A stretch of DNA of 64,000 nucleotides from Verrucomicrobiaceae bacterium (GTDB lineage Bacteria > Verrucomicrobiota > Verrucomicrobiia > Verrucomicrobiales > Verrucomicrobiaceae). Made by a program: the position numbers and the translations under genes. Location: NCBI GenBank assembly GCA_027490195.1, contig JAIXYN010000005.1, forward strand, positions 1-64,000, read 5' to 3'. The notes beneath the pieces are model-generated. The model saw only the letters and a list, made by a program, of their open reading frames with translations, did not search any database and had not been told where the DNA came from. Below are positions 1-64,000 of this stretch, piece by piece. Positions within the stretch are counted from its first letter, which is position 1. Each line of letters opens with the position of its first letter.

Positions 1-182
1 CGCATCATCACGGTGGTCGTCATCGTGGGAGGCATCAGACCTTCGCCACTGACCATGATGCCCGATTGAGCCAAGGCGGTGACATAAGCCCCCCAAGCGC
101 CCCAGTAAGCCTGAGCAGCGGGCGTGGTGTTGTCCTGGGGGATGGCGGAGGCGGGTTCATTGAAGAAGAGAACGTATTTCAT
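1..182 (-). CDS. YciI-family (YCII/DGPF-domain) protein, partial
   Basis: The reverse strand reads from an ATG at 180-182 to the window edge without a stop, giving about 60 residues that begin MKYVLFFNEPAS and continue with a Trp/Tyr-rich helix (AYWGAWGAYV) and then SGEGLMPP. This N-terminus resembles YCII-related (DGPF-type) small proteins, which start with a beta strand (MKYxLLxx), contain a helix of the xxWxxYxxxLxxAG kind and then a GExLxP segment. Family members are small cytoplasmic dimers of mostly unknown activity; some are linked to extracytoplasmic-function sigma factors. The C-terminal part is outside the window, so neither the length nor the catalytic His/Asp residues can be checked. 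Confidence 0.6.
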   Translation of the reverse strand, partial: MKYVLFFNEPASAIPQDNTTPAAQAYWGAWGAYVTALAQSGIMVSGEGLMPPTMTTTVMM

Positions 183-1025
183 CGGTGGATTTTGGTTTGA
201 GTTTTGCTTGTCAGGTGTGCGACAGAAGCGTTGCCACATCCAGTTGTCGGGCGTGGCGCTTGGATTTCGACAAACGGGCCATTTTTTTTGATAAAATGCA
301 ACTCCATCGTGCTCCCGGTGCCGCCGCCTTGGCCTCAGCCAAGGCTGGGTTCCATCTCGATAGAGAAGAAAGAGAAGATGCCTTCGTTCAGCGCCAACCC
401 TCAGCATCTCACCTGTAGACATGCAGGCTATTCTCGGTGACCTAAACCCGCATGCCCAGACCATTTCAAAATACGCGCCTTGGCTATCCTGGGCAACGGT
501 GAATCAGGATGATGTAAATGAGATACTTGTGCATCACTCCACTGCAAAATGCCTGGCATGAATGGCACTTGATTAAGACGCAGTTTCGTACCTTTGCGGT
601 CTTCCTGTCTCGGTCTTCTTGAGCCCTGAAAGGGCGGCATAATTTAGCCCAGCAAGCGAGTCTCAGCGAGCGCCGCCCTGGATTTACAGCCAGCAATGCC
701 GGGAAGCAAACCCAGTGCACTCGTGACACACCAAGCTCACCAGCAGCGCCTGCATCGAGCTCCGCCGCTTGCCCAATGCTCCCAGAAGCCCTCCAGCCCT
801 CGAAATCCACGAAGCCCTCTCTTAATCAAGTGCCATTCATGATTGGCATCTTTTCGGCATCTTTTCCCCAGACCGCAATGGTTCCTACCATTAGCTAGGC
901 GACTAGGCGTTTTTTCCTCCAGGCTCATCCTAGGCCATCTCGCATGAAGGTCTGTCCTGAGATCCATGGCGAGGGCTCGTGAATTCAGCCCACATCGAAA
1001 TAGCATCATTCAATCCATATGGACA
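183..1025. other. gene-free stretch
   Basis: No reading frame here has a recognisable protein family or convincing codon usage; the short ORFs overlap each other on both strands. The only structure seen is the long inverted repeat at 557-578 and 820-841, described separately. The 5' ends of the YciI-like gene and the 3' end of the DUF6065 gene border the stretch, so a promoter for the former should lie near 183-300, but no convincing -35/-10 pair was picked out. Confidence 0.5.
557..841. repeat. 285-bp unit bounded by perfect 22-bp inverted repeats (MITE-like)
   Basis: Positions 557-578 and 820-841 are exact reverse complements of each other (core of one arm: AATGGCACTTGATTAAGA). They enclose about 240 bp with no coding potential. 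A non-coding unit of a few hundred bases with long terminal inverted repeats is what a miniature inverted-repeat element or an internally deleted insertion sequence looks like. No clear target-site duplication is visible directly outside the arms, and no second copy was found in this window, so the assignment is an inference from the repeat alone. Confidence 0.45.
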
Positions 1026-1763
1026 TCACAATGGTTGCCTAGTAAACGGGCGAATGTTCACCTGCGTTCTGTGAACAGAATCAGTCTTGTCTCCGTCAGT
1101 GGTCTTTCCCTGAAAATAGTGCTTTTGCCAGCCTCCTGAATGCGCCTCCTGAGCGTTGAAGATCTCGCGCTTCTCCGCCCACTCGGAATGTTGTCTGTTG
1201 ATGTCTGGATTGGCACTGATTGGTTCGAGCACTGGCTGGATGTCTTCAAGGGCGGCCAAGGAAATTGGCTGAATGAAGCAGATAGGCTCGAATTTTTTAA
1301 ATCTCACCGGAAAAAACGGGAGGTGAAGCTTCCAGTTCATGGTGAAGGTAAAGGGGCTCCAACTGCTTTCCACTATTCCTTCCAGTGGACTGCAGTTCGT
1401 CTTGGGACTGTTGGGCAGGCCTCGGACGCTCAGTTGTATATTCTCCGGAGTGCGGAAAAGGAAAGGGATGGTAAACGTCAGGATGCCAGAGCCAAAGTGG
1501 CTGGAGATGTTCTGAGAGTAAATACCTGGATCCTCATCGAATTTAAAAGACATGGCCTTATTCGCTCTGCCATATCCCTTCCACCATACGGTGAAGCCCA
1601 CCGGACAGGTAATCACCCATCCAGCTTGATTTGCTATGAGGAGTGGCAGGCAGCGATAGGCAAAGCGATTTGGAGTTTCGTCCATCCACGTCCTGTCCCG
1701 GGGGGCTGGCTGGATCTCCCAGCCGGGCCTGATGCTTTTCATTTGATATGCGGTCATTTTCAT
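1026..1763 (-). CDS. DUF6065 family protein
   Basis: This is a 245-residue cytoplasmic-looking protein without a signal peptide. The pattern PAPRDRTWMDETPNRFAYRC followed by LPLLIANQAGW, a segment IPFLFRTPENIQLSVRGLPN, then FTFTMNWKL and VRFKKFEPICFIQPI fits the DUF6065 family as I remember it; its biochemical role is unknown. The start codon is set by its 4-base ATGA overlap with the stop of the upstream HTTM gene (1760-1763), which indicates translational coupling and makes the two proteins likely partners. The C-terminal 60 residues (after LEDIQPV) are polar and probably helical. The family call is by pattern memory only. Confidence 0.65.
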   Translation of the reverse strand: MKMTAYQMKSIRPGWEIQPAPRDRTWMDETPNRFAYRCLPLLIANQAGWVITCPVGFTVWWKGYGRANKAMSFKFDEDPGIYSQNISSHFGSGILTFTIPFLFRTPENIQLSVRGLPNSPKTNCSPLEGIVESSWSPFTFTMNWKLHLPFFPVRFKKFEPICFIQPISLAALEDIQPVLEPISANPDINRQHSEWAEKREIFNAQEAHSGGWQKHYFQGKTTDGDKTDSVHRTQVNIRPFTRQPL

Positions 1764-3355
1764 AAGGAATGGAGATTGGCGTAATGGATGGTCCAGGGAA
1801 CGATCTGCTCGAAGACAGCTGTTCCCTGAGGAGTCACAGACTGAGGGGGATAGATTTGAATGCGCTGGATCTTGCGGGATGAATAGCGCGAATTAACGCG
1901 CATGAAATACAGCTTTACGTCCCTCAGGTGCTGATCAGGGTGACGTGTGTTCCATCGCTTTGTGATCCACTGCGCATAGTCCGCGATCGCGGGTTCATAG
2001 CGTGCATGATAAAGTGTCATATGGTATTCGCGCCAGAATCTAGATCGGTATGCATGACGCAGGTCCTGCATTGCCCCTGGTTGTACCAGCGAGTCGGCGT
2101 AGCCATTGATGGCTGCGCGCCGACCATCTGGCGTTTCTCCTTCCAGAAACAACCAGCCATCCTCCGTCTGGACATTGGGTGAAAACAGTCCCCAATGCTG
2201 GTCAATGCGCAACAGATAGCCTGGTGCCTGAAGGCAGGAAGGCACCGTGGAGGTGGCAGCTAATGGCAAGGTCGAAATATTCCACGCTAGGCAATATGAC
2301 ACCAGTGCTGCCACAACGAGGAGTTTCCATGCCGCTGGGAAACGGTGCGACGGCTGATCAGTAACTAGGCATCTATTGCGGCTGGCCAACCAAAACTGCC
2401 AAAACCCTGGGGGCAAAAAAGCGCACCACAGGACGATCATGACAGCCTGGAAAAATGCGAGTTTGAAAAGCAGCGCCAAGGAAAGATGAAACGCCATCAT
2501 GATAAGCACGAGGAGCGTTCGCGGAGTCTGCGCCTTTGACAGGCATGCGATCGCCAAGGGCCCGAATTCCTCGATCATCAAGCCTGCATGCGTGCCGAGA
2601 GAAAGCAGCCACGGAGGGCTGGAGCCATGGACGATGTCGCCAATCCAGGTGCGTAGCGACTGGATCGAGAGCGCGTGTTGGAGCGCGGTGGCATCGACCC
2701 TCCAGTCACTGCCTGACTTGTGCAAGGCGGTGAAGACATAAATCATCAGCATCTGCGCCACCAAGCCGGGGCTGAAAACCTGCCGGACCTCATGTGGCGA
2801 GAAGAAGACCGCACGCTGGCTGAGCTGAGGACTCCATGGTAGCAGAACCAGCCAAAAGAGAAGCAGACGCAGCACATGGTCACCACCATAGAGGATAAAC
2901 GGGTTCCGGGTATGGAGAGATATGACAAGAAGCCAGCAGACGCAGAGACAGGGCTTTGGGCGGCAGCCTAGAGCTAGGCCTGCCGCGGCCACAAACAACC
3001 CCACAAGCAACATCTGCTGGTACCACCCGGCATCGCACCAGAAATGCGGCAGCCAGGAAATGTGCTCAAAAAAGTTGAGGTCAGTGCCAAGTCGCACCCC
3101 CGCAACGGGGATGTCCGCTCGTGCAGACAGCGTTAGCACATCAACTGACCAGCCCCCCATCCAGCGTGCTGCACAGTCCCACATGATCAGACACCCAACC
3201 AAAGACTGGCAGAGAAAAAGGCTGCGCGAATCGAGAAAACACGCGTGACGAACAGACAAAAAAAGCGACTGCAAACGCAGCTGTTTTTTAAGTGGTATTT
3301 CAGGAATGACTATGGAGGCATGCAAGACTTTAATCTTAGTAATACATGAAACCAA
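1760..3355 (-). CDS. HTTM domain integral membrane protein (VKGC-like)
   Basis: This is a protein of up to 531 residues with several hydrophobic segments in its first 330 residues and a soluble C-terminal part. The segment SLHTRNPFILYGGDHVLRLL followed by LLFWLVLLPWS is the signature of the HTTM (horizontally transferred transmembrane) domain related to vitamin K-dependent gamma-carboxylase; the sequence before it (ARADIPVAGVRLGTDLNFF) is the usual loop. HTTM proteins are thought to modify or carboxylate partner proteins, but bacterial substrates are mostly unknown. The first in-frame start is a TTG at 3353-3355; the next ATG lies inside the first membrane helix, and other TTG codons lie between, so the true N-terminus is uncertain. 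It overlaps the downstream DUF6065 gene by ATGA. Confidence 0.8.
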   Translation of the reverse strand: MVSCITKIKVLHASIVIPEIPLKKQLRLQSLFLSVRHACFLDSRSLFLCQSLVGCLIMWDCAARWMGGWSVDVLTLSARADIPVAGVRLGTDLNFFEHISWLPHFWCDAGWYQQMLLVGLFVAAAGLALGCRPKPCLCVCWLLVISLHTRNPFILYGGDHVLRLLLFWLVLLPWSPQLSQRAVFFSPHEVRQVFSPGLVAQMLMIYVFTALHKSGSDWRVDATALQHALSIQSLRTWIGDIVHGSSPPWLLSLGTHAGLMIEEFGPLAIACLSKAQTPRTLLVLIMMAFHLSLALLFKLAFFQAVMIVLWCAFLPPGFWQFWLASRNRCLVTDQPSHRFPAAWKLLVVAALVSYCLAWNISTLPLAATSTVPSCLQAPGYLLRIDQHWGLFSPNVQTEDGWLFLEGETPDGRRAAINGYADSLVQPGAMQDLRHAYRSRFWREYHMTLYHARYEPAIADYAQWITKRWNTRHPDQHLRDVKLYFMRVNSRYSSRKIQRIQIYPPQSVTPQGTAVFEQIVPWTIHYANLHSL

Positions 3356-3466
3356 GAACTGGGTAATTAAAATTAATGCTCTGTCAAAATATTATTTGAC
3401 GTATGGTCGAAGTCCGTATACGTATATATGTCGAGAATAACAACCCGCACCATTTGATAAATCACT

Positions 3467-3619
3467 ATGAAATATCTAAAGTTGATACTTATGGGGTCTG
3501 TGGCCCTTGTCGTCCACTTCTGCTTCAGCGCAGCTTGTATTCTTTTTGCTAGCAATACTTACGGGGCGGAGGCTGCCTGCTCACCACCGCCACCGCCGCC
3601 ACCGCCGCCCGGTGAATAA
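3467..3619 (+). CDS. exported polyproline micropeptide (50 aa)
   Basis: An ATG at 3467 opens a 50-codon frame ending with TAA at 3617-3619. The peptide has a basic start (MKYLKL), a hydrophobic core (VALVVHFCFSAACILFA), an AxA-like region (TYGAEAA) and then only about a dozen residues: a Cys-Ser followed by nine prolines and Gly-Glu. It thus looks like a signal peptide followed by a tiny proline-only mature part. It lies 67 bases before the ATG of the Rhs-like gene and shares the AT-rich character of that gene run, so it is probably the first gene of the operon. A weak promoter-like TTGACG occurs at 3396. I know of no named family; it could also be a non-expressed frame. Confidence 0.5.
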   Translation: MKYLKLILMGSVALVVHFCFSAACILFASNTYGAEAACSPPPPPPPPPGE

Positions 3620-3685
3620 TAACTACTGCGACACGCGTCGTTCTTGGCTCAACAAATAGTCGATTCCAACCTGCTATTTCGCCTA

Positions 3686-5131
3686 ATGAAGACCTGTGGC
3701 TCGATATTTTCATTCATCTGCTATGCCCTACTGTCCTCTAGTGGGTGGCTAAGGGCGGCTGATGGGCTGACGTATCCTTTGAACAGGCTCAAATGGGCTA
3801 ATGCTATGGGAACAGGCTCCATCTGGCTTGGGATGAACGAGCTGGGTATAAAGGGATGGATGAAGGGGGGTGACTTGCCATTCAGCATTCATTTCTCGAC
3901 TTCGCCACAATTTCCTACTAGCGACAGCCTGGGGCATGGATGGTATCTTCCTCTTTTTGAAAGTTCCGTGGTTGAACTCGGGGAGGAGGTTGTTCGTTGG
4001 AATAGTCCTGGAGGCGAGTACTGCTACTTGAATCGAGAAGGAGACGGCTCAAGCCAGTATTCTTCCGCCGATGGTAACTGGCATGGGGAACTCGATGTCC
4101 AGCATCGCCAGTTTAAAATCAAGCATTTGGATGGCACTTCCTTTGTCTATAGAAATGGCCTTATTGAGAAGCTCCTAATTAACGGATCGGCGTATAATTG
4201 GGAGCGTAATACAGGCAGCGGAAAGACTGGAAAAATCACTCAGGACTCAAAGACACTTCTGGAGTGCTTTTATAATGAGCGGGGCAGTATCAAGCGCCTT
4301 TTGTTTCCACAAAGTGGCCAGTCGCTACAGTTTGCATACCAAGACCGTCCTGTCTTTGTGACCAATGCGGGTGCTCGTATTGTCGGAGCCGTGAAACCAA
4401 GCCTTGCCAAAATATCTGCCACTAATGGGCGGGAATGGTCTTTTAATATTGCCGACGAGGTAAGTGCTGCTGAAGATGCAGTGTCGAAGATTGAAATTCA
4501 TACTCCTAACAAGTCGCCGCAGTGGTTTTCGTGGCGATCCGACGGCGGCCTTGTGGAAGACAATAAACATTTCTACACGACAACGAGTTTCGATGGAGGA
4601 GATAAAAAAATTTCCACAAAATCTAAAGATTCGGGGAAGGGTGAGAGTTACTTTTACAACTCAAAGACAATGATCGAGGAGCGACTCCTGCCAGGAGGAA
4701 ACACGGCCAAGATCTGGTTCGTGGGAACACCTGGAAAATCTTTCTTCACTGTACGCCAGACGCAGGAGATTGATCCTGAAGGCAGGGTGCTCTCCACAAA
4801 TCGGTTTATGCGTGATTCATTAGGACGGCTTAACAGGGTCGTGATGGGTGACATCCGAGATGTTTCTGTTTCCCATTTGGAAGCTGGCGAAAAGGTGCCT
4901 GCATTAGAGGAGATTCAGGCAGGCTTGGAAAAGTCATGGAAAGGAAGAGGTAAGCCAGTTGTGGCAGTATCAAGTGAAGGGCTGGTGGTGGGCGTCAAGG
5001 AGGATGAGCAGTCGGTGCGAATCATCCAATCGACGGAAAAAGGATCTGTAATGACTCTTCGGCAGGAAAATATGAAGGATACAAAATATCTTTTCGATAA
5101 GGCGGGTAACCTAATCGACAGCGTCGAGTAA
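3686..5131 (+). CDS. exported YD-repeat/Rhs-like protein
   Basis: The protein is 481 residues from the ATG at 3686; a TTG at 3644 would add 14 residues but would bury the signal peptide, which starts MKTCGSIFSFICYALLSS. The mature part begins with segments such as DSLGHGWYLPLFESSVVELG and SFVYRNGLIEKL, followed by repeated short Tyr/Gly strands (LLECFYNERGSIKRL, TQEIDPEGRVLSTNRF, MRDSLGRLNRV, TKYLFDKAGNLIDS). These are degenerate YD-type repeats as in the N-terminal shell of Rhs/wall-associated proteins, but there are far fewer than in a true Rhs toxin, and no toxin tail follows. It heads a run of secreted genes (next start 27 bases on). Function unknown. Confidence 0.65.
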   Translation: MKTCGSIFSFICYALLSSSGWLRAADGLTYPLNRLKWANAMGTGSIWLGMNELGIKGWMKGGDLPFSIHFSTSPQFPTSDSLGHGWYLPLFESSVVELGEEVVRWNSPGGEYCYLNREGDGSSQYSSADGNWHGELDVQHRQFKIKHLDGTSFVYRNGLIEKLLINGSAYNWERNTGSGKTGKITQDSKTLLECFYNERGSIKRLLFPQSGQSLQFAYQDRPVFVTNAGARIVGAVKPSLAKISATNGREWSFNIADEVSAAEDAVSKIEIHTPNKSPQWFSWRSDGGLVEDNKHFYTTTSFDGGDKKISTKSKDSGKGESYFYNSKTMIEERLLPGGNTAKIWFVGTPGKSFFTVRQTQEIDPEGRVLSTNRFMRDSLGRLNRVVMGDIRDVSVSHLEAGEKVPALEEIQAGLEKSWKGRGKPVVAVSSEGLVVGVKEDEQSVRIIQSTEKGSVMTLRQENMKDTKYLFDKAGNLIDSVE

Positions 5132-5158
5132 AACAAATAACAACATTAATTAATACTT

Positions 5159-5647
5159 ATGAAAAACAAAATCATCATTGCAGCGGGTGCAGCTCTTGTA
5201 ACCCTGACTCTCTCATTTGCCGCGTTCGGAGCGCATACTTCTCCTACGAGCGGAGGAGAATGTGGTCCGTCGAATAATAATGCCATGCCGACATGCAGCC
5301 AGTCCACCGACACTATTGACTGCCCTGAGGGCTACACTCCGAGGAATGGTTACGAGTCGCACGAGTGTAATTCGGGTGAAGGCGTCAAATTGTATGGTAA
5401 AACAGACGCGCAAAATATTAAAGACTGCACGAGCACCGACACTAAGCAATGCTGTAAAGAAGATACCTCGAAAGGCACATGTCTGACAAAGCACTATGTG
5501 ACGTGCAGAACGGAAACACGCCAAAAAACATGCAGCAAGAATAATGCAGATCCACACACGGTTAATGTTAAGGTGTGCTTGACGAGTGACCCTCAAGAGG
5601 AAAACTCTGGCGACCTGGACTGGGCTGTCTCGCAGCCCTGTTCTTAA
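5159..5647 (+). CDS. small exported cysteine-rich protein
   Basis: This 162-residue protein has a clear Sec signal peptide (MKNKIIIAAGAALVTLTL then AAFGA). The mature part carries 12 cysteines in about 135 residues, including a CC pair (TKQCCKED), and is rich in Thr, Asn and Asp. Such a composition suggests a disulfide-bonded fold outside the cytoplasm. I do not recognise the family. It is in the middle of the 3.4-8.0 kb run of exported genes, 27 bases after the Rhs-like gene and 34 bases before the next, so it is probably co-transcribed. It could be a structural, adhesive or substrate protein of whatever that gene set does. Confidence 0.7.
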   Translation: MKNKIIIAAGAALVTLTLSFAAFGAHTSPTSGGECGPSNNNAMPTCSQSTDTIDCPEGYTPRNGYESHECNSGEGVKLYGKTDAQNIKDCTSTDTKQCCKEDTSKGTCLTKHYVTCRTETRQKTCSKNNADPHTVNVKVCLTSDPQEENSGDLDWAVSQPCS

Positions 5648-5681
5648 TAGTCGTAGGCGATAAAAACAAACCTATGCTGCC

Positions 5682-6632
5682 ATGACTACACGAAGAATGC
5701 TCGGCATGCACTTGTGCATTGGACTGTGGGCGATAAGCCGCTCAGCAGGCCTATGTGAGGAGCCAACGCCTTCTCAAGCGCTGCTGGCTGCACTTAACAC
5801 CTTCATCTCCAACGATAAAATTCTTTCGATAGCGGCCGACACAAAGACGTTTGTGGACGGCAAATTGGACACCACTGCCAAAGTAAAAGTATCGGTGGCG
5901 TTGAATGGGGCTGAAAATTTGGTGGCAGTTGATTACGAGCCGTTTACCAAATTCAGTCCGGAATTTACTGTGCAGTCCACACTTCGCACAGTATTCAATG
6001 GTCGCTACTGGAGTCAGGCAACGTATGACGTTGGGAATCCCGGCAAGGACAACTTTGCTCCTGTAAATGTGGTGAGGATATCATCCAAGCCAAATCCACG
6101 CTTTATGAATTACAAGCGCAGATCGGGGCTTGAGTTATGTCTTCCGTTTTTCAGGTTTCAAGATCAGGGTGGTTGGCTGACTCTCCGTGATGTACTGTTG
6201 GATCGCACGGGTTACACTTTTTCAGTGAAAGAAGAAAAACGTGACAATGCTAGCCTGCTTAAAGTCACTTTTGGTGGCGACCGGGAGTGGGTGCTAGTTG
6301 ATCCTCAAAAAAACTTTGTTGTGCTGGAGCACGTGCTTAATTCAGCGGAATGGCGTGATGAAACAATCGCAAGCCAAATTACCCAGACTCGCTCCGGTCT
6401 ATGGTTTGCGACTGAATACACCTACCGCTATATCGATCATGGACAGGAAAAAATGCGAACGGAGACTAAAATATCCGATGTTTCTTATCAGGATAAATTG
6501 GTGTTTGAGCAGACGTTAAAACCAAAGTTCCCTCCAGGATGGCGGGTCATTGATGAGCGAATCAACAAAGAGTTCGTCATTGGGCAAGATCCGAGCACGA
6601 TCATCAACAATATTAGCTCCGCTGTCAAGTAG
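5682..6632 (+). CDS. exported protein of unknown function
   Basis: This is a 316-residue protein with an N-terminal signal (MTTRRMLGMHLCIGLWAISR, then SAGLCEE). The mature protein is beta-rich with alternating patterns (VKVSVALNGAENLVAVDYE, LLKVTFGGDREWVLVDPQKN), reminiscent of the lipoprotein-carrier (LolA/LolB-like) fold or of similar outer-membrane-associated sheets, but no motif secures this. It is the fourth gene of the AT-rich secreted set and is followed after 15 bases by the DUF1573 protein. No homologue is named here. Confidence 0.6.
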   Translation: MTTRRMLGMHLCIGLWAISRSAGLCEEPTPSQALLAALNTFISNDKILSIAADTKTFVDGKLDTTAKVKVSVALNGAENLVAVDYEPFTKFSPEFTVQSTLRTVFNGRYWSQATYDVGNPGKDNFAPVNVVRISSKPNPRFMNYKRRSGLELCLPFFRFQDQGGWLTLRDVLLDRTGYTFSVKEEKRDNASLLKVTFGGDREWVLVDPQKNFVVLEHVLNSAEWRDETIASQITQTRSGLWFATEYTYRYIDHGQEKMRTETKISDVSYQDKLVFEQTLKPKFPPGWRVIDERINKEFVIGQDPSTIINNISSAVK

Positions 6633-6647
6633 ATCAGCTTTATTCTA

Positions 6648-7961
6648 ATGAGAGTCACACAACTCGTCGCCACATTACTCATCATCTTCCTTTCCACAGG
6701 TCTTCATAGCAAGGACTCCTTGGACGATTTGGAGTTTCAACGCGAAGACGTTTGTTACGAAGCCATTCAGATTGCACTAGCTCTGTCTGGTCGGCCTTTG
6801 CTTCGGGAAAAGGACGAACGTATCCCGCCCGCGAGCATGATAGGAAACTTCGGGTACTCCGACGTTGTCGCTGTTCTAAAAAACTCGGGCATTCGGTTCG
6901 AATACAGAACAAGTTGTCCTGTAGAGCAGACGCTGAAGAAGCTAAATTCTGAATACACCGGGGTCATCGTGGAGGCCTCGAAGCCGAATAAGGTTGCTGA
7001 AATTGCAGCGACCACACAAGCGCAGACAGATTCTAAGTTTTTCATTTTAAACTTCAGTCAGGGTGAGCCTCGATTACACGAATATCCGAAGCTAAACCAA
7101 AGAATCGACCTGGCACGGGCCATTGAATTTCTTCGATTGGCAAGCGTTAGATCTCTCATCTTCTTTTCACCTGAAGGACTGCTTGGCAATGCTGATGCCG
7201 CCACTGCTGTCTCTGGAGCTGTGCAAGTGGTAGGATTGCACGGAGACAAGTCGAAAATACCCGTTGGGAATCAAAATGCATCTGGTGTAACTAAGGGGGA
7301 GTCTATTAATTTTCCAAAGGAGATTAGTCTTGGCAGAATAGCGCGGACGGCCAAGGTTGTGGTCGCCACATTTTCGCTGAAAAATACCGGAACCAGTCCC
7401 TTGAGCATCACTCGCGTACAAGGGACATGCTCATGCTTTTTGCGATCCGAATGTCCCAAGACAATATCTCCGGGCAGTGACGCCACGATTTCCCTCTATT
7501 TTTCTCCTGAGTTGTTCAAGTTTTCAGACCGATTTAAGACCGCTGTTGCTTTCGAGTTGGATGACAAGCAGCTGAAACGGACATCAGTTGGCGTCTCGGG
7601 TGACTTCACTGATGAGGGCTATTGCTTCCTCTCTTTTGAGACAATTGATCTTGGCGCTATTACACGAGCGCAACTCCAGAAACAGGCAGTGAGATGCGCC
7701 CTCTTTACACTCAAGCAGGCCCAAGGATTTCAGATAGTGAAAACTTTTTCGGAGCCTAGAGGTGCTCAAATCACGGAAATATCCGACGACAATGCACAGC
7801 AGTCAGCATTAGATCCATCACTTTCAAGTATCAGATCTTTCAAAGTAACTCCACCAGAGGGCCTGCCAACGGGCACCCAGCATCTGACTCTTGTCATAGA
7901 GACCAACGACCCCATTTATCAGCAGGCATCCGCCAGCTTAAAATTCACTTTGATTGATTAG
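6648..7961 (+). CDS. exported DUF1573-domain protein with C39-peptidase-like N-terminal region
   Basis: The 437-residue protein has a signal peptide (MRVTQLVATLLIIFLSTGLH). Residues 225-320 form a DUF1573 (Ig/MSP-like) domain: LGRIARTAKVVVATFSLKNT, GTSPLSITRVQGTCSCF and ISPGSDATISLYF match its hallmark of an initial strand, the N(T)G turn and the Cys pair. A second weaker repeat follows (FETIDLGAIT to the C-terminus). The N-terminal region (residues 30-170) has a Cys followed by a helix (VCYEAIQIALALSGRPL) and a Leu-rich segment, reminiscent of papain-like C39 peptidase domains, but the usual catalytic His motif is not evident, so activity is doubtful. In Planctomycetota and Verrucomicrobiota, DUF1573 proteins are common exported proteins of unknown role. 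It ends the operon. Confidence 0.65.
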   Translation: MRVTQLVATLLIIFLSTGLHSKDSLDDLEFQREDVCYEAIQIALALSGRPLLREKDERIPPASMIGNFGYSDVVAVLKNSGIRFEYRTSCPVEQTLKKLNSEYTGVIVEASKPNKVAEIAATTQAQTDSKFFILNFSQGEPRLHEYPKLNQRIDLARAIEFLRLASVRSLIFFSPEGLLGNADAATAVSGAVQVVGLHGDKSKIPVGNQNASGVTKGESINFPKEISLGRIARTAKVVVATFSLKNTGTSPLSITRVQGTCSCFLRSECPKTISPGSDATISLYFSPELFKFSDRFKTAVAFELDDKQLKRTSVGVSGDFTDEGYCFLSFETIDLGAITRAQLQKQAVRCALFTLKQAQGFQIVKTFSEPRGAQITEISDDNAQQSALDPSLSSIRSFKVTPPEGLPTGTQHLTLVIETNDPIYQQASASLKFTLID

Positions 7962-8228
7962 AGTTGGCAGGCAAGAAACTCGTCATTGAGTTGATTAACC
8001 GCACTCGTTTCTGATCCATTTTTAAACCGTGAAACTCGCCGAATCCCCTGATCGCCAGTCCATCCCGCTCGAAGCGTAGCTTGTGGTTTTGAATGCGAAA
8101 ACGGGGCTGGATCCAGGCTCGCGATCCTTTTCTGGTGTCTTGGATGCGTTGCGGTTCTTTTCCCCGCGAATCCTAGGCGGAGTGGATTGATGGAGGACGA
8201 GTAGGACTACGAGCAGGCATCCAGCCTC

Positions 8229-9044
8229 TCAGAGCATCTCCACCACCACGGCGCTGGCGTTGTCTTTGCCGGATTCGGCGACGGCGTATTCGACGATGGT
8301 TTTGGCGTCGTCTTTGGCGAGCATGTCGGCGAGGCGGTGGTCCCAGATGCCGTCGATGACGCCGTCGGTGCAGAACAGGAAGCGGTCACCGCTCTGGCAA
8401 CTGACGGAGCCGATTTGGGGATCGATGCTCTGGCGGCCCGCGCCGAGGACTTGCATGAGGACGCTCTTGCGCGGGTGGGTGCGTGCTTGGCGCTCATTGA
8501 GCTCGCCTTTGCGCCGCAGCCAGCCGACGTAGCTGTGATCGTGGGTGAGCTGCTTCATGGGGCCGCCTTTTGGCAGGTAGTAGATGCGGCTGTCGCCGAT
8601 GTGAGCGAAGTGAAGCCAGCCGGGGGTGAACCAGCCGAGGCTGAGGGTGGCGCCCATACCACGGCATTCCTCGTAGTAGCGGCCCAGTTTGATGAGCTCG
8701 CCGTGGATGCGGCTGATGAGTTCTTGCAGAACATCGCTGTGGCCGATGGCGATGTGCTGGGCGGACTGCTTGAAGCTCTTGGGGAGAAGCTGGGTGATTT
8801 TTTCTGCGGCGATCTTGCTGGCAAATTCGCCGGATTTCGCGCCTCCCATACCATCGCTCACGGCAAAGACGAAGTCGCCGCTGTTCAGGCCGGCTTCGCC
8901 GATTTTGCCTAGGTAGCGCACTTCATGGGCGTCAAAGTTCAGACACAGGAAGGTGTCTTCGTTATTGGTGCGCACGCGTCCGGGATGGGTGAGGCCGGAC
9001 CAGCGAAGGTGGTTGGGTGGTTGGGGCTGGGCGGTGTCGCTCAT
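8229..9044 (-). CDS. PPM/PP2C-family serine/threonine protein phosphatase
   Basis: The 271-residue protein carries all metal-binding motifs of bacterial PP2C (Stp1/PrpC type): RVRTNNED at 23-30, the SDGMGG motif with D64, FAHIGDSRIY with D151, CTDGVIDGIWD with D227 and the final GKDNASAVVV with D261. It should remove phosphate from Ser/Thr residues in a Mn/Mg-dependent reaction in the cytoplasm. The insertion between strands (LGKIGEAGLNSGDF) is slightly longer than in Stp1. Its start overlaps the stop of the upstream mini-kinase gene by ATGA (9041-9044), so the pair is translationally coupled and probably acts on the same substrate. Confidence 0.93.
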   Translation of the reverse strand: MSDTAQPQPPNHLRWSGLTHPGRVRTNNEDTFLCLNFDAHEVRYLGKIGEAGLNSGDFVFAVSDGMGGAKSGEFASKIAAEKITQLLPKSFKQSAQHIAIGHSDVLQELISRIHGELIKLGRYYEECRGMGATLSLGWFTPGWLHFAHIGDSRIYYLPKGGPMKQLTHDHSYVGWLRRKGELNERQARTHPRKSVLMQVLGAGRQSIDPQIGSVSCQSGDRFLFCTDGVIDGIWDHRLADMLAKDDAKTIVEYAVAESGKDNASAVVVEML

Positions 9045-9439
9045 GCAGCAGGCTTTGGCGGCTCGTCGAGGATGGTTGCGAGCTCAAAATCGATCAGGCA
9101 GAATCTGCCGTCCTTGGAATTGTAGGTGATGTTGCGCGCAAAAGCGTCGTCATGGCGCACGCCGTATTCGCGCTCCAGTTCACAAAAGAGCTCCTTGATG
9201 CGCTGGTCACTGATGTGCGTGACGATGGATCCGCAGTTGGAGGTCACGATTTTGAGCGCTGCGGGGTCGGAGTCCAGCAGGCGGGGCACATAGTTGCAGC
9301 CGCGTTTTTCGAGCAGTCTGAGGACGCGCACTTCGTTTTCGAAACGTTCCTGGGCGTTGTGCCCTTTGAACTGCTTGTAAACCTTGCCGTCATAGCCGAT
9401 GTGCACGATGGCGCGGGCGGTGTTTTTGGCTTCTTGCAT
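9041..9439 (-). CDS. minimal protein-kinase-like protein
   Basis: Starting from the ATG at 9437-9439 the protein has 132 residues; a longer frame upstream encodes low-complexity Pro/Leu sequence and is unlikely to be translated. Kinase hallmarks can be placed: a beta-3 lysine (VYKQF, K22), a helix-C glutamate (ENEVRVL, E36), a catalytic loop HDDAFARN (D98, N103) and a DFG-like LIDFEL (D117). The glycine-rich loop is weak (IGYDGKV) and almost nothing follows the DFE motif, so the C-lobe is absent. It resembles small RIO/Bud32-like or aminoglycoside-kinase-like folds. Coupling by ATGA overlap to a PP2C phosphatase supports a kinase-phosphatase module. Whether it is catalytically active is unknown. 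Confidence 0.7.
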   Translation of the reverse strand: MQEAKNTARAIVHIGYDGKVYKQFKGHNAQERFENEVRVLRLLEKRGCNYVPRLLDSDPAALKIVTSNCGSIVTHISDQRIKELFCELEREYGVRHDDAFARNITYNSKDGRFCLIDFELATILDEPPKPAA

Positions 9440-9691
9440 GGGCTTTGGCACCTTCCTGCCTGTGGGCCGGATATGCAATGGTAAAAGGGGCGGCGGAAGA
9501 GGGGGGAATGGCATTGGCCGCAAATAGGCGCAAAAAAAAGCAAACAAGAGGCGTGAGAGGGCGTAGGATGTGGGTGGTGGCTGAGCGCGTTGGGTCAAGA
9601 AATGGAGGGTGGGAATCAGTGGGGGTTCTTGATTTTACGGATGCCTTGAGTGAAGGATTGTGTGCAAAAAGTTGAAAAAACGTCTCGCGTG

Positions 9692-9707
9692 TGGCATGGA
9701 ATATGCT
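9692..9707 (+). promoter_or_regulatory. sigma-54 (-24/-12) promoter of the glutamine synthetase gene
   Basis: The sequence TGGCATGGAATATGCT matches the RpoN consensus TGGCACG-N4-TTGCW in 9 of the 12 defined positions, with the invariant GG and GC dinucleotides at the correct 10-base spacing (9693-9694 and 9705-9706). Transcription would begin near 9718, leaving a leader of about 60 bases before the ATG at 9779. Nitrogen-regulated sigma-54 promoters in front of glutamine synthetase are well known in other phyla. Assignment rests on the motif and its position only. Confidence 0.6.
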
Positions 9708-9778
9708 CATTCTATCGCTGCTGCTGCCGGAGGAAAGTTTCTGAAGGCTTGGGCAAGACTCAATCCACACATTCAACC

Positions 9779-10795
9779 ATGGCCAAATACAAACTCGAAT
9801 ATCTCTGGCTGGACGGTTATCAGCCTGTCCGCAACCTTCGTGGCAAAACTCAGATCAAGGAGTATGCCAGCTTTCCCAAGCTGGAAGACCTGCCGGACTG
9901 GGGCTTTGACGGTTCCTCCACGCAACAGGCCCCCGGTGGCAGCTCTGACTGCGTGCTGAAGCCTGTGTCCGTGTATCCTGACAGCAGCCGCAAGAACGGC
10001 GTGCTCGTGATGTGCGAAGTTTACAACGCCGACGGCACCCCCCACGCTTCTAACGAGCGCGCCACGATTCTCGACGATCCAGACGCCTGGTTTGGCTTTG
10101 AACAGGAGTACTTCCTGTATCAGGACGGCCGCCCACTTGGTTTCCCTGAGAACGGCTATCCTGCCCCGCAGGGCCCTTACTACACGGGCGTGGGTTACAC
10201 GAACGTGGGCGACATCGCCCGTCAGATCGTCGAGGAGCACCTTGACCTCTGCCTTGACGCTGGCATCAACCACGAAGGCATCAATGCCGAAGTGGCGAAG
10301 GGTCAGTGGGAATTCCAGATCTTCGGCAAAGGCTCCAAGACCTGCGCTGACCAAGTCTGGGTGGCCCGCTACATCCTGCAGCGTCTGTGTGAAAAGTATT
10401 GCGTGGACGTCGAGTACCACTGCAAACCCCTCGGCGCCACCGACTGGAACGGTTCCGGCATGCACGCCAACTTCTCCACGAAGTACATGCGTGAAGTCGG
10501 CGGCGAGCCTTATTTCCTCGCGCTCATGGCCCAGTTTGAGAAGAACTGCGCTGAGCACATCGCCGTGTATGGCCCTGACAATCACATGCGCCTGACCGGT
10601 CTGCATGAGACGCAGTCCATCGACCAGTTCTCCTGGGGCATTGCTGACCGTGGCGCGTCGATCCGCGTCCCGCACAGCTTCAAGAAAAACGGCTGGAAGG
10701 GCTACCTCGAAGACCGTCGTCCGAACAGCCAGGGCAATCCATACGCGATCGCCAGCCGCATTCTCAAGACGATCTCCGAAGTGCCGAAGCCTTAA
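9779..10795 (+). CDS. glnII: glutamine synthetase, type II
   Basis: The 338-residue protein makes glutamine from glutamate, ammonia and ATP in the cytoplasm. It starts MAKYKLEYLWLDGYQPVRN and has the eukaryote-like GSII layout: a beta-grasp domain with WGFDGSSTQQAPGGSSDC, then the catalytic domain with FGFEQEYFLY, GINHEGINAEVAKGQWEFQI, GSGMHANFSTKYMR, HETQSIDQFSWGIADRG and RRPNSQGNPYAIASRI. The length and motifs match GSII rather than the 450-residue GSI. An ATG at 9779 was chosen because upstream in-frame codons encode non-conserved sequence. A sigma-54-like promoter and a strong terminator bracket it as a single-gene unit. GSII occurs in Verrucomicrobiota, Rhizobiales, Actinomycetota and eukaryotes. 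Confidence 0.95.
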   Translation: MAKYKLEYLWLDGYQPVRNLRGKTQIKEYASFPKLEDLPDWGFDGSSTQQAPGGSSDCVLKPVSVYPDSSRKNGVLVMCEVYNADGTPHASNERATILDDPDAWFGFEQEYFLYQDGRPLGFPENGYPAPQGPYYTGVGYTNVGDIARQIVEEHLDLCLDAGINHEGINAEVAKGQWEFQIFGKGSKTCADQVWVARYILQRLCEKYCVDVEYHCKPLGATDWNGSGMHANFSTKYMREVGGEPYFLALMAQFEKNCAEHIAVYGPDNHMRLTGLHETQSIDQFSWGIADRGASIRVPHSFKKNGWKGYLEDRRPNSQGNPYAIASRILKTISEVPKP

Positions 10796-10820
10796 TAGGC
10801 TGCCGAGACATTTCTCCACG

Positions 10821-10851
10821 AACGCCGCCTGGAAACAGGCGGCGTTTTTTT
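10821..10851 (+). terminator. Rho-independent terminator of the glutamine synthetase gene
   Basis: A perfect 11-bp GC-rich stem (arms 10821-10831 and 10836-10846) closed by a GAAA tetraloop runs into a seven-T tract at 10845-10851. It begins 25 bases after the glnII stop codon. Confidence 0.95.
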
Positions 10852-10861
10852 ATGGGGGAGA

Positions 10862-10889
10862 TGGGAGGTGGGAGGTGGGAGGTGGGAGG
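10862..10889. repeat. heptamer tandem repeat (TGGGAGG x4)
   Basis: Four perfect head-to-tail copies of TGGGAGG, preceded by a slightly diverged copy, lie just after the terminator. The G-rich strand could in principle form a G-quadruplex; otherwise it is a simple slippage-type repeat. It is far too short and has no spacers, so it is not a CRISPR. Confidence 0.8.
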
Positions 10890-10979
10890 TGAACAGAGGG
10901 GGCGACGTGATTGAGGACAAGCACAAAGTCCATTCTTCTCACGATTACTGACGCAAGATAAGATCGAGCCTTTGAATGG

Positions 10980-11387
10980 CTACCCCGCATTTCTCACACC
11001 CCATCCAAAAAGGCGTCTTTTTGAGAGGGTTTGAAGCGAGATCATCCTTATGATTGAGTCTGTGACCTGCTCCTGCGCTTCGATCCACGTTATGAGCTCA
11101 TCGCGGCAGAAGCCCGAGTCCCCGCGCACGATGATCGCGACGTGTTTGCCAAAGCGTTCATGAATGGCCGCGACGATCTTTTGCAGGGCTGCCAGCGTGC
11201 CGCCGCTGCCAGCGCGGTCCGCCGTGCGCAACTGCGCCCACAGCGGGATGTCGCCACAGAAGCAATAGAGCGGCAGGTAGCAGTAGCCGCCGTAATAACC
11301 ATGGAAGAAGCGGCCCTCCTGCTGGCCGTGCAGGGCATCATCGGTGGCGTCAAAAATCCAGCACGATGACCTTGCTACAGCGTGCAA
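10980..11387 (-). pseudogene. IS1380-family transposase remnant
   Basis: The reverse strand encodes DATDDALHGQQEGRFFHGYY, then YCYLPLYCFCGD and VAIIVRGDSGFCRDELITW, the DDE-transposase core typical of IS1380 elements (first Asp in FDATDD, second in RGDSGF). The copy is broken: an extra T in the T-run complementary to 11352-11356 shifts the frame from KVIVLDF into the DATDD segment, the N-terminal 100 or more residues are missing, and the sequence after the second Asp (EAQEQVTDSIIR) departs from the family. No terminal repeats were found. It marks past insertion activity between glnII and thrS. Confidence 0.8.
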
Positions 11388-11516
11388 TTCAACATGAACA
11401 ATCCCATCACCGAGGGCCAGTCAAGACGTTGAGGAAGCACTGGTCGGAGCGCCATTGTGATGTTGCCTTCAGCCGCTGCTGCATGCTGTCCACAACAATA
11501 CTTTAGATTGCTCGAC
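11388..11516. other. intergenic, possible extension of the transposase remnant
   Basis: No gene is seen. The reverse strand upstream of the IS1380 core carries short fragments that could be degraded transposase sequence but cannot be aligned by eye. Confidence 0.4.
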
Positions 11517-11555
11517 CAAAACAAACAACAGGATGGCATCCCATCCTGTTGTTTG
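11517..11555 (-). terminator. Rho-independent terminator of thrS
   Basis: A perfect 15-bp stem (arms 11522-11536 and 11541-11555) with a 4-base loop lies 26 bases after the thrS stop codon; on the thrS strand it is followed by TTTT (11518-11521) and GG. The U-tract is short but the stem is long. Confidence 0.8.
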
Positions 11556-11581
11556 AATTATTTCACTCTCAACAATAGACC

Positions 11582-13543
11582 CTACAGCCTCCGCTCCTTC
11601 ACCTCTGCCGCAATCTCCGCAAGGAACTCAGCGATCGGCTTCACGCCAAGATCGCCCTTCTTACTGTGACGGACAGCGACGCACTGCGCGGCAGCTTCCT
11701 TCTCACCAAGCACGAGCATGTAAGGAATGCGATCAAGCTGGGCCAAACGGATCTTCGCACCGATCTTGTCCGCATCATTGTTCAATGAGACGCGAAGCCC
11801 GGCTTCTTTGAGTTGGGCGTAGATCTCATCGGCGAAGGCATCCACCTTCTCGCTGATGGTGAGGATGCGCACCTGCTCAGGGGCAAGCCAGGTCGGGAAA
11901 TGACCGGCGAAATGCTCAATGAGAACGCCGCAGAAACGTTCCATGCTGCCGAAAGGCGCACGATGGATCATCACCGGGCGGTGCGGACGGTTGTCGGCGC
12001 CGTTGTAAGTAAGATCAAAACGCACAGGCAAGACGTAGTCCACCTGCACGGTGCCGAGCTGCCATTCGCGGCCAATGACGTCCTTGATGACAAAGTCGAT
12101 CTTCGGTCCGTAGAACGCGGCTTCGCCGGGCTCTTCGGTGAAGGGCACGCCCAGCGTGGCAGCTGCTTCGCGGCAGGCGGCTTCAGCCTTGTCCCACTGC
12201 TCCGGGTTGCCGGTGAATTTGCTGCTGTCTGGATCACGCAAACCGACGCGCACGCGGTAGTCGTGCATGCCGAGGGTGTTGAGCACAATCTTCACGAGAC
12301 TGAGGCAGCCGAGGACTTCCTTGGCCACCTGTTCTTCGGTGCAGAAGAGATGGGCGTCGTCCTGCGTGAAGCCACGGACGCGGGTCAGGCCGTTCAACTC
12401 ACCACTCTGCTCCCAGCGATACACGGTGCCGAATTCGGCAAGGCGTACCGGCAAGTCGCGGTAGCTGCGCGGCTGGCTATCGTAAATCTTGATGTGATGC
12501 GGGCAGTTCATCGGCTTTAGCAGGAAGCCGTCGAGCAACTGTTCATCGGGAAGAACGCGGTCTTCGGTGATGACTTCCTTGCCAGCGCGCTCGTTGAGTT
12601 GCTGGCGCATGCGGGCAGACACGGCACCGAGGCGCTCCATGACCTCACAGCAGCCGCAACCTTCCTTGATCACCTTCGCGAGATCATCATTCTCAATGAC
12701 GGGCGCGAACTGGCTGTCCTTGTAATAGGGGAAGTGTCCGCTGGTCTTGTAGAGGCCCACTTTGCCGATGTGCGGCGTGAAGACCTGGCTGTAGCCCTGC
12801 TTGCGCAGCTCTTCGCTGATGAAGTTTTGCAGCTCCTGACGCAGGATTGCGCCATTGGGCGTCCAGAGGATGAGCCCCTGCCCCACTTCTTCGTCGATGT
12901 GGTAAAGTTTGAGTTCCTTGCCCAGCTTGCGGTGATCACGCTTCTTCGCTTCTTCGAGTTGTTCGAGGTGCTTGGCGAGTTCTTCGCTGCTTGGGAAGGC
13001 CGTGCCATAGAGGCGCTGGAGCTGCGGCTTGGTGTCGTCGCCCATGTAGAAGGCGCTGGCGACGGACATGATCTTCACGTGCTTGCACTTGCCGCTGTAG
13101 CCCACGTGGGGTCCGGCGCATAGGTCAATGAAGTCGCCGTTTTGAAAGGTCGAGATCTGTTCGCCTTCTGGGATCTTTTCGAGCAGGTCGAGTTTGAAGG
13201 TGCTCGGATTGCCGGGGCGCTCCGTCAGACCGCCGAGGCGGCCGGATTTCGCCAGTGCGATGGCTTCGTCACGGCTGACGCCCTTCCATTCAAATTTTTG
13301 GTTCTCCTTCGAGATCTTCTTCATCTCCGCCTCGATCTTCTCGAAGTCATCCGGGGTGATGCGGTGATCTGGGAGATCAAAGTCGTAGTAGAAGCCGTTT
13401 TCGACCGGTGGCCCGTAGGCAAACTGGGCATTGGGCCACAGGCGCAGGATGGCGGTGGCCATCACGTGGGCACAGGAGTGGCGCAGGCGGTCGATGTCAG
13501 ACATCTGAGCGCGTTCTTCGAGGGTTTTGCGGGCTTCGGACAT
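11582..13543 (-). CDS. thrS: threonine--tRNA ligase
   Basis: The 653-residue enzyme charges tRNA-Thr with threonine. It lacks the usual N-terminal TGS domain and begins directly with the editing (N2) domain, whose metal or catalytic residues are kept: HSCAH (H22, H26) and CAGPH (C142, H146). The class II core follows with the zinc cysteine in KPMNCPHH (C347), motif 2 in FGTVYRWEQSGELNGLTRVR, motif 3 in HRAPFGSMERF, and a C-terminal anticodon-binding domain (VRILTISEKVDAFADEIYAQ). Between motif 1 and the zinc Cys there is an extra segment of about 50 residues with a CGCC cluster (296-299) that E. coli ThrS does not have. ATG start at 13543; single-gene unit with its own terminator. Confidence 0.96.
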   Translation of the reverse strand: MSEARKTLEERAQMSDIDRLRHSCAHVMATAILRLWPNAQFAYGPPVENGFYYDFDLPDHRITPDDFEKIEAEMKKISKENQKFEWKGVSRDEAIALAKSGRLGGLTERPGNPSTFKLDLLEKIPEGEQISTFQNGDFIDLCAGPHVGYSGKCKHVKIMSVASAFYMGDDTKPQLQRLYGTAFPSSEELAKHLEQLEEAKKRDHRKLGKELKLYHIDEEVGQGLILWTPNGAILRQELQNFISEELRKQGYSQVFTPHIGKVGLYKTSGHFPYYKDSQFAPVIENDDLAKVIKEGCGCCEVMERLGAVSARMRQQLNERAGKEVITEDRVLPDEQLLDGFLLKPMNCPHHIKIYDSQPRSYRDLPVRLAEFGTVYRWEQSGELNGLTRVRGFTQDDAHLFCTEEQVAKEVLGCLSLVKIVLNTLGMHDYRVRVGLRDPDSSKFTGNPEQWDKAEAACREAAATLGVPFTEEPGEAAFYGPKIDFVIKDVIGREWQLGTVQVDYVLPVRFDLTYNGADNRPHRPVMIHRAPFGSMERFCGVLIEHFAGHFPTWLAPEQVRILTISEKVDAFADEIYAQLKEAGLRVSLNNDADKIGAKIRLAQLDRIPYMLVLGEKEAAAQCVAVRHSKKGDLGVKPIAEFLAEIAAEVKERRL

Positions 13544-13689
13544 GGTTGTAAAGTGGGGGCGTGTCCATGCCGCAGGACGCGACGAGATTCAAGATGATAA
13601 CGATCCCTTGAGCAGCCGGGGGCTTTTCATTGTGCAGACTGCCGGACAATCCCCCCTATGGATGTGGCGGATTCCGCCATTGATGCGCG

Positions 13690-14361
13690 TCACTTCGCCA
13701 TTGGCAGCAGCAGCTTGAGGACCTCGGCGGCGACTTGCGCGCCCTGCATGGCCTTGCCTTCCGGCTTGTAGTGCAGACCATCGGAACAGCATTCGGGGTG
13801 AGGCAGCATGAGGGCGTAGAGATCGTCCACGGGGATGCCTTCCTTGGACATCAGTTCGGCGGCGAGCCGGTTCCGTTCCTTCACGTTTTCGTTGCGTGCG
13901 TCGAGTTGCTCGAATTTGCCATTTACATGTGATGGCGTGCTGCTGGCCCAAATCAGCTTTGCCTTGGGGGCGAGCTTGCGGAGGTGGGCGAGCATTTGCG
14001 GCAGAAATTGGGCATACTCCTTCTCACTGACCGCGCCGATGCCGTGCAGGCCGTTGTTGAAGTGAATCACGTCAAAGGTGTCCGCGCCGAGGACGGCGGT
14101 GATCTCGGCATGCAGGACGGGATCACCCACGCAGCGCGAGGTGGCGAGGCGCGCGACGTAGGCCTTGCCGGTGAGCTGTTTTTCGACGTCAGGGCCGTAG
14201 CCCTGGGTCACGGAGTCGCCGATGAGCAGCACGCGCGGCAGGGCGTGCGAGTTGGCGTTTGGCATCCAGATGTTGCACCACTCGGTGCCTTCGCGCGGCA
14301 CGACGCGGTCGGCGGCGGTGGTGAGGGTGGCTAGCGCGAGGAAAAGCAGGGCGTGTTTCAT
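13690..14361 (-). CDS. exported SGNH/GDSL-family hydrolase
   Basis: The 223-residue protein has a signal peptide (MKHALLFLALATLTTA) and the SGNH esterase blocks: VLLIGDSVTQGYG with nucleophile S50, a conserved Asn in IHFNNGLHG (block III, N), and the final DGLHYKPEGKAMQG carrying the Asp/His pair. Such proteins remove acyl groups from carbohydrates or lipids in the periplasm. Its start lies 3 bases after the stop of the upstream isomerase-like gene, so the two are co-transcribed. The substrate is not evident; the catalytic part resembles that of the larger LamG-SGNH protein at 40931-42241. Confidence 0.85.
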   Translation of the reverse strand: MKHALLFLALATLTTAADRVVPREGTEWCNIWMPNANSHALPRVLLIGDSVTQGYGPDVEKQLTGKAYVARLATSRCVGDPVLHAEITAVLGADTFDVIHFNNGLHGIGAVSEKEYAQFLPQMLAHLRKLAPKAKLIWASSTPSHVNGKFEQLDARNENVKERNRLAAELMSKEGIPVDDLYALMLPHPECCSDGLHYKPEGKAMQGAQVAAEVLKLLLPMAK

Positions 14362-14364
14362 AAA

Positions 14365-15342
14365 TCAGACTCCGGCGATGATCTTGTTGAGGCGCTCGTT
14401 GAATTCTGGCAGCGGCAAGCCGCCGTCTTCGACTGTGATCCAGCCGTTGTAGCCGACATCGTCGAGTGCCTGGCGCATTTTCGGCCAGTCGATGCTGCCG
14501 TCCCGTGGGTGCACGAACTTGCCGCTGTGGTTGTCCGGCGCGAGCGCGTAGTCCTTGATGTGGATCTTCTTGATGAGGCCGCCCAGCGTGTGAATCCAGT
14601 CGTGCACGGGCACGAGATACTTCACGTGGTTGCCCACGTCGTAGTAGGCCTGCACAAACGGGTGGTTGAAGGATGCGACGAGGTTTTTGTACAGGTCAGG
14701 ACGCACCCAGAGGTTGTTCCAGACGTTTTCGAGGCCGATGATGACGTTAAGCTTCTCGGCCAGCGGGATAAGCTTTGTGACCTGATCCTTTGATCCGTCG
14801 GTCGATTTGTTTTGCAGCATGATGTAGCGCTCGAACGGTGTGTTATCGCCTTTCACCACGCGGCTGACGTGGCCGGTTTTCTCATCGAACTCGATGTCGA
14901 ATTCCCACGGCTGAGGTATCCGCACGGTCGGCCCGCCGACGCGGCACGGGACGAGCAGGATCGTCTCGGCTCCGAGCCAGTTGGCCGTGCGCAGGGCTTT
15001 CTCCGTCACCGCGTAGCTCGCGGCGACCTGTCCCGGATCATCGCTGTTGAACTCCGCCCAGCCACGCAGCACGGAATGCACTTTCAAGCCGATGCTTTCG
15101 ACGAGTTCTCGTGCCTGTTTGGCCTCCGTTTCGTCATCAAAAAGATGGGAAACCTCCACGCCGTCGAATCCGGCCTCTTTGAGTTCACGCAGCGCCTTTT
15201 CCTCTGGCTTGCCGATGATCTTGGCCTTTTTGATCACCGTTTTGAACGTCGCCGCGTTCGACGACGAGAGCAATGACAGCGAGGCGGCACCCGCAGTGGC
15301 GAGGAATTGACGACGGGACGGAGAGCTAGCGGTGGGTTTCAT
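14365..15342 (-). CDS. exported sugar-phosphate isomerase/epimerase-like TIM-barrel protein
   Basis: The 325-residue protein begins with a Tat-like signal (SRRQFLATAGAASLSLL). The rest matches the xylose-isomerase-like (AP endonuclease family 2) TIM barrel: LKEAGFDGVEVSHLFDD, IGLKVHSVLRGW, LNVIIGLENVWN (metal-ligand Glu), VQAYYDVGNHVKYL (Asp/His), IKKIHIKDY (His/Asp) and the final DDVGYNGWITVEDGG (Glu). The expected divalent-metal ligands are therefore present. Tat-exported members are frequent in Verrucomicrobiota and Planctomycetota beside sugar-degradation genes. The precise sugar substrate cannot be assigned. Confidence 0.85.
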   Translation of the reverse strand: MKPTASSPSRRQFLATAGAASLSLLSSSNAATFKTVIKKAKIIGKPEEKALRELKEAGFDGVEVSHLFDDETEAKQARELVESIGLKVHSVLRGWAEFNSDDPGQVAASYAVTEKALRTANWLGAETILLVPCRVGGPTVRIPQPWEFDIEFDEKTGHVSRVVKGDNTPFERYIMLQNKSTDGSKDQVTKLIPLAEKLNVIIGLENVWNNLWVRPDLYKNLVASFNHPFVQAYYDVGNHVKYLVPVHDWIHTLGGLIKKIHIKDYALAPDNHSGKFVHPRDGSIDWPKMRQALDDVGYNGWITVEDGGLPLPEFNERLNKIIAGV

Positions 15343-15478
15343 CGGAGAAGCAAACGCGCCTCAATCACGATCTGTTGCCGCGCATGGACCAAAGGTTGCG
15401 TCCATTTCCACCCAACCATCAGGGAAATGGTGTCGGACTTTGCGGCCTGGTGTGGCGTCCAGGCGGTTGACCGTAGTC

Positions 15479-16912
15479 TCACCCAAACAAATCCATCACC
15501 GCCTTGCCGCCATCCACGATGGGGATCGGGCGGTTTTCGCGGTTCATGAGCATGAGTTCTGGATCAATGCCCAGTGCCCAATAGATCGTCTTGGCCAGGT
15601 CTTCTGGAGAGACTGGCTTGTTGTCGGGATAGGCGGCCTCCCGGTCAGACTTGCCATAGACGCTGCCGCCGCGCACGCCTGCACCGGCGATGAGCGCGGG
15701 GAAGCAGGTGCTCCAGTGGCCACGGCCCCAGGTGGCGTTTGGCGTGGGAGTGCGGCCCATTTCACCGATGGCGATGACGAGTGTCTCATCGAGCAGACCG
15801 CGCTCGTCGAGATCGGTCAGCAACGCGGAGCAGCCTTGATCAAAGGTGGGCAGCAGGTGGTCACGCACATCGTCGCTGCTGCGGTGTGAGTCCCAGCCAT
15901 AGCCGTCCACGCAGTCGTAATGCACCGTCACAAAGCGCGTGCCTGCCTCCACCAGACGACGTGCCATGAGGCAGCTCTGGCCAAAAAGATGCCGCCCGTA
16001 GCGGTCACGCATCGTGTCAGCCTCTGCACGGATGTTCAGCGCACTGCTGGTTTTGTCAGAGGCGATGAGCGCCATCGCCCGCTTGCGGTGCAGGTCCATC
16101 GCGTCTCCATCGCCAATATCGAGTTGGGTGCGCACGGCCTCAAACTGATCGAGCAAGCCGACCCGTTCCTGCATTCGCCTCACCGGGATCACAGGCTTCA
16201 GCCCCTCGATCTCGTAGCTCAGTTCGCCATCTGCACAGGCACGCCAGTAGGGGTTGTCTTTTTCGCCCATCTTGTCGATGACGGTGGTCATCGGGTTGTA
16301 GGCTTGCCCCAGCCAGCCCGCATACTCACCGGGACGTATGTATTGGCCACGATCCTGCAATCGTCCGAGGCGGTTCGGCAGCACCGCATAGGAGGCGAGA
16401 TCTCGCTCCATGCCCCCGGGCTGTCGCTGGCTCAAATGCTCCACCACTGAGCCGATGGATGGCCAATCCTGTGGCGTGGCCGAAAAACCGCCGCCGACCG
16501 GCAGGTGCCAGCGGTGTCCCGTCTGCAAATAATGCCCCGCGCCGCTGTGGTCGTTGTAGTTGTGCGTCATCGAGCGGATGACCGCGTACTTGTCCGAGAT
16601 CTTCGCCAGTCGTCCCAGATGCTCGCTGATGCGCAGGTCAGGCGTGCGGCTGCGGATCGGTTTGAACGGCCCGCGCACCTCGCGCTTCGCGTCCGGCTTC
16701 ATGTCGAAGGTCTCAAGCTGGCTCGGTCCGCCAAAGAGGAATAAAAAGATCACCGACTTCGCTTTTCCGCCTGCAAACGCTTGCTGCGCCTCCTGCGCGG
16801 CGAGCACGCCCGGCAGCGTCATACCAAACAAACCAGTGCCGCCAATCTGCAGCAATTCACGCCGCGTGACGCCGGAGCAGTTGGAGCGAGATGTGCCATT
16901 GATGGTGAGCAT
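15479..16912 (-). CDS. exported DUF1501 protein
   Basis: The 477-residue protein has a Tat-type start (GVTRRELLQIGGTGLFGMTL) and the full DUF1501 pattern: SVIFLFLFGGPSQLETFDMK, RSMTHNYNDHSGAGHYLQTG, ARRLVEAGTRFVTVHYD, WDSHRSSDD, LVIAIGEMGRTPT, HWSTCFPALIAGAGVRGGSV and a C-terminal PIVDGGKAVMDLF. DUF1501 belongs to the alkaline-phosphatase/sulfatase superfamily, and its members usually sit next to DUF1549/DUF1553 cytochrome proteins. This copy has no such partner nearby. Its C-terminus is of the DGG...LF subtype, shared with the remnant at 17044. Enzymatic activity has not been established for the family. Confidence 0.9.
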   Translation of the reverse strand: MLTINGTSRSNCSGVTRRELLQIGGTGLFGMTLPGVLAAQEAQQAFAGGKAKSVIFLFLFGGPSQLETFDMKPDAKREVRGPFKPIRSRTPDLRISEHLGRLAKISDKYAVIRSMTHNYNDHSGAGHYLQTGHRWHLPVGGGFSATPQDWPSIGSVVEHLSQRQPGGMERDLASYAVLPNRLGRLQDRGQYIRPGEYAGWLGQAYNPMTTVIDKMGEKDNPYWRACADGELSYEIEGLKPVIPVRRMQERVGLLDQFEAVRTQLDIGDGDAMDLHRKRAMALIASDKTSSALNIRAEADTMRDRYGRHLFGQSCLMARRLVEAGTRFVTVHYDCVDGYGWDSHRSSDDVRDHLLPTFDQGCSALLTDLDERGLLDETLVIAIGEMGRTPTPNATWGRGHWSTCFPALIAGAGVRGGSVYGKSDREAAYPDNKPVSPEDLAKTIYWALGIDPELMLMNRENRPIPIVDGGKAVMDLFG

Positions 16913-17043
16913 GAGGGCTGAACATACGGGTGCTCATCCCCAGGACTTTCCTCCCATGCTTTCAAGGTTTCCAATCCGGTGGCAAACTCAGTGACCCTAC
17001 TTCGTTCGACAACGAGAAGGAGCAAGACGCTGCGGTTGATGAC

Positions 17044-17460
17044 TCAAAACAACTCACGGATCGCCCGGCCACCATCTGACAGCGGCACGGCGACGCCGTT
17101 GGGGCGTGCAAGGCGCTGGTTATCGCTGAAGCCGAGTTTGCGATAGATCGTTTCGGCGTAGTCGTAGGGCGTGTAGAGCGCATCGGTCACATCGCCGCCT
17201 TCGCGGTCGGTCGCACCGATGACGGCGCCGCCGGGACAGCCGGCACCGGCAAAGGCGATGGACATGGTGGAGACGCCGACGCTGTACTTGATCATGACCT
17301 TGGCGAGCCGCTGGCCGTTGATGAGGATGATTTTGGGCGTGGCGACTCTAGCGTAATCAAGAGCGTTTTTGTGGAAGTCGCTGGTAGTGTTGAAGACGCC
17401 CGTCGTGGCATGCTTACCCGTCGGCGCACCGTCGAAACTCTGGATCGGCTCCCGCCCCAC
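17044..17460 (-). pseudogene. chimeric remnant: Mrr-type restriction enzyme C-terminus joined to DUF1501 C-terminus
   Basis: One open frame of 138 codons joins two unrelated tails. Residues 1-64 (GREPIQSFDGAPTGKHATTG, GVFNTTSDFHKNALDYARVA, TPKIILINGQRLAKVMIKYS) match the C-terminal part of Mrr_cat restriction endonucleases, downstream of the catalytic motif. From about residue 66 (AFAGAGCPGGAVIGATDREG, YDYAETIYRKLG, PLSDGGRAIRELF) the sequence is the end of a DUF1501 protein. The fusion point is near 17255-17270. Upstream the Mrr frame is closed by a stop, so its catalytic half is gone. Two deletions or one large deletion joining a restriction gene and a DUF1501 gene would explain it. Expression is unlikely. 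Confidence 0.8.
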
Positions 17461-17603
17461 CGTGCTCTGTCAGAACTTGGCCTAGACGTATATGACATCT
17501 AGCCCGAGGGGTTCCTCGCTGATAGGAATCATAAGACAGGGCGGCTGCGAGGCTTTGCAGGTGCGGCTTGACGGTGCTGGAGACTATGCCGAGAGAATGT
17601 GTT

Positions 17604-19181
17604 CTATAATGCAACATTGAGCTGCTGATTTCCGCGCGGGCCATTCATGAGGCGCCAGCCGCCGTCGCTCACTTGGCCGTGCACCGGAAGGCTGGGATCA
17701 TACTCCAGCGCGTGCACTCGGAGGTTTGCGCCGGGTTCGCCTGACCGTATCTGGATGATCTGGCAGGTATTGGCCTCGCCCTGAGGGCGGTCCGCATCCT
17801 GCAAGCCCCAGCTTCCGGTGGAGAGGACGTAGCCGCTCTCTGGCGAGCTGAAGTACTGCCAGGCGACCGGGTTCATTGGATGTGCGTGATGATGGCCATG
17901 AAGGATGATCTGCACGCGTCTGTCGCTGACGATTCTTCTGAGGAAATCTTTTCCGGGAAACCCGGTGATGTCTGCCATGAAGCGCTCCACCTTGTCTGCC
18001 GGGAGCTGCTTTTCTTTGCGGATCCAGTCTTCCCATGACTTGTGATTGGAGTCGACGGTTTCTCCAGGATTGTGATGAACAAGCAGTATCTTCTTCCAGT
18101 GGGCGTAATGCGGAGCCCCCCAGACATTCATAAGTTCCTGCGCCTGTTCCTCGCCCACGGTACCCATTTGATCGGTCGTCAGATGAGACTCTCGCTCACA
18201 GGCATCCACAGCGCCGATGGTCAGCCCCAGTTCGGGTATGTCCCAGACCTCGGCACCATAGGACAGGCCACGATACCCAGGAATGTGGTTCACCTTCATG
18301 CCATAAAATTGGTGGCGAAAGTCCTCGTAATACCGCAGTTTCACCTTGGAGAAACGACGAACCATTTCCTCATTGTCAAAATGTTCCCTGGCTTGTGCAT
18401 CAGTCACCTCCTTGCACAGAGGCCAGGAGATGTCGTGGTTTCCGGGCACGAAGTAAACACGAGAGCGCTGCACATTTAGGAACTCCGCCACGGTATGGAG
18501 GAAAGTGACACCATCTTTAAACTCTTTCTCATCTCCGGTTTCAGCGATGTCACCCGTGACGAAAATGACATCAATTTTGTCCTGGCCGAGCCCTGCGGCG
18601 GCCCTGGCCTCGAGCACTTGTTCTGCAAACGATTTGCCCAGACGATAGAAGTTTACATTTTTAAAACGATTCTTCCTCCCCATATGCAGATCCGTCAGGT
18701 GAAGCATGGTGAGCCGCGATGAAGAAGACGGCTGAGCAGGGACAGCAGCAGAAAGGGATGCTTGATCTTGAGGCGGCCGAGTACGGCGAGGAACTCGTGT
18801 CTTTTTTGGCGGCTGCTTTTGAGATGACCGTGGGGGATCAAACACCTGTGCAGGCTCCGGCTTCGGCACTTGAGGCGAAGGGACTTGTGCAGTCTTAGGC
18901 GGCGGTGAATTCCAGTCCCACCTCCCCAGCGGATATGTGTGGCGAATCTGGGAAATATCCAAGTCGTTTGCAACAGCGTAAATCACCGCCCTGAGCTGGT
19001 CATGGTAATCTCCAGCAGGGTCAACAAACGCCCAGCATCTTTGAAAATCCATGCAGCGGCTGTCACAATGCTGTGTGATATCCACATGCAGGCTGAAATA
19101 ATAGACGAGGTCAGCAAATTGCAGTGTCTCGAGGGAAGCCAGACTTTTCCTGATGTCACTGGGAAAATCGGGCATTGGCAT
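17604..19181 (-). CDS. calcineurin-like metallophosphoesterase with unknown N-terminal domain
   Basis: From the ATG at 19179-19181 the protein has 525 residues; a TTG two codons upstream is also possible. Residues 1-88 form a small helical domain (DIRKSLASLETLQFADLVYY, HDQLRAVIYAVANDLD) of the size and pattern of effector-associated or death-like adaptor domains; this is inference only. A Pro/Lys-rich linker (about 90-155) leads to a complete phosphoesterase domain: LHLTDLHMG, FVTGDIAETGDE, VPGNHDISW, ILLVHHNPG and LHGHHHAHP supply all five metal-binding blocks. No signal peptide, so it acts in the cytoplasm. It lies 46 bases after the stop of the 1282-residue gene, same strand, and is probably the last gene of a three-gene unit. 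Confidence 0.85.
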   Translation of the reverse strand: MPMPDFPSDIRKSLASLETLQFADLVYYFSLHVDITQHCDSRCMDFQRCWAFVDPAGDYHDQLRAVIYAVANDLDISQIRHTYPLGRWDWNSPPPKTAQVPSPQVPKPEPAQVFDPPRSSQKQPPKKTRVPRRTRPPQDQASLSAAVPAQPSSSSRLTMLHLTDLHMGRKNRFKNVNFYRLGKSFAEQVLEARAAAGLGQDKIDVIFVTGDIAETGDEKEFKDGVTFLHTVAEFLNVQRSRVYFVPGNHDISWPLCKEVTDAQAREHFDNEEMVRRFSKVKLRYYEDFRHQFYGMKVNHIPGYRGLSYGAEVWDIPELGLTIGAVDACERESHLTTDQMGTVGEEQAQELMNVWGAPHYAHWKKILLVHHNPGETVDSNHKSWEDWIRKEKQLPADKVERFMADITGFPGKDFLRRIVSDRRVQIILHGHHHAHPMNPVAWQYFSSPESGYVLSTGSWGLQDADRPQGEANTCQIIQIRSGEPGANLRVHALEYDPSLPVHGQVSDGGWRLMNGPRGNQQLNVAL

Positions 19182-19227
19182 GGGCAAAAAGTGTGTACTG
19201 AGCTGTTATCCTTGCTGAAGTCATACG

Positions 19228-22200
19228 TCAACTTGTGGAAGCATTAGCGGAACAGATCCTCCCCTTGGTCCTTTGCTCGATGTCGAGTTCGCGCAACATG
19301 CTGTTGACCCTGTCCTTCAGCTCAAAGTAGCGTACTGTCGCAGGAGGTGTGCTGGCTGGCCCAGACTGGGCGGCATTTGTCCGTTTGGGCGGAGCAAAGA
19401 CTTCCCGCTCTTTGCAATTCTCATACCATTGCCCGGCAGGGATTCTGACATCACCTCCAGGATCAAAATAGTCCACCAACTGTGCATAACGGTCCGCGTC
19501 ATGCATTTTCAGAAATTGCAGGAGCTGGGTTATTTTGACGGACACGTTGCGATTGAGCATTTCGGTGAAGCGCCTGGCTCGGAGATCTGAGGCAATGTCC
19601 CCCAACATTTTGAACATGGCGATGCGAGAGCCCAAGCGGTGGGCGCGGTAGTTCAGGTCGCTGGAAAAGAGGGCGCTGACTCCACGGTGAATGAAGACCT
19701 TGGGCCGAAGGCCGGGGTTTTTTTGAATGGAAAAAACATCACTGTCAAAGCAGGATGAGCCGGCCTTGGTCGGCAAGTGGTGAGGACCACTTCCGTCCTG
19801 GCCGCGCATGTCTTCTGAGCGGCAGCTCAAGGTCTTGTTGAGCAAGAAGCAGAGCACTATCATGGAGTCCAGCCTGCCCAAGCCGTCTGCCGAACGCCAA
19901 GTTAGGAAGCTGAATGGCTTGTAGGCAACTTCCGAAGCTTCGCCTTTACCAACGATAGGTTTCATCTCTTTCTCCAATTCGTCTTGAATGCCATTCCAAG
20001 CTTTCAGCAGTTCATGCAATTTCTTTTTTTCCACTGGTGCATCGCTGCCATTGAGATTCTGCATCACACAGTCCTTGTATTTCACATGGTTGATCAAACG
20101 GCCAGCGGCACGGAACCAGTAGCGCGAGAAAATCAGGCAGGCTTTGACGACGACGATGGGCACAAATGGGCGCAGCAGCTTTTCGTAAACTTCTTCAAAC
20201 ACAATTTTCACCTGAAGCTCCAGCTCCGGAACGCGGTGGCGCCATGCGGCGACCTTGGTAGAAAAGAACGGCAGCAGCCTGAAGAAAAAGGCGCTGAAGT
20301 TTTCGGCATTGAGGGCGTTCTCCGCACTTGCATCGTTGATGTGTAGCTTGAATTTTCGAATCAAGTCGAATTCTCCATTCGGAACAGTTTCACCATCCTC
20401 GCCATCGTTCTGGCAGTGCCACCATGGTGTCCGCCCCTCTTGAGTAGCCACGGCCTTCAAGTGCGTGATGGAGCCACAGACGATGTAGAGCACACACGTG
20501 AGCTCAGTAAGATTGCCCAGAGTCTCCACGTCAGCTTCATTTATGTTGCGAATGGCATACTGAACGACCAAGTGCTCCGCCAGAAGCTCGGGTTCATCCT
20601 TGCAGACATAAAGTACAGTAAGCATATTGGCAAAGACCTCCGCCAGCCGTCCGTCGATGGTCTGATCCCCGCTGTCTCGGGGCACGGTGGGCAGCATAGG
20701 AGCCACTCCTTCCCTTAGGTCGGGATTGCGCGCTGCATTGTAAACCATGTGAAAGGCTTCGTGCAGGAAGTCCACGTAGGATGGCAAATGGTAAAGATGC
20801 GGCACGTCGGTTTCCACGATGCCGAGGCGCACCTTTGACTCCACCTGCAGCCGCAAGGCAATGGCGTGAATGCCCTGGCGAAGGCCTATGCTCGTCACCA
20901 CCCCCACGCGTGCGCGGTCATGCACGGCATCCTTCAGCAGATGGTGCCGCAGCACGCTCACTCCCAGTTTCAGAATGCCATCCACACAGTATACAAGGGC
21001 ATTGAGCCCCCCGCGGAAGTCGATGTCCATGTCACGGCTGGAGTTTTCTGGAAAGAGACGGTACATGCGGTGCCCCAGTGAACGGTGCATGGCCTCAATC
21101 AGACGCGTGATCATGTCCACGCGATCCCTGTCAAGCGTACTCTCCACACAGACACACGGAAGCTCGCGTGTGAGCACGCGGTGGAAGGAGGCAAAGACGT
21201 CGTAAAGATCCAGCACGGAGTCAAAGGCCAGCGGGTTGGCCAGCAGCGTCGTGAAGTTGTGGTACAAAAACTCCAGCGTACGGATCAAGGTCTGTGGCAG
21301 GCCGTAGGTCCGGGCTTCGTTATAGATGTTGGTCGTGGCCAGAGAGCCCCAGTAGAAGTCGTTTTGCACGTTATCATCCAGTAAGGCGCACTGCTCAAAC
21401 TGGTGGTGCCTTTCCAACCATTCTGCGCGCAGCCCTATATCAACAGCGTCTGGTAATGGGGCGGCAGGCTGCGGTGCTTGCATGATGCGCCGCTTTAAGA
21501 CCGGCAGAATGATCTCAAGCACTGCCACGTGATTGGCGGGATTAAACTCGGGACTGAGGAGGGGCTGTCCGTTCTCGGGGTCTTTCAGCACGGGCACAGG
21601 AATGCCACAGAAAGTAGTGGCTCCCATGATGTGGCTGCCATAGCGCTGCCTTGGTCGCTTCAGACCAGTGGCATCCGAGGTGTCGCCTAATGTATCTCTG
21701 CCGAAGGCCGACATCAGCTCATACATTTGCGCCAGAAAATCACATACCGGCACCAGTCGATTCGGGTCGTAAGGTTGGAGTCCAACATGCGAGAGCGCCA
21801 GATCACTGGCACCCAATTGATGGATGGTAAAGTCGTGAGGTTCAATCTTGAGGCCAAAGGGCTCGGCGGAGGCCATGCTTCTGCTATTCATTCCCTTTAC
21901 CTGGCGATCTACCACTGCCTGAGTGTGTTCCTGCGCTTTGCTCTGATGCCCAGTGGCGATACGCAGATGTGTCGTGGCGTCGATCCATCCTCGCACTTCA
22001 GGCCTTGCCACGGCTCTGCCCTCATTCTGATAGAAGAGATCCTTGAGCACGGCCGGAGTGCTGCGTGACCAGCGCAGCGGTTGAACATGCCGGATCTTGT
22101 TCAGCAGTTCGCGGCATTCCGCCTCGTCTCTCGGACTTTTTTTGGACAGTGCTTCTTCGCCTTCGATGTCAGAGTAAAAGCCGCAGACGGCTTTTAGCCA

Positions 22201-23076
22201 CTCACTTTCCAGGTATTCCTCTTCCAAACGACTGCTGGCGTCCGCCTGCAGAATCTCCTCAAATTTAAGGCATTGGATACGTGAGTTTATAGCTGAAGCG
22301 ATGGACCAATTGGACACAAAATATACAATGCCCAGCTCCTCCTGTCCAAGAAGGTCAACCATCATGAAACGTGTGTCTCCCAGATCGTAGGATTCAATCT
22401 CAAATGCCTGCATGAGCGCCTGCTGGCGTCCCCCACAGGCCGCATTCTCCATGTCTGTCAGCGTCTGGCCAATGCAACGCACCAGTGCACGCATAAGCGC
22501 CACATGGTGCAGCGTGCCCGTGCCCAAGGAACCGAGACCGCTGACTTTGAACCGACTCAAAGTCAGAAGCGCCGGCAGTTTTACCCCTGCTTGAAACATC
22601 TCCGCCGGATTTGCAAAAGCACGCTCTGCTCGGGAAATGCAGGCCTTCTCCTCTGGCGGCCATTCGAGAGTCAGACTTTCAAGTATAGGAAGGTATCCCA
22701 CAGCCACCTCCTCAACAGTGGTCGAACACTGAGTAGTGACGCTCACATAGGGATCAAAGTCATCGAATAGAACCAAACTGAGAGCATTGTCACGACCGAT
22801 CGGAACATATTCCAAAGGCAGGTACGAGCAGTCCCATAGAATCTTGGTGGCAGGCAAGGCAGGCCCGAGCTGTTGTTCTGCATGATTCTTGCTAACGCGT
22901 TGCTTGTACTTCGCACAGCGTGTGGAGATGGCTTTAAAGGCGTCTTCGATGGCAGCTTTAGGAGAGTACTGCCCATCGTAGTGAGATCTCCTGGTCCATT
23001 CAGCATCCAGACTGATAGCGGTGAAAAGACAACTATGATACTCGACGCGTGAGCCCAGAGGACTGAAGGAACCCAT
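19228..23076 (-). CDS. very large protein of unknown function with HExxH metallopeptidase-like motif
   Basis: The 1282-residue protein has no signal peptide or membrane segment and matches no family I recognise. Its one readable motif is YVDFLHEAFHMVYNAA (HEAFH at residues 772-776, DNA 20749-20763), followed 36 residues later by GRLAEVFANML, whose Glu (E813) is placed as the third ligand is in gluzincin-type zinc peptidases. The N-terminal third has strand-rich segments (SLVLFDDFDPYVSV, TRFMMVDLLGQEELGIVYFV); the C-terminal half is mainly helical with several Cys. The gene is less GC-rich than the housekeeping genes. It is preceded by the 221-residue gene and followed by the phosphoesterase gene. 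An ATG at 23076 with an AT-rich leader was used as start. Confidence 0.8.
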   Translation of the reverse strand: MGSFSPLGSRVEYHSCLFTAISLDAEWTRRSHYDGQYSPKAAIEDAFKAISTRCAKYKQRVSKNHAEQQLGPALPATKILWDCSYLPLEYVPIGRDNALSLVLFDDFDPYVSVTTQCSTTVEEVAVGYLPILESLTLEWPPEEKACISRAERAFANPAEMFQAGVKLPALLTLSRFKVSGLGSLGTGTLHHVALMRALVRCIGQTLTDMENAACGGRQQALMQAFEIESYDLGDTRFMMVDLLGQEELGIVYFVSNWSIASAINSRIQCLKFEEILQADASSRLEEEYLESEWLKAVCGFYSDIEGEEALSKKSPRDEAECRELLNKIRHVQPLRWSRSTPAVLKDLFYQNEGRAVARPEVRGWIDATTHLRIATGHQSKAQEHTQAVVDRQVKGMNSRSMASAEPFGLKIEPHDFTIHQLGASDLALSHVGLQPYDPNRLVPVCDFLAQMYELMSAFGRDTLGDTSDATGLKRPRQRYGSHIMGATTFCGIPVPVLKDPENGQPLLSPEFNPANHVAVLEIILPVLKRRIMQAPQPAAPLPDAVDIGLRAEWLERHHQFEQCALLDDNVQNDFYWGSLATTNIYNEARTYGLPQTLIRTLEFLYHNFTTLLANPLAFDSVLDLYDVFASFHRVLTRELPCVCVESTLDRDRVDMITRLIEAMHRSLGHRMYRLFPENSSRDMDIDFRGGLNALVYCVDGILKLGVSVLRHHLLKDAVHDRARVGVVTSIGLRQGIHAIALRLQVESKVRLGIVETDVPHLYHLPSYVDFLHEAFHMVYNAARNPDLREGVAPMLPTVPRDSGDQTIDGRLAEVFANMLTVLYVCKDEPELLAEHLVVQYAIRNINEADVETLGNLTELTCVLYIVCGSITHLKAVATQEGRTPWWHCQNDGEDGETVPNGEFDLIRKFKLHINDASAENALNAENFSAFFFRLLPFFSTKVAAWRHRVPELELQVKIVFEEVYEKLLRPFVPIVVVKACLIFSRYWFRAAGRLINHVKYKDCVMQNLNGSDAPVEKKKLHELLKAWNGIQDELEKEMKPIVGKGEASEVAYKPFSFLTWRSADGLGRLDSMIVLCFLLNKTLSCRSEDMRGQDGSGPHHLPTKAGSSCFDSDVFSIQKNPGLRPKVFIHRGVSALFSSDLNYRAHRLGSRIAMFKMLGDIASDLRARRFTEMLNRNVSVKITQLLQFLKMHDADRYAQLVDYFDPGGDVRIPAGQWYENCKEREVFAPPKRTNAAQSGPASTPPATVRYFELKDRVNSMLRELDIEQRTKGRICSANASTS

Positions 23077-23211
23077 TTATTATATGATTAAATTTTATAG
23101 CAATTCCCAAGCAAACTATCGCTTGAAGGTCAGGATCAATCTAAAATTATGAGTGGTTCTCGGGATGGCTTTGCACATCAACGATCACTGTTACCATCTG
23201 GCCACGGGCTC

Positions 23212-23877
23212 CTACGAAGTGCTGTTTTTGTTCACGATTCTTTCCTCCACAAGAGGAGCCAGCGAGGCCTTTAGGCTGGCAGCCACCATGAGGGCGTGGG
23301 ATGAGGTGCGCAGGGTGGAACGGTAGAGCGCGGGACCCACGGCTTCTTGGCCTTCCGAAAGAGGCTTAGACGACGTTGTGGCCAAAAATGAATCATAGGA
23401 AACCACCCCCACCAGCGTGGAACGGAAGGTGTCGATCACGCCGTCTGGCTGCCTACGGTAGATGTCGTCCTTGCAGATTCTGCGGGCTTCAGCCACCAGT
23501 TTTCCAGCACCGTTCCAGCTAAGCTCCCGTCCGAGGTTCACCCAAAAGCTTGGAAAGTGCTGCTGGATTTGCCTTGCAAGCGCGCACAAGTCTGTTCGTC
23601 TCGAATCTCCCATCAGGGCGGCGTCAAAGACAGCCATCCTGATCACCATGAGATTGAAAATCTGCTCATCACCAGGGTCTTCAATCTTCGAAACTCCACG
23701 TGAGTCGCCCAACCGCTCTCTAATTTTCTGTTCAAGCCGATCAGGATCAAGGCTGCCATACACACGCATCCATTCCACAAACTCCCGCCAAGGTTGGGTG
23801 CTGGTCAAATCAGACAACCTCTCAGAGGCAAACACCTTGCCACAGTTCAGAGGTTTCATTGATTCGCGTGTTCTCAT
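23212..23877 (-). CDS. protein of unknown function (221 aa), first gene of the island trio
   Basis: This soluble, mostly helical 221-residue protein (LTSTQPWREFVEWMRVYGSL, LDPDRLEQKIRERLG, PSFWVNLGRELSW) has no signal peptide, membrane helix or recognised motif. The start may be the ATG at 23877 or an ATG six codons later. It is separated by 135 bases from the 1282-residue gene; that gap is AT-rich near the downstream ATG and could hold a second promoter. Its constant orientation with the two following genes suggests a common function. Confidence 0.65.
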   Translation of the reverse strand: MRTRESMKPLNCGKVFASERLSDLTSTQPWREFVEWMRVYGSLDPDRLEQKIRERLGDSRGVSKIEDPGDEQIFNLMVIRMAVFDAALMGDSRRTDLCALARQIQQHFPSFWVNLGRELSWNGAGKLVAEARRICKDDIYRRQPDGVIDTFRSTLVGVVSYDSFLATTSSKPLSEGQEAVGPALYRSTLRTSSHALMVAASLKASLAPLVEERIVNKNSTS

Positions 23878-24816
23878 GAAATATGGCCAGCGGAGATTCC
23901 TTCGTTTTGATGGGAGAGTGACAGAGCAAGCTCGTCGAATTCACCATAAATTGCTACCTGAATAGAGACTGATTTTTGACATCATCAATTAAAATGCCTG
24001 AAAACAAGTATATTCTAGACAGGAGAGAGTGAACAGCCAGCAGATCAGCACCTTGATCCTCAACTTAAGCCTAGGCTACGGCTCAGTGCACCTTTACAAC
24101 GAAACCATTACAGTTTCCCATACACCCATTTTTCAATGAAACGTGCCTGTGATGATGCGCGGTAGGCAAGGCCGCACCTCTTATACATCCGCCCGCCTTC
24201 AAACAGGGAGTTACCGCAGCCTCCATCGCAGCCCCCCTCTACTACATCCACCAATCCACCTTCGCGGACTCGGTGGCGGTCATGCCTTGATGCTTAAGGA
24301 CGCGAGCTAAAAGGCGGGCGTCGAGGTCGTCTTGCTGGACGGGGGTGAGAGCGGCCCATTGCTTGGTGATGCCGTGGCGGGCGTGGTCCTCCAGCAGGGC
24401 CGTGGCGCTTTTACAGCCTATAACATTGGCTCTGAGTTCGAGGGTGCCAGCGAGGGAATGACTCAGGCGGAAGGTTTTGGTTCTTGGTTATTCGGCAAGC
24501 AAAGCGCCATGGGCCTGTCGTTGTCGGCAAGTGTCGTAGGCATAAGCTACGGCTTTCATGGGTGATGCGGAAGCAACGAGGATTTTGAAGCGGGATGCGC
24601 TGGAGCGGGCCGCGCTTCGAGGTGAGCAGCGCGAGCGCCTGCTCGATGAGTTTGAACGCAGCGGGCGCCACAACGGAGAGTGTCATGGTGCAATTTCGGA
24701 ACCGACAATGAAAGCGGCAAAACTCCATCGACTTCGCTGATCGCTACCAAAGACATCGCGATGACTTTTATGAACGATCTGGAGAGCTAAACCAGTAGAA
24801 GTATCCCTGATCGCTT
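23878..24816. other. gene-poor stretch with coding debris
   Basis: No intact gene is seen. It probably contains the promoter of the minus-strand trio near 23880-24000. At 24242-24487 (minus) there is an orphan frame, listed separately. At 24558-24665 (plus) a fragment reading ALRGEQRERLLDEFERSG resembles the start of small transposase-accessory (IS66 TnpA-like) helix-turn-helix proteins before the frame degenerates. Such debris at the edge of the island fits repeated insertion and deletion. Confidence 0.5.
24242..24487 (-). pseudogene. orphan C-terminal reading frame, probable gene remnant
   Basis: The reverse strand is open for 81 codons between an upstream TAA (24488-24490) and a TAG at 24242-24244 but has no plausible start codon near its beginning. 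The C-terminal part, TALLEDHARHGITKQWAALT then VQQDDLDARLLARVLKHQGM and ESAKVDWWM, has the composition of a real helical protein. I do not recognise the family; it is best read as the tail of a gene whose start was lost. Confidence 0.35.
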
Positions 24817-25647
24817 ATGAAACTGAAAAGCAGCCAGCTGCAACTCCTGAAGCCCGTGAACGACAATCCTTTTGATGCAGTGCGGCGGACTTCCGGACTC
24901 GGAGTGGCTCTAGCTGCCTGTGTGCTCGCCTTCACGTCCGCGGTCGGTGCTGCGGATTTGATGGCGACAGGCTCGTGGACCGATGATTTTTCCGATGTCG
25001 GCACGCTGGCGAAGCATTGGTCGAGCTATGGATTTCTTGCGGCTGGCGTTGATGCGAAGAATCCGCTTGGCAAACCGGTGGGCGGGAAGGATTCGCGGGC
25101 GGAGTGGTGGCAGATCGTGGACGGAGCTTTGCGCGGGCAGAATTTTCCGGAGGAGAAGCATGGTTCTGGCATCTCGCGCGACGTGGCCGGGCAGGATTTG
25201 CGCTTGCGCTGCCGATTCAAGATTCCCGCCGGGGGCATGGCTGCCATCGGCATTCGCGGGCCGAATCCGATTTTGGAAAAGGTCTTCAATGTCGTGAGCC
25301 TGCACATCCGCACGGACAGCATTGTGGCGGCGGACAATGATGTTTTGCATCCCAAGGATTCGCCGAAGGCGGCGGAGATGAAAAAGAAGGGTGAGTGGAA
25401 CCGCAAGTTCTACTATGCGAAGAAGGAGCCGATCAGACTTGAGCCCGAGGCATGGCATGACCTCGCCGTTGAAGTGCGGGGCAAGGATCTGCGTGTCCAC
25501 ATCGACGCGAAACCGGTGCTGAACTACACCACGCTGTGCGGGGATGCGCCGAAGACGAGCATCGGCTTTGGTGTCGGCGGTAATGGCAAGACGGTGCTGG
25601 CAACGTGGTATGACGATGTGAGCATTGAACCGCTGGTGAGAAAGTGA
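24817..25647 (+). CDS. exported DUF1080-like (3-keto-disaccharide hydrolase-type) protein
   Basis: The 276-residue protein has an unusually long N-region before its hydrophobic signal core (LGVALAACVLAFTSAVGAAD). The mature part is a concanavalin-like beta sandwich: WTDDFSDVGTLAKHWSSYGF, EWWQIVDGALRGQNF, LRLRCRFKIPAGGMAAIGI, WHDLAVEVRGKDLRVHIDAK and ATWYDDVSIEPL. This is the layout of DUF1080 proteins, for which 3-keto-glycoside hydrolase activity has been reported in some members. It is a clear paralogue of the protein at 46266-47000 (shared FSD...WSSYG, GGMAAIG.GPNPILE, WYDDVS). It precedes the IclR gene by about 100 bases and may be part of the same regulon. Confidence 0.75.
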   Translation: MKLKSSQLQLLKPVNDNPFDAVRRTSGLGVALAACVLAFTSAVGAADLMATGSWTDDFSDVGTLAKHWSSYGFLAAGVDAKNPLGKPVGGKDSRAEWWQIVDGALRGQNFPEEKHGSGISRDVAGQDLRLRCRFKIPAGGMAAIGIRGPNPILEKVFNVVSLHIRTDSIVAADNDVLHPKDSPKAAEMKKKGEWNRKFYYAKKEPIRLEPEAWHDLAVEVRGKDLRVHIDAKPVLNYTTLCGDAPKTSIGFGVGGNGKTVLATWYDDVSIEPLVRK

Positions 25648-25735
25648 TGCGTGGAAATCGCGGAGATCTTTGGTGATTGGCGGGAACTGCTGCAAGAAAA
25701 CCCGCAGTGGCGGGTATATGCTGGGTGAATTATTC

Positions 25736-25747
25736 GGAACACGTTCC
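25736..25747. promoter_or_regulatory. probable IclR operator
   Basis: GGAAC-AC-GTTCC, two perfect 5-base inverted arms separated by two bases, lies 4 bases before the ATG of the IclR-family gene. IclR-type regulators bind short palindromes of this GGAAC/GTTCC or TGGAA/TTCCA type, and autoregulation from such a position is common. Inferred from symmetry and position. Confidence 0.5.
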
Positions 25748-25751
25748 ATAT

Positions 25752-26540
25752 ATGGCACAGCACCATTCCAACAAAGCACCTAAAGCGGCGGCCGAAGCGC
25801 CAGCGCTGGACCGTGGGCTGGCGGTGTTGGAGGCGCTGGATGCACAACCTGCGGGCATGACGCTGACGGAAATCAGCATGGTCATTGGCGGACCGAAGAA
25901 CTCCACTTCGCGGCTGATTCAGACGCTCATCGCGCGAGAGTATGTGGTGCGGGATGATGCGACGATGCGCTTTCGGCTGACGGGGAAGCTGCTGCGACTG
26001 GGGCAGCCGCAGGTGGCGGATGTGAGCCTGGTGGAGAGCTCGCTGGAGGCGATGCGGGTGCTGCGTGATGCGGTGGGCGAGACGGTGCAGCTGGGCATTC
26101 CGATTGGGGACGAGGGTGTGATCATCGAGAAGATCGAGAGCACGCAGGCGGTGCGCATTGGTGTGAACATCGGGTTGCGATTTCCTCTGCACAGCAATGC
26201 GCCTGGGAAGGTGCTGCTGGCGTTTCGCCCTCCGAAGGAGCGCGAGCGCGCGATCAACCGGATCAAACTGGAGCGGTTCACGGATCGTACGATCACGGAC
26301 AAGGCGGCGCTGCGGACGGAATGTGAGCGCGTGGTGAAACAAGGGTACGCGACCGACTGGGGAGAGGCGGATGAGGGCATTCATTGTGTGGCGGCTCCCA
26401 TTCGGGACCGGCTGAATGCGCTGATGGCGACGCTCTGGGTCTCCGGCATTGCTGGGCGGATGCCGAAGAGCAGCTTCGCGGCTGTGGCGGCCGAGGTGAT
26501 GAAAGCGGCGGGCGAGATCGAAAGGAGGCTGCGCGCATGA
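25752..26540 (+). CDS. IclR-family transcriptional regulator
   Basis: From the ATG at 25752 the protein has 262 residues; upstream in-frame codons run through the palindromic operator and are not conserved-looking. Residues about 18-75 form the winged helix (ALDRGLAVLEALDAQPAGMT, LTEISMVIGGPKNSTSRLIQ, FRLTGKLLRLG), and the C-terminal two thirds form the IclR effector domain (GETVQLGIPIGDEGVIIEKI, FPLHSNAPGKVLLAF, EADEGIHCVAAPI with the conserved Cys). IclR regulators sense small aromatic or sugar-derived ligands. The stop overlaps the start of the cytochrome-type gene by ATGA, so the regulator is co-expressed with the genes it probably controls. Confidence 0.93.
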   Translation: MAQHHSNKAPKAAAEAPALDRGLAVLEALDAQPAGMTLTEISMVIGGPKNSTSRLIQTLIAREYVVRDDATMRFRLTGKLLRLGQPQVADVSLVESSLEAMRVLRDAVGETVQLGIPIGDEGVIIEKIESTQAVRIGVNIGLRFPLHSNAPGKVLLAFRPPKERERAINRIKLERFTDRTITDKAALRTECERVVKQGYATDWGEADEGIHCVAAPIRDRLNALMATLWVSGIAGRMPKSSFAAVAAEVMKAAGEIERRLRA

Positions 26541-29464
26541 AAGGGATTCTCACGGTGACGATCCTCTTTGCGGCATTGTCGGCGAATGCGGATGATTTCT
26601 TCACTTCCAAGATTGAGCCGCTACTGAAGCAGCGCTGCTACGAATGTCATTCGCACGAAAAGAAGATGAAGGGCGGGCTGACGCTGGATTCTAGATCTGG
26701 GTGGGAGGAAGGGGGTGACTCGGGGCCGGCCATCGTCGTGGGAAATGCGGAGAAGAGTTTACTGATCAAGATGGTGCGCTGGTCGGATGAGGAGCATCAG
26801 ATGCCGCCGAAGGAAAAGCTGCCGTCTGCGGAGATCGCACTGCTGGAAGCCTGGGTAAAGCAAGGTGCGCCGGATCCGCGCGTTCTCGTGAAGACACGAC
26901 CGAATGCCACGGACTGGTGGTCGCTGAAACCTTTGGTGAAACCGAAGCTGCCGGACGTCGCTGGCGTGGGGCATCCGGTTGATCGCTTCATCCGGGCACG
27001 GCTCGCGGAACGAAAGCTTGCGCCTTCACCCGAAGCGGATCGCCGCACGCTCATTCGCCGGGTATTTTACGATCTGCACGGATTGCCGCCGTCAATGGCC
27101 GAGGTGCAGGCGTTTGAAAAGGACAGCGATCCGCAGGCTTACGAGCATCTGGTGGACCGGCTACTGGCGTCAGCGCGATATGGTGAGCGCTGGGCACGGC
27201 ACTGGCTGGATACGATCCACTTCGCTGAAACGCACGGGTGCGGCCACGATCTGCCGCGGGATCATGCGTGGCGGTATCGCGACTACGTCATCGAATCCTT
27301 GAACAACGACAAGCCGTGGTCGCGGTTCGTGCGCGAGCAGATCGCCGCCGACCGCCTGTTTCCCGAAGAGCCTCGCCTCATTGCCGCGCTGGGGTTTCTC
27401 GGCGCGGGCGTGTTTGACCACAGCGCCTACCAGACGGCACCGATGAACTTCGACTACCTGGACCGCGATGATTTGGTGACGCAGACGATGGCGGCCTTCA
27501 CCAGCACGACGGCGAACTGCGCCCGCTGCCACGCGCACAAGTTTGACCCGATCACGCAGGAGGATTATTATGCGCTGCAAGCGGTCTTCGCGGGCGTCAT
27601 TGAGGGTGATATTCCCTTTGATGAAGATACGAAGATAGCGGCGCAGCGGAAGCGCTGGCAGACGCTGCTGACGGCGGCTGAGACACAGGACAAGGCCGTG
27701 CTGCTCACGGCGGAGAATGAGGTGCTCGTGACTGATTGGGAAAAGCATCAGGGGCCTGCGGTGAAGTGGACGGCGCTTGGGTATGAAAGCTTCATCAGCA
27801 ATGAGGGCGCGACGCTCTCGCGCAGCGGCGAGGTCATCATTTCCGGAGGCGCGAAGCCGGAGAAAGACACGTATGTGATCACTGCCTCGGTAGCGCTCGC
27901 GAGCATCACCGCGCTGAGGCTTGACGTCATCGCTGACAAGTCATTGCCCAAGGATGGCCCAGGCAGACAGGACAACGGCAATCTCACGGTGAGCGAGTTT
28001 GAGGCGCAGATGTTCGATGCGGGAGCAGCAGCGCCGGTGAAGCTGAAATTCTCGCGCGCGACGGCGGACTTCAATCAAGCGAACTACGCTGCCCCTGCGG
28101 CGATTGATGGCAATTCGGCCACGGGCTGGGGAATTCATCCGGCGGTGGGTCAGTCGCATCATGCGGTGTTCGAACTGGCTGCGCCGCTCACCTTGAAGAC
28201 AGGCGCGAAGCTCACCCTGTCGCTGAAGCAACTCGCGCCGCAGTCGCATCTCGTGGGCCGCTTCAAGCTCTCGGCAACCGATGAACCGGTGTCGCGTGCT
28301 TCCGCGTTGCCAGCGCTCGCTTCCGCCGCGCTTGCCATTCCCGCCGAGAAGCGAAGCGAGCCGCAGCGCCTCGTGCTTGCTGCTCATGCCCTGCGCCTGC
28401 GTGCTGCCGATGAATTGCAAAAGCTGCCAGCGCCAGCGTTCGTTTATGCCGCAGGCAAAAAGGCGGATGTGCTGCTGGCCGTGAGCAAAGGTACGGCGAC
28501 AACCGTGGCCAAGCCGAAAGTGGTGAACATCTTGAAGCGTGGCGAGTTCAACAAGCCCATCGGTGAAGCCGAAAGCGGCGCGCTGGGAGCGGTGACGGCG
28601 CTGCCCGCGCGGTTCACCAAGGCTCACGGCGGGGATGAATCCGAGCGCCGTGCCGCGCTGGCGGATTGGATTGCCGATGACCAGAACCCGCTAACCTGGC
28701 GCAGCATCGCGAACCGAATCTGGCATGATCATTTCGGTCGCGGGATATGCGATACACCGAGCGATTTCGGGCGCATGGGTGGCGTGCCGTCGCACCCCGA
28801 ACTGCTTGACTGGCTTGCGTGTGAACTGCGCGACAACGGCGGCTCGTTGAAGCATCTGCATCGCCTCATCGTCACCAGCGCCGCATATTGCCAAAGCAGC
28901 GAGCATCGCGAAGATGCAGCGAAGCTTGACGGCGACAACCGTCTGCTCTGGCGCATGAACCGCGTGCGACTCGATGCCGAGAGCTACCGTGATTTTGTCC
29001 TCGCTGCTGCGGAGAGGCTCGACCTCAGTGTCGGTGGTCCCGGCGAGCGGCAATTCATCATCGGCCCGCCCGTGCAGCTCACGCCCACGCTCGACTATGC
29101 CGCCTACGACTGGGCCGCGCTGCCAAAGCATCGGCGCAGCATCTACCGCTTCGTCTGGCGCGGCGTGCCCGACCCATTCATGGACACGCTCGACTTTCCC
29201 GACCTAGGACTGCTTGCCCCGAGCCGCAGCTTCTCCGCTTCATCGCTGCAATCCCTCGCGCTGTACAACAACAGCTTCGTCCTGCACTTCAGCAGCGAGC
29301 TTGGGAAACAATTCACCACGCCCGCCGATGCCGTGCGCCGCATCCTGCTGCGCGATCCGACGGCGAGTGAACTCCGCGACTTCACTGCGTATGCACAGAA
29401 GAACGGCCTGGCTGCGCTGTGCCGCGTGCTGATCAACAGCAACGAGTTTCTGTTTGTGAATTGA
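26537..29464 (+). CDS. exported PSCyt1-DUF1549-DUF1553 cytochrome-type protein
   Basis: The 975-residue protein starts with a signal peptide (MKGILTVTILFAALSANA) and a planctomycete-type cytochrome c domain with heme motif CYECH (34-38) and KGGLTLDSRSGWEEGG. DUF1549 (PSCyt2) follows: PVDRFIRARLAERKL, RRVFYDLHGLPPS, YGERWARHWLDTIHFAETHG and a second heme-like motif CARCHAHKFDP. An inserted beta-sandwich-like region (about residues 400-600) separates this from DUF1553 (PSD1): [49 protein letters not shown]. Function of these proteins is unproven; heme binding and periplasmic location are likely. It lacks an adjacent intact DUF1501 partner; only a DUF1501 tail survives at 30667. Confidence 0.92.
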   Translation: MKGILTVTILFAALSANADDFFTSKIEPLLKQRCYECHSHEKKMKGGLTLDSRSGWEEGGDSGPAIVVGNAEKSLLIKMVRWSDEEHQMPPKEKLPSAEIALLEAWVKQGAPDPRVLVKTRPNATDWWSLKPLVKPKLPDVAGVGHPVDRFIRARLAERKLAPSPEADRRTLIRRVFYDLHGLPPSMAEVQAFEKDSDPQAYEHLVDRLLASARYGERWARHWLDTIHFAETHGCGHDLPRDHAWRYRDYVIESLNNDKPWSRFVREQIAADRLFPEEPRLIAALGFLGAGVFDHSAYQTAPMNFDYLDRDDLVTQTMAAFTSTTANCARCHAHKFDPITQEDYYALQAVFAGVIEGDIPFDEDTKIAAQRKRWQTLLTAAETQDKAVLLTAENEVLVTDWEKHQGPAVKWTALGYESFISNEGATLSRSGEVIISGGAKPEKDTYVITASVALASITALRLDVIADKSLPKDGPGRQDNGNLTVSEFEAQMFDAGAAAPVKLKFSRATADFNQANYAAPAAIDGNSATGWGIHPAVGQSHHAVFELAAPLTLKTGAKLTLSLKQLAPQSHLVGRFKLSATDEPVSRASALPALASAALAIPAEKRSEPQRLVLAAHALRLRAADELQKLPAPAFVYAAGKKADVLLAVSKGTATTVAKPKVVNILKRGEFNKPIGEAESGALGAVTALPARFTKAHGGDESERRAALADWIADDQNPLTWRSIANRIWHDHFGRGICDTPSDFGRMGGVPSHPELLDWLACELRDNGGSLKHLHRLIVTSAAYCQSSEHREDAAKLDGDNRLLWRMNRVRLDAESYRDFVLAAAERLDLSVGGPGERQFIIGPPVQLTPTLDYAAYDWAALPKHRRSIYRFVWRGVPDPFMDTLDFPDLGLLAPSRSFSASSLQSLALYNNSFVLHFSSELGKQFTTPADAVRRILLRDPTASELRDFTAYAQKNGLAALCRVLINSNEFLFVN

Positions 29465-29477
29465 AACCCCATTGCTC

Positions 29478-30278
29478 ATGAAACACACCCTCCTACTCCT
29501 TCCCGCCCTGTTGCTGGCTACGCTGCGCGGTGCGGAGCCACCGCTCGTGCTGATCCTCTCCGGCCAGTCGAACATGGTTGGCGTTGGCCAAGCTGGTCAA
29601 CTATCCCCGGAGTGGCGCACACCGCCCGCGAATGTCACGCTCATGAACTGGGGCCGTCCGCAGCCGCTCGCCACCGGCCAGGTTGGTCCGGAGGTCACGC
29701 TGGCTCACGCGTTGGCGCGCGCCTTACCCGGGCGTCAGATCGTGCTCTTCAAGGCCGCGTACGGCGGCACATCGCAACTCGCCTGGCAGCCGGAGCTGGA
29801 CCAGGCACGCATCGACCGCTTGAAGCTCAGCCACGATCAACGCGTGGGCCATGCCTACGCGCAGCTCATCGCGGCGTGGAAGAAGGCTTTTCCCGACGGT
29901 GGCGTCAAACCCACTGCCCTCCTCTGGATGCAGGGCGAGTCCGATGCCCGTGTGCCCGAACTGGCGAAAGAATACCAGCAACACCTCACGAACCTCATCG
30001 CCTCGCTCCGTCGTGATCTCGATGCGCCGCAGATGAAGGCCGTTATTGCGGAGATCAATCCCGCCAAAGTCACGCCCGTCTCGCCCTTTCCTTTTGTGGA
30101 TGAAGTCCGCGCCACTCAGCGTGCCTTTCCGGCCAAAGACGCACTCACCGTTTGCATCAGCACCGACGGCCTGACGAAAGCGAAGGACGAGGTCCACTAC
30201 GATACTGCGGGTCAGCAGGGCCTGGGTCAACGCTTCGCCGAGGCTTTACTGCTGTTGCTCTCCAAGAACGCACCATGA
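29478..30278 (+). CDS. exported sialate O-acetylesterase-like (SASA/CE6-type) esterase
   Basis: The 266-residue protein has a signal peptide (MKHTLLLLPALLLATLRGA) and then the SASA-domain blocks LVLILSGQSNMVGVGQ (nucleophile S31 in GQSN), RQIVLFKAAYGGTS, LLWMQGESDARVP and DEVHYDTAGQQGLGQRFAEA (catalytic Asp/His region). Such enzymes deacetylate carbohydrates such as xylan or sialic acid. The ATG at 29478 fits the signal better than a TTG two codons earlier. It follows the cytochrome-type gene after 13 bases and overlaps the next (decayed) reading frame by ATGA. Confidence 0.88.
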   Translation: MKHTLLLLPALLLATLRGAEPPLVLILSGQSNMVGVGQAGQLSPEWRTPPANVTLMNWGRPQPLATGQVGPEVTLAHALARALPGRQIVLFKAAYGGTSQLAWQPELDQARIDRLKLSHDQRVGHAYAQLIAAWKKAFPDGGVKPTALLWMQGESDARVPELAKEYQQHLTNLIASLRRDLDAPQMKAVIAEINPAKVTPVSPFPFVDEVRATQRAFPAKDALTVCISTDGLTKAKDEVHYDTAGQQGLGQRFAEALLLLLSKNAP

Positions 30279-30629
30279 TCACGCCAACGATGAAACACAC
30301 CCTCACACTCCTCATCGCGCTGGTGCTGGCGCCACTCGATGCGCCGCATGCCGCCGATCCGCCGGACACGAACTACGACGAGTCAAAAGTGCCCTCCTAC
30401 AACTTGCCGGAGGCCTTGGTACGAGATCACCGAAACGGACGCCCATGCACTCGGCGGCCTCGCGACACGACAGCAGGTGGCGACCCGTCTCTTCCCAGAG
30501 GCCGATGCACCTCGGATAGACCTGTTGCTGTTCATCCCCAACGCCGCCGCGAAGCGCGCGCCCGCCTTTCTCAGCCTTAACTACGGCAACGAAAGCATCA
30601 GCACCGCCCTCTGCAAAAGTGCGCCATGA
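30275..30629 (+). pseudogene. decayed carbohydrate esterase (glucuronoyl/acetylxylan esterase-like)
   Basis: The first frame gives a signal peptide (MKHTLTLLIALVLAPLDA) and TNYDESKVPSYNLPEALV, the usual start of exported glucuronoyl or acetylxylan esterase-like proteins in these phyla. Near 30421 the homology jumps to the +1 frame with a loss of roughly 80 codons and continues YEITETDAHALGGLATRQQV, RIDLLLFIPNAAAKRAPAFL and LSLNYGN, then ends at a stop near 30629. The catalytic Ser, Glu and His region is missing. A deletion plus frameshift therefore inactivated the gene, whose start still overlaps the SASA gene. Confidence 0.75.
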
Positions 30630-30666
30630 GCATCGCCATGCGCATGAGCCACCATGCCCACCGCGC

Positions 30667-30773
30667 CGGACAACCACGACGTCCATGACTACGCCGAACC
30701 TATACGGGAACAACTTCCGCGCCTTTGCTGCGACTGGCGGCTCATGGACGTGCATGGGAAGGTCATCAAATAA
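30667..30773 (+). pseudogene. tail of a lost DUF1501 gene
   Basis: The frame ending at TAA 30771-30773 reads DNHDVHDYAEPI and then CCDWRLMDVHGKVIK. The last part matches the conserved end of DUF1501 proteins in this window (DWRLTDVHGQVIK at 37.9 kb; DVHGRVVKEIL at 46.1 kb). Only about 35 codons are left and the frame upstream is closed or unrelated, so the rest of the gene was deleted, probably in the same event that truncated the esterase before it. Confidence 0.7.
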
Positions 30774-30819
30774 GTCCTCTCTTGAGCCGCAATTCTTGTC
30801 CTCAACTTTCACCAGCAGT

Positions 30820-31620
30820 TCACTTGCCGCCTTGCCGTGAGAGTGCGGGATCGAGCAGGGCGATGGCGCGGTCCGCTTTGAGTTTCGCCTGCTCTTCGCG
30901 GCGATAGCGCAGCGGCGTGGTGCCGGTGAACTTCTTGAAGCGCTTCACGAAGGCGCTGTGGTCGTAGAAGCCGCAGTCCAGCGCGATCTGGATGATGCTC
31001 GTGGCGCTGTGCTTGAGCGCTTCGAGGGCGTGATGGATGCGCACCTGCTCGACGAAGGCATAAGCGGTCATTCTCATGTGCCGCCGGAACAGACGCGTGA
31101 ACTGGCTCTCGGAGTAGCTGCACCGTTTTGCCAGTTCGCCGATAGTGATGCGCCCGGCATAGTTTTCGGTGATGTGCTTCAAGGCGGGCAGCAGGCGGTT
31201 CAGCTCGGCGTCCTCGCCCATCACGTCGTTGTAAAGTTCGTTGATGGTGATCAGGCCGATCACTTTGCCCTGCCGGCTGTGCAGCGGGAATTTGCTGGAA
31301 TAAGCCCATTTCATCGCGTGAGCGAAAAAGCCCACGGCATGCACCTCGTTCATCCGCGGTTTGCCTTGCTTGAAGACGGCAAGGTCATTCTGGCGGAAGG
31401 TCTGGGCGATGATTTTTGGGAACAGGTCGAAGTCGGTCTTGCCGACCACTTCAAAGTCGGGCGGCAAGTGAATGGCGTCGCGCAGACCCCGGCTCATGTA
31501 GATGTAGCGGGAGTCGAGGTTCTTGATCATGAACATCGCGCCGGGGATGCGCTCGATGGCATCGAGCATCTGGCGAAAGTCGCCGAGTTGGAGGAAGAAG
31601 TCGTTTTGAAGTCGATTCAT
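30820..31620 (-). CDS. AraC-family regulator with N-terminal PAS domain
   Basis: The 266-residue protein has an N-terminal PAS-like sensor domain (residues about 15-135: RIPGAMFMIKNLDSRYIYMS, VVGKTDFDLFPKIIAQTFRQ, FPLHSRQGKVIGLITI) and a C-terminal HTH_18 domain (about 165-255: ITIGELAKRCSYSESQFTRL, FRRHMRMTAYAFVEQVRI, IIQIALDCGFYDHSAFVKRF, FKKFTGTTPLRYRR). This PAS-AraC architecture is frequent in Verrucomicrobiota beside carbohydrate genes. It is divergent from the long plus-strand operon starting at 31699, with 78 bases between the two ATGs that contain a near-palindrome, so it very likely controls that operon and itself. Confidence 0.92.
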   Translation of the reverse strand: MNRLQNDFFLQLGDFRQMLDAIERIPGAMFMIKNLDSRYIYMSRGLRDAIHLPPDFEVVGKTDFDLFPKIIAQTFRQNDLAVFKQGKPRMNEVHAVGFFAHAMKWAYSSKFPLHSRQGKVIGLITINELYNDVMGEDAELNRLLPALKHITENYAGRITIGELAKRCSYSESQFTRLFRRHMRMTAYAFVEQVRIHHALEALKHSATSIIQIALDCGFYDHSAFVKRFKKFTGTTPLRYRREEQAKLKADRAIALLDPALSRQGGK

Positions 31621-31649
31621 GGCAGATGACCGGATGTTACTATTTAATG

Positions 31650-31683
31650 ACGGTCAGGCCAGAGATAATCCGGCCTGTTCCGT
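31650..31683. promoter_or_regulatory. inverted repeat in the divergent araC/operon control region
   Basis: The arms CAGGCC (31655-31660) and GGCCTG (31672-31677) are separated by 11 bases; the symmetry continues imperfectly outward as ACGGT and TTCCGT. The element sits midway between the start codons of the PAS-AraC regulator (31620) and the beta-propeller gene (31699), where an operator for either promoter would be expected. Confidence 0.45.
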
Positions 31684-31698
31684 GGTAGTAATAGGTGC

Positions 31699-32697
31699 AT
31701 GAAATCACTTCACCCCGTTCTCCATCTCTGCCTTCTATGGACCATCGCACCGCTGGCTCTGGTTTCGGCGCAGGAGCGGTCAGGCGTCGTCCCGGGTTCC
31801 GTGCTGCTCGCCTCGGCTGAGGGTGTGAGCGTATTTGACCGCGAGGGTGCGATGACGTTTGGCCAGTTCTCGACGACGCTCGTGGATGGGAAGTCTGGGG
31901 CGCTGGGGTGGAGCGATATGATTTACGATGGCTGGAGGCTGGCCTCGGGGAATTATCTTTGCTCGTCGCACCACTTCGTCCGGGAGCTGACGCCGGATGG
32001 GGAAACCGTGTGGGAGTTTCGCGTGAAGGCACCGGTGGAGTTGAAGACTTGTGTGCCGCTGCCGAATGGCGATGTGATGACGGTCGATGCCGACGCGATG
32101 GAGCTCGTGCAACTCACCGACCAAGGTCAGCGCATCGCGAAGCGCATTCCCGTTCCGACTGATAAGAAAGCGTCGCCGCACAATCGCTACAATCTGCTGC
32201 GGCGCACGGATGCGGGCACTTTCCTGCTGGCGCTGCGCACGGAGAAGGCATTCGTCGAGGTGGATGAATCCGGCAACGAGCTGTGGCGTCATGCGGTGCC
32301 GGATTTGCCGATTGCGGCGGAGCGACTGGCGAAGGGCAATACGCTCATGTCGTGGCGCGGCGGAATGATTGAGGCGACGGCGAAACATGAAGTCGTGTGG
32401 GAGCTCAAGACGGCTGACATCACTGAGTTTCCGGTGATTATCTTCGGCGGCTTCCATCGCTTTGAGAATGGCAACACTGTTATCGCGAACTCCGACTGGC
32501 ACTACAAGGCAGCGGGCGAAAATCGAGTGCAGGTCTTTGAAGTGACTCGCGACAAGCGCGTAGTCTGGAAGCTCGGCGTCGATGCCTTTACGGGAAAAAA
32601 GCCAGGCTCGTTGGAACCCCATAGCGGCTTGGTCGAGCAGCGCATCATCGGGCTGCAATGGCTTCCTGCTACATCCAAAATAACCGCGACGAAATGA
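31699..32697 (+). CDS. exported beta-propeller protein (PQQ/NHL-like)
   Basis: The 332-residue protein has a signal peptide (MKSLHPVLHLCLLWTIAPLA) and repeated four-stranded blades recognisable by motifs such as GETVWEFRV, CVPLPNGDVMTVD, GTFLLALRTEKAFVEVDESG, KHEVVWELKT, HRFENGNTVIAN and TRDKRVVWKL. This is a periplasmic propeller, most like PQQ-like or arylsulfotransferase-like repeats, but without a visible catalytic signature. It is first in the long operon and paralogous to 43809-44714. Its stop overlaps the next start by ATGA, coupling it to the cytochrome-type protein. Confidence 0.75.
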   Translation: MKSLHPVLHLCLLWTIAPLALVSAQERSGVVPGSVLLASAEGVSVFDREGAMTFGQFSTTLVDGKSGALGWSDMIYDGWRLASGNYLCSSHHFVRELTPDGETVWEFRVKAPVELKTCVPLPNGDVMTVDADAMELVQLTDQGQRIAKRIPVPTDKKASPHNRYNLLRRTDAGTFLLALRTEKAFVEVDESGNELWRHAVPDLPIAAERLAKGNTLMSWRGGMIEATAKHEVVWELKTADITEFPVIIFGGFHRFENGNTVIANSDWHYKAAGENRVQVFEVTRDKRVVWKLGVDAFTGKKPGSLEPHSGLVEQRIIGLQWLPATSKITATK

Positions 32698-35600
32698 AGC
32701 GACTCACCACAGCCGCATTGCTGATGACCGCCTCGTTCGCGATGGCGGAGGACTTCAGCTTTTTTGAATCCAAAGTTCGTCCGCTGCTCGTGGAGCGGTG
32801 CATCGAGTGTCACGGCGAGAAGAAGCAGAAGGGTGACCTTCGATTGGACTCGAAGAGCGGCTGGCAAAAAGGTGGCGAGAGCGGGGCGGCGCTGGTGCCG
32901 GGCAAGCCGGAGGCGAGTCTGCTCATCAAGGCAGTGAGCTATGTGGACAAAGACCTGCAAATGCCGCCGAAGAAGCAGCTCGCGCCGGAGGAGGTGGCGG
33001 TGCTGCGGGAATGGGTCAAGCAAGGTGCCGCTGACCCGCGCCTGACGGAAGTGACGGCGGCGGCTTCCACCAAGCCCGAAGCGGATGAATGGGAAGTGTC
33101 GTATCAAAAGCGACTCGACTGGTGGAGTCTGAAGCCGTTGCGCAAAGCCGAGCCTCCGATGGTGCAGGATGCGGCGTGGTCGCGCGAACCGGTGGACCGT
33201 TTCATCCGCAGGGCGCTGGATGCGGCGAAGCTTGTCCCAGCGGTGCCCGCAGAGCCGGAGGTGTTTCTGCGCCGACTGTCGCTGGTGCTGACAGGACTGC
33301 CGCCGACACCGGAACAGCGCACGCAGTTTCTACAGCACTGGCAGCGTGATGCGGAGGCGGCTTGCGAGACGTTGGTGGATGAGCTGCTGGCCTCGCCACA
33401 TTTCGGCGAGCACTTTGCGCGGCACTGGATGGATGTGGTGCGCTACACGGACACCTACGGCTACGAATGGGACAATCCCGCCAAGGGCGCGCACGAATAC
33501 CGCGACTACCTCATCCGCGCTTTCAACGACGACGTCGGCTTTGACCAGCTCCTGCGCGAGCAGCTCGCTGGCGACCTGATTTCACCGCCGCGCATTCATC
33601 CGAAAGCGCAGACCGACGAGAGCATCATCGGCCCGATGTTTTACCATCTGGGCGAGCATCGCCATGGCAGCAGCCTGATGTTCAACGGTATCCACCAGGA
33701 CATGGTGAACAACAAAATCGACGCTTTTTCCAAAGCCTTCCTCGCCACCACGGTCGCGTGTGCCCGCTGTCACGACCACAAACTGGAAGCTGTGTCGCAG
33801 CACGATTACTATGCGCTCGCCGCGGTCTTTACCACGCCGCGCTGGACCTCGCGCGTGGCAGATGCACCGACGAACAACGATGCCGTCATTGCGAAGCTCA
33901 AAGCACTGCGCACCGCGATTCGCGCTGAACTGGCGAATGAGTGGCAGTCACGGCGCGAGAGTTTGCAACCTGCGAAGTTGCGCGATTGGGCGATGGCCAA
34001 TCGCCCCTCGCTCGAAGCCGCAAAGCCCGGCGATGTGGCGCATCCGCTCGCGCGACTAATCGGTGATACGGTGTGGCTGGAGCCGAAAAACATCACCGCC
34101 AGCGCGGCCCAGGCAGGCACGAAACTCACGCTCGAAAAAGACGGCTCCATCCTCGCCAGCGGCACCGTGCCGGAGACGGACACCTACACCGTGCGGTTCA
34201 CCACCGGCGCGGGCAGCGCCAGCCAGTTGCGCCTGGAGGCGCTCGCGCATGAGAGCCTGCCCGTGCGCGGTGCAGGTCGCACCTCGCTGGGAAATTTCGT
34301 GCTCACGCAACTGCAAGTCGCAGTGAAGCCGTTCGGTCCCGATGGTGTGGCAGGCCACGCGCAGCAGGTTGGCCTCGCCTCCGCCACCGCCAGTTATTCG
34401 CAGCCCGGATACGGCGTGGAAACGTTGCTCAAGCCCACCACCTCGCGCCGGGGCTGGGCGGTGGGGCTTTCGCCGCAAGCCAGGGACCACACCGCGCGCT
34501 TCACATTCGCCGCGCCCGTCGAGCTGCCGCATGGCGGCGAGTGGACCATCACGCTCGACCACCAGTATGGGACGCAGCTTGTGCTTGGGCGCTTCCGGCT
34601 CGCCCCCGGTGGCAAGTCCGCCGCGCCGCAGGTGCTCGGCGATGAACACGCCGCCGAACTCTGGAGCGAACTCGCCGCTGAATGGCAATCCACACGCGAG
34701 CAGCGCCGCAAAGCCAACGCTGTCTTCAAACCGCTCGCCGATGCTGCCGTGGCCACTTTGCCGCGAGGCTGGGTCATCGAAGGCGATGGCATGAAGCACG
34801 GCTACGTCGAGGACGCGACGCCGCTCATCGCGCTGGAGGGGGATGCGGCCATCGCGCGACTCCTGCCGCGAGGCTGGCACACGCACGCCTTGTCTTCCAA
34901 GCTGCCCGGAAGTCTGCGGATGCCGCCGGAGCACCTCGTGCCCGGCAAGCTAGTGAGTCTGAAACTCGCGGGCGGTGAGTTCGGCGGATACCTCGTGATG
35001 GATGACCACGCGTTTCAAAATGAAACCGTCACCTTCCTCACCAACACGGAGCCGGAGTGGAAGTCTTTTTCCGATGCCGCGCTGAAAAACGGCGTGCAGC
35101 AGGTCACCGTTGAGTTTTGCACCTCATCGCTGAACCCCAACTTCCCGCCGCGCACCGGTGTGGCGAAGGGGCTCAAAAACAACGACCTCGGCTACAACAA
35201 ACGAAGCTGGCTGAGCATCACCGGCATCGTCTCGCATGACGCGGGAGGCGCACCGCAGGATGAACTCGACGCCTTTGCCGCGCTCTACACCGGCGCTCCG
35301 CCAAACTCCGCCTCAGAAGCCTGGAGCCGCCTCTCCGTGTGGTTCGGCGATGCGGTGACGCGCTGGTGCGCAGGCAAAACACAGCCAGGCGACCGCGACA
35401 TCCTCGATTGGTTGCTCGCGAATAAATTGCTTCCGAATCAATCCGCACGCAGCGCCGCACTGGTGGCCGAGTATCGCCTCGTGGAAGCCGGCATGGCTTT
35501 TCCGCGCACCGTGAACAGCATGGACGAACGGGAGTGCTCGAAGATGAGCTACCCGCTCAATGTGCGCGGCAATGTGGATGTGCCCGGAGCGCTCGTGCAG

Positions 35601-36524
35601 CCCGACTTCCTCCGCATGTTCAGCGGGAAGAACACCGTCGCCGCCAGCGCTGGCAGCGGACGCCTGGAACTCGCGGAATCGCTTTTGCAGCCCGAGCATC
35701 CGCTCACCTCGCGCGTGTTTGTGAATCGCGTGTGGCAATGGGTCTTCGGCACCGGCCTCGTCGCCACGCCGGATGACTTTGGCCGGCTCGGCGACAAGCC
35801 CTCGAATCCTGAACTGCTCGACTGGCTCGGACGTGAGTTCGTGCGCGAAGGTTGGTCCACCAAGTCGCTCGTGCGCCGTCTCGTGCTCAGCCAGACGTTC
35901 CGTCAGTCCGGCCTCGTGATCCAGGCCGCACGGGAACGCGACCCCGGCAATCGCCTGCTGCATCACTATCCCACGCGGCGGCTGGAGGCGGAAGGCATTC
36001 GCGATGCGCTGCTGGCCGTCTCCGGCAGGCTCGACCCGCAACTTTACGGCCGACCCATCGCGCCTCCGCGCATTGTCGAGGACGACAAAAAGCGCCTCTT
36101 CTCCGGTCCGCTCGATGGCCTTGGCCGACGCTCGCTCTACCTGCAAATGTCCATCATGGCGCCGCCGGTGTTTCTCACCGCCTTCAATTTGCCGGACCTC
36201 AAGCTGCCCACCGGCAGGCGCGATGTGACCAACGTGCCCACGCAGGCGCTGACCCTGCTCAACGACTCGTTCGTGAGCGCGATGGCGAAGCACTGGTCCG
36301 CAAAGCTCCTCCAGGCACCGCACGATAAGCCGGAAGACCGCGTGCGTGCGATGTTCGTGCAGGCTTTTGGCCGCGAGCCGCAGGATGATGAACGGTCACG
36401 CTGGAGCGCCGCCGCGCGTGATTTCGCCACTCCCAATGGTGGTGCGCTGATGCAAGACGAAGCAGCGTGGGCGCAGCTCGCCCATGCGTTGTTTAACACC
36501 ACCGAGTTTCTCTTTTACCGCTGA
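32694..36524 (+). CDS. exported PSCyt1-DUF1549-DUF1553 cytochrome-type protein (1276 aa)
   Basis: After the signal peptide (MKRLTTAALLMTASFAMA) comes a PSCyt1 domain with heme motif CIECH (36-40) and KQKGDLRLDSKSGWQKGGES. DUF1549 follows: PVDRFIRRALDAAKLVP, LVLTGLPPTPEQR, FGEHFARHWMDVVRYTDTYG and CARCHDHKLE. Compared with the 975-residue relative there is a longer central region (about residues 450-900) of beta-sandwich type, including TDTYTVRFTTGAGSASQL and a strand-rich part around MKHGYVEDATPLIALEG. DUF1553 closes the protein: HPLTSRVFVNRVWQWVFGTG, NPELLDWLGREFV, LVRRLVLSQTFRQS. Paired with the DUF1501 gene 18 bases downstream, the typical arrangement in these phyla. Start chosen from the ATGA overlap. 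Confidence 0.92.
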   Translation: MKRLTTAALLMTASFAMAEDFSFFESKVRPLLVERCIECHGEKKQKGDLRLDSKSGWQKGGESGAALVPGKPEASLLIKAVSYVDKDLQMPPKKQLAPEEVAVLREWVKQGAADPRLTEVTAAASTKPEADEWEVSYQKRLDWWSLKPLRKAEPPMVQDAAWSREPVDRFIRRALDAAKLVPAVPAEPEVFLRRLSLVLTGLPPTPEQRTQFLQHWQRDAEAACETLVDELLASPHFGEHFARHWMDVVRYTDTYGYEWDNPAKGAHEYRDYLIRAFNDDVGFDQLLREQLAGDLISPPRIHPKAQTDESIIGPMFYHLGEHRHGSSLMFNGIHQDMVNNKIDAFSKAFLATTVACARCHDHKLEAVSQHDYYALAAVFTTPRWTSRVADAPTNNDAVIAKLKALRTAIRAELANEWQSRRESLQPAKLRDWAMANRPSLEAAKPGDVAHPLARLIGDTVWLEPKNITASAAQAGTKLTLEKDGSILASGTVPETDTYTVRFTTGAGSASQLRLEALAHESLPVRGAGRTSLGNFVLTQLQVAVKPFGPDGVAGHAQQVGLASATASYSQPGYGVETLLKPTTSRRGWAVGLSPQARDHTARFTFAAPVELPHGGEWTITLDHQYGTQLVLGRFRLAPGGKSAAPQVLGDEHAAELWSELAAEWQSTREQRRKANAVFKPLADAAVATLPRGWVIEGDGMKHGYVEDATPLIALEGDAAIARLLPRGWHTHALSSKLPGSLRMPPEHLVPGKLVSLKLAGGEFGGYLVMDDHAFQNETVTFLTNTEPEWKSFSDAALKNGVQQVTVEFCTSSLNPNFPPRTGVAKGLKNNDLGYNKRSWLSITGIVSHDAGGAPQDELDAFAALYTGAPPNSASEAWSRLSVWFGDAVTRWCAGKTQPGDRDILDWLLANKLLPNQSARSAALVAEYRLVEAGMAFPRTVNSMDERECSKMSYPLNVRGNVDVPGALVQPDFLRMFSGKNTVAASAGSGRLELAESLLQPEHPLTSRVFVNRVWQWVFGTGLVATPDDFGRLGDKPSNPELLDWLGREFVREGWSTKSLVRRLVLSQTFRQSGLVIQAARERDPGNRLLHHYPTRRLEAEGIRDALLAVSGRLDPQLYGRPIAPPRIVEDDKKRLFSGPLDGLGRRSLYLQMSIMAPPVFLTAFNLPDLKLPTGRRDVTNVPTQALTLLNDSFVSAMAKHWSAKLLQAPHDKPEDRVRAMFVQAFGREPQDDERSRWSAAARDFATPNGGALMQDEAAWAQLAHALFNTTEFLFYR

Positions 36525-36542
36525 ACCAAAGCCAGACACGCC

Positions 36543-37982
36543 ATGCAAACCTCGCGCCATTCCTCCTGTCACTGCACCGGCAGCATCGCTCCCGATTTTT
36601 CACGGCGCGGCTTTCTTCAGCGCACCTCCGCCGGATTCGGCTGGTTGGCTCTGAGCAGCCTCTTTGCACGAATGGCCAGCGCCGCACTGGGTGCCCATTT
36701 CGCGGCGAAGGCGAAGAACATCATCTTTTGCTTCATGGACGGCGGGCCCAGTCATGTGGACACCTTCGACCCGAAACCCATGCTAAAGCAGCACGAAGGC
36801 AAAGCCATCGGAGCGAGCGCTGTCTCGAAGCGTGCTCAAGCCAATGCGAACCGCGTCTGGTTTGGCAGCCCGTGGGAATTCAAGCAGCGCGGGCAGAGCG
36901 GCCTGTGGGTGAGCGAACTTTTCCCACATCTCGCCAAAGTGGCGGACCACCTCTGCGTCGTGCGTTCCATGGTCGGCGAACTGCCCTTGCACGGGCAGCA
37001 GAATCTCTTGCTGCACACCGGACGCATCATCGGCCAGGCTCCGAGTTTCGGTGCCTGGATGTCCTACGGACTTGGCACCGAGAACCACAACCTGCCCGGC
37101 TATGTCGTGCTGAACAACGATTGGGTGCCCAACGGCGGACTGGAAAACTTCAGCAGCTCCTTTCTCCCCGCCAGTCATCAGGCCACGATGATGCGGGCCA
37201 AGGGCGTTCCCGTGGACAACATCACGCCCACCGACAGCGCTGCCATTCAGCGCCGCAAACTCGCGCTGCTTGCCGGGCAGAACACCGCCTTCGCCGCGCA
37301 AAGCTCCGATGCCCAGGCCATCGAGGGCGTCATCGCCAACTACGAGACCGCCTTCCTCATGCAGAGCACCGTGCCGGAGCTGGCCGACATCAGCCGCGAG
37401 CCCGAGCACATCCGCAAACTCTACGGCCTCGATTCCACCGATGAGCACCAGCGCTTCTACGCCATGCAGGCTCTGCGTGCGCGGCGACTTGTGGAAGCGG
37501 GCGTGCGCTTCGTCGAAATCACCTGCCCCAGTTTCGATGGTAACAACTCTCCATGGGACCAGCACGGCCACCTCAAACGGGACCACGAAAAGAACGCCCG
37601 CATCACTGACCAATCCGTCGCCGCCCTCATCACCGACCTCGCCCAGCGCGGCCTTTTGGACGACACCATCGTTCTCTGGGCCGGAGAAATGGGACGCACC
37701 CCACATGTGTCAAAAATCATGGACACCGGAGGCCGCGACCACCATGTGAACGGCTACTCCATCTTCATGGCCGGCGGCGGCTTCAAAGGCGGCACCGCCT
37801 TCGGCGAGACCGACGAGTTCGGCAACGCCGTGGTCAGCCAGCCGGTGAACATCCACGACATCCACGCCACCATTCTGCATCAGATGGGCCTCGACCACGA
37901 AAAGCTCACCTACCGCCACGGTGGCCGCGACTGGCGGCTCACAGATGTGCATGGGCAGGTCATCAAAGAACTCCTCGCGTGA
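36543..37982 (+). CDS. exported DUF1501 protein
   Basis: The 479-residue protein has a Tat-like signal (FSRRGFLQRTSAGFGWLAL) and DUF1501 blocks NIIFCFMDGGPSHVDTFDPK, FKQRGQSGLWVSELFPHLAK, VRSMVGELPLHGQQNLLLHT, ARRLVEAGVRFVEITCP, WDQHGHLKRDHEKN, IVLWAGEMGRTPH and a C-terminal RHGGRDWRLTDVHGQVIKEL. It is the partner of the cytochrome-type gene just upstream. The superfamily relation to alkaline phosphatases and sulfatases is known; the substrate is not. The DVHG terminus marks the subtype that co-occurs with DUF1549/DUF1553 genes here. Confidence 0.92.
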   Translation: MQTSRHSSCHCTGSIAPDFSRRGFLQRTSAGFGWLALSSLFARMASAALGAHFAAKAKNIIFCFMDGGPSHVDTFDPKPMLKQHEGKAIGASAVSKRAQANANRVWFGSPWEFKQRGQSGLWVSELFPHLAKVADHLCVVRSMVGELPLHGQQNLLLHTGRIIGQAPSFGAWMSYGLGTENHNLPGYVVLNNDWVPNGGLENFSSSFLPASHQATMMRAKGVPVDNITPTDSAAIQRRKLALLAGQNTAFAAQSSDAQAIEGVIANYETAFLMQSTVPELADISREPEHIRKLYGLDSTDEHQRFYAMQALRARRLVEAGVRFVEITCPSFDGNNSPWDQHGHLKRDHEKNARITDQSVAALITDLAQRGLLDDTIVLWAGEMGRTPHVSKIMDTGGRDHHVNGYSIFMAGGGFKGGTAFGETDEFGNAVVSQPVNIHDIHATILHQMGLDHEKLTYRHGGRDWRLTDVHGQVIKELLA

Positions 37983-38017
37983 GCTGCAAGCCTGCTTGGG
38001 CCAACCTTGCAACCACC

Positions 38018-40897
38018 ATGAAACCCATCTTCACCGTTGCCTGCATCTTTTTGAAATCAGTTTGGCAGGCTGTTTGCCAACCATTTTTGATTCAACTTCG
38101 TCGGCTATCTTCGCTTCGCTGCGGTTCGCTTCGCCCGGCTCTCACCGCCCTGCTGTTCGCACCGCTGGCATCCCGAGCCGATATCGTCGCGCATTTCCGT
38201 TTCGATGGCGACCTGAAAGACGCCACGGGGCGGCATGATGGCCGACCTGTCGATCCGAAGCTCGCGCCTTCCTTTGCTCCCGGACGCGTCGGCAACGCGG
38301 TAGTGATCGAAAAGGTCAACGCAGGCATCGAGCTGGCGAACCCTTCGGCGATTGATTTCAGCCGCGACTTCACCATCGCGACCTGGGTGAATGTGGGGTG
38401 CTACTACGCGGAGTGTCCGGTGCTGTTCAAAGGCCGCGCAGACAAGACCGCCGCGCCGGACAAGCACTTCGGGCTGTTAGGCACCGAAGGGCTACAGGTC
38501 TATGGCGAGGGGCAGGGCGAGTGGGTGACGAACTTCGGCGCATCGAACGGACTTGTGCCGAATGAAGGGCAGTGGCATCACATCGCGGTGACGTATCGCG
38601 CAGCGGAGGCTCCGCATTTCACGCTCTATGTGGACGGCCAGGGCAAGACTCCGGCGGACAAGGGCAGCTTCAAAGGCGACGATTTCGTGCTCCAACCCGA
38701 CGCTCCAGACAGCGTGCTGCGCATTGGTTGCCGCGCAGATGGCGATACATGGCGCTATGTGCGGTCACACCTGCGTGGGTTGCTTGATGAACTGCAAATC
38801 TATGACGAGGCGCTGAAGGCCGAGGACATCCGCTTTCTGTTCGAGCATCCTGGTAGCGATGCGGCGCATCGCGAGGCCGTGCGTTTCGAGCCACGGTTTC
38901 AATTTGATGGAGGGCATCCGTGGCGTCCGCCCTTCGGCGTGCAACGCGTTGGGCATCTGGCGGTCGTCGCGCAGTTCGCCAGCGATGCGCTTCCGGCACC
39001 GGCGCACTCGCTAGCGGCCTTCCGCGATGGCGTAGAAGTGGAGCGGATACCGCTCAACGTGACCGGTGCATCGCCATTCACTGCACGGGTGAGCTTCACG
39101 GTATCACCTGCGCCAGATGAGTTGGTTTTGTTTGCCAGCGATGCCTCGGGGAAGACCATCGAGCGCGCGCGTTGGCGGGTGGAGCGTCCTGCGTTTGAAG
39201 CGGAGGCGGAGGCTGCGGCCGAGCCGGTGATGAATCCGGTCGATCTGGGAGCGGTTTTACCTCCGGCAGACTGGCTGGTGCTCGGCCCGGAGCAGAAGGC
39301 TCGCGTGACGGTCGCGGCATTATCCACCAAAGAGGCCGTCTCCGGTGCGGAGGTAATCGCATGGTTTGAATCGTCTGCGGATCAGCCAACTAAAAGCGCT
39401 ATCGAGTTACGCAAGGGCATCCGCGCCGAGTTGAGGGTCTCTTTGCCACCTCCAGCCTTCACAAGGGATCGCGACACGCTGCATGTGGCCATCCGGGATG
39501 CGAAGGGGCGCGAACTCTGGCACAAGGCGATCAAGACGATGCTCGTGCGCGATACGCCGAAGCTGCCCACCTTTGGAGCCATCGAGACGAAGCTGCGCTA
39601 CGACTACCCGCTGCTCTCCTATTCCGGCCCGGACGAAGTGACCGAGATGCCTTATGACAAAGCCTGGGCGCCGGAGCGGAAGGATGTCGTTATCGCGTTG
39701 CCGAACGGCTCGCGCTTTGTCTTCTGGCGTGGCGCGGCCTACACGCCCTTCTGGGCCGGGAAGCACAACACCGCGCTGAACTTCGAGTTCGCCGAGGCAC
39801 CGCGCCGTCCGGACGGCCTCGACTGCATCGACGCCGCCTCCGACAAAGAACTGCGCCGCAGCCGCGTCGAGATCATCGAATCCACTGCCGCCCGCGTTCA
39901 TGTGCGCTGGACCGCACAGCCCTGCGATCTGAACTACAAGGTCTGGGGCGAATCCGTGGCCGAGGATTTCTATTTTTATCCCGATGGCTTCGGCTCCCGC
40001 ACCGTCACGCTTCAAACCGAACCCAAGGCCGAATACGAGATTGAGGAACTGCTCATCCTCACGCCGCCCGCCGCTTATCCGCTGAGTGTCTTGCCAGAGA
40101 ACCTCGTGGATGTGTTGTTCCGCGATGGCACCAAGCGCGAACTGAAGTTTCCCATCCTCTGCCAGGAGCGCGATTACGAGAAGCTGATCTCGGGCGAACT
40201 GCCGCCGCTCTATCGCATCCGCTTTGGTACGCACGAGGCCCTCTCAGCGGTCTATTTCAACCCCGGCTGGACGCGACTGCCCGTGCAGGCGTATCGCCCT
40301 TTCTATAGCCAGGGCCAGATGGTCACGCCTTTCTACTGGGGCAATCACCTCCCGCTTGCCCGGCGCAAGCCCACCGGCCACAACATCGACGAGCGCGCTT
40401 TCATGACGCCGGCGCACAACGCCATGATGACCTGGGGCCACCATCGTCCGCAGCCCCTGGAAAGCCGCGTGGTCGAGATGCCTGATGCACTCGGCGTCAC
40501 CCGCAAGATGAAGGTCGAGAAATGGGCCTGGCTCGTCGGCCTAAGCGACGCCGACGACGCCAGCCTGCTGGAATGGTCCCGCAGCTTCGCCACGCCGCCG
40601 AAAGTCGAGGCCGAGGGCGCAAAGATCCAATCACCCGCCTACAACACCGAACGCCGCGCCACTTTGCTCACGGTCGAAAAGCCGGTCGTGACACTCAAGG
40701 TCAAGCCCGCCACGCCTTGCGTGCATCCCGTCCTCGAGCTTTATGAGGCCCCAAAGACGCTGGCACGCGTGGAACTGAACGGACGCGAACTTACCGCCAC
40801 CGACTACGCCTGGGACGGCCACACGCTATGGCTCAATACCACCCTTCGCGGTGAAGCGACACTGAGGCTGGCGTTTATCGACCAGGCCTCAAAGTAA
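38018..40897 (+). CDS. large exported LamG-domain protein of unknown activity
   Basis: From the ATG at 38018 the protein has 959 residues. The N-terminus is odd: hydrophobic MKPIFTVACIFL is separated from the likely signal core ALTALLFAPLASRA by about 27 residues of Arg/Ser/Gln-rich sequence that contain a small DNA palindrome (38062-38080). A LamG/concanavalin domain follows (IVAHFRFDGDLKDATGRHDG, FTIATWVNVGCYY, EGQWHHIAVTYRA, LRGLLDELQIYDEAL). The C-terminal 550 residues (YDYPLLSYSGPDEVTEMPYD, GSRFVFWRGAAYTPFWAG, ALSAVYFNPGW) are beta-rich, aromatic and unlike any family I can name; a polysaccharide-active enzyme or binding module is plausible. It lies in the middle of the long operon. Confidence 0.7.
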   Translation: MKPIFTVACIFLKSVWQAVCQPFLIQLRRLSSLRCGSLRPALTALLFAPLASRADIVAHFRFDGDLKDATGRHDGRPVDPKLAPSFAPGRVGNAVVIEKVNAGIELANPSAIDFSRDFTIATWVNVGCYYAECPVLFKGRADKTAAPDKHFGLLGTEGLQVYGEGQGEWVTNFGASNGLVPNEGQWHHIAVTYRAAEAPHFTLYVDGQGKTPADKGSFKGDDFVLQPDAPDSVLRIGCRADGDTWRYVRSHLRGLLDELQIYDEALKAEDIRFLFEHPGSDAAHREAVRFEPRFQFDGGHPWRPPFGVQRVGHLAVVAQFASDALPAPAHSLAAFRDGVEVERIPLNVTGASPFTARVSFTVSPAPDELVLFASDASGKTIERARWRVERPAFEAEAEAAAEPVMNPVDLGAVLPPADWLVLGPEQKARVTVAALSTKEAVSGAEVIAWFESSADQPTKSAIELRKGIRAELRVSLPPPAFTRDRDTLHVAIRDAKGRELWHKAIKTMLVRDTPKLPTFGAIETKLRYDYPLLSYSGPDEVTEMPYDKAWAPERKDVVIALPNGSRFVFWRGAAYTPFWAGKHNTALNFEFAEAPRRPDGLDCIDAASDKELRRSRVEIIESTAARVHVRWTAQPCDLNYKVWGESVAEDFYFYPDGFGSRTVTLQTEPKAEYEIEELLILTPPAAYPLSVLPENLVDVLFRDGTKRELKFPILCQERDYEKLISGELPPLYRIRFGTHEALSAVYFNPGWTRLPVQAYRPFYSQGQMVTPFYWGNHLPLARRKPTGHNIDERAFMTPAHNAMMTWGHHRPQPLESRVVEMPDALGVTRKMKVEKWAWLVGLSDADDASLLEWSRSFATPPKVEAEGAKIQSPAYNTERRATLLTVEKPVVTLKVKPATPCVHPVLELYEAPKTLARVELNGRELTATDYAWDGHTLWLNTTLRGEATLRLAFIDQASK

Positions 40898-40930
40898 GCC
40901 ACACCTTCAAAGCCACCGACAAGTTGAATC

Positions 40931-42241
40931 ATGAAATACATCCATAACTTCCATCCCTTTTTTCGTTTGGCGATAACAGCCTGCGCCGCGTCATTGATGA
41001 GCACCTCCGCCCATGCCGATGATTCGCCGCTGTGGGATTTGTCGCGCAATGAGATTCTCCCCGCGCTGCGGTCGGGAGCCGTCGAGAAGGTGGACGGCGT
41101 GGTCAAGCTGCGAGACGGCGCGAGCTTCGCCGTGCCTGCGGAGGCATTTCCCGATCAAGCGAATTTCACTGTGCAGGTCACCCTTTCACTCGATGCACTG
41201 GTGCAGGATGCGGTCTTTACCGCCATGAGAAAAAAAAGCGAGAAGGACGATGGCTTTTCCTTTTTCTTTAACTACCGCGACAACCCGTATTACGCAAGAC
41301 AGGTCAACTCCGTGGTGAACAACATCCTCATGACTGGCGGCTCGCTGAACGGACGGCAGGAGCCAAAGCTCGACACGCCCTACACCCTCACCATCGCCGT
41401 CCGCAAAGGACTCGCGACGTTCTACCTCGACGATGTTCCGTGCAAGACGTGCTTCATGAATCTCATCCCGAACGCTGAGCCGATGTGGATTGGCCGGAAC
41501 GCGAACCCGAAGGCAAAGACCATGCCTGTGACGATTCGCGGCGTGAAAGTATTCGGTACTTCCTTCAACTATGTTTCGAAACGAGAGTCCAAGCCCGAGT
41601 TCCCGCGCGGCGCGGTCGCGGGCAAAGGATGGGCGCTTGACGTTCCCAAGCTGGATCACCCCGAATGGCCGAAGGTGCTGATCTACGGAGACTCCATCTC
41701 CATGGGCTACAGCGGCTCCTTCATCCCGGAGATGTTGAAGCAGAAAGTCTATGTGTTTCACTGCGTGCATTTCGTCGGTGGTGACGTGCCCGAGGTCGCG
41801 CTCACCGAGATGGCTGCGCGTTACAAATTTGACGTGATCGTCTTTAACAACGGTCTCCACTCCCTGAGTTGGACACCCGACAAGGTATCCGACGCCGTCG
41901 TTCTGGAGCGCATGCAAAAGCTGACGCGTTGTTTCAAGCAAGGCGCACCACAGGCAAAGACCTATTACCTCCTCACCACGCCTCACACCGCCGCCAAATC
42001 TGCTCCAGACAAGCCGGTCGCCAGTCTGGGTGATAAGAATGATGTGGTCATCCGGCTCAATACGCTATCGAGCCAAGTGATGAAAGAGGAAGGCATCGAG
42101 GTCATTGACGCCTATGGTCTTCTGGCTTCACGACTCGAACTTGCCGCAGGCGACAACTTCCACTGGCAAGGCCCCGCCTACCAGTTGCTCACCCAGGAGA
42201 TCAGCAAGCGAGTCATGTCCACGCTGGAAGGAGGCAAGTGA
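40931..42241 (+). CDS. exported two-domain protein: LamG-like N-terminus, SGNH hydrolase C-terminus
   Basis: The 436-residue protein carries a signal peptide (FFRLAITACAASLMSTSAHA). Residues about 50-210 look like a concanavalin/LamG sandwich (FTVQVTLSLDALVQDAVF, YTLTIAVRKGLATFYLDDVP, MWIGRNANPKAK). Residues 240-430 are an SGNH esterase: KVLIYGDSISMGYSG with nucleophile S255, a block III Asn in IVFNNGLHSLSW and the Asp/His region AAGDNFHWQGPAYQLL. It probably deacylates a polysaccharide bound by the N-terminal domain. The catalytic part resembles the smaller SGNH protein at 13690. Its stop overlaps the next ATG by one base (TGATG). Confidence 0.82.
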   Translation: MKYIHNFHPFFRLAITACAASLMSTSAHADDSPLWDLSRNEILPALRSGAVEKVDGVVKLRDGASFAVPAEAFPDQANFTVQVTLSLDALVQDAVFTAMRKKSEKDDGFSFFFNYRDNPYYARQVNSVVNNILMTGGSLNGRQEPKLDTPYTLTIAVRKGLATFYLDDVPCKTCFMNLIPNAEPMWIGRNANPKAKTMPVTIRGVKVFGTSFNYVSKRESKPEFPRGAVAGKGWALDVPKLDHPEWPKVLIYGDSISMGYSGSFIPEMLKQKVYVFHCVHFVGGDVPEVALTEMAARYKFDVIVFNNGLHSLSWTPDKVSDAVVLERMQKLTRCFKQGAPQAKTYYLLTTPHTAAKSAPDKPVASLGDKNDVVIRLNTLSSQVMKEEGIEVIDAYGLLASRLELAAGDNFHWQGPAYQLLTQEISKRVMSTLEGGK

Positions 42242-43812
42242 TGAACACACTCAAACTCAGACTCCTCATCGCTATGCTGCTTGCGCCGCTCGCCACGATG
42301 GCCGAGCCCATCCGCCTGCATCCGCAGAACCCGCGCGTTTTTGAATACCGTGGAAAACCCCTCGTGCTCATCACAGCGACGGAGCACTACGGCGCGGTCA
42401 TGAACCGTCCGTTTCTCTGGGAGCCGTATCTCGATGACCTCGTGGACAAGCGCATGACCGTCTCGCGGCTCTTTGTTCTCTATCGCGAGCTTCAGACAGC
42501 AGTGAACCCTTACTCCACCTGCAAGCCAGAGACGCTCGAATACATCTCGCCCTATCCGCGGACCGGCCCGGGCGATGCCCGCGACCGGCTGCCGAAGTAT
42601 GATCTCAATCAGTGGAACCCGGAGTTCTTCGAGCGGCTCCACGGTTTCCTGGGAGCGGCAGAAAAACGCGGCATAATCGTCGAGATCACCTTGCTCGCGG
42701 ATCATCACAAGCCGGAGATCTGGGAGATGAATCCGCAGCATCCGCTCAACAACATCAACAAGACACCGGTGATCCAGCCGGAGGAATACATTACACTGCG
42801 GCATCCGGCGCTGTGGGAAAGACAGCGGGCCTTGGTCGAAAAAATCGTCCGTGAGTGCAACCGCTACGACAACGTCTTCTATGAAATCTGCAACGAGCCG
42901 CAGGGCAACTTCCCACAGCAGGGCGGCAGCAGCGTGCTCATCGACGAACGGCAGCGTGCCACCGCGAACGCTCGCCCTAATCCGACGCACCAGGAGATCG
43001 ATGAATGGCAACGAGCCGTGGCGAAGCTTATCCGCGACACCGAGACATCGCTGCAGAAGAAGCATCTCATCTCCGGCCAGCCTGCCTATCTTGCCGCAAC
43101 GCCGTATGAGCAGTTCGTGAGCGAAGGGTTGGACGGCGACATGCTTGACATCGTCAACGTCCACCAAATGCACCGCACCAGCTACCGCGGGCGCTTCTAC
43201 GACATCTCCATGTTCATGTCGCGCCAACTCCGCCTGCGTGAGCTGCGCGACCTTTTCGTGGCCAGCGCCCAGGAAAAGAAGCCGCTCAACATGGACGAAG
43301 ACAACGCTGCGAGCCGCTTCACGAACCTAGAAGGCTGGACCATCCAGCGCAAACGCGCCTGGACCACCGTGCTCAGCGGCGGGCATTACGACATGATTGA
43401 TTTCACCATTCAGAACCGGCTCGAAACCGGAACCCCCGAGGCGCAGGCCAGTATCCGCACCTGGATGAAACATCTTTCCGTATTCGTGAATGAGCTGAAT
43501 CTCGCGAAGGCCCGGCCGAATCCGAAACTCGTCCAGCGAACACCGGAACACGTTATTGCCTGCGTGCTCGATGTGGCGGGCAAGGACTACGAGATCTACC
43601 TCGCCGATGGACGAGAGGTCACGGATAAGGGCCTCGGAGAACCGATTGACGGAGAGTTGGCGGTGTCACTCCCCGAAGGTGACTGGCAGCCAACCTTTCT
43701 TAATCCAGTGACGGGAGCGCTGACCGAAGGCCCACAGTTCAAAGGTGGCAATACCCGTTTTGCACTCCCCAAGTTCAATCACGATCTGGCCATCCGTCTT
43801 CGATGCCTATGA
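42241..43812 (+). CDS. exported glycoside hydrolase, clan GH-A-like
   Basis: The 523-residue protein has a signal peptide (LRLLIAMLLAPLATMAEPI) and a TIM-barrel glycosidase pattern: WNPEFFERLHGFLGAAEKRG, IIVEITLLADHH, YDNVFYEICNEPQ with the NEP acid/base candidate E219, VNVHQMHRTSYRG, and PLNMDEDNAA with nucleophile candidate E353. Two glutamates after strands 4 and 7 are the mark of clan GH-A (GH5-like). After the barrel a small beta domain (YEIYLADGREVTDKGL, VSLPEGDWQPTFLNPVTG) resembles the C-terminal putative collagen-binding-type domains of such enzymes. The exact GH family and substrate are not assigned. ATG at 42241 chosen over a GTG one codon earlier. Confidence 0.75.
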   Translation: MNTLKLRLLIAMLLAPLATMAEPIRLHPQNPRVFEYRGKPLVLITATEHYGAVMNRPFLWEPYLDDLVDKRMTVSRLFVLYRELQTAVNPYSTCKPETLEYISPYPRTGPGDARDRLPKYDLNQWNPEFFERLHGFLGAAEKRGIIVEITLLADHHKPEIWEMNPQHPLNNINKTPVIQPEEYITLRHPALWERQRALVEKIVRECNRYDNVFYEICNEPQGNFPQQGGSSVLIDERQRATANARPNPTHQEIDEWQRAVAKLIRDTETSLQKKHLISGQPAYLAATPYEQFVSEGLDGDMLDIVNVHQMHRTSYRGRFYDISMFMSRQLRLRELRDLFVASAQEKKPLNMDEDNAASRFTNLEGWTIQRKRAWTTVLSGGHYDMIDFTIQNRLETGTPEAQASIRTWMKHLSVFVNELNLAKARPNPKLVQRTPEHVIACVLDVAGKDYEIYLADGREVTDKGLGEPIDGELAVSLPEGDWQPTFLNPVTGALTEGPQFKGGNTRFALPKFNHDLAIRLRCL

Positions 43813-44714
43813 GAATCATCCGCCCCCTCCTCACCGCCCTGCTGCTCGTTCCATTGACCACACTCCGCGCGGCCGACGCACCCATTTCTCACCGCATCCT
43901 CTGCACCGATTACAAGGGCAACCGCGTGGTTATTCTCTCCGCCAAAGGTGAGATCGAATGGGAGTTTCCGGCGAAGACGCCGCAGGATTGCTGGTTGCTG
44001 CCCAATGGGAACGTGCTCTTCAGCCAGATCACTGGAGCGGCGGAGGTGACGATGGATAAGAAGTTGGTGTGGGAATACCAAGCGCCAGCGAAAGCGCTGG
44101 TGCATTCCTGCCAGCCTTTGCCGGATGGCAATGTGCTGGTGGCCGAGTGCGTCACAGGACGCCTCGTGCTCGTGGGTCGCGATGGCAAGGTGGTGAAGGA
44201 GATGCCGGTGAAGTCAACGCCCAAGGTGGTGAGCCACCAGTTTCGCGGTGCGCGACGCACGAGCGATGGGCATTTCTGGGTGTGCCTGATGGATGAAAAA
44301 AAGGTGGTGGAACTCGATGCCAAAGGTGCGCAGTTGCGTGAGGTTCCGCTGGACGGACATCCTGGTGAAGTCGTAAAGCTGCCGAACGGGCATCTCATCG
44401 TCAGTCTTTGGGACAAGACCAGCATCGTCGAACTCGACGAAAACTTAAAGACCGTCTGGCAGATTGCGGACAACGAAATTCCCGGCAACGCGCTGCGCAT
44501 CCCGATGGGCATCCATCGTCTGCCGAATGGCAACACGGTCATCGGCAACTACCTCGGTCACGGTTTTGAGGGCAAGCAGCCGATGGTCTTTGAGGTCACG
44601 CGCGACAAGAAAATCGTGTGGGAGTTCGCCGACCACGCGCGCTTCAAAACCGTATGCCAGATGCAGGTGCTTGATGTGCCTGCCGACGCGACGAAAGGCG
44701 AAGTGCTTCGCTGA
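43809..44714 (+). CDS. exported beta-propeller protein (PQQ/NHL-like), paralogue of 31699
   Basis: The 301-residue protein (ATG at 43809, overlapping the stop of the glycoside hydrolase by ATGA) has a signal peptide (IIRPLLTALLLVPLTTLRAA) and repeated blades: GEIEWEFPAKTPQDCWLLPN, KLVWEYQAPAKALVHSCQPL, GRLVLVGRDGKVVKEMPV, HLIVSLWDKTSIVELDENL and PNGNTVIGNYLG. Its closing TRDKKIVWEF echoes TRDKRVVWKL in the propeller that heads the operon, so the two arose by duplication. Role in the periplasm unknown; binding or scaffolding is possible. Confidence 0.75.
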   Translation: MRIIRPLLTALLLVPLTTLRAADAPISHRILCTDYKGNRVVILSAKGEIEWEFPAKTPQDCWLLPNGNVLFSQITGAAEVTMDKKLVWEYQAPAKALVHSCQPLPDGNVLVAECVTGRLVLVGRDGKVVKEMPVKSTPKVVSHQFRGARRTSDGHFWVCLMDEKKVVELDAKGAQLREVPLDGHPGEVVKLPNGHLIVSLWDKTSIVELDENLKTVWQIADNEIPGNALRIPMGIHRLPNGNTVIGNYLGHGFEGKQPMVFEVTRDKKIVWEFADHARFKTVCQMQVLDVPADATKGEVLR

Positions 44715-44735
44715 ATCCATCTACCACTGAAAATC

Positions 44736-46172
44736 ATGAGTTCCCCTACACTTCACGCCCGGCGCGATGTCCTCGCTGGTATCAGCAGCGGATTCGCGGG
44801 AGTCGCGCTGTCGCAGATGCTCGCTCGCGATGCAGCCGCCAGCGTGCCGGCACCGAGGCCGGAGTTCAATGGCGGCATTCATCATCCGGCCAAGGTGAAG
44901 AGGGTCATCCAGCTCTTCATGAATGGCGGCGCGAGCCCGATGGACCTCTGGGATTACAAACCGATGCTGACGAAACAACATGGGGAGAAGCTCGGCTCGA
45001 AGGTGAAGATCGAAGGCGCGACGGGCATGCAAGGGCCGCTGATGAAGAGCCCGTTCGAGTTCAAGCAGCATGGACAAAGCGGACGCTGGGCGAGCAGCTT
45101 ATTTCCCGAACAGGCGAAGCTGGTGGACGAAATGGCTTTTCTCATGGCGATGCAAGGCCGGTCCAATGTTCATGGTCAGAGCGCCTACCTGATGAATAAC
45201 GGCTTCCTGCTGCCCGGCTTTCCGTGCATGGGCGCATGGATTTCGTATGCTCTGGGCAATCTCACCGACAACCTGCCCACCTTCATTGTGCTGCCGGATG
45301 CGCGCGGCCTGCCCTACAACGGACGCGGCTGCTTTACGTCGGGATTCCTGCCTGCGGTGCATCAGGGCACGGTGATCAAAGCAGGCGCATCGCAACCCAT
45401 CCCTGATCTCTTTGCCAGCGACAAGTTTCCCTTCGCTACGCGCGAGGCGGATGGTGACGGCCTTGCTTTGCTGAACCAGATGAATCACGCACACGCCGCG
45501 CAGCATCCGGGAGATTCTCGACTTGATGCACGCGTTGCCGGCTATCAACTTGCCGCGAAGCTTCAGCTCAGCGCGCCGGAAGCCTTCGATGTCATGCGCG
45601 AGCCCGAGTCCGCTCGCAAAGCCTACTGCCTCGACAGCGCGGACAAAGCCACCGCCGACTTTGGCAAGCGCTGCCTGCTTGCCACGCGGCTCATTGAGCG
45701 CGGCGTGCGTTTTGTCCAAGTCTGGAGTGGGCCCGAAGGCGCAACGAACAACTGGGACAACCACGGCAACATCCCCACACAACTGCCACCGATGGCCGCG
45801 AGCATTGACAAGCCCATCGCCGCCCTGCTGCGCGATCTCCGCCAGCGTGGCCTTGCCGAAGACACCCTCGTCGTGTGGACCACCGAGTTTGGCCGTACGC
45901 CGTTCTCGCAAGGCTCGCTCGGCCGCGATCACAACTGCGGCAGTTTCGTGAGCTGGCTCTGGGGCGCAGGTATCCGGCCCGGCATCGCCCACGGCGAGAG
46001 CGACGATTGGGGCTACCAGGCGATGCGCGACATCACCACCGGCTACGACATGCACGCCACCATCCTGAACCTGCTCGGCATTGATCACGAAAAACTCACC
46101 GTACGCACGAATGGCGTTGATCGTCGCCTGACCGATGTGCATGGGCGTGTCGTGAAGGAAATTCTCGCTTGA
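44736..46172 (+). CDS. exported DUF1501 protein without adjacent cytochrome partner
   Basis: The 478-residue protein shows the DUF1501 blocks VIQLFMNGGASPMDLWDYK, FKQHGQSGRWASSLFPEQAK, SAYLMNNGFLLPGFPCMGAW, ATRLIERGVRFVQVWSG, WDNHGNIP, LVVWTTEFGRTPF, GRDHNCGSFVSWLWGAGI and the terminus DRRLTDVHGRVVKEIL. The N-terminal segment (LHARRDVLAGISSGFAGVAL) is a Tat-like signal. The second position of the usual NGGPS motif is NGGAS here. It stands between a propeller and a DUF1080-like gene rather than next to a DUF1549/DUF1553 gene, although its terminus is of the subtype that normally pairs with them. Confidence 0.9.
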   Translation: MSSPTLHARRDVLAGISSGFAGVALSQMLARDAAASVPAPRPEFNGGIHHPAKVKRVIQLFMNGGASPMDLWDYKPMLTKQHGEKLGSKVKIEGATGMQGPLMKSPFEFKQHGQSGRWASSLFPEQAKLVDEMAFLMAMQGRSNVHGQSAYLMNNGFLLPGFPCMGAWISYALGNLTDNLPTFIVLPDARGLPYNGRGCFTSGFLPAVHQGTVIKAGASQPIPDLFASDKFPFATREADGDGLALLNQMNHAHAAQHPGDSRLDARVAGYQLAAKLQLSAPEAFDVMREPESARKAYCLDSADKATADFGKRCLLATRLIERGVRFVQVWSGPEGATNNWDNHGNIPTQLPPMAASIDKPIAALLRDLRQRGLAEDTLVVWTTEFGRTPFSQGSLGRDHNCGSFVSWLWGAGIRPGIAHGESDDWGYQAMRDITTGYDMHATILNLLGIDHEKLTVRTNGVDRRLTDVHGRVVKEILA

Positions 46173-46265
46173 TGCCGACCGCCCCAAGAACTTGATTTTG
46201 AATCCTCAGATTTGAACCCTTGGAGCCAGAAAAGAGAGCAAGTCGGCGTACTTTACAGCCCTTTT

Positions 46266-47000
46266 ATGAAAGTGCTCCACCTAGCTCTCGCCCTCATCAT
46301 TGCATCAGCGCTGACTCATGCCGCCGAGGACAAGCCCGACACCTCACGGTGGAAGGAAGATTTTTCGGATGAAGCTGCCTTTCTCAAGAGCTGGTCGTCC
46401 TACGGCTGGCTGCCGAACGGGAAGGTGGTGTCTGGGGCAGAGAACATGCACCGCTGGTGGCAGATTCAGGATGGCGTACTGCGCGGGCAGACATTCGGAA
46501 AACTTCATCCATCGGGACTCACACGGAAGGTCAGTGGCAAGGATGTGCGGCTGAGCCTGCGTTTCAAAATGGAGGAGGGCGGCATGGCGGCGATTGGGTT
46601 CAATGGGCCGAATCCCATCCTGGAAGCGAACTTTCATCTCGCGGGTGTGCACATCCGTCAGGGCAGCATCACCGCATGGGACGAAGAGAACTTGCATCCG
46701 AAAGGTTCACCGGAAGCTGAGGCGCTGAAGAAGGAGAAGAAGATGAACCGCAAGTTCATCGGTGCGGCGAAGGTGGAGAAGATCGCTCTATCGCTGAATG
46801 TTTGGCATGATCTGGTCATCGAGATGCGCGGCAGGGTGATCACGACTTTCATTGATGGAAAACAAGTGCTGAGCTACCAGACCAACGCTGGCGATGCGCC
46901 CAAGGAGACGGTGCAGTTCGCCGTGGGCGGCGGCAGCAAGGACGTGGTGAACGGCTGGTATGACGATGTGAGCTTTGAGCCGCTGGAGGAGAAGAAATGA
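46266..47000 (+). CDS. exported DUF1080-like protein, paralogue of 24817
   Basis: The 244-residue protein has a compact signal peptide (MKVLHLALALIIASALTHA) and the concanavalin-like segments WKEDFSDEAAFLKSWSSYGW, MHRWWQIQDGVLRGQTF, VRLSLRFKMEEGGMAAIGF, WHDLVIEMRGRVITTFIDGK and GWYDDVSFEPL. It is collinear with the protein at 24817 except for a shorter N-terminus and a few deletions. The ATG at 46266 starts the signal peptide; upstream in-frame codons do not fit. It overlaps the FGE-like gene by ATGA (46997-47000). Confidence 0.75.
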   Translation: MKVLHLALALIIASALTHAAEDKPDTSRWKEDFSDEAAFLKSWSSYGWLPNGKVVSGAENMHRWWQIQDGVLRGQTFGKLHPSGLTRKVSGKDVRLSLRFKMEEGGMAAIGFNGPNPILEANFHLAGVHIRQGSITAWDEENLHPKGSPEAEALKKEKKMNRKFIGAAKVEKIALSLNVWHDLVIEMRGRVITTFIDGKQVLSYQTNAGDAPKETVQFAVGGGSKDVVNGWYDDVSFEPLEEKK

Positions 47001-47971
47001 AGTTGTGGCTCCTTTTACTTCTCGTTATCGGCATTGATGCGAAGGCCCTCGACATCGAATGGGTCACGGTGAGTGATGCGGGCAATGCACCGGACAAGAC
47101 GGGCTATGGCGCGGTGGGGTATGAATTTCAGATAGCGAAGTTCGAGGTGACCATCGGGCAGTATGCGGAGTTCTTGAATGCGGTGGCGGCGACTGACCCG
47201 CGCGGGCTGTGGAATCCGAGCATGGGCAGCGCGCTGTTGACGGATAACAATCAGGGCGGAATCCGCAACGATTTGCCGGTGTTCATCAATCGCAGTGGTG
47301 CACCGGGAGCGTATCGCTATGCAGTCATCGCGGGTCAGGACAAGAAGCCCGTGGTTTATGTGAGCTTTCTCGATGCGATGCGTTTTGTGAACTGGCTGCA
47401 CAATGGCCAGGGCAAGGGCGACACTGAAACCGGCGCGTATGACATCGGCAAGAACGGCGGTCTTGCGCGGCATGAGGCGGGTGCGAAGGTGTGGATCGCG
47501 ACGGAGAACGAGTGGTATAAGGCGGCGTATTTTCAGCCGCAAGCGAAGGGTGGGCCGGCTGGTGATTACTGGCTTTATCCGACGCGCAGCAACGAACTGC
47601 CGCAGTTCCGGGCCGAAGGCGCCAGCGAGCCGAACTCGGCGAACTACTCGCAGAAGAACGTGGCCAACCTCCCGCCCGGTGCCTACACGCGGATGTATCC
47701 GGTGGGAAGTTATCCCAGCTCCGCCAGCTACTACGGCACGTTTGATCAAGGCGGCAATGCATGGGAGTGGAACGAGGCGATCGTTTTCGATACGCAGCGC
47801 GGCATGAGAGGTGGCTGCGTGGCGCATACGTCTGAGAAGATGAAGTCGGTCGTGCGCACTAGCACCAAACCGGAGAAGAAATATCCCGACACGGGGTTTC
47901 GTCTCGCGCGGGCTGTCCCGAAAGCTGGCGAAGCAGCCAGCGCCCCACTAACCACCCCGAAGCAGCCGTGA
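46997..47971 (+). CDS. exported FGE/SUMF1-family protein
   Basis: The 324-residue protein has a signal peptide (MKLWLLLLLVIGIDAKA) and the FGE-sulfatase fold pattern: FQIAKFEVTIGQYAEFLNAV, PVVYVSFLDAMRFVNWLHNG, VWIATENEWYKAAYF, YPVGSYPSSASYYGTFDQGG, NAWEWNEAIVFDTQRGMRGG and TGFRLAR. True formylglycine-generating enzymes activate sulfatases with two active-site cysteines near the end; here only one Cys (RGGC) is seen in that region, so this may be one of the many non-FGE members of the family (nonheme-iron or binding proteins). No sulfatase gene is in the window. Coupled by overlap to both neighbours. Confidence 0.85.
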   Translation: MKLWLLLLLVIGIDAKALDIEWVTVSDAGNAPDKTGYGAVGYEFQIAKFEVTIGQYAEFLNAVAATDPRGLWNPSMGSALLTDNNQGGIRNDLPVFINRSGAPGAYRYAVIAGQDKKPVVYVSFLDAMRFVNWLHNGQGKGDTETGAYDIGKNGGLARHEAGAKVWIATENEWYKAAYFQPQAKGGPAGDYWLYPTRSNELPQFRAEGASEPNSANYSQKNVANLPPGAYTRMYPVGSYPSSASYYGTFDQGGNAWEWNEAIVFDTQRGMRGGCVAHTSEKMKSVVRTSTKPEKKYPDTGFRLARAVPKAGEAASAPLTTPKQP

Positions 47972-50421
47972 TGAATAGAGCCTTAAACATCACCACCTTG
48001 CTTTGCACGGTTGCGCTCGCTACCGCATCCGCCGCTGAACTCGGCGGCAAAATGGAGCCAATGTTCGATCAGCACTGCTACGACTGCCACGACGCGGACA
48101 GGAATAAGGGCGGGCTCGATCTGGCGGCGCTGAAATGGAAGCCCGATGACGTGGAGAACCTCCAGCAATGGACCAAGATCTTCGACAAGGTGGAACGCGG
48201 CGAGATGCCACCGAAGAAGAAGGAGCGGCCGCCGGCAGCAGTGCGCAGCACCTTTTTGAAGACGTTGCATGATGAATTGCACACTTTCAGCCGACATAAG
48301 CAGGAGTCGGAAGGCCGCGTGGTTTACCGGCGGCTGAATCGAACTGAGTATGTGAACACGATTAACGACCTGCTCGGCATCGATACGCCACTGCGTGACA
48401 TGTTGCCAGAAGACGGCACGGCAGGCGGCTTCGACAACATCGGTGCGGCGCTGAATCTCTCCGCGGTGCACCTGGAGCGCTACCTGCAGGCTGCGGACCT
48501 CGCGTTGAAGGAAGCGACGGTCACCACACCGAAGCCCGAGACAAAGAAGATCCGCACGGACTACAATGAAACGTGGCATGACTGGAACGCGCCCGGCTTT
48601 CAAAACAGCCAGTGGACGCATTCGCCGGAGGGCCTGCTCGCGATTCGTTGGAATGGCGGCAACGGGCCGCACGGTGAACTTGGCGCGTGGTCGCCACCGG
48701 TGCCGGATGCGCATTATCGCTTCCGCATTCGAGCGCGCGCGATGATTGACAAAGAGGGACCGAACGCGAATGCGAATGATAAGAAGCGCTCAGATCGCCA
48801 CATCGTCCTGAAAGTCGCGCTCGCAGACTGGCCGCGCACTGGACTGACCTTTGGCAATACTTACTTCGAGATGAGTCCCACGGAGTTTCGCGAGTTCGAA
48901 TACGAAGCGCGCGTGCCGAAGGGCAAGACGCTATGGCTTTCGCCCTACCGCGCCGTGCCTGAGACGCCGGACGAACGCGCGATGGTCAGCGGCATTTGCG
49001 CAGTCGTCGAGTGGGTGGAAATCGAAGGGCCGCTGCATGAGCAATGGCCGCCGCGCGGTCATCAACTGCTCTACGGTGACCTGCCCCTACAGCCTGCGAA
49101 TCCAAAAGCGCCCACCAAGGACCTGCGAGTTGTATCATCGCAACCCGAAGCCGATGCCCGTCGCTTGCTCAGCGCTTTTCTGCCGAAAGTTTTCCGCCGC
49201 CCGGTGACCGAAGAAGAAGTCAACGAGCGGCTCGAACTCGTGAAGGAGCAGATGCAAAAAGGCCGTCGCTTTGATGAAGCCCTGCGCGCTGCCTATAAGA
49301 TGGCGCTGTGCTCACCGAAGTTTCTCTTTCTCCAAGAAAAAGTCGGTGCGCTCGATGATCACGCGCTCGCATCACGGCTCAGCTATGGCCTGTGGAGCAC
49401 TGCGCCGGATGATGAGCTCACCAACCTCGCCACGCAGAAGAAGCTGCACGAACCCGCGACCCTGCGGGCGCAGACCGAGCGCATGCTGGCCTCCCCCAAG
49501 GCGAAGCACTTCACGCAAAACTTCCTCGGAAGCTGGCTCAATCTGCGCGACATCGAGTTCACCCAGCCGGATACGAAGCTCTATCCCGAGTTCGAGCAAT
49601 ACCTTCAGCAGTCCATGGTCGGCGAGACCGAGCGCTTCTTTGAGGAACTGCTCACGCGCAATCTCAGCGTGCGCAACATCATGCACAGCGACTTTGCCAT
49701 GCTGAACGAACGCCTTGCCGAGCACTACGGCATTGCTGGCGTTAAGGGAGAGGAAATTCGCAAGGTGAGTCTCGCTCCAGGCTCACGGCGCGGTGGCTTC
49801 ATCACGCAGGGTGCGGTATTAAAAGTCTCCGCCAACGGCACCAGCACCTCGCCCGTGGTACGCGGCGCTTATGTGCTCGACCGCATTCTCGGCACGCCGC
49901 CCGACCCGCCGCCAAAGAACGTGCCCGCTATCGAGCCGGATATTCGCGGTGCCACCACCATCCGCGAGCAGCTCGACAAGCATCGCAATCAGCAGGCCTG
50001 TGCCACTTGTCACGCGCAGCTCGACCCGCCGGGCTTCGCGCTTGAGAACTTCGATGTCACCGGCCGCTGGCGCACGAGCTATCGCGCCATTCCCGACAGC
50101 GCGAAGGACAAGGTCGTCAACGTCCCCGGCACGGACGTTCGCTTTTATACTCAGGGACGCCCCGTGGACCCTAGCTTCACCATGGCTGATGGCCGCCCGT
50201 TCAAAGATGTGGATGAGTTTAAGCAACTCATCCTCGCGCAGCCCGAGCAACTCGCCCGCTGCGTGACCGAAAAACTCATCACCCACTTCACCGGTGCGCA
50301 GATGCAGTTCGCCGACCGCGAAGTCGTCGAAGCCATCGTGCAGCGTACCGCTTCTAGCTACTACGGTCTGCGCACGCTTGTGCATGAAGTGATCCAGAGC
50401 CGTGTATTTACTCACAAATGA
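47971..50421 (+). CDS. exported cytochrome-type DUF1587/DUF1592/DUF1588/DUF1585 protein
   Basis: The 816-residue protein starts with a signal peptide (TTLLCTVALATASAAE) and a PSCyt1-type heme motif CYDCH (36-40). The following segments match the DUF1587-DUF1595-DUF1592-DUF1588-DUF1585 series: VVYRRLNRTEYVNTINDLLG, FLPKVFRRPVTEEEVNERLE, SRLSYGLWSTAPDDELTNLA, FLGSWLNLRDIEF, PDTKLYPEFEQYL, GTPPDPPPKNVPAIEPD, ACATCHAQLDPPGFALENFD (second heme-like motif) and a C-terminal DUF1585. Such proteins normally lie next to a DUF1552 gene; here the DUF1552 gene is 4.5 kb downstream with a DUF1549/DUF1501 pair in between. Confidence 0.92.
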   Translation: MNRALNITTLLCTVALATASAAELGGKMEPMFDQHCYDCHDADRNKGGLDLAALKWKPDDVENLQQWTKIFDKVERGEMPPKKKERPPAAVRSTFLKTLHDELHTFSRHKQESEGRVVYRRLNRTEYVNTINDLLGIDTPLRDMLPEDGTAGGFDNIGAALNLSAVHLERYLQAADLALKEATVTTPKPETKKIRTDYNETWHDWNAPGFQNSQWTHSPEGLLAIRWNGGNGPHGELGAWSPPVPDAHYRFRIRARAMIDKEGPNANANDKKRSDRHIVLKVALADWPRTGLTFGNTYFEMSPTEFREFEYEARVPKGKTLWLSPYRAVPETPDERAMVSGICAVVEWVEIEGPLHEQWPPRGHQLLYGDLPLQPANPKAPTKDLRVVSSQPEADARRLLSAFLPKVFRRPVTEEEVNERLELVKEQMQKGRRFDEALRAAYKMALCSPKFLFLQEKVGALDDHALASRLSYGLWSTAPDDELTNLATQKKLHEPATLRAQTERMLASPKAKHFTQNFLGSWLNLRDIEFTQPDTKLYPEFEQYLQQSMVGETERFFEELLTRNLSVRNIMHSDFAMLNERLAEHYGIAGVKGEEIRKVSLAPGSRRGGFITQGAVLKVSANGTSTSPVVRGAYVLDRILGTPPDPPPKNVPAIEPDIRGATTIREQLDKHRNQQACATCHAQLDPPGFALENFDVTGRWRTSYRAIPDSAKDKVVNVPGTDVRFYTQGRPVDPSFTMADGRPFKDVDEFKQLILAQPEQLARCVTEKLITHFTGAQMQFADREVVEAIVQRTASSYYGLRTLVHEVIQSRVFTHK

Positions 50422-50422
50422 A

Positions 50423-53400
50423 ATGCTGACATTGCACCATTCATCCCCGTTGTTTCTGGCGCTGCTTGCTACGCTGGCTGTCGCTGCTCCGCAAGCGGCA
50501 GAACCGCTGCGCTACAATCGCGACATCCGCCCCATCCTGTCGGACAACTGCTTCAGCTGCCACGGCTTTGACCCGAAGCACCGTGAGGCGGAACTGCGAC
50601 TGGATACGGCTGAAGGTGCGACGGCTGACCATGACGGCGTGCGAGCCATCGTACCGGGCGATGTGGAAAAGTCGGAGCTGTGGGTGCGACTCAACAGCAA
50701 CGACCAAGACGAGGTGATGCCGCCGCCGAAATCTCACAAAAAGGTGACGGCGGCACAGAAGGAAGTGCTGCGAAGCTGGATCCAACAGGGCGCGAAATAT
50801 GAACCGCACTGGGCCTTCGTTCCGCTCGCGCCAGTGGCCATGCCTAAGACGAAGCAGGACGGTTGGGCACGCAATGATCTTGATCGTTTCATCCTCGCTC
50901 GGCTGGAAAGTGAGGGTCTTGCGCCATCGGCGGAGGCCGCAAGGGAGACGCTGATTCGGCGCGCTTCGCTTGATCTCACAGGCCTGCCGCCGACGCTGGC
51001 GGAGGTAGATGCATTCCTCGCTGACACCTCACCGCAGGCGTTTGAAAAGGTGGTCAATCATTTACTGAAGTCACCGCACTACGGCGAGCGCATGGCGGTG
51101 GACTGGCTGGATGCGGCGCGCTTTGCAGACACTAACGGCTACCAGGTGGATCGCGACCGCGAACTCTGGCCGTGGCGCGACTGGGTGATCAGCGCCTTCA
51201 ATCGCAACCTGCCGTTCGATCAGTTCACCATCGAGCAGATCGCCGGGGATCTGCTGCCGCAGCCGACGCTGGAGCAGCGCATTGCTACGGGTTTTCACCG
51301 CAATCACATGATGAACGAGGAAGGCGGGATCATCGCGGAGGAGTTTCTCGCGGAGTACACGGCGGACCGGGTGGAGACGACGGCGGCGGTGTGGCTGGGG
51401 CAGACCTTCAACTGCTGCCGCTGCCATGACCACAAGTTTGACGCCTTCACTCAGCGCGATTTCTACGCATTGAAGGCCTTCTTCCACAACGTGCCTGAGA
51501 GAGGCGTTGGCCTTTACAGCAATCCCATCCGCACCAATTCACCGCCGTTCGTCAATCTGCCCGCGCCAGACATCGAGGCGAAGATCAGCGGCCTGAATGC
51601 GAGCACAAAAGCAGTGAATGAGCAACTCACTGCGCTGGCGGCTAAATCTTCGGCGGGGGTCGAGGAATGGGCGCGCCGCGTCGCGACAGCCACCGTGGCC
51701 TGGGAGCCCCTGGAACTCCGCGCCGCGAGTGGTGGCGATGCGCCTCCGCGCGTGGATGCGGCGGCACGCGTCGTTCAGGTCGGCCCGCAGGAGACGCGAG
51801 CCAACACCATCAAGATAGCGGCGCGCTTGCCGGTAGGTCGTTTCACGGCGCTGCGTTTCGAATGCGCCACCACGGAGTCTGTGGCGAGTTTTCAGTGGAG
51901 TGAGCTGAAGGTCACTCGTGCTGGAGAAAAGAAGCAGCCGCTGAAGATGCGCGCCATTGCTGTGGGCGATTCGCTTGCGGCCACGGAGACTGTCAAGGCG
52001 CTGGACAATGACCGCAAAACACGTGTGGCGATTTCTGTGAAGCCTGATCAGGCGGCGCAGGCGGTGTTTGAATTGGAGCAGGTGCTGATCATCGACAACA
52101 CGACGGCGGAAATTGAGATCGAGCTGGGCGTTGAAAATGCGAACGGTCCTTCGCGCTGGCGGGTGCTGTCCACGGTGGCGGAGCCCCATGTGCTTGCTCC
52201 CACCCATGTGCTGACCCTCGCCCGCAAAGAAGAAGCCAAGCGCAGTGAGGCCGAGAAGAAACAGCTCGCGGCGTTTCGACTGTCGCAGCAGCCGGAGAAT
52301 CGCAAGTTGAGTGACCAGTTGAGCGAGTTGAAGAAGCAGGTGACCGCCGCCGAGGCGGAGATTCCGACAACGCTGGTGATGGAGGAAATGAAGGAGGCGC
52401 GCCCGACTTTCATGCTCATGCGCGGGGCCTATGACAAACCGGGCGAGCAGGTGACTGCGGCCACCCCGGCGGTGCTGCCTGCGCTGGAGGCCGGACTTCC
52501 ACACAATCGTCTCGGCCTCGCGAAGTGGCTCGTGAGCCCGCAGAATCCGCTCACCGCACGCGTGACCGTGAACCGCTTCTGGCAGCAGGTCTTCGGCACC
52601 GGACTGGTGAAGACGAGCGAAGATTTCGGTGCGCAGGGTGCAGCGCCCTCGCATCCCGAGCTGCTCGACTGGCTGGCGGGCGAGTTTATCCGCAGCGGCT
52701 GGGACGTGAAGCACCTGATGAAGCTCATGGTGACGAGCGCCACGTACCGGCAGCAGTCGCAACTCACAGCGGTGCTGCATGACCGCGATCTGGAGAACCG
52801 GCTGCTCGCGCGCGGACCGCGCTTTCGCCTGCCGGCCGAGATGCTGCGCGACCAATCACTCGCGGCCAGCGGTTTGCTGGTGGGCAAGATCGGCGGCCCA
52901 TCGGTGAAGCCGTATCACCCGCCCGGCCTGTATGAGCAGGTGGTCGCGCAGCGGGACAATCCAAGCGCGACGTATCGCCAAGGCAGCGGTGATGACCTGC
53001 ACCGCCGCAGCCTCTACACCTACTGGAAGCGCAGTGTGCCGAATCCCGGGATGATGCTCTTTGACGCGCCCTTTCGTGAGACCTGCACGCTTCGACGCAC
53101 ACGCTCCAACACGCCGCTGCAGGCGCTGAATCTGATGAACGACCCGACCTACGTGGAAGCCTCGCGCTTTCTCGCGCAGCGCATGATGCAAGAAGGTGGC
53201 AGCGCTGTTGACGCGCGGCTCACCCACGGCTTCCGCCTGCTGCTGGCGCGTGTGCCGAAGCCCGCCGAACTGGCCATTCTCCGTGCCGCGTATGAGCGCG
53301 CCAGAGCAGATTTTGAAAACGATGCTGCTGCGGCGAAAGCACTGCTCGCAGTCGGCGAAGCGAAATCTGAGGCACCCACAAATCCCGCAGAACTCGCCGC

Positions 53401-53458
53401 CTTCACGTCCATCGCCAGCACCCTGCTCAATCTCGATGAAGCCTTCACCAAGGAATGA
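50423..53458 (+). CDS. exported PSCyt1-DUF1549-DUF1553 cytochrome-type protein
   Basis: The 1011-residue protein has a signal peptide ([19 protein letters not shown]), a PSCyt1 domain with CFSCH (43-47) and [23 protein letters not shown]1549 ([73 protein letters not shown]), a central region of about 250 residues with a lysine-rich helical part near [20 protein letters not shown], and DUF1553 ([51 protein letters not shown]). It has the standard DUF1501 partner immediately downstream (ATGA overlap). ATG at 50423 precedes the signal peptide and lies one base after the previous stop. Confidence 0.93.
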
Positions 53459-54891
53459 ACCGCATGAATCCTGAAACGCTTCACAACGGGCTTTCCCGCC
53501 GTCACTTCCTGAGTCGCACCAGCACCGGCATCGGTGCTGCCGCGCTCGCTTCGCTGCTGAACCCACGGCTGTTCGCTGCCACGCAGACGCCGCATTTTGC
53601 GCCGAAGGCCAAACGCATCATCTGGCTCACGCAGGCGGGCGCCCCCTCGCAATTGGATTTGTTCGATTACAAACCGGGCCTCGCGTCGCAGTTTGACAAG
53701 GACCTGCCTGGCTCTGTGCGTGGAGAGCAGCGCCTCACCGGCATGACCGCTGGGCAGAAGCGCTTTCCCATTGCGCCGTCGGTTTTCAAATTTCAGCAGC
53801 ACGGTCAGTCGGGCTTGTGGCTGAGCGAGCTGCTGCCGCAGACGGCGAAGTTCGCGGACGATCTTTGCGTCATTCGCTCGCTGCATACCGAGGCCATCAA
53901 TCACGACCCCGCGATGACGCTCCTGCAAACCGGGCACCAAATCGGTGGACGGCCATCCTTCGGCGCCTGGGCGTCCTACGGGCTCGGTTCTGAGAACTCC
54001 GACCTGCCCGCCTTTGTCGCCATGATTTCACGGCCCAGCGGCCCGACGAATGCGCAGCCGCTGCATGAGCGCATGTGGGGCTCGGGATTTTTGCCATCGC
54101 GCTATCAGGGTGTGCGTTTCAGCTCGGGCAAAGACCCCGTGCTCTTTCTGTCGAATCCACCCGGCATCACCAACACGCGCCGCCGTGCGATGCTCGATGA
54201 CGTCGCCGCGCTGAACCACCTGAAGCTGGACGAGTATCAGGACCCGGAGACGCAGGCGCGCATCGACCAATACGAGATGGCCTTCCGCATGCAGTCCGCT
54301 GTGCCGGAGCTGGCGGACCTGTCAAAAGAGCCCGCGTCCATCTTCGAGCGCTATGGCCCCGAAGCAAAGAAGCCCGGAACGTATGCGGCAAACTGCATCC
54401 TCGCGCGCCGACTTGCCGAGCGCGGCGTGCGCTTCATCCAGCTCTATCATCGCGGCTGGGACCAGCATAACAACCTGCCCACCGGCATCAGGAGTCAGTG
54501 CCACGACACCGACCAGCCCACCGCCGCTCTTCTGGGTGAACTCAAAGAGCGCGGCATGCTGGAAGACACCCTCGTCATCTGGGGCGGCGAATTTGGCCGC
54601 TCCGTGTATTCCCAGGGCACGCTGACGAAGGACAACTACGGTCGCGACCACCACCCGCGCTGCTACAGCGTCTGGATGGCGGGTGCCGGCGTCAAAGGCG
54701 GCCAAGTCTTCGGCGAGACGGACGACTTCAGCTACAACATCGTCAAAGACCCCGTCCACATCCATGACCTCAACGCCACGGCGCTGCATCTTCTCGGCAT
54801 CGACCACCTGCGCCTCACCTACCGTTTTCAAGGACGCGACTATCGCCTAACGGATGTGCATGGCGAAATCGTGAAAGGAATCCTCGCATGA
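53455..54891 (+). CDS. exported DUF1501 protein
   Basis: The 478-residue protein has a Tat-like signal ([20 protein letters not shown]) and DUF1501 blocks [116 protein letters not shown] and the terminus [16 protein letters not shown]. Coupled by ATGA overlap (53455-53458) to the DUF1549/DUF1553 gene. A second ATG three codons downstream is possible. Confidence 0.93.
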
Positions 54892-54934
54892 GAGATCGCC
54901 CAAAACGCGTATTCAATCTGCGAGAAACACAGCC

Positions 54935-56218
54935 ATGAAAAACGTCACATTCACCACGCAGCGCTCCATCTCCCGAAGGGCTATGCTCAAGGGCGCTGGC
55001 ATCACGCTCGCACTGCCTTGGCTTGATTCCATGTCGGCTGCGTTTGCGGCGGACCCGAAGCCGCCGATGCGTTTCATTGGCATCCTGAATTACTTCAGCT
55101 TCCATGCGCCGAACTTGTTTCCGAAAGAAGCCGGTGCCGGCTACACCGCCACGCCCTACCTCGAAGGATTGCAGCCGCACCGGAAGGATTTCACCATCAT
55201 CTCCGGCCTCAATCATCCCGAGGTGCGCGACGGGCATGCATCGGACAAATCCTTCTTCACCGGTGCACCGCATCCGGGCTCGCCTTCGTTCAAGAACACC
55301 GTCTCGCTCGATCAACTCGCCGCCGACCAAATCGGCCGCGACACGCGCTATGCCTCGCTGAATTTTTCCACGAGTGGTGCCTACAGTTGCAGCTACACGC
55401 GCAGCGGCGTGGCCATTCCGCCGGAAACGAGCGCCGCACGTGCGTTCGCCAAACTCTTCATCGACGGCACGCCTGCGGAGGTCGCGGAGGAAGTGGCGCG
55501 CGTGCAGGAGGGGCAGTCCATCCTTGATCGTGTGGCCGGTGAAGCGAAGCGATTGCAGCGCGATGTCGGCGCCGGCGACCGCGACAAGCTTGACCAGTAC
55601 TTCACCAGCGTGCGCGAGCTCGAACAGCGCATGGTGCGGTCAGAAAACTTCGCCAAGCAACCGAAGCCCAAGCCTGGCGTGCCCGTCATCAAAGACCCCG
55701 GCCCCGGCGAAGACACCACGCGCTTCGGCCTCATGCTGGAAGTCGCCCGCCTCGCGGTGCAGACGGATCTCACGCGCATTGTCACGCTGTATTACGTCGG
55801 CACCAGCAAGACGCCGTCCAAGCCGGGCACCAGCTTTGCCTACCACGACCTCAGCCATCACGGCCAGGATGCCGGCAAGCTCAACCAACTCGCCATCCTC
55901 GAACGCGATCTCCTGCTGGAATGGGGCGGCTTCATCCAGCGGATGAAAGACTCACGCGACGGCGCGTCACGACTGATCGACAACACCATGAGCGTGTTTG
56001 GCGCGGGCATGGGCAACGCCTCCAGTCACGACTCCACGAACCTGCCAGTACTGCTTGCTGGTGGCCGCTTCAAACACGGCCAGCACCTTGCCCACGACCC
56101 GAAGAATCCGCCACCCCTCAGCAATCTCTGGGTGCAGATGCTCCAGCAAATGGGCATGGAAGTCGGCAAGTTTGGCACTAGCAGCAAGGAGACCCTTGCG
56201 GGACTGGAGACCGTGTGA
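54935..56218 (+). CDS. exported DUF1552 protein
   Basis: The 427-residue protein starts with a Tat-type signal (ISRRAMLKGAGITLALPWLD). It has the DUF1552 features: FIGILNYFSFHAPNLFPKEA, FTIISGLNHPEVRDGHASDK, ITLVTLYYVGTSKT-like strand near residue 285, YHDLSHHGQDAGKLNQLAIL, NTMSVFGAGMGNASSHDSTN and LPVLLAGGRFKHGQHL. DUF1552 proteins are the usual companions of DUF1592/DUF1588 cytochrome-type proteins, matching the gene at 47971 across the intervening pair. Function unknown. Confidence 0.92.
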   Translation: MKNVTFTTQRSISRRAMLKGAGITLALPWLDSMSAAFAADPKPPMRFIGILNYFSFHAPNLFPKEAGAGYTATPYLEGLQPHRKDFTIISGLNHPEVRDGHASDKSFFTGAPHPGSPSFKNTVSLDQLAADQIGRDTRYASLNFSTSGAYSCSYTRSGVAIPPETSAARAFAKLFIDGTPAEVAEEVARVQEGQSILDRVAGEAKRLQRDVGAGDRDKLDQYFTSVRELEQRMVRSENFAKQPKPKPGVPVIKDPGPGEDTTRFGLMLEVARLAVQTDLTRIVTLYYVGTSKTPSKPGTSFAYHDLSHHGQDAGKLNQLAILERDLLLEWGGFIQRMKDSRDGASRLIDNTMSVFGAGMGNASSHDSTNLPVLLAGGRFKHGQHLAHDPKNPPPLSNLWVQMLQQMGMEVGKFGTSSKETLAGLETV

Positions 56219-56283
56219 ACCTGACTCCGCGCCCTCCTCACAAAAGCAATTTTTTAGCAGACGAGAGCGTATGCTCAGGACAC

Positions 56284-57711
56284 ATGCCTTCTGCCTCGCC
56301 TCCCCTTCTCTGCTCTGGTCCGCTGGACCGGCGCGGTTTCATGAGCCTCGGGCTCACGGGATTCGCGAGTCTGAGCTGGCCGGGATTGCTCAAATTGCGC
56401 GCAGAGAATGCCGCGAAACCCTCGCGCGAACGCACTGCGGTCATTCTCGTTTGGTTGCGTGGCGGGTGCTCGCACCTCGACACGTATGATCCGAAGCCGG
56501 ACATCGGCAGCGAGTATCGCGGCCCGTTCAAGACGATCAAAACCAAGGTTCCCGGCATGCAGCTCACGGAGTTGCTCCCGCTGCAGGCGAAGATCGCGGA
56601 CAAGTTCACGCTGCTGCGCTCGATGACGCACACTGGAGGCGGTCATCCAGCGGGATCGCTGCAAATGCTCAGCGGGGACACCGATCCGCGCGACAAACCC
56701 AAGCCCTTGCTGCCTGACTGGATGACGGTGGCGAATTTCCTGCGCTCGAAAAACAAACGCACCAGTCCGCTGCCGAACTACATCGGCGTGAATCCCATCG
56801 TGAACTACGACAGTTTCACCATCGCCGGTCCGGGCTTCGTCAACGCCGCCTACTCACCACTGGCCGTGTCGAGTGATCCCAGCCGCCCGGACTTCGCCGT
56901 GCCCAATGTCGGCCTCTCCAATCCATCCCAACTGGCGCGGCTCACTGACCGCATGGCGCTGCTGCACAGCCTCGACAAACTCGAGCGCAACGTCGATGCC
57001 GCAGGTGAAATGGGCGCGATGGATCAGTTTGAGTCACAGGCGATGACCTTGCTGACGAATCCGCAGACACGTCACGCCTTTGACATTGGCAAGGAGGACA
57101 AGCGCACCCGCGAACGCTACGGCATGCATCGCTGGGGCCAGCAACTACTGCTAGCACGCCGGCTCGTCGAATCTGGGGTCGAAATCATCACCAGCTGTCT
57201 CGATGGCCCGCAATGCGGCCGCGTGGCGAACTGGGACGATCACGCGGTGAACCACAACGTCTTTGAGGCCTTGCGTTTCCGTGCCGGAGCCTTCGACCAG
57301 GCCGTTTCCGCTTTGATCGAGGACGTGTATGCCCGTGGCCTCGACAAACGCGTGCTCGTCGTCGTTAGCGGCGAGTTTGGCCGCACGCCAAAGATCAGCC
57401 ATGTGGCGAGTTCCGGAGCGGGTGAGGCCAGCGCTGCCGCTGGCGTCGTGCAGCCGGGCCGCGATCACTGGCCGCGTGCCTTCACTAATCTCTGGGCCGG
57501 TGGTGGCCTGCAAACCGGCGGAGTCATCGGTGCCAGCGATAAGCGCGGCGAAGACGTGGCCGAACACGCGAACAGCCCGCACGATTTCCTGGCCACGATC
57601 TACCACCATCTCGGCATCGACTCAGCGAAGGAAACCATCAACGATTTCAGCGGTCGGCCCACGCCCATCGTGCCAAATGGCAGCCCGATTCGCGAACTGA
57701 TCAGGGTCTAA
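56284..57711 (+). CDS. exported DUF1501 protein (GPF subtype)
   Basis: The 475-residue protein begins at the ATG 56284 (AGGA lies 7 bases upstream; a GTG 69 bases earlier would add a non-signal extension). Blocks include LDRRGFMSLGLTGFASLSWP (Tat-like), AVILVWLRGGCSHLDTYDPK, YRGPFKTIKTKVPGMQLTEL, RSMTHTGGGHPAGSLQMLSG, ARRLVESGVEIITSCLDGPQ, LVVVSGEFGRTPKIS, RDHWPRAFTNLWAGGGLQTG and the terminus PNGSPIRELI. The usual GGPS is GGCS. It belongs to the subtype with a GPFKxI segment and a GxPIRELx end, shared with 15479 and the remnant at 17044. It ends the long operon. Confidence 0.9.
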   Translation: MPSASPPLLCSGPLDRRGFMSLGLTGFASLSWPGLLKLRAENAAKPSRERTAVILVWLRGGCSHLDTYDPKPDIGSEYRGPFKTIKTKVPGMQLTELLPLQAKIADKFTLLRSMTHTGGGHPAGSLQMLSGDTDPRDKPKPLLPDWMTVANFLRSKNKRTSPLPNYIGVNPIVNYDSFTIAGPGFVNAAYSPLAVSSDPSRPDFAVPNVGLSNPSQLARLTDRMALLHSLDKLERNVDAAGEMGAMDQFESQAMTLLTNPQTRHAFDIGKEDKRTRERYGMHRWGQQLLLARRLVESGVEIITSCLDGPQCGRVANWDDHAVNHNVFEALRFRAGAFDQAVSALIEDVYARGLDKRVLVVVSGEFGRTPKISHVASSGAGEASAAAGVVQPGRDHWPRAFTNLWAGGGLQTGGVIGASDKRGEDVAEHANSPHDFLATIYHHLGIDSAKETINDFSGRPTPIVPNGSPIRELIRV

Positions 57712-57911
57712 AATCACACGATGCAAAGGGGTGGCGCCATTGAAGTGTTTACGGCGGTTCGACAGGACTGCATTGATATCAGATACGATTTCAGAAAGAG
57801 TGTATTCCTTGTAAAATCACCACCAAGACGGCTTGTGAGCAGGATAGGACACAAAACAAACCAAAACAGGCACAGGCGGCCAGCGTTTGTACCTCAACTA
57901 TTTTCACACTC

Positions 57912-60080
57912 ATGCATCGGTTTCTCGTCTCTCTCCTGATCTTCCCTGCGCTGCTCGCGGCTGCGCCGACGCTGCCGGGGGATCATGCGCAGCGGATGGA
58001 ACGCGGCTTGAAGTCGTTTCAAGAGGATGTGGCGGCGCTGCTGAAGAAGAACTGCCTGCGCTGTCATGGTGGCGAGAAGGTGAAGAGCGACTTTGACCTG
58101 GCCACACGCGAGGATCTGCTGCGCGGAGGATCGCATGGCACGGCGGTGGTGCCGTTTGATGCGAAGAGCAGTGTGCTAGTCGAGCAGATCAATCACACCA
58201 AAGAACCCCACATGCCGGATGCTCAGCCGAAGCTCTCCGCCGACGCCATCGCCAAGATCACCGCCTGGATTGATGATGGGGCACCCTATGCCGAGCCGCT
58301 CGTGGCGGGGAAGAAGCCGAAGCGTGATGCCGCCGTGGTCACGAATGAAGACCGCCAGTGGTGGTCGTTTCAGCCGCTGAAAAAGGTCAACGCAAAGTCC
58401 ATCGACGAACTGCTACTTAAGAACGCCAAGGGCATGACCTTCAACCCGCCTGCGGATGAAGCGACGCTGGTGCGCAGACTGTATCTCGATCTCACAGGAC
58501 TGCCGCCGCCGGAGAGGGCAGACACGAGCGACTTGACAGCCCTCACGGACAAGCTGCTCGCCTCGCCACAGTATGGTGAACGCTGGGCGCGGCACTGGCT
58601 GGATGTGGCGCGCTTCGCGGAGAGCACCGGCTTTGAGCAGGACTACGACCGACCGTTTGCGTTTCACTATCGCGACTTTGTCATCAAGGCACTGAACATG
58701 GACATGCCGTATGACCAGTTTGTGAAGTGGCAACTGGCGGGAGATGAATACGAGCCGCAGAACCCGCTGGCGCTGGCGGCCACTGGCTTCCTCGGCGCGG
58801 GGGTGTTTCCCTCCCAGATCACGGCGAATGAAGTCGAGCGGACGCGTTACGATGCGATGGACGATATGCTCAGCACCACTAGCGGTGCCATGCTCGGCCT
58901 TACGGTCGGCTGCGCCCGCTGCCATGATCACAAGTTTGATCCACTCCCAACGCGTGATTACTACCAGATGCTGAGCACCTTCACGACGACGACGCGCAGC
59001 AATGTCGATGTGTGGCCTGATCGCGTAACGCCGGCGGTGACGGTGATGGCGAAGGATAAGAGCACGCCGATACAGGCGGGTGCCACCCGCATGATGATCT
59101 GCGGCGAGGGCTACGCCCCCATCGTGATGCACACGCAGGGTGGCCCATTTTTTGAGAAAACCTACCTCCTGAAACGCGGCAGCACCGACATGAAAGACGG
59201 CGAGGTGCAGCAGGGATTCCTGCAGGTGCTCTCGAAACCCGGCAATGAGAAACGCTGGCTATGGCAGCCACCGGTGGGTGCGAAGTATTCGGGGCGCAGG
59301 CGGTCGATGTCGAATTGGATCACGGACGTCGATCAGGGCGCGGGTGCGCTGCTTGCACGCGTCATCGTGAACCGCCTTTGGCAGCATCACTTCGGCACGG
59401 GCATCGTTGCCACGCCGAATGATTTCGGCAAGACGGGTACACTGCCCTCGCAGCCGGAACTGCTCGACTGGCTCGCGGGAAAGCTGATCGCGAATGGATG
59501 GCAGTTGAAGCCGCTGCACCGGCTGATCCTGAGTTCGCAGGCATACCGTCAAAGCACAAGGCGTAGTGCTGCAAAGGAAGCGGCAGATCCTGGTAACGCG
59601 CTCTTCTTGCGCCGGGTGCCACAGCGTCTGGAAGCAGAGGCCATCCGTGATTCCATGCTGGCGGTGAGTGGCACGCTGGATGAAACGATGTTTGGCCCGG
59701 GCACGCGGAACGAGAACAGTAGGCGGCGCAGCATCTACTTCACCATCAAGCGCAGCCTGCTCATGGGCAGCATGGTGGCCTTCGATTTGCCGGAGCCGCT
59801 GGTGAGCCAGGGTAGCCGCCCGACCACCACCGTTGCACCGCAGGCACTGATCCTGATGAACAGCCCGCAAGCCCGCACGTGGGCGGAAGGACTGGCCAAA
59901 CGCATCGCAAGTGCGGGCGATGTGAAGCAGCAGATCCTACGCGCTTACACCCTCTGCTTCCACCGCGCGCCCAATGCACATGAACTCGCCGAGGGCGCAG
60001 CTTTCCTGCAGCAAGGCGGCACGCCTGCGGACTACTGCCAGGTGCTGTTGAGCCTGAATGAAATGGTGTATGTGAACTGA
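57912..60080 (+). CDS. exported PSCyt1-DUF1549-DUF1553 protein, short form
   Basis: The 722-residue protein has a signal peptide (MHRFLVSLLIFPALLAAA), a PSCyt1 heme motif CLRCH (48-52) and KVKSDFDLATREDLLRGG, DUF1549 ([57 protein letters not shown]) and DUF1553 ([69 protein letters not shown]). It lacks the inserted central sandwich found in the three longer relatives. A gap of 200 bases without a recognised gene precedes it, so it probably starts a new transcription unit, with its DUF1501 partner 14 bases downstream. Confidence 0.92.
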   Translation: MHRFLVSLLIFPALLAAAPTLPGDHAQRMERGLKSFQEDVAALLKKNCLRCHGGEKVKSDFDLATREDLLRGGSHGTAVVPFDAKSSVLVEQINHTKEPHMPDAQPKLSADAIAKITAWIDDGAPYAEPLVAGKKPKRDAAVVTNEDRQWWSFQPLKKVNAKSIDELLLKNAKGMTFNPPADEATLVRRLYLDLTGLPPPERADTSDLTALTDKLLASPQYGERWARHWLDVARFAESTGFEQDYDRPFAFHYRDFVIKALNMDMPYDQFVKWQLAGDEYEPQNPLALAATGFLGAGVFPSQITANEVERTRYDAMDDMLSTTSGAMLGLTVGCARCHDHKFDPLPTRDYYQMLSTFTTTTRSNVDVWPDRVTPAVTVMAKDKSTPIQAGATRMMICGEGYAPIVMHTQGGPFFEKTYLLKRGSTDMKDGEVQQGFLQVLSKPGNEKRWLWQPPVGAKYSGRRRSMSNWITDVDQGAGALLARVIVNRLWQHHFGTGIVATPNDFGKTGTLPSQPELLDWLAGKLIANGWQLKPLHRLILSSQAYRQSTRRSAAKEAADPGNALFLRRVPQRLEAEAIRDSMLAVSGTLDETMFGPGTRNENSRRRSIYFTIKRSLLMGSMVAFDLPEPLVSQGSRPTTTVAPQALILMNSPQARTWAEGLAKRIASAGDVKQQILRAYTLCFHRAPNAHELAEGAAFLQQGGTPADYCQVLLSLNEMVYVN

Positions 60081-60094
60081 ACCCGATAACTGCC

Positions 60095-61528
60095 ATGAAC
60101 ACGAACACTCCCCTCACCCGCCGCCAACTTCTGCAACGCACGGGCGGCGGCTTTGGCATGCTCGCAGCGGCGGCGATGCTCGAACGCGATGGATTCGCAG
60201 CGGCTGCGCTCAATCCCTTTGCACCCAAGCAGCCCATGCACATCGGCAAGGCGAAGTCCGTCATCTGGATATTCACCAACGGTGGACCTTCGCAGGTGGA
60301 CACCTGGGACTACAAGCCGGAGCTGAAGAAGCGTGATGGCAAGGTGCTTGATGGCTTTGATCCCAAGACGGGCTTTTTCCCCGGTTCCGTGGGGCCGCTG
60401 ATGGCATCGCCGTTTGCATGGAAACAGCATGGGCAGAGCGGCACCTGGGCGAGTGAGATTTTCCCGAAGACGGCGATGCATGTGGACAAGATGTGCTTCA
60501 TCCACTCCTGCTGGACCGGCTCCAACAACCACTCGCCCGCGCTTTTCATGATGAACACCGGAGCGACACGGATGGGCTACCCCTGCGTCGGTTCCTGGGT
60601 GAACTACGGCCTCGGCAGCGAGAGCGATTCACTGCCATCGTTTGTGGTGATGAGCGATCCGCAGAACCGCGGCCTACCGAAAGGCAGCGCGGCCAACTGG
60701 GGTGCGGGATTTCTGCCCAGCATCTACCAGGGCACCTGGCTGAAGCCGAAGGGCGAACCCATCGAGAACCTCGCTGTGCCAGCCTCGCTGACCCCGAAGC
60801 GCCAGCGCGCGCAGCTTGACCTGCTGGCGCAGTTGAACCGCAACGCGCTGGCGGAGTCGCCCATCGAGAGCGAGCTGAATGCGCGCATTGAGAGCTTCGA
60901 ACTGGCCTACCGCATGCAAACCGCTGCACCTGAAGCCTTTGATGTGAAGAACGAGCCGGAGCACATCCAGAAGCTCTACGGTTTGAACGAGAAGCATTGC
61001 GGCCACTTCGCCGCTCAGTGCCTGACCGCGCGCCGCATGGTGGAGCGCGGCGTTCGCTTCATCCAGATCTACTCCGGCGGCATGGAGAATCAGCAGAGCT
61101 GGGACGGGCACAACGACATCGCGGGCAACCATCGCGGCTTTGCGCTGGAGAGCGATCAACCCGTGGCGGCGCTCATCGCTGATCTGGAGCAGCGCGGTCT
61201 GCTGGATCAGACGCTCATCATCTGGGGCGGTGAATTTGGCCGCCTGCCCATTGCCCAAAAATCCGCGAAGCCCGGCCGCGACCACAATCCGCATGCCTTC
61301 ACTGTGTGGATGTGTGGCGGTGGCGTGAAGGGCGGCTACCACCATGGCGAGAGCGACGAGATCGGCTTCAAGGCAGCCGTGGACAAAGTCAGCGTGCACG
61401 ACCTGCATGCGACGATCCTCGCCGCAACCGGACTGGATCATGAACGGCTTACCTTCAAGTTCCAGGGGTTGGATCAGAGACTAACGGGCGTGGAGAATCC
61501 GAAGGTGGTGACGAAGGTGTTTGCATGA
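60095..61528 (+). CDS. exported DUF1501 protein
   Basis: The 477-residue protein carries a Tat-like signal (LTRRQLLQRTGGGFGMLAAA) and DUF1501 blocks [124 protein letters not shown]. The terminus deviates from the DVHG subtype (DQRLTGVENPKVVTKVF). It is the partner of the upstream short cytochrome-type protein. Confidence 0.92.
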   Translation: MNTNTPLTRRQLLQRTGGGFGMLAAAAMLERDGFAAAALNPFAPKQPMHIGKAKSVIWIFTNGGPSQVDTWDYKPELKKRDGKVLDGFDPKTGFFPGSVGPLMASPFAWKQHGQSGTWASEIFPKTAMHVDKMCFIHSCWTGSNNHSPALFMMNTGATRMGYPCVGSWVNYGLGSESDSLPSFVVMSDPQNRGLPKGSAANWGAGFLPSIYQGTWLKPKGEPIENLAVPASLTPKRQRAQLDLLAQLNRNALAESPIESELNARIESFELAYRMQTAAPEAFDVKNEPEHIQKLYGLNEKHCGHFAAQCLTARRMVERGVRFIQIYSGGMENQQSWDGHNDIAGNHRGFALESDQPVAALIADLEQRGLLDQTLIIWGGEFGRLPIAQKSAKPGRDHNPHAFTVWMCGGGVKGGYHHGESDEIGFKAAVDKVSVHDLHATILAATGLDHERLTFKFQGLDQRLTGVENPKVVTKVFA

Positions 61529-61691
61529 ACACGCTCGAAACTTCGACAGTCGAAAACCGAATGTTCGGCAATCGTCAATTCTCTGGATTCAGCGAGCCCT
61601 GGCAGGTTCCGGCAAAGAGGTGCCTCTCCACAAGATGTGAGGCGATGCAAGCGGCTGCAACACCTGGGCTTGACCGTGCGTTTCACGTTGA

Positions 61692-64000
61692 ATGAAAAGC
61701 CTCCCGGCATGTTCAATGATCGTCACATTTTGGCTTGGCACGATGGCCCGGGCCGACACCGAAGTTTCCGCCGCTGCCGCTGAAATAGACGCGCTTCTGG
61801 CGCGGGACTGGGCGGCTAATGGCTTGACGCCCAACGCCCCGGCGGATGACACTGTTTTTGTGCGCCGCATCAATCTGGATGTGGTGGGCCGCATTCCCAC
61901 AGCGCGTGAGGCTGAGGAGTTTCTGGCTTCCAGAGAGGATGGCAGGCGGGCGGCACTGATCGACAAGCTCCTCGATTCCGAGGGCTATGTGCAGAACTAC
62001 TTCCATTACTGGGCTGATATACTGCGTGTGCAAACCAAGGGCCAGCGAACAGGCCCCGCGTATGTTCATTTCGTCAAGGATGCCCTGCGCAGCAACAAGC
62101 CCTACGACATGTTCGTGCGGGAGATGATCGCCGGAGAGGGCAAGGCTTGGTCTGATGGTGCGATTGGCTACTACACACGTGATCGAGGCATGCCCTTGGA
62201 CAACATGGCCAGCACGGTGCGCGTCTTCATGGGCACCCGCATCGAATGCGCCCAGTGCCACAATCACCCCTTTGACACGTGGACCCAGAAGCAGTTCTAC
62301 GAGATGGCGGCCTTCACCTTTGGCGTGCAGATCAGAGACTTCGGCGGCGGTGTCACGGGCGGCATCAGCGATCTTGTGCGGGATCAAGACATGGCTATTC
62401 GCACCACGTTTAAAAAACCTGAATGGCCCAAAAACCCGACCACCGAGGCCGAACGCCTCGCTTACTGGGCGGAGGTGGAGAAAGTGGAGCGAGCGAGGCA
62501 GGCGGCAGAGGAGGCCTTGCATCAATCTGAGCGTTTATACAATCAGGCTCTGTATCGTGGCAACCCGCACTATCCCAAGGTGACCTTTGACGAGAAGCGC
62601 AAGGTCACTCTGCCACCAAATTACATGTATGCCGATGCGAAGCCCAAATCCGTCGTGGAAGCGAAGGTCATGATGGGGCATACATGCACACCGCTGCCAG
62701 GCGAAACACGGGTCCAGGCCTACGCACGCTGGCTGGCGAATCCCGCTAATGACCGCTTCAACAAGGTCGTGGTCAATCGCCTGTGGAAAAAGGCCTTCGG
62801 CCTCGCCCTGATCGAGCCGCTCGACGATCTCACGGACACTACCGTGGCGGTGAATCCTGAACTGCTGAGCCATCTTGAAAAGCTGATGGTGAGCCTGAAA
62901 TACGACATGAAGGCGTATCTGCGCATCCTTTTCAACACGAGCACCTACCAGCGCCAGGCCTCCCACGAGGAGATGGCAGCGGGGACGGCCTGCCACTTCA
63001 CAGGCCCACAGCTGCGCCGCATGACAGCCGAGCAACTGTGGGACAGCTTTGTGACGCTGATCAACCCGAATCCCGACATGCTCAACATGGCCGCCCGCGA
63101 ATACATGGAGCAGCGCAAGCTGGCGGTGGAAAAAATTGCCGATCCGGCTGAGACGTTCAAGAGCATTCAAGCGGCCGCCAAGAAGTACCAGGAGGAGCCG
63201 GAAGGCGTGGAGACCCTGAAGAAGCTGATGGCGGAGGCCCGCGATGAGGCCAAAAAATACCAATCCATCGCCGCCAAAGTCACCGGACCTGAAAAAAAGG
63301 CTGCCATCACTCGCGCTGCTGAATGCAATGCGAAAGTCAAATCCATCAGCCGTGAGATCACGTACCTCTATAGCAATGCCCGCCGCACCGTCATGACGGA
63401 AGTGATTATTCCCGGCCAAAAAAAGTTGTTTGAGAAGGTCACCGGCAAGCCTTGGGAGCCCCTTGCTTATGAACCCAATTGGGAGGTTTCGATTCAAGCT
63501 GCGCCAATTGCCGAAATGCAGGCAGCCGGTGCTGCCAACGGCGGCGGCACGATGGCCCCTGGGGATGGCAAGATCAAGACGATCAAGGCGCAAGCCGCCG
63601 AAGCTGAGACCAAGGCCTGGAGCGAAGAGGCTATGTACTATGACATCCCCCGGAAGCATTGGCGGGACTACTTCCGTTCGAGGAGCAGGCAGTCCCAGAA
63701 GTGGCTGCGCGCTGCGGAAATTGAAAGCCCCGCCCCGCGCGGTCATTTCCTGCGCGAATTTGGCCAGAGCGACCGGGAATTCATTGAGAACAGCAACAGT
63801 GAAGCTTCTGTTCCCCAGGCTCTGGCATTGATGAATGGAGAGCTCCTGCCGCAGATCGTTGACCGATACAGCCAGCTCATGCTCTCCGTGGGCAAGGCCC
63901 AGTCTGCCGACGAAAGAATCGACGCCACATATATGGCCGTGCTTTCCCGCAAGCCCAGCGCCAGGGAAAAGGCTCTTTGCCTTCAGGCCCAGGAAAAGGA
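61692..64000 (+). CDS. exported DUF1549-DUF1553 protein, 3' partial
   Basis: A frame opens at the ATG 61692 (MKSLPACSMIVTFWLGTMAR, a short signal peptide) and continues to the window edge without a stop (769 codons). There is no PSCyt1 domain; DUF1549 begins at once (RRINLDVVGRIPTAREAEEF, LIDKLLDSEGYVQNYFHYWA, MASTVRVFMGTRIECAQCHN with the motif CAQCH, HPFDTWTQKQFYEMAAFTFG). Residues around 230-260 and 480-560 are charged and probably coiled coil (EAERLAYWAEVEKVERARQA, LKKLMAEARDEAKKYQSIAA). DUF1553 lies between and after them (VVVNRLWKKAFGLALIEPLD, LRILFNTSTYQRQA, SVPQALALMNGELLPQIVD). The subtype differs from the other four in the window. The partner gene, if any, is outside. Confidence 0.9.
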   Translation, partial: MKSLPACSMIVTFWLGTMARADTEVSAAAAEIDALLARDWAANGLTPNAPADDTVFVRRINLDVVGRIPTAREAEEFLASREDGRRAALIDKLLDSEGYVQNYFHYWADILRVQTKGQRTGPAYVHFVKDALRSNKPYDMFVREMIAGEGKAWSDGAIGYYTRDRGMPLDNMASTVRVFMGTRIECAQCHNHPFDTWTQKQFYEMAAFTFGVQIRDFGGGVTGGISDLVRDQDMAIRTTFKKPEWPKNPTTEAERLAYWAEVEKVERARQAAEEALHQSERLYNQALYRGNPHYPKVTFDEKRKVTLPPNYMYADAKPKSVVEAKVMMGHTCTPLPGETRVQAYARWLANPANDRFNKVVVNRLWKKAFGLALIEPLDDLTDTTVAVNPELLSHLEKLMVSLKYDMKAYLRILFNTSTYQRQASHEEMAAGTACHFTGPQLRRMTAEQLWDSFVTLINPNPDMLNMAAREYMEQRKLAVEKIADPAETFKSIQAAAKKYQEEPEGVETLKKLMAEARDEAKKYQSIAAKVTGPEKKAAITRAAECNAKVKSISREITYLYSNARRTVMTEVIIPGQKKLFEKVTGKPWEPLAYEPNWEVSIQAAPIAEMQAAGAANGGGTMAPGDGKIKTIKAQAAEAETKAWSEEAMYYDIPRKHWRDYFRSRSRQSQKWLRAAEIESPAPRGHFLREFGQSDREFIENSNSEASVPQALALMNGELLPQIVDRYSQLMLSVGKAQSADERIDATYMAVLSRKPSAREKALCLQAQEK

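What the first reader, a model, noticed from the sequence alone, without database searches (positions are those of the whole stretch)
3467..7961. Run of five exported proteins beginning with a polyproline micropeptide
An AT-richer block holds a 50-aa signal-peptide-like product ending in nine prolines, a YD/Rhs-like protein without toxin tail, a 12-cysteine protein, an unknown beta-rich protein and a DUF1573 protein with a C39-like N-terminus. All five are exported and tightly spaced, and only two have a nameable domain. The tiny mature part of the first product (Cys-Ser-Pro9-Gly-Glu) is highly unusual. A surface structure, an exported-peptide maturation pathway or an adhesive matrix are all conceivable.
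Basis: partly seen in the sequence, partly recalled or inferred. Interest (0 to 1): 0.6.

Follow-up and report, generated by a model that had tools for sequence, protein, structure and literature searches.

The report
Micropeptide genes paired with YD-shell proteins
The odd 50-residue product ending in nine prolines is one of at least 44 tiny exported peptides that Verrucomicrobiota encode just upstream of a small YD (Rhs-like) shell protein, in a recurring gene cassette that appears undescribed and probably assembles something at the cell surface.

Summary
Confirmed and extended. All five ORFs exist at the stated places. The polyproline micropeptide is not a curiosity. Across class- and phylum-wide searches, 44 short ORFs of the same build were found, nearly all 4-180 nt upstream of relatives of the YD gene: signal sequence, usually a Cys, a low-complexity tail of Pro, Ser, Asp, Thr or Asn-Gly, and mostly an acidic last residue. 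They precede 32 of 45 strong YD genes against 17 of 446 other genes. Poly-Ser tails mix TCN and AGY codons, so selection acts on the peptide. Tail type follows the YD tree (3 changes; shuffles at least 11). The five-gene order micropeptide, YD, Cys-rich, ~200-340-aa, DUF1573 recurs in about ten loci. A membrane set (ABC, Wzy_C ligase, alpha/beta hydrolases, often MauE) lies in the same operons or elsewhere in the genome and co-occurs with the cassette. A divergent HTTM-like gene belongs to the window's cassette. Most likely the micropeptide is a disordered, thiol-bearing partner of the YD protein, as Bd0108 is of Bd0109 in Bdellovibrio, within an exported Cys-rich envelope assembly. Binding, expression and function are untested. 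The C39 claim is not supported. I found no earlier description of the cassette.

The parts
3467..3619 (+). Micropeptide gene, 50 aa: signal sequence, then Cys-Ser-Pro9-Gly-Glu; member of a class of at least 44 ORFs
3578..3616 (+). Tail of the micropeptide: Cys (TGC 3578-3580), Ser, nine Pro codons (3584-3610, mixed CCA/CCG/CCC), Gly, Glu
3686..5131 (+). Short YD-shell-like exported protein (481 aa from ATG 3686; ORF opens at TTG 3644); no toxin domain found
5159..5647 (+). Exported cysteine-rich protein, 162 aa, 12 Cys, all after the signal sequence
5682..6632 (+). Exported 316-aa protein of an unnamed family; one homologue (35%) in the genus; proteins of 200-340 aa hold the same position in other cassettes
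6648..7961 (+). Exported DUF1573 protein, 437 aa, with an unassigned N-terminal extension
1760..3355 (-). Divergent HTTM-like membrane protein, 531 aa; homologues stand divergent to the micropeptide/YD genes in L026 (twice), L029 and L031

Best explanation
What it is: a conserved cassette in which a very small exported peptide gene stands directly upstream of a gene for a short, toxin-less YD-shell protein, followed by an exported Cys-rich protein, an exported protein of about 200-340 aa and a DUF1573 protein. How it most likely works: (1) micropeptide and partners carry Sec-type signals and are exported (inferred from sequence); (2) cleavage leaves a short, disordered, hydrophilic peptide with usually one to four cysteines and an acidic C-terminus (inferred); (3) this peptide is the dedicated small partner of the YD protein and binds or modulates it, as Bd0108 does for Bd0109 in Bdellovibrio (inferred by analogy and from co-inheritance); (4) its cysteine and the Cys-rich protein are oxidised or cross-linked in the envelope, in many relatives with help from the MauE and rhodanese-like genes of the operon (inferred); (5) the ABC / Wzy_C / alpha-beta-hydrolase set, on another contig of this genome, builds or attaches further material, so that the product is an envelope or surface complex (inferred; the weakest step). 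Shown here: the genes, the class of micropeptides, selection on the peptide sequence, co-inheritance with the YD protein, and co-occurrence with the machinery. Confidence in the cassette and micropeptide class as real is about 0.93; in the partner-of-YD mechanism about 0.5; in a surface structure as the output about 0.35.
For: Micropeptides precede 32/45 strong YD genes against 17/446 other genes of the same loci (Fisher p 1.7e-27). 44 curated cases: last residue D/E in 31/44 against 12% of 650 background ORFs; low-entropy tails; poly-Ser tails mix TCN and AGY codons, so the repeat is kept at protein level. pN/pS 0.3-0.7 for alignable pairs. Tail type needs 3 changes on the YD tree, shuffles at least 11. 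Five-gene order in about ten loci. A second poly-Pro micropeptide-YD pair lies in the same genome (L031). Wzy_C homologue in exactly 4 of 56 close relatives, those with micropeptide- or rSAM-type cassettes; in 385 genomes of the class, 22 of 26 YD-positive and 12 of 359 others. Precedent: Bd0108 (exported, disordered, two Cys) lies upstream of, is co-transcribed with and binds the YD protein Bd0109 (PMC3818213, PMC4267844).
Against: No expression, secretion or binding data. Co-inheritance of linked genes does not prove binding. No pilus genes were seen in the window cassette, unlike the Bd0108/Bd0109 locus. Homology of this YD family to Bd0109 was not tested. Four micropeptides (L107, L112-L114) have no cysteine in the mature part, and several YD genes (L027, L028, L030, L032, L033, L067, L085, L096 and others) have no micropeptide, so neither cysteine nor micropeptide is indispensable to every YD relative.
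Confidence: 0.52

Rival explanations
1. The micropeptide is a translation-arrest or attenuation leader (in the manner of SecM, MifM or MgtL): the signal sequence and stall-prone tail make translation of the downstream YD gene depend on export or on the translation state.
For: Position directly upstream of YD with a signal sequence; tails such as Pro9, DPDPDPDP, Asp11 and PPPEPPPEQE are of stall- or destabilisation-prone kinds (stalling itself from general knowledge).
Against: Ser9, SSD repeats and NGN repeats are not of that kind; the cysteine and C-terminal residues are conserved by lineage; the gap to the YD start varies from 4 to 180 nt and one case overlaps it.
Confidence: 0.15
2. The micropeptide, and perhaps the Cys-rich protein, is the precursor of a modified secreted peptide (RiPP or pheromone), and the neighbouring enzymes mature and export it.
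For: L032 and L085 carry a YD gene with a radical SAM gene (Pfam radical SAM and SPASM for L032; for L085 by N-terminal resemblance only) and a Cys-rich precursor-like protein in place of the micropeptide; ABC transporters, PMT_2 and ICMT-like enzymes occur in some operons.
Against: No maturase next to the window cassette; no C39 peptidase; Sec-type signals; low-complexity cores carry little specificity; no receptor gene seen.
Confidence: 0.17
3. The cassette makes a disulphide-linked or glycosylated surface matrix or adhesive in which the micropeptide is a structural spacer that need not bind the YD protein specifically.
For: Cys-rich partner, MauE and rhodanese-like genes, Wzy_C ligase and PMT_2, hydrophilic Ser/Thr/Pro/Asp tails.
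Against: Lineage-specific C-terminal motifs (DSMP, GHNE, FE types) suggest specific recognition; poly-Asp and Asn-Gly tails are not obvious glycan acceptors.
Confidence: 0.13
4. Chance ORF or pseudogene fragment created by a CCG/CCA repeat.
For: The window tail is a simple-repeat-like DNA run and no SD-like site is seen before the ATG.
Against: Enrichment 32/45 against 17/446, acidic C-termini, mixed-codon tails, co-inheritance.
Confidence: 0.03

Closest known systems
Bd0108/Bd0109 of the Bdellovibrio hit locus (PMC3818213, PMC4267844)
   Same: Small exported protein gene directly upstream of a gene for a periplasmic YD/RHS protein of similar size (550 aa); the small protein is intrinsically disordered and has two cysteines.
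   Different: Bd0108 is 101 aa with a complex, non-repetitive sequence; its locus contains type IVb (Tad) pilus genes; no Cys-rich, DUF1573, Wzy_C or hydrolase partners are described there. Homology of Bd0109 to this YD family was not tested.
Rhs/YD polymorphic toxins and teneurin YD shells
   Same: Profile similarity of the YD family to teneurin-like and Rhs core structures.
   Different: Mostly 400-660 aa, Sec-type signal, no C-terminal toxin domain found, micropeptide upstream, no immunity gene recognised.
SecM/MifM/MgtL-type regulatory leader peptides
   Same: Short ORF upstream of a gene, signal sequence, polyproline or acidic tail in some members.
   Different: Many tails are not stall-prone; selection is on peptide identity, including cysteine and C-terminus.
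Radical SAM/SPASM RiPP systems
   Same: Sister clusters L032 and L085 carry a radical SAM gene beside a Cys-rich precursor-like protein.
   Different: The window cassette has no maturase, and its peptides carry Sec-type signals.

Membership tests
Bd0108/Bd0109-type pair | small exported protein gene directly upstream of a YD/RHS gene on the same strand | tested here: met
Bd0108/Bd0109-type pair | small protein disordered, with cysteines | tested here: inconclusive
   low-complexity tails and usually Cys by sequence; four members lack Cys; disorder not measured
Bd0108/Bd0109-type pair | direct physical interaction of the two products | not testable with these tools
   needs binding assays
Bd0108/Bd0109-type pair | sequence homology of the YD protein to Bd0109 | not tested
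   Bd0109 sequence not at hand
Bd0108/Bd0109-type pair | Tad/type IV pilus genes in the same locus | tested here: inconclusive
   none recognised in the ORFs around the window cassette, whose left side is cut by the contig end; other relatives not screened systematically
YD/Rhs superfamily | profile similarity to YD-shell/Rhs core | tested here: met
   E 7e-6 (teneurin-like) and 3e-5 (Rhs)
Rhs polymorphic toxin | C-terminal toxin domain after the shell | tested here: not met
   495-aa protein, no Pfam domain; relatives likewise
DUF1573 (PF07610) | Pfam gathering score | tested here: met
   44.9 against 26.1 bits
Peptidase C39 | C39 domain in the DUF1573 protein's N-terminus | tested here: not met
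   no Pfam hit at E<=10, no PDB hit at E<=10
HTTM (PF05090) | Pfam gathering score for the divergent gene | tested here: not met
   16.6 against 27.7 bits, E 0.006: HTTM-like only; its homologue in L026 scores 21.3
RiPP precursor | adjacent maturation enzyme | tested here: not met
   none beside the window cassette; present in the variant L032 and probably L085
Lipoprotein | lipobox before the mature cysteine | tested here: not met
   window residues before the Cys are E-A-A; others QSS, GGY, EDP; the Cys lies well past the hydrophobic core
SecM-like arrest leader | a stall-prone tail in every member | tested here: not met
   Ser, SSD and NGN tails in many members; stalling itself was not measured

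The most novel reading that the evidence does not exclude
A widespread, undescribed envelope system of Verrucomicrobiota: dedicated Cys-plus-low-complexity micropeptides, each matched to its own YD-shell protein, are exported and built into a Cys-rich surface assembly by a shared ABC / Wzy_C-ligase / alpha-beta-hydrolase / MauE-rhodanese machinery that can serve several cassettes in trans within one genome.
Probability: 0.4. Interest if true: 0.88.

Novelty: new variant of a known kind. Interest (0 to 1): 0.76.

Why it matters
It turns one strange polyproline ORF into a family of at least 44 exported micropeptides, found here as bare ORFs, with a fixed partner gene, and gives the single known example of such a pair (Bd0108/Bd0109, which controls pili and the predatory lifestyle in Bdellovibrio) many candidate analogues in another phylum. 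It offers a handle on what short toxin-less YD shells do, and on how very small, low-complexity genes can be recognised: by position, codon mixing and C-terminal conservation rather than by sequence identity.

Tried and rejected
A +1 frameshift reading of the tail (...PVNNNYCDTRRSWLNK, frame of 3507-3659) was considered and dropped: relatives end in the same frame with the same GE/GGE ending (L031, L091). Lipoprotein reading dropped (no lipobox). C39 reading dropped. Genome contigs and viral contigs gave no relatives; a genome search with the DUF1573 protein found only weak, DUF1573-only matches. Pfam and NCBIfam gave nothing for the YD-like, Cys-rich and 316-aa proteins, and Pfam nothing convincing for the ~300-aa proteins of relatives. 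Literature searches found no description of the cassette.

Full report
OBSERVATION. The micropeptide runs from ATG 3467 to a double stop at 3617-3622 and ends Cys-Ser-Pro9-Gly-Glu; its nine proline codons mix CCA, CCG and CCC. The YD gene probably starts at ATG 3686 rather than TTG 3644. Gaps are 66, 27, 34 and 15 nt, all on the + strand. The block is 46-49% G+C against 57-60% to its right. DUF1573 is confirmed; the C39 N-terminus is not. The divergent gene at 1760-3355 is HTTM-like, below Pfam's cut-off.

PLACEMENT. The window is the first 64 kb of a contig (G000:C12) of a 7-Mb genome. Of seven relatives of the genus that were fetched, six share the neighbouring block up to about 10,856 (protein phosphatase-like gene, kinase-like gene, glutamine synthetase-like gene) and one, cut by its contig end, shares the phosphatase part; in all seven the nucleotide similarity stops at about 8,229, the edge of the cassette, and where sequence continues other genes follow. 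The cassette is therefore most likely an accessory segment; its left edge is not visible because the contig ends.

THE MICROPEPTIDE IS A CLASS. A profile of the YD family was searched through genomes of the phylum, class and order and the neighbourhoods fetched. In most cassettes a short ORF precedes the YD gene. Examples of endings: window ACSPPPPPPPPPGE; L031, in the same genome, YCTPPPPPPTTDGE; L091 DPCNPPPPPPGGE; L084 SCSSSSSSSSSGE; L094 GDCDDDDDNDE; L087 DPCPGSSDSSDSS(n)NLE; L065 CDCDSMPIGVRE; L112 (NGN repeats)KPKGPGHNE. With one automatic rule (ATG, hydrophobic N-terminus, later Cys), 32 of 45 strong YD genes have such an ORF against 17 of 446 other genes in the same loci (Fisher p 1.7e-27). 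Some of the 17 are themselves MauE-like or Cys-rich genes of the cassette. Eight more members were added by hand after relaxing the rule, giving 44.

SELECTION ON THE PEPTIDE. 31 of 44 end in D or E against 12% of 650 background ORFs (binomial p 4e-19), and the last 14 residues have lower entropy than background (p 1e-11). Poly-Ser tails use both TCN and AGY codons, e.g. L084 TCG TCA TCG AGC AGT TCT AGC AGC AGC; these codon blocks cannot interconvert by one silent change, so the repeat is maintained as protein. Alignable pairs give pN/pS 0.3-0.7; these pairs were chosen by amino-acid identity, which biases the ratio low.

CO-INHERITANCE. I sorted tails into four types (I Cys-low-complexity; II D[SNC]M[PSG]; III GH[NA]E; IV Cys-acidic-[FY]E) after seeing them. 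On the YD tree the 37 typed members need 3 changes, the minimum for four states; 2000 shuffles gave 11-17. Type II, III and IV each fall in one supported branch. Several deep branches are weak and some rows are long.

CASSETTE. Reading downstream of YD, the order Cys-rich (11-15 Cys), 200-340 aa, DUF1573 recurs in L073 (both), L083, L084, L086, L092, L093 and L099, and in L026 with a DUF1573-like lipoprotein; L073 (second) and L093 have one extra gene before DUF1573. L033 has the four genes without a micropeptide. Other operon members across 53 loci: alpha/beta hydrolases in 28, Wzy_C in 23, DUF1573 in 21, ABC (ATPase fused to an ABC2 membrane part) in 14, MauE in 8, HTTM-like in 7, PMT_2 in 5, ICMT-like in 4. 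The family names come from Pfam scans of one or a few representatives; the hydrolase family has only weak Pfam support. A protein next to MauE that I read as rhodanese was assigned by eye only.

MACHINERY IN TRANS. The window cassette lacks the ABC/Wzy_C/hydrolase genes, but the genome has them on contig C17. Among 56 relatives a close Wzy_C homologue occurs in exactly four genomes, G000, G064, G075 and G076, which are those with micropeptide-type or radical-SAM-type cassettes; genomes with only the other YD type (G001, G020, G029) lack it. In 385 genomes of the class, 22 of 26 YD-positive and 12 of 359 others have it (Fisher p 2e-23). Linkage and kinship inflate this figure.

MECHANISM. The nearest studied case is Bdellovibrio Bd0108/Bd0109: a 101-aa exported, intrinsically disordered protein with two cysteines, encoded directly upstream of and co-transcribed with a 550-aa periplasmic YD/RHS protein; the two bind (Kd 45 uM, about 3:1), and losing Bd0108 almost abolishes pili (PMC3818213, PMC4267844). 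A Bacteriovorax Bd0109 homologue also has two small signal-bearing neighbours unrelated to Bd0108. I therefore propose that these micropeptides are dedicated disordered partners of their YD shells, acting in the envelope together with a disulphide-rich protein. Shown: genes, conservation, co-inheritance, co-occurrence. Inferred: export, cleavage, binding, disulphides, surface product. The main rivals are a modified-peptide precursor and an arrest leader; mixed-codon Ser tails and Asn-Gly tails speak against the leader.

VARIANT. L032 (G075) and L085 (G490) have a YD gene followed by a radical SAM/SPASM protein (Pfam for L032; for L085 judged by its similar N-terminus) and a very Cys-rich protein (348 and 390 aa), then hydrolases and Wzy_C, without a micropeptide. 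This suggests that the Cys-rich component can be a modified peptide in some lineages.

LIMITS. No structure prediction (closed), no SignalP, no expression data, no named organisms for the genome set, and literature limited to open-licence papers.

Noticed in passing
L032:9258-17537 (G075) and L085:609-9669 (G490): Variant cassette: YD gene, radical SAM/SPASM protein (Pfam-confirmed in L032 only), Cys-rich precursor-like protein (348 aa; 390 aa with 34 Cys and a Tat-like SRRAF motif), hydrolases, Wzy_C; no micropeptide. A candidate RiPP-like system.
   Followed up: partly
L107, L112, L113, L114 upstream of the YD genes: Cys-free micropeptides with NGN or Asp repeats and a shared C-terminus KPKGxGH[NA]E; all four YD proteins form one supported branch.
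   Followed up: partly
L147:13-11327 (G000:C17): ABC / Wzy_C / several large alpha-beta hydrolases in the window's own genome, unlinked to its three YD cassettes.
   Followed up: yes
L034:2679-4257 (G000:C86): Third YD locus of the same genome, preceded by an 86-aa Cys-rich small ORF instead of a single-Cys one.
   Followed up: no
L025:8915-10346 (G022): A 35% homologue of the window's 316-aa protein in a genome without this YD cassette, next to a 140-aa exported protein.
   Followed up: no
L084, L086, L087, L092, L101: Ser-rich micropeptides lie near PMT_2 (protein O-mannosyltransferase family) and, in four of the five, ICMT-like genes; possible O-glycosylation of the tails.
   Followed up: no
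window 10980-11387 (-): ORF resembling a transposase fragment (by eye) between the glutamine synthetase-like gene and the threonyl-tRNA synthetase-like gene.
   Followed up: no
L027, L028, L030 (G020, G029, G001): Second type of YD gene in the same genus, without micropeptide and without the Wzy_C set, a few kb from pseudopilin/secretion-like genes.
   Followed up: no
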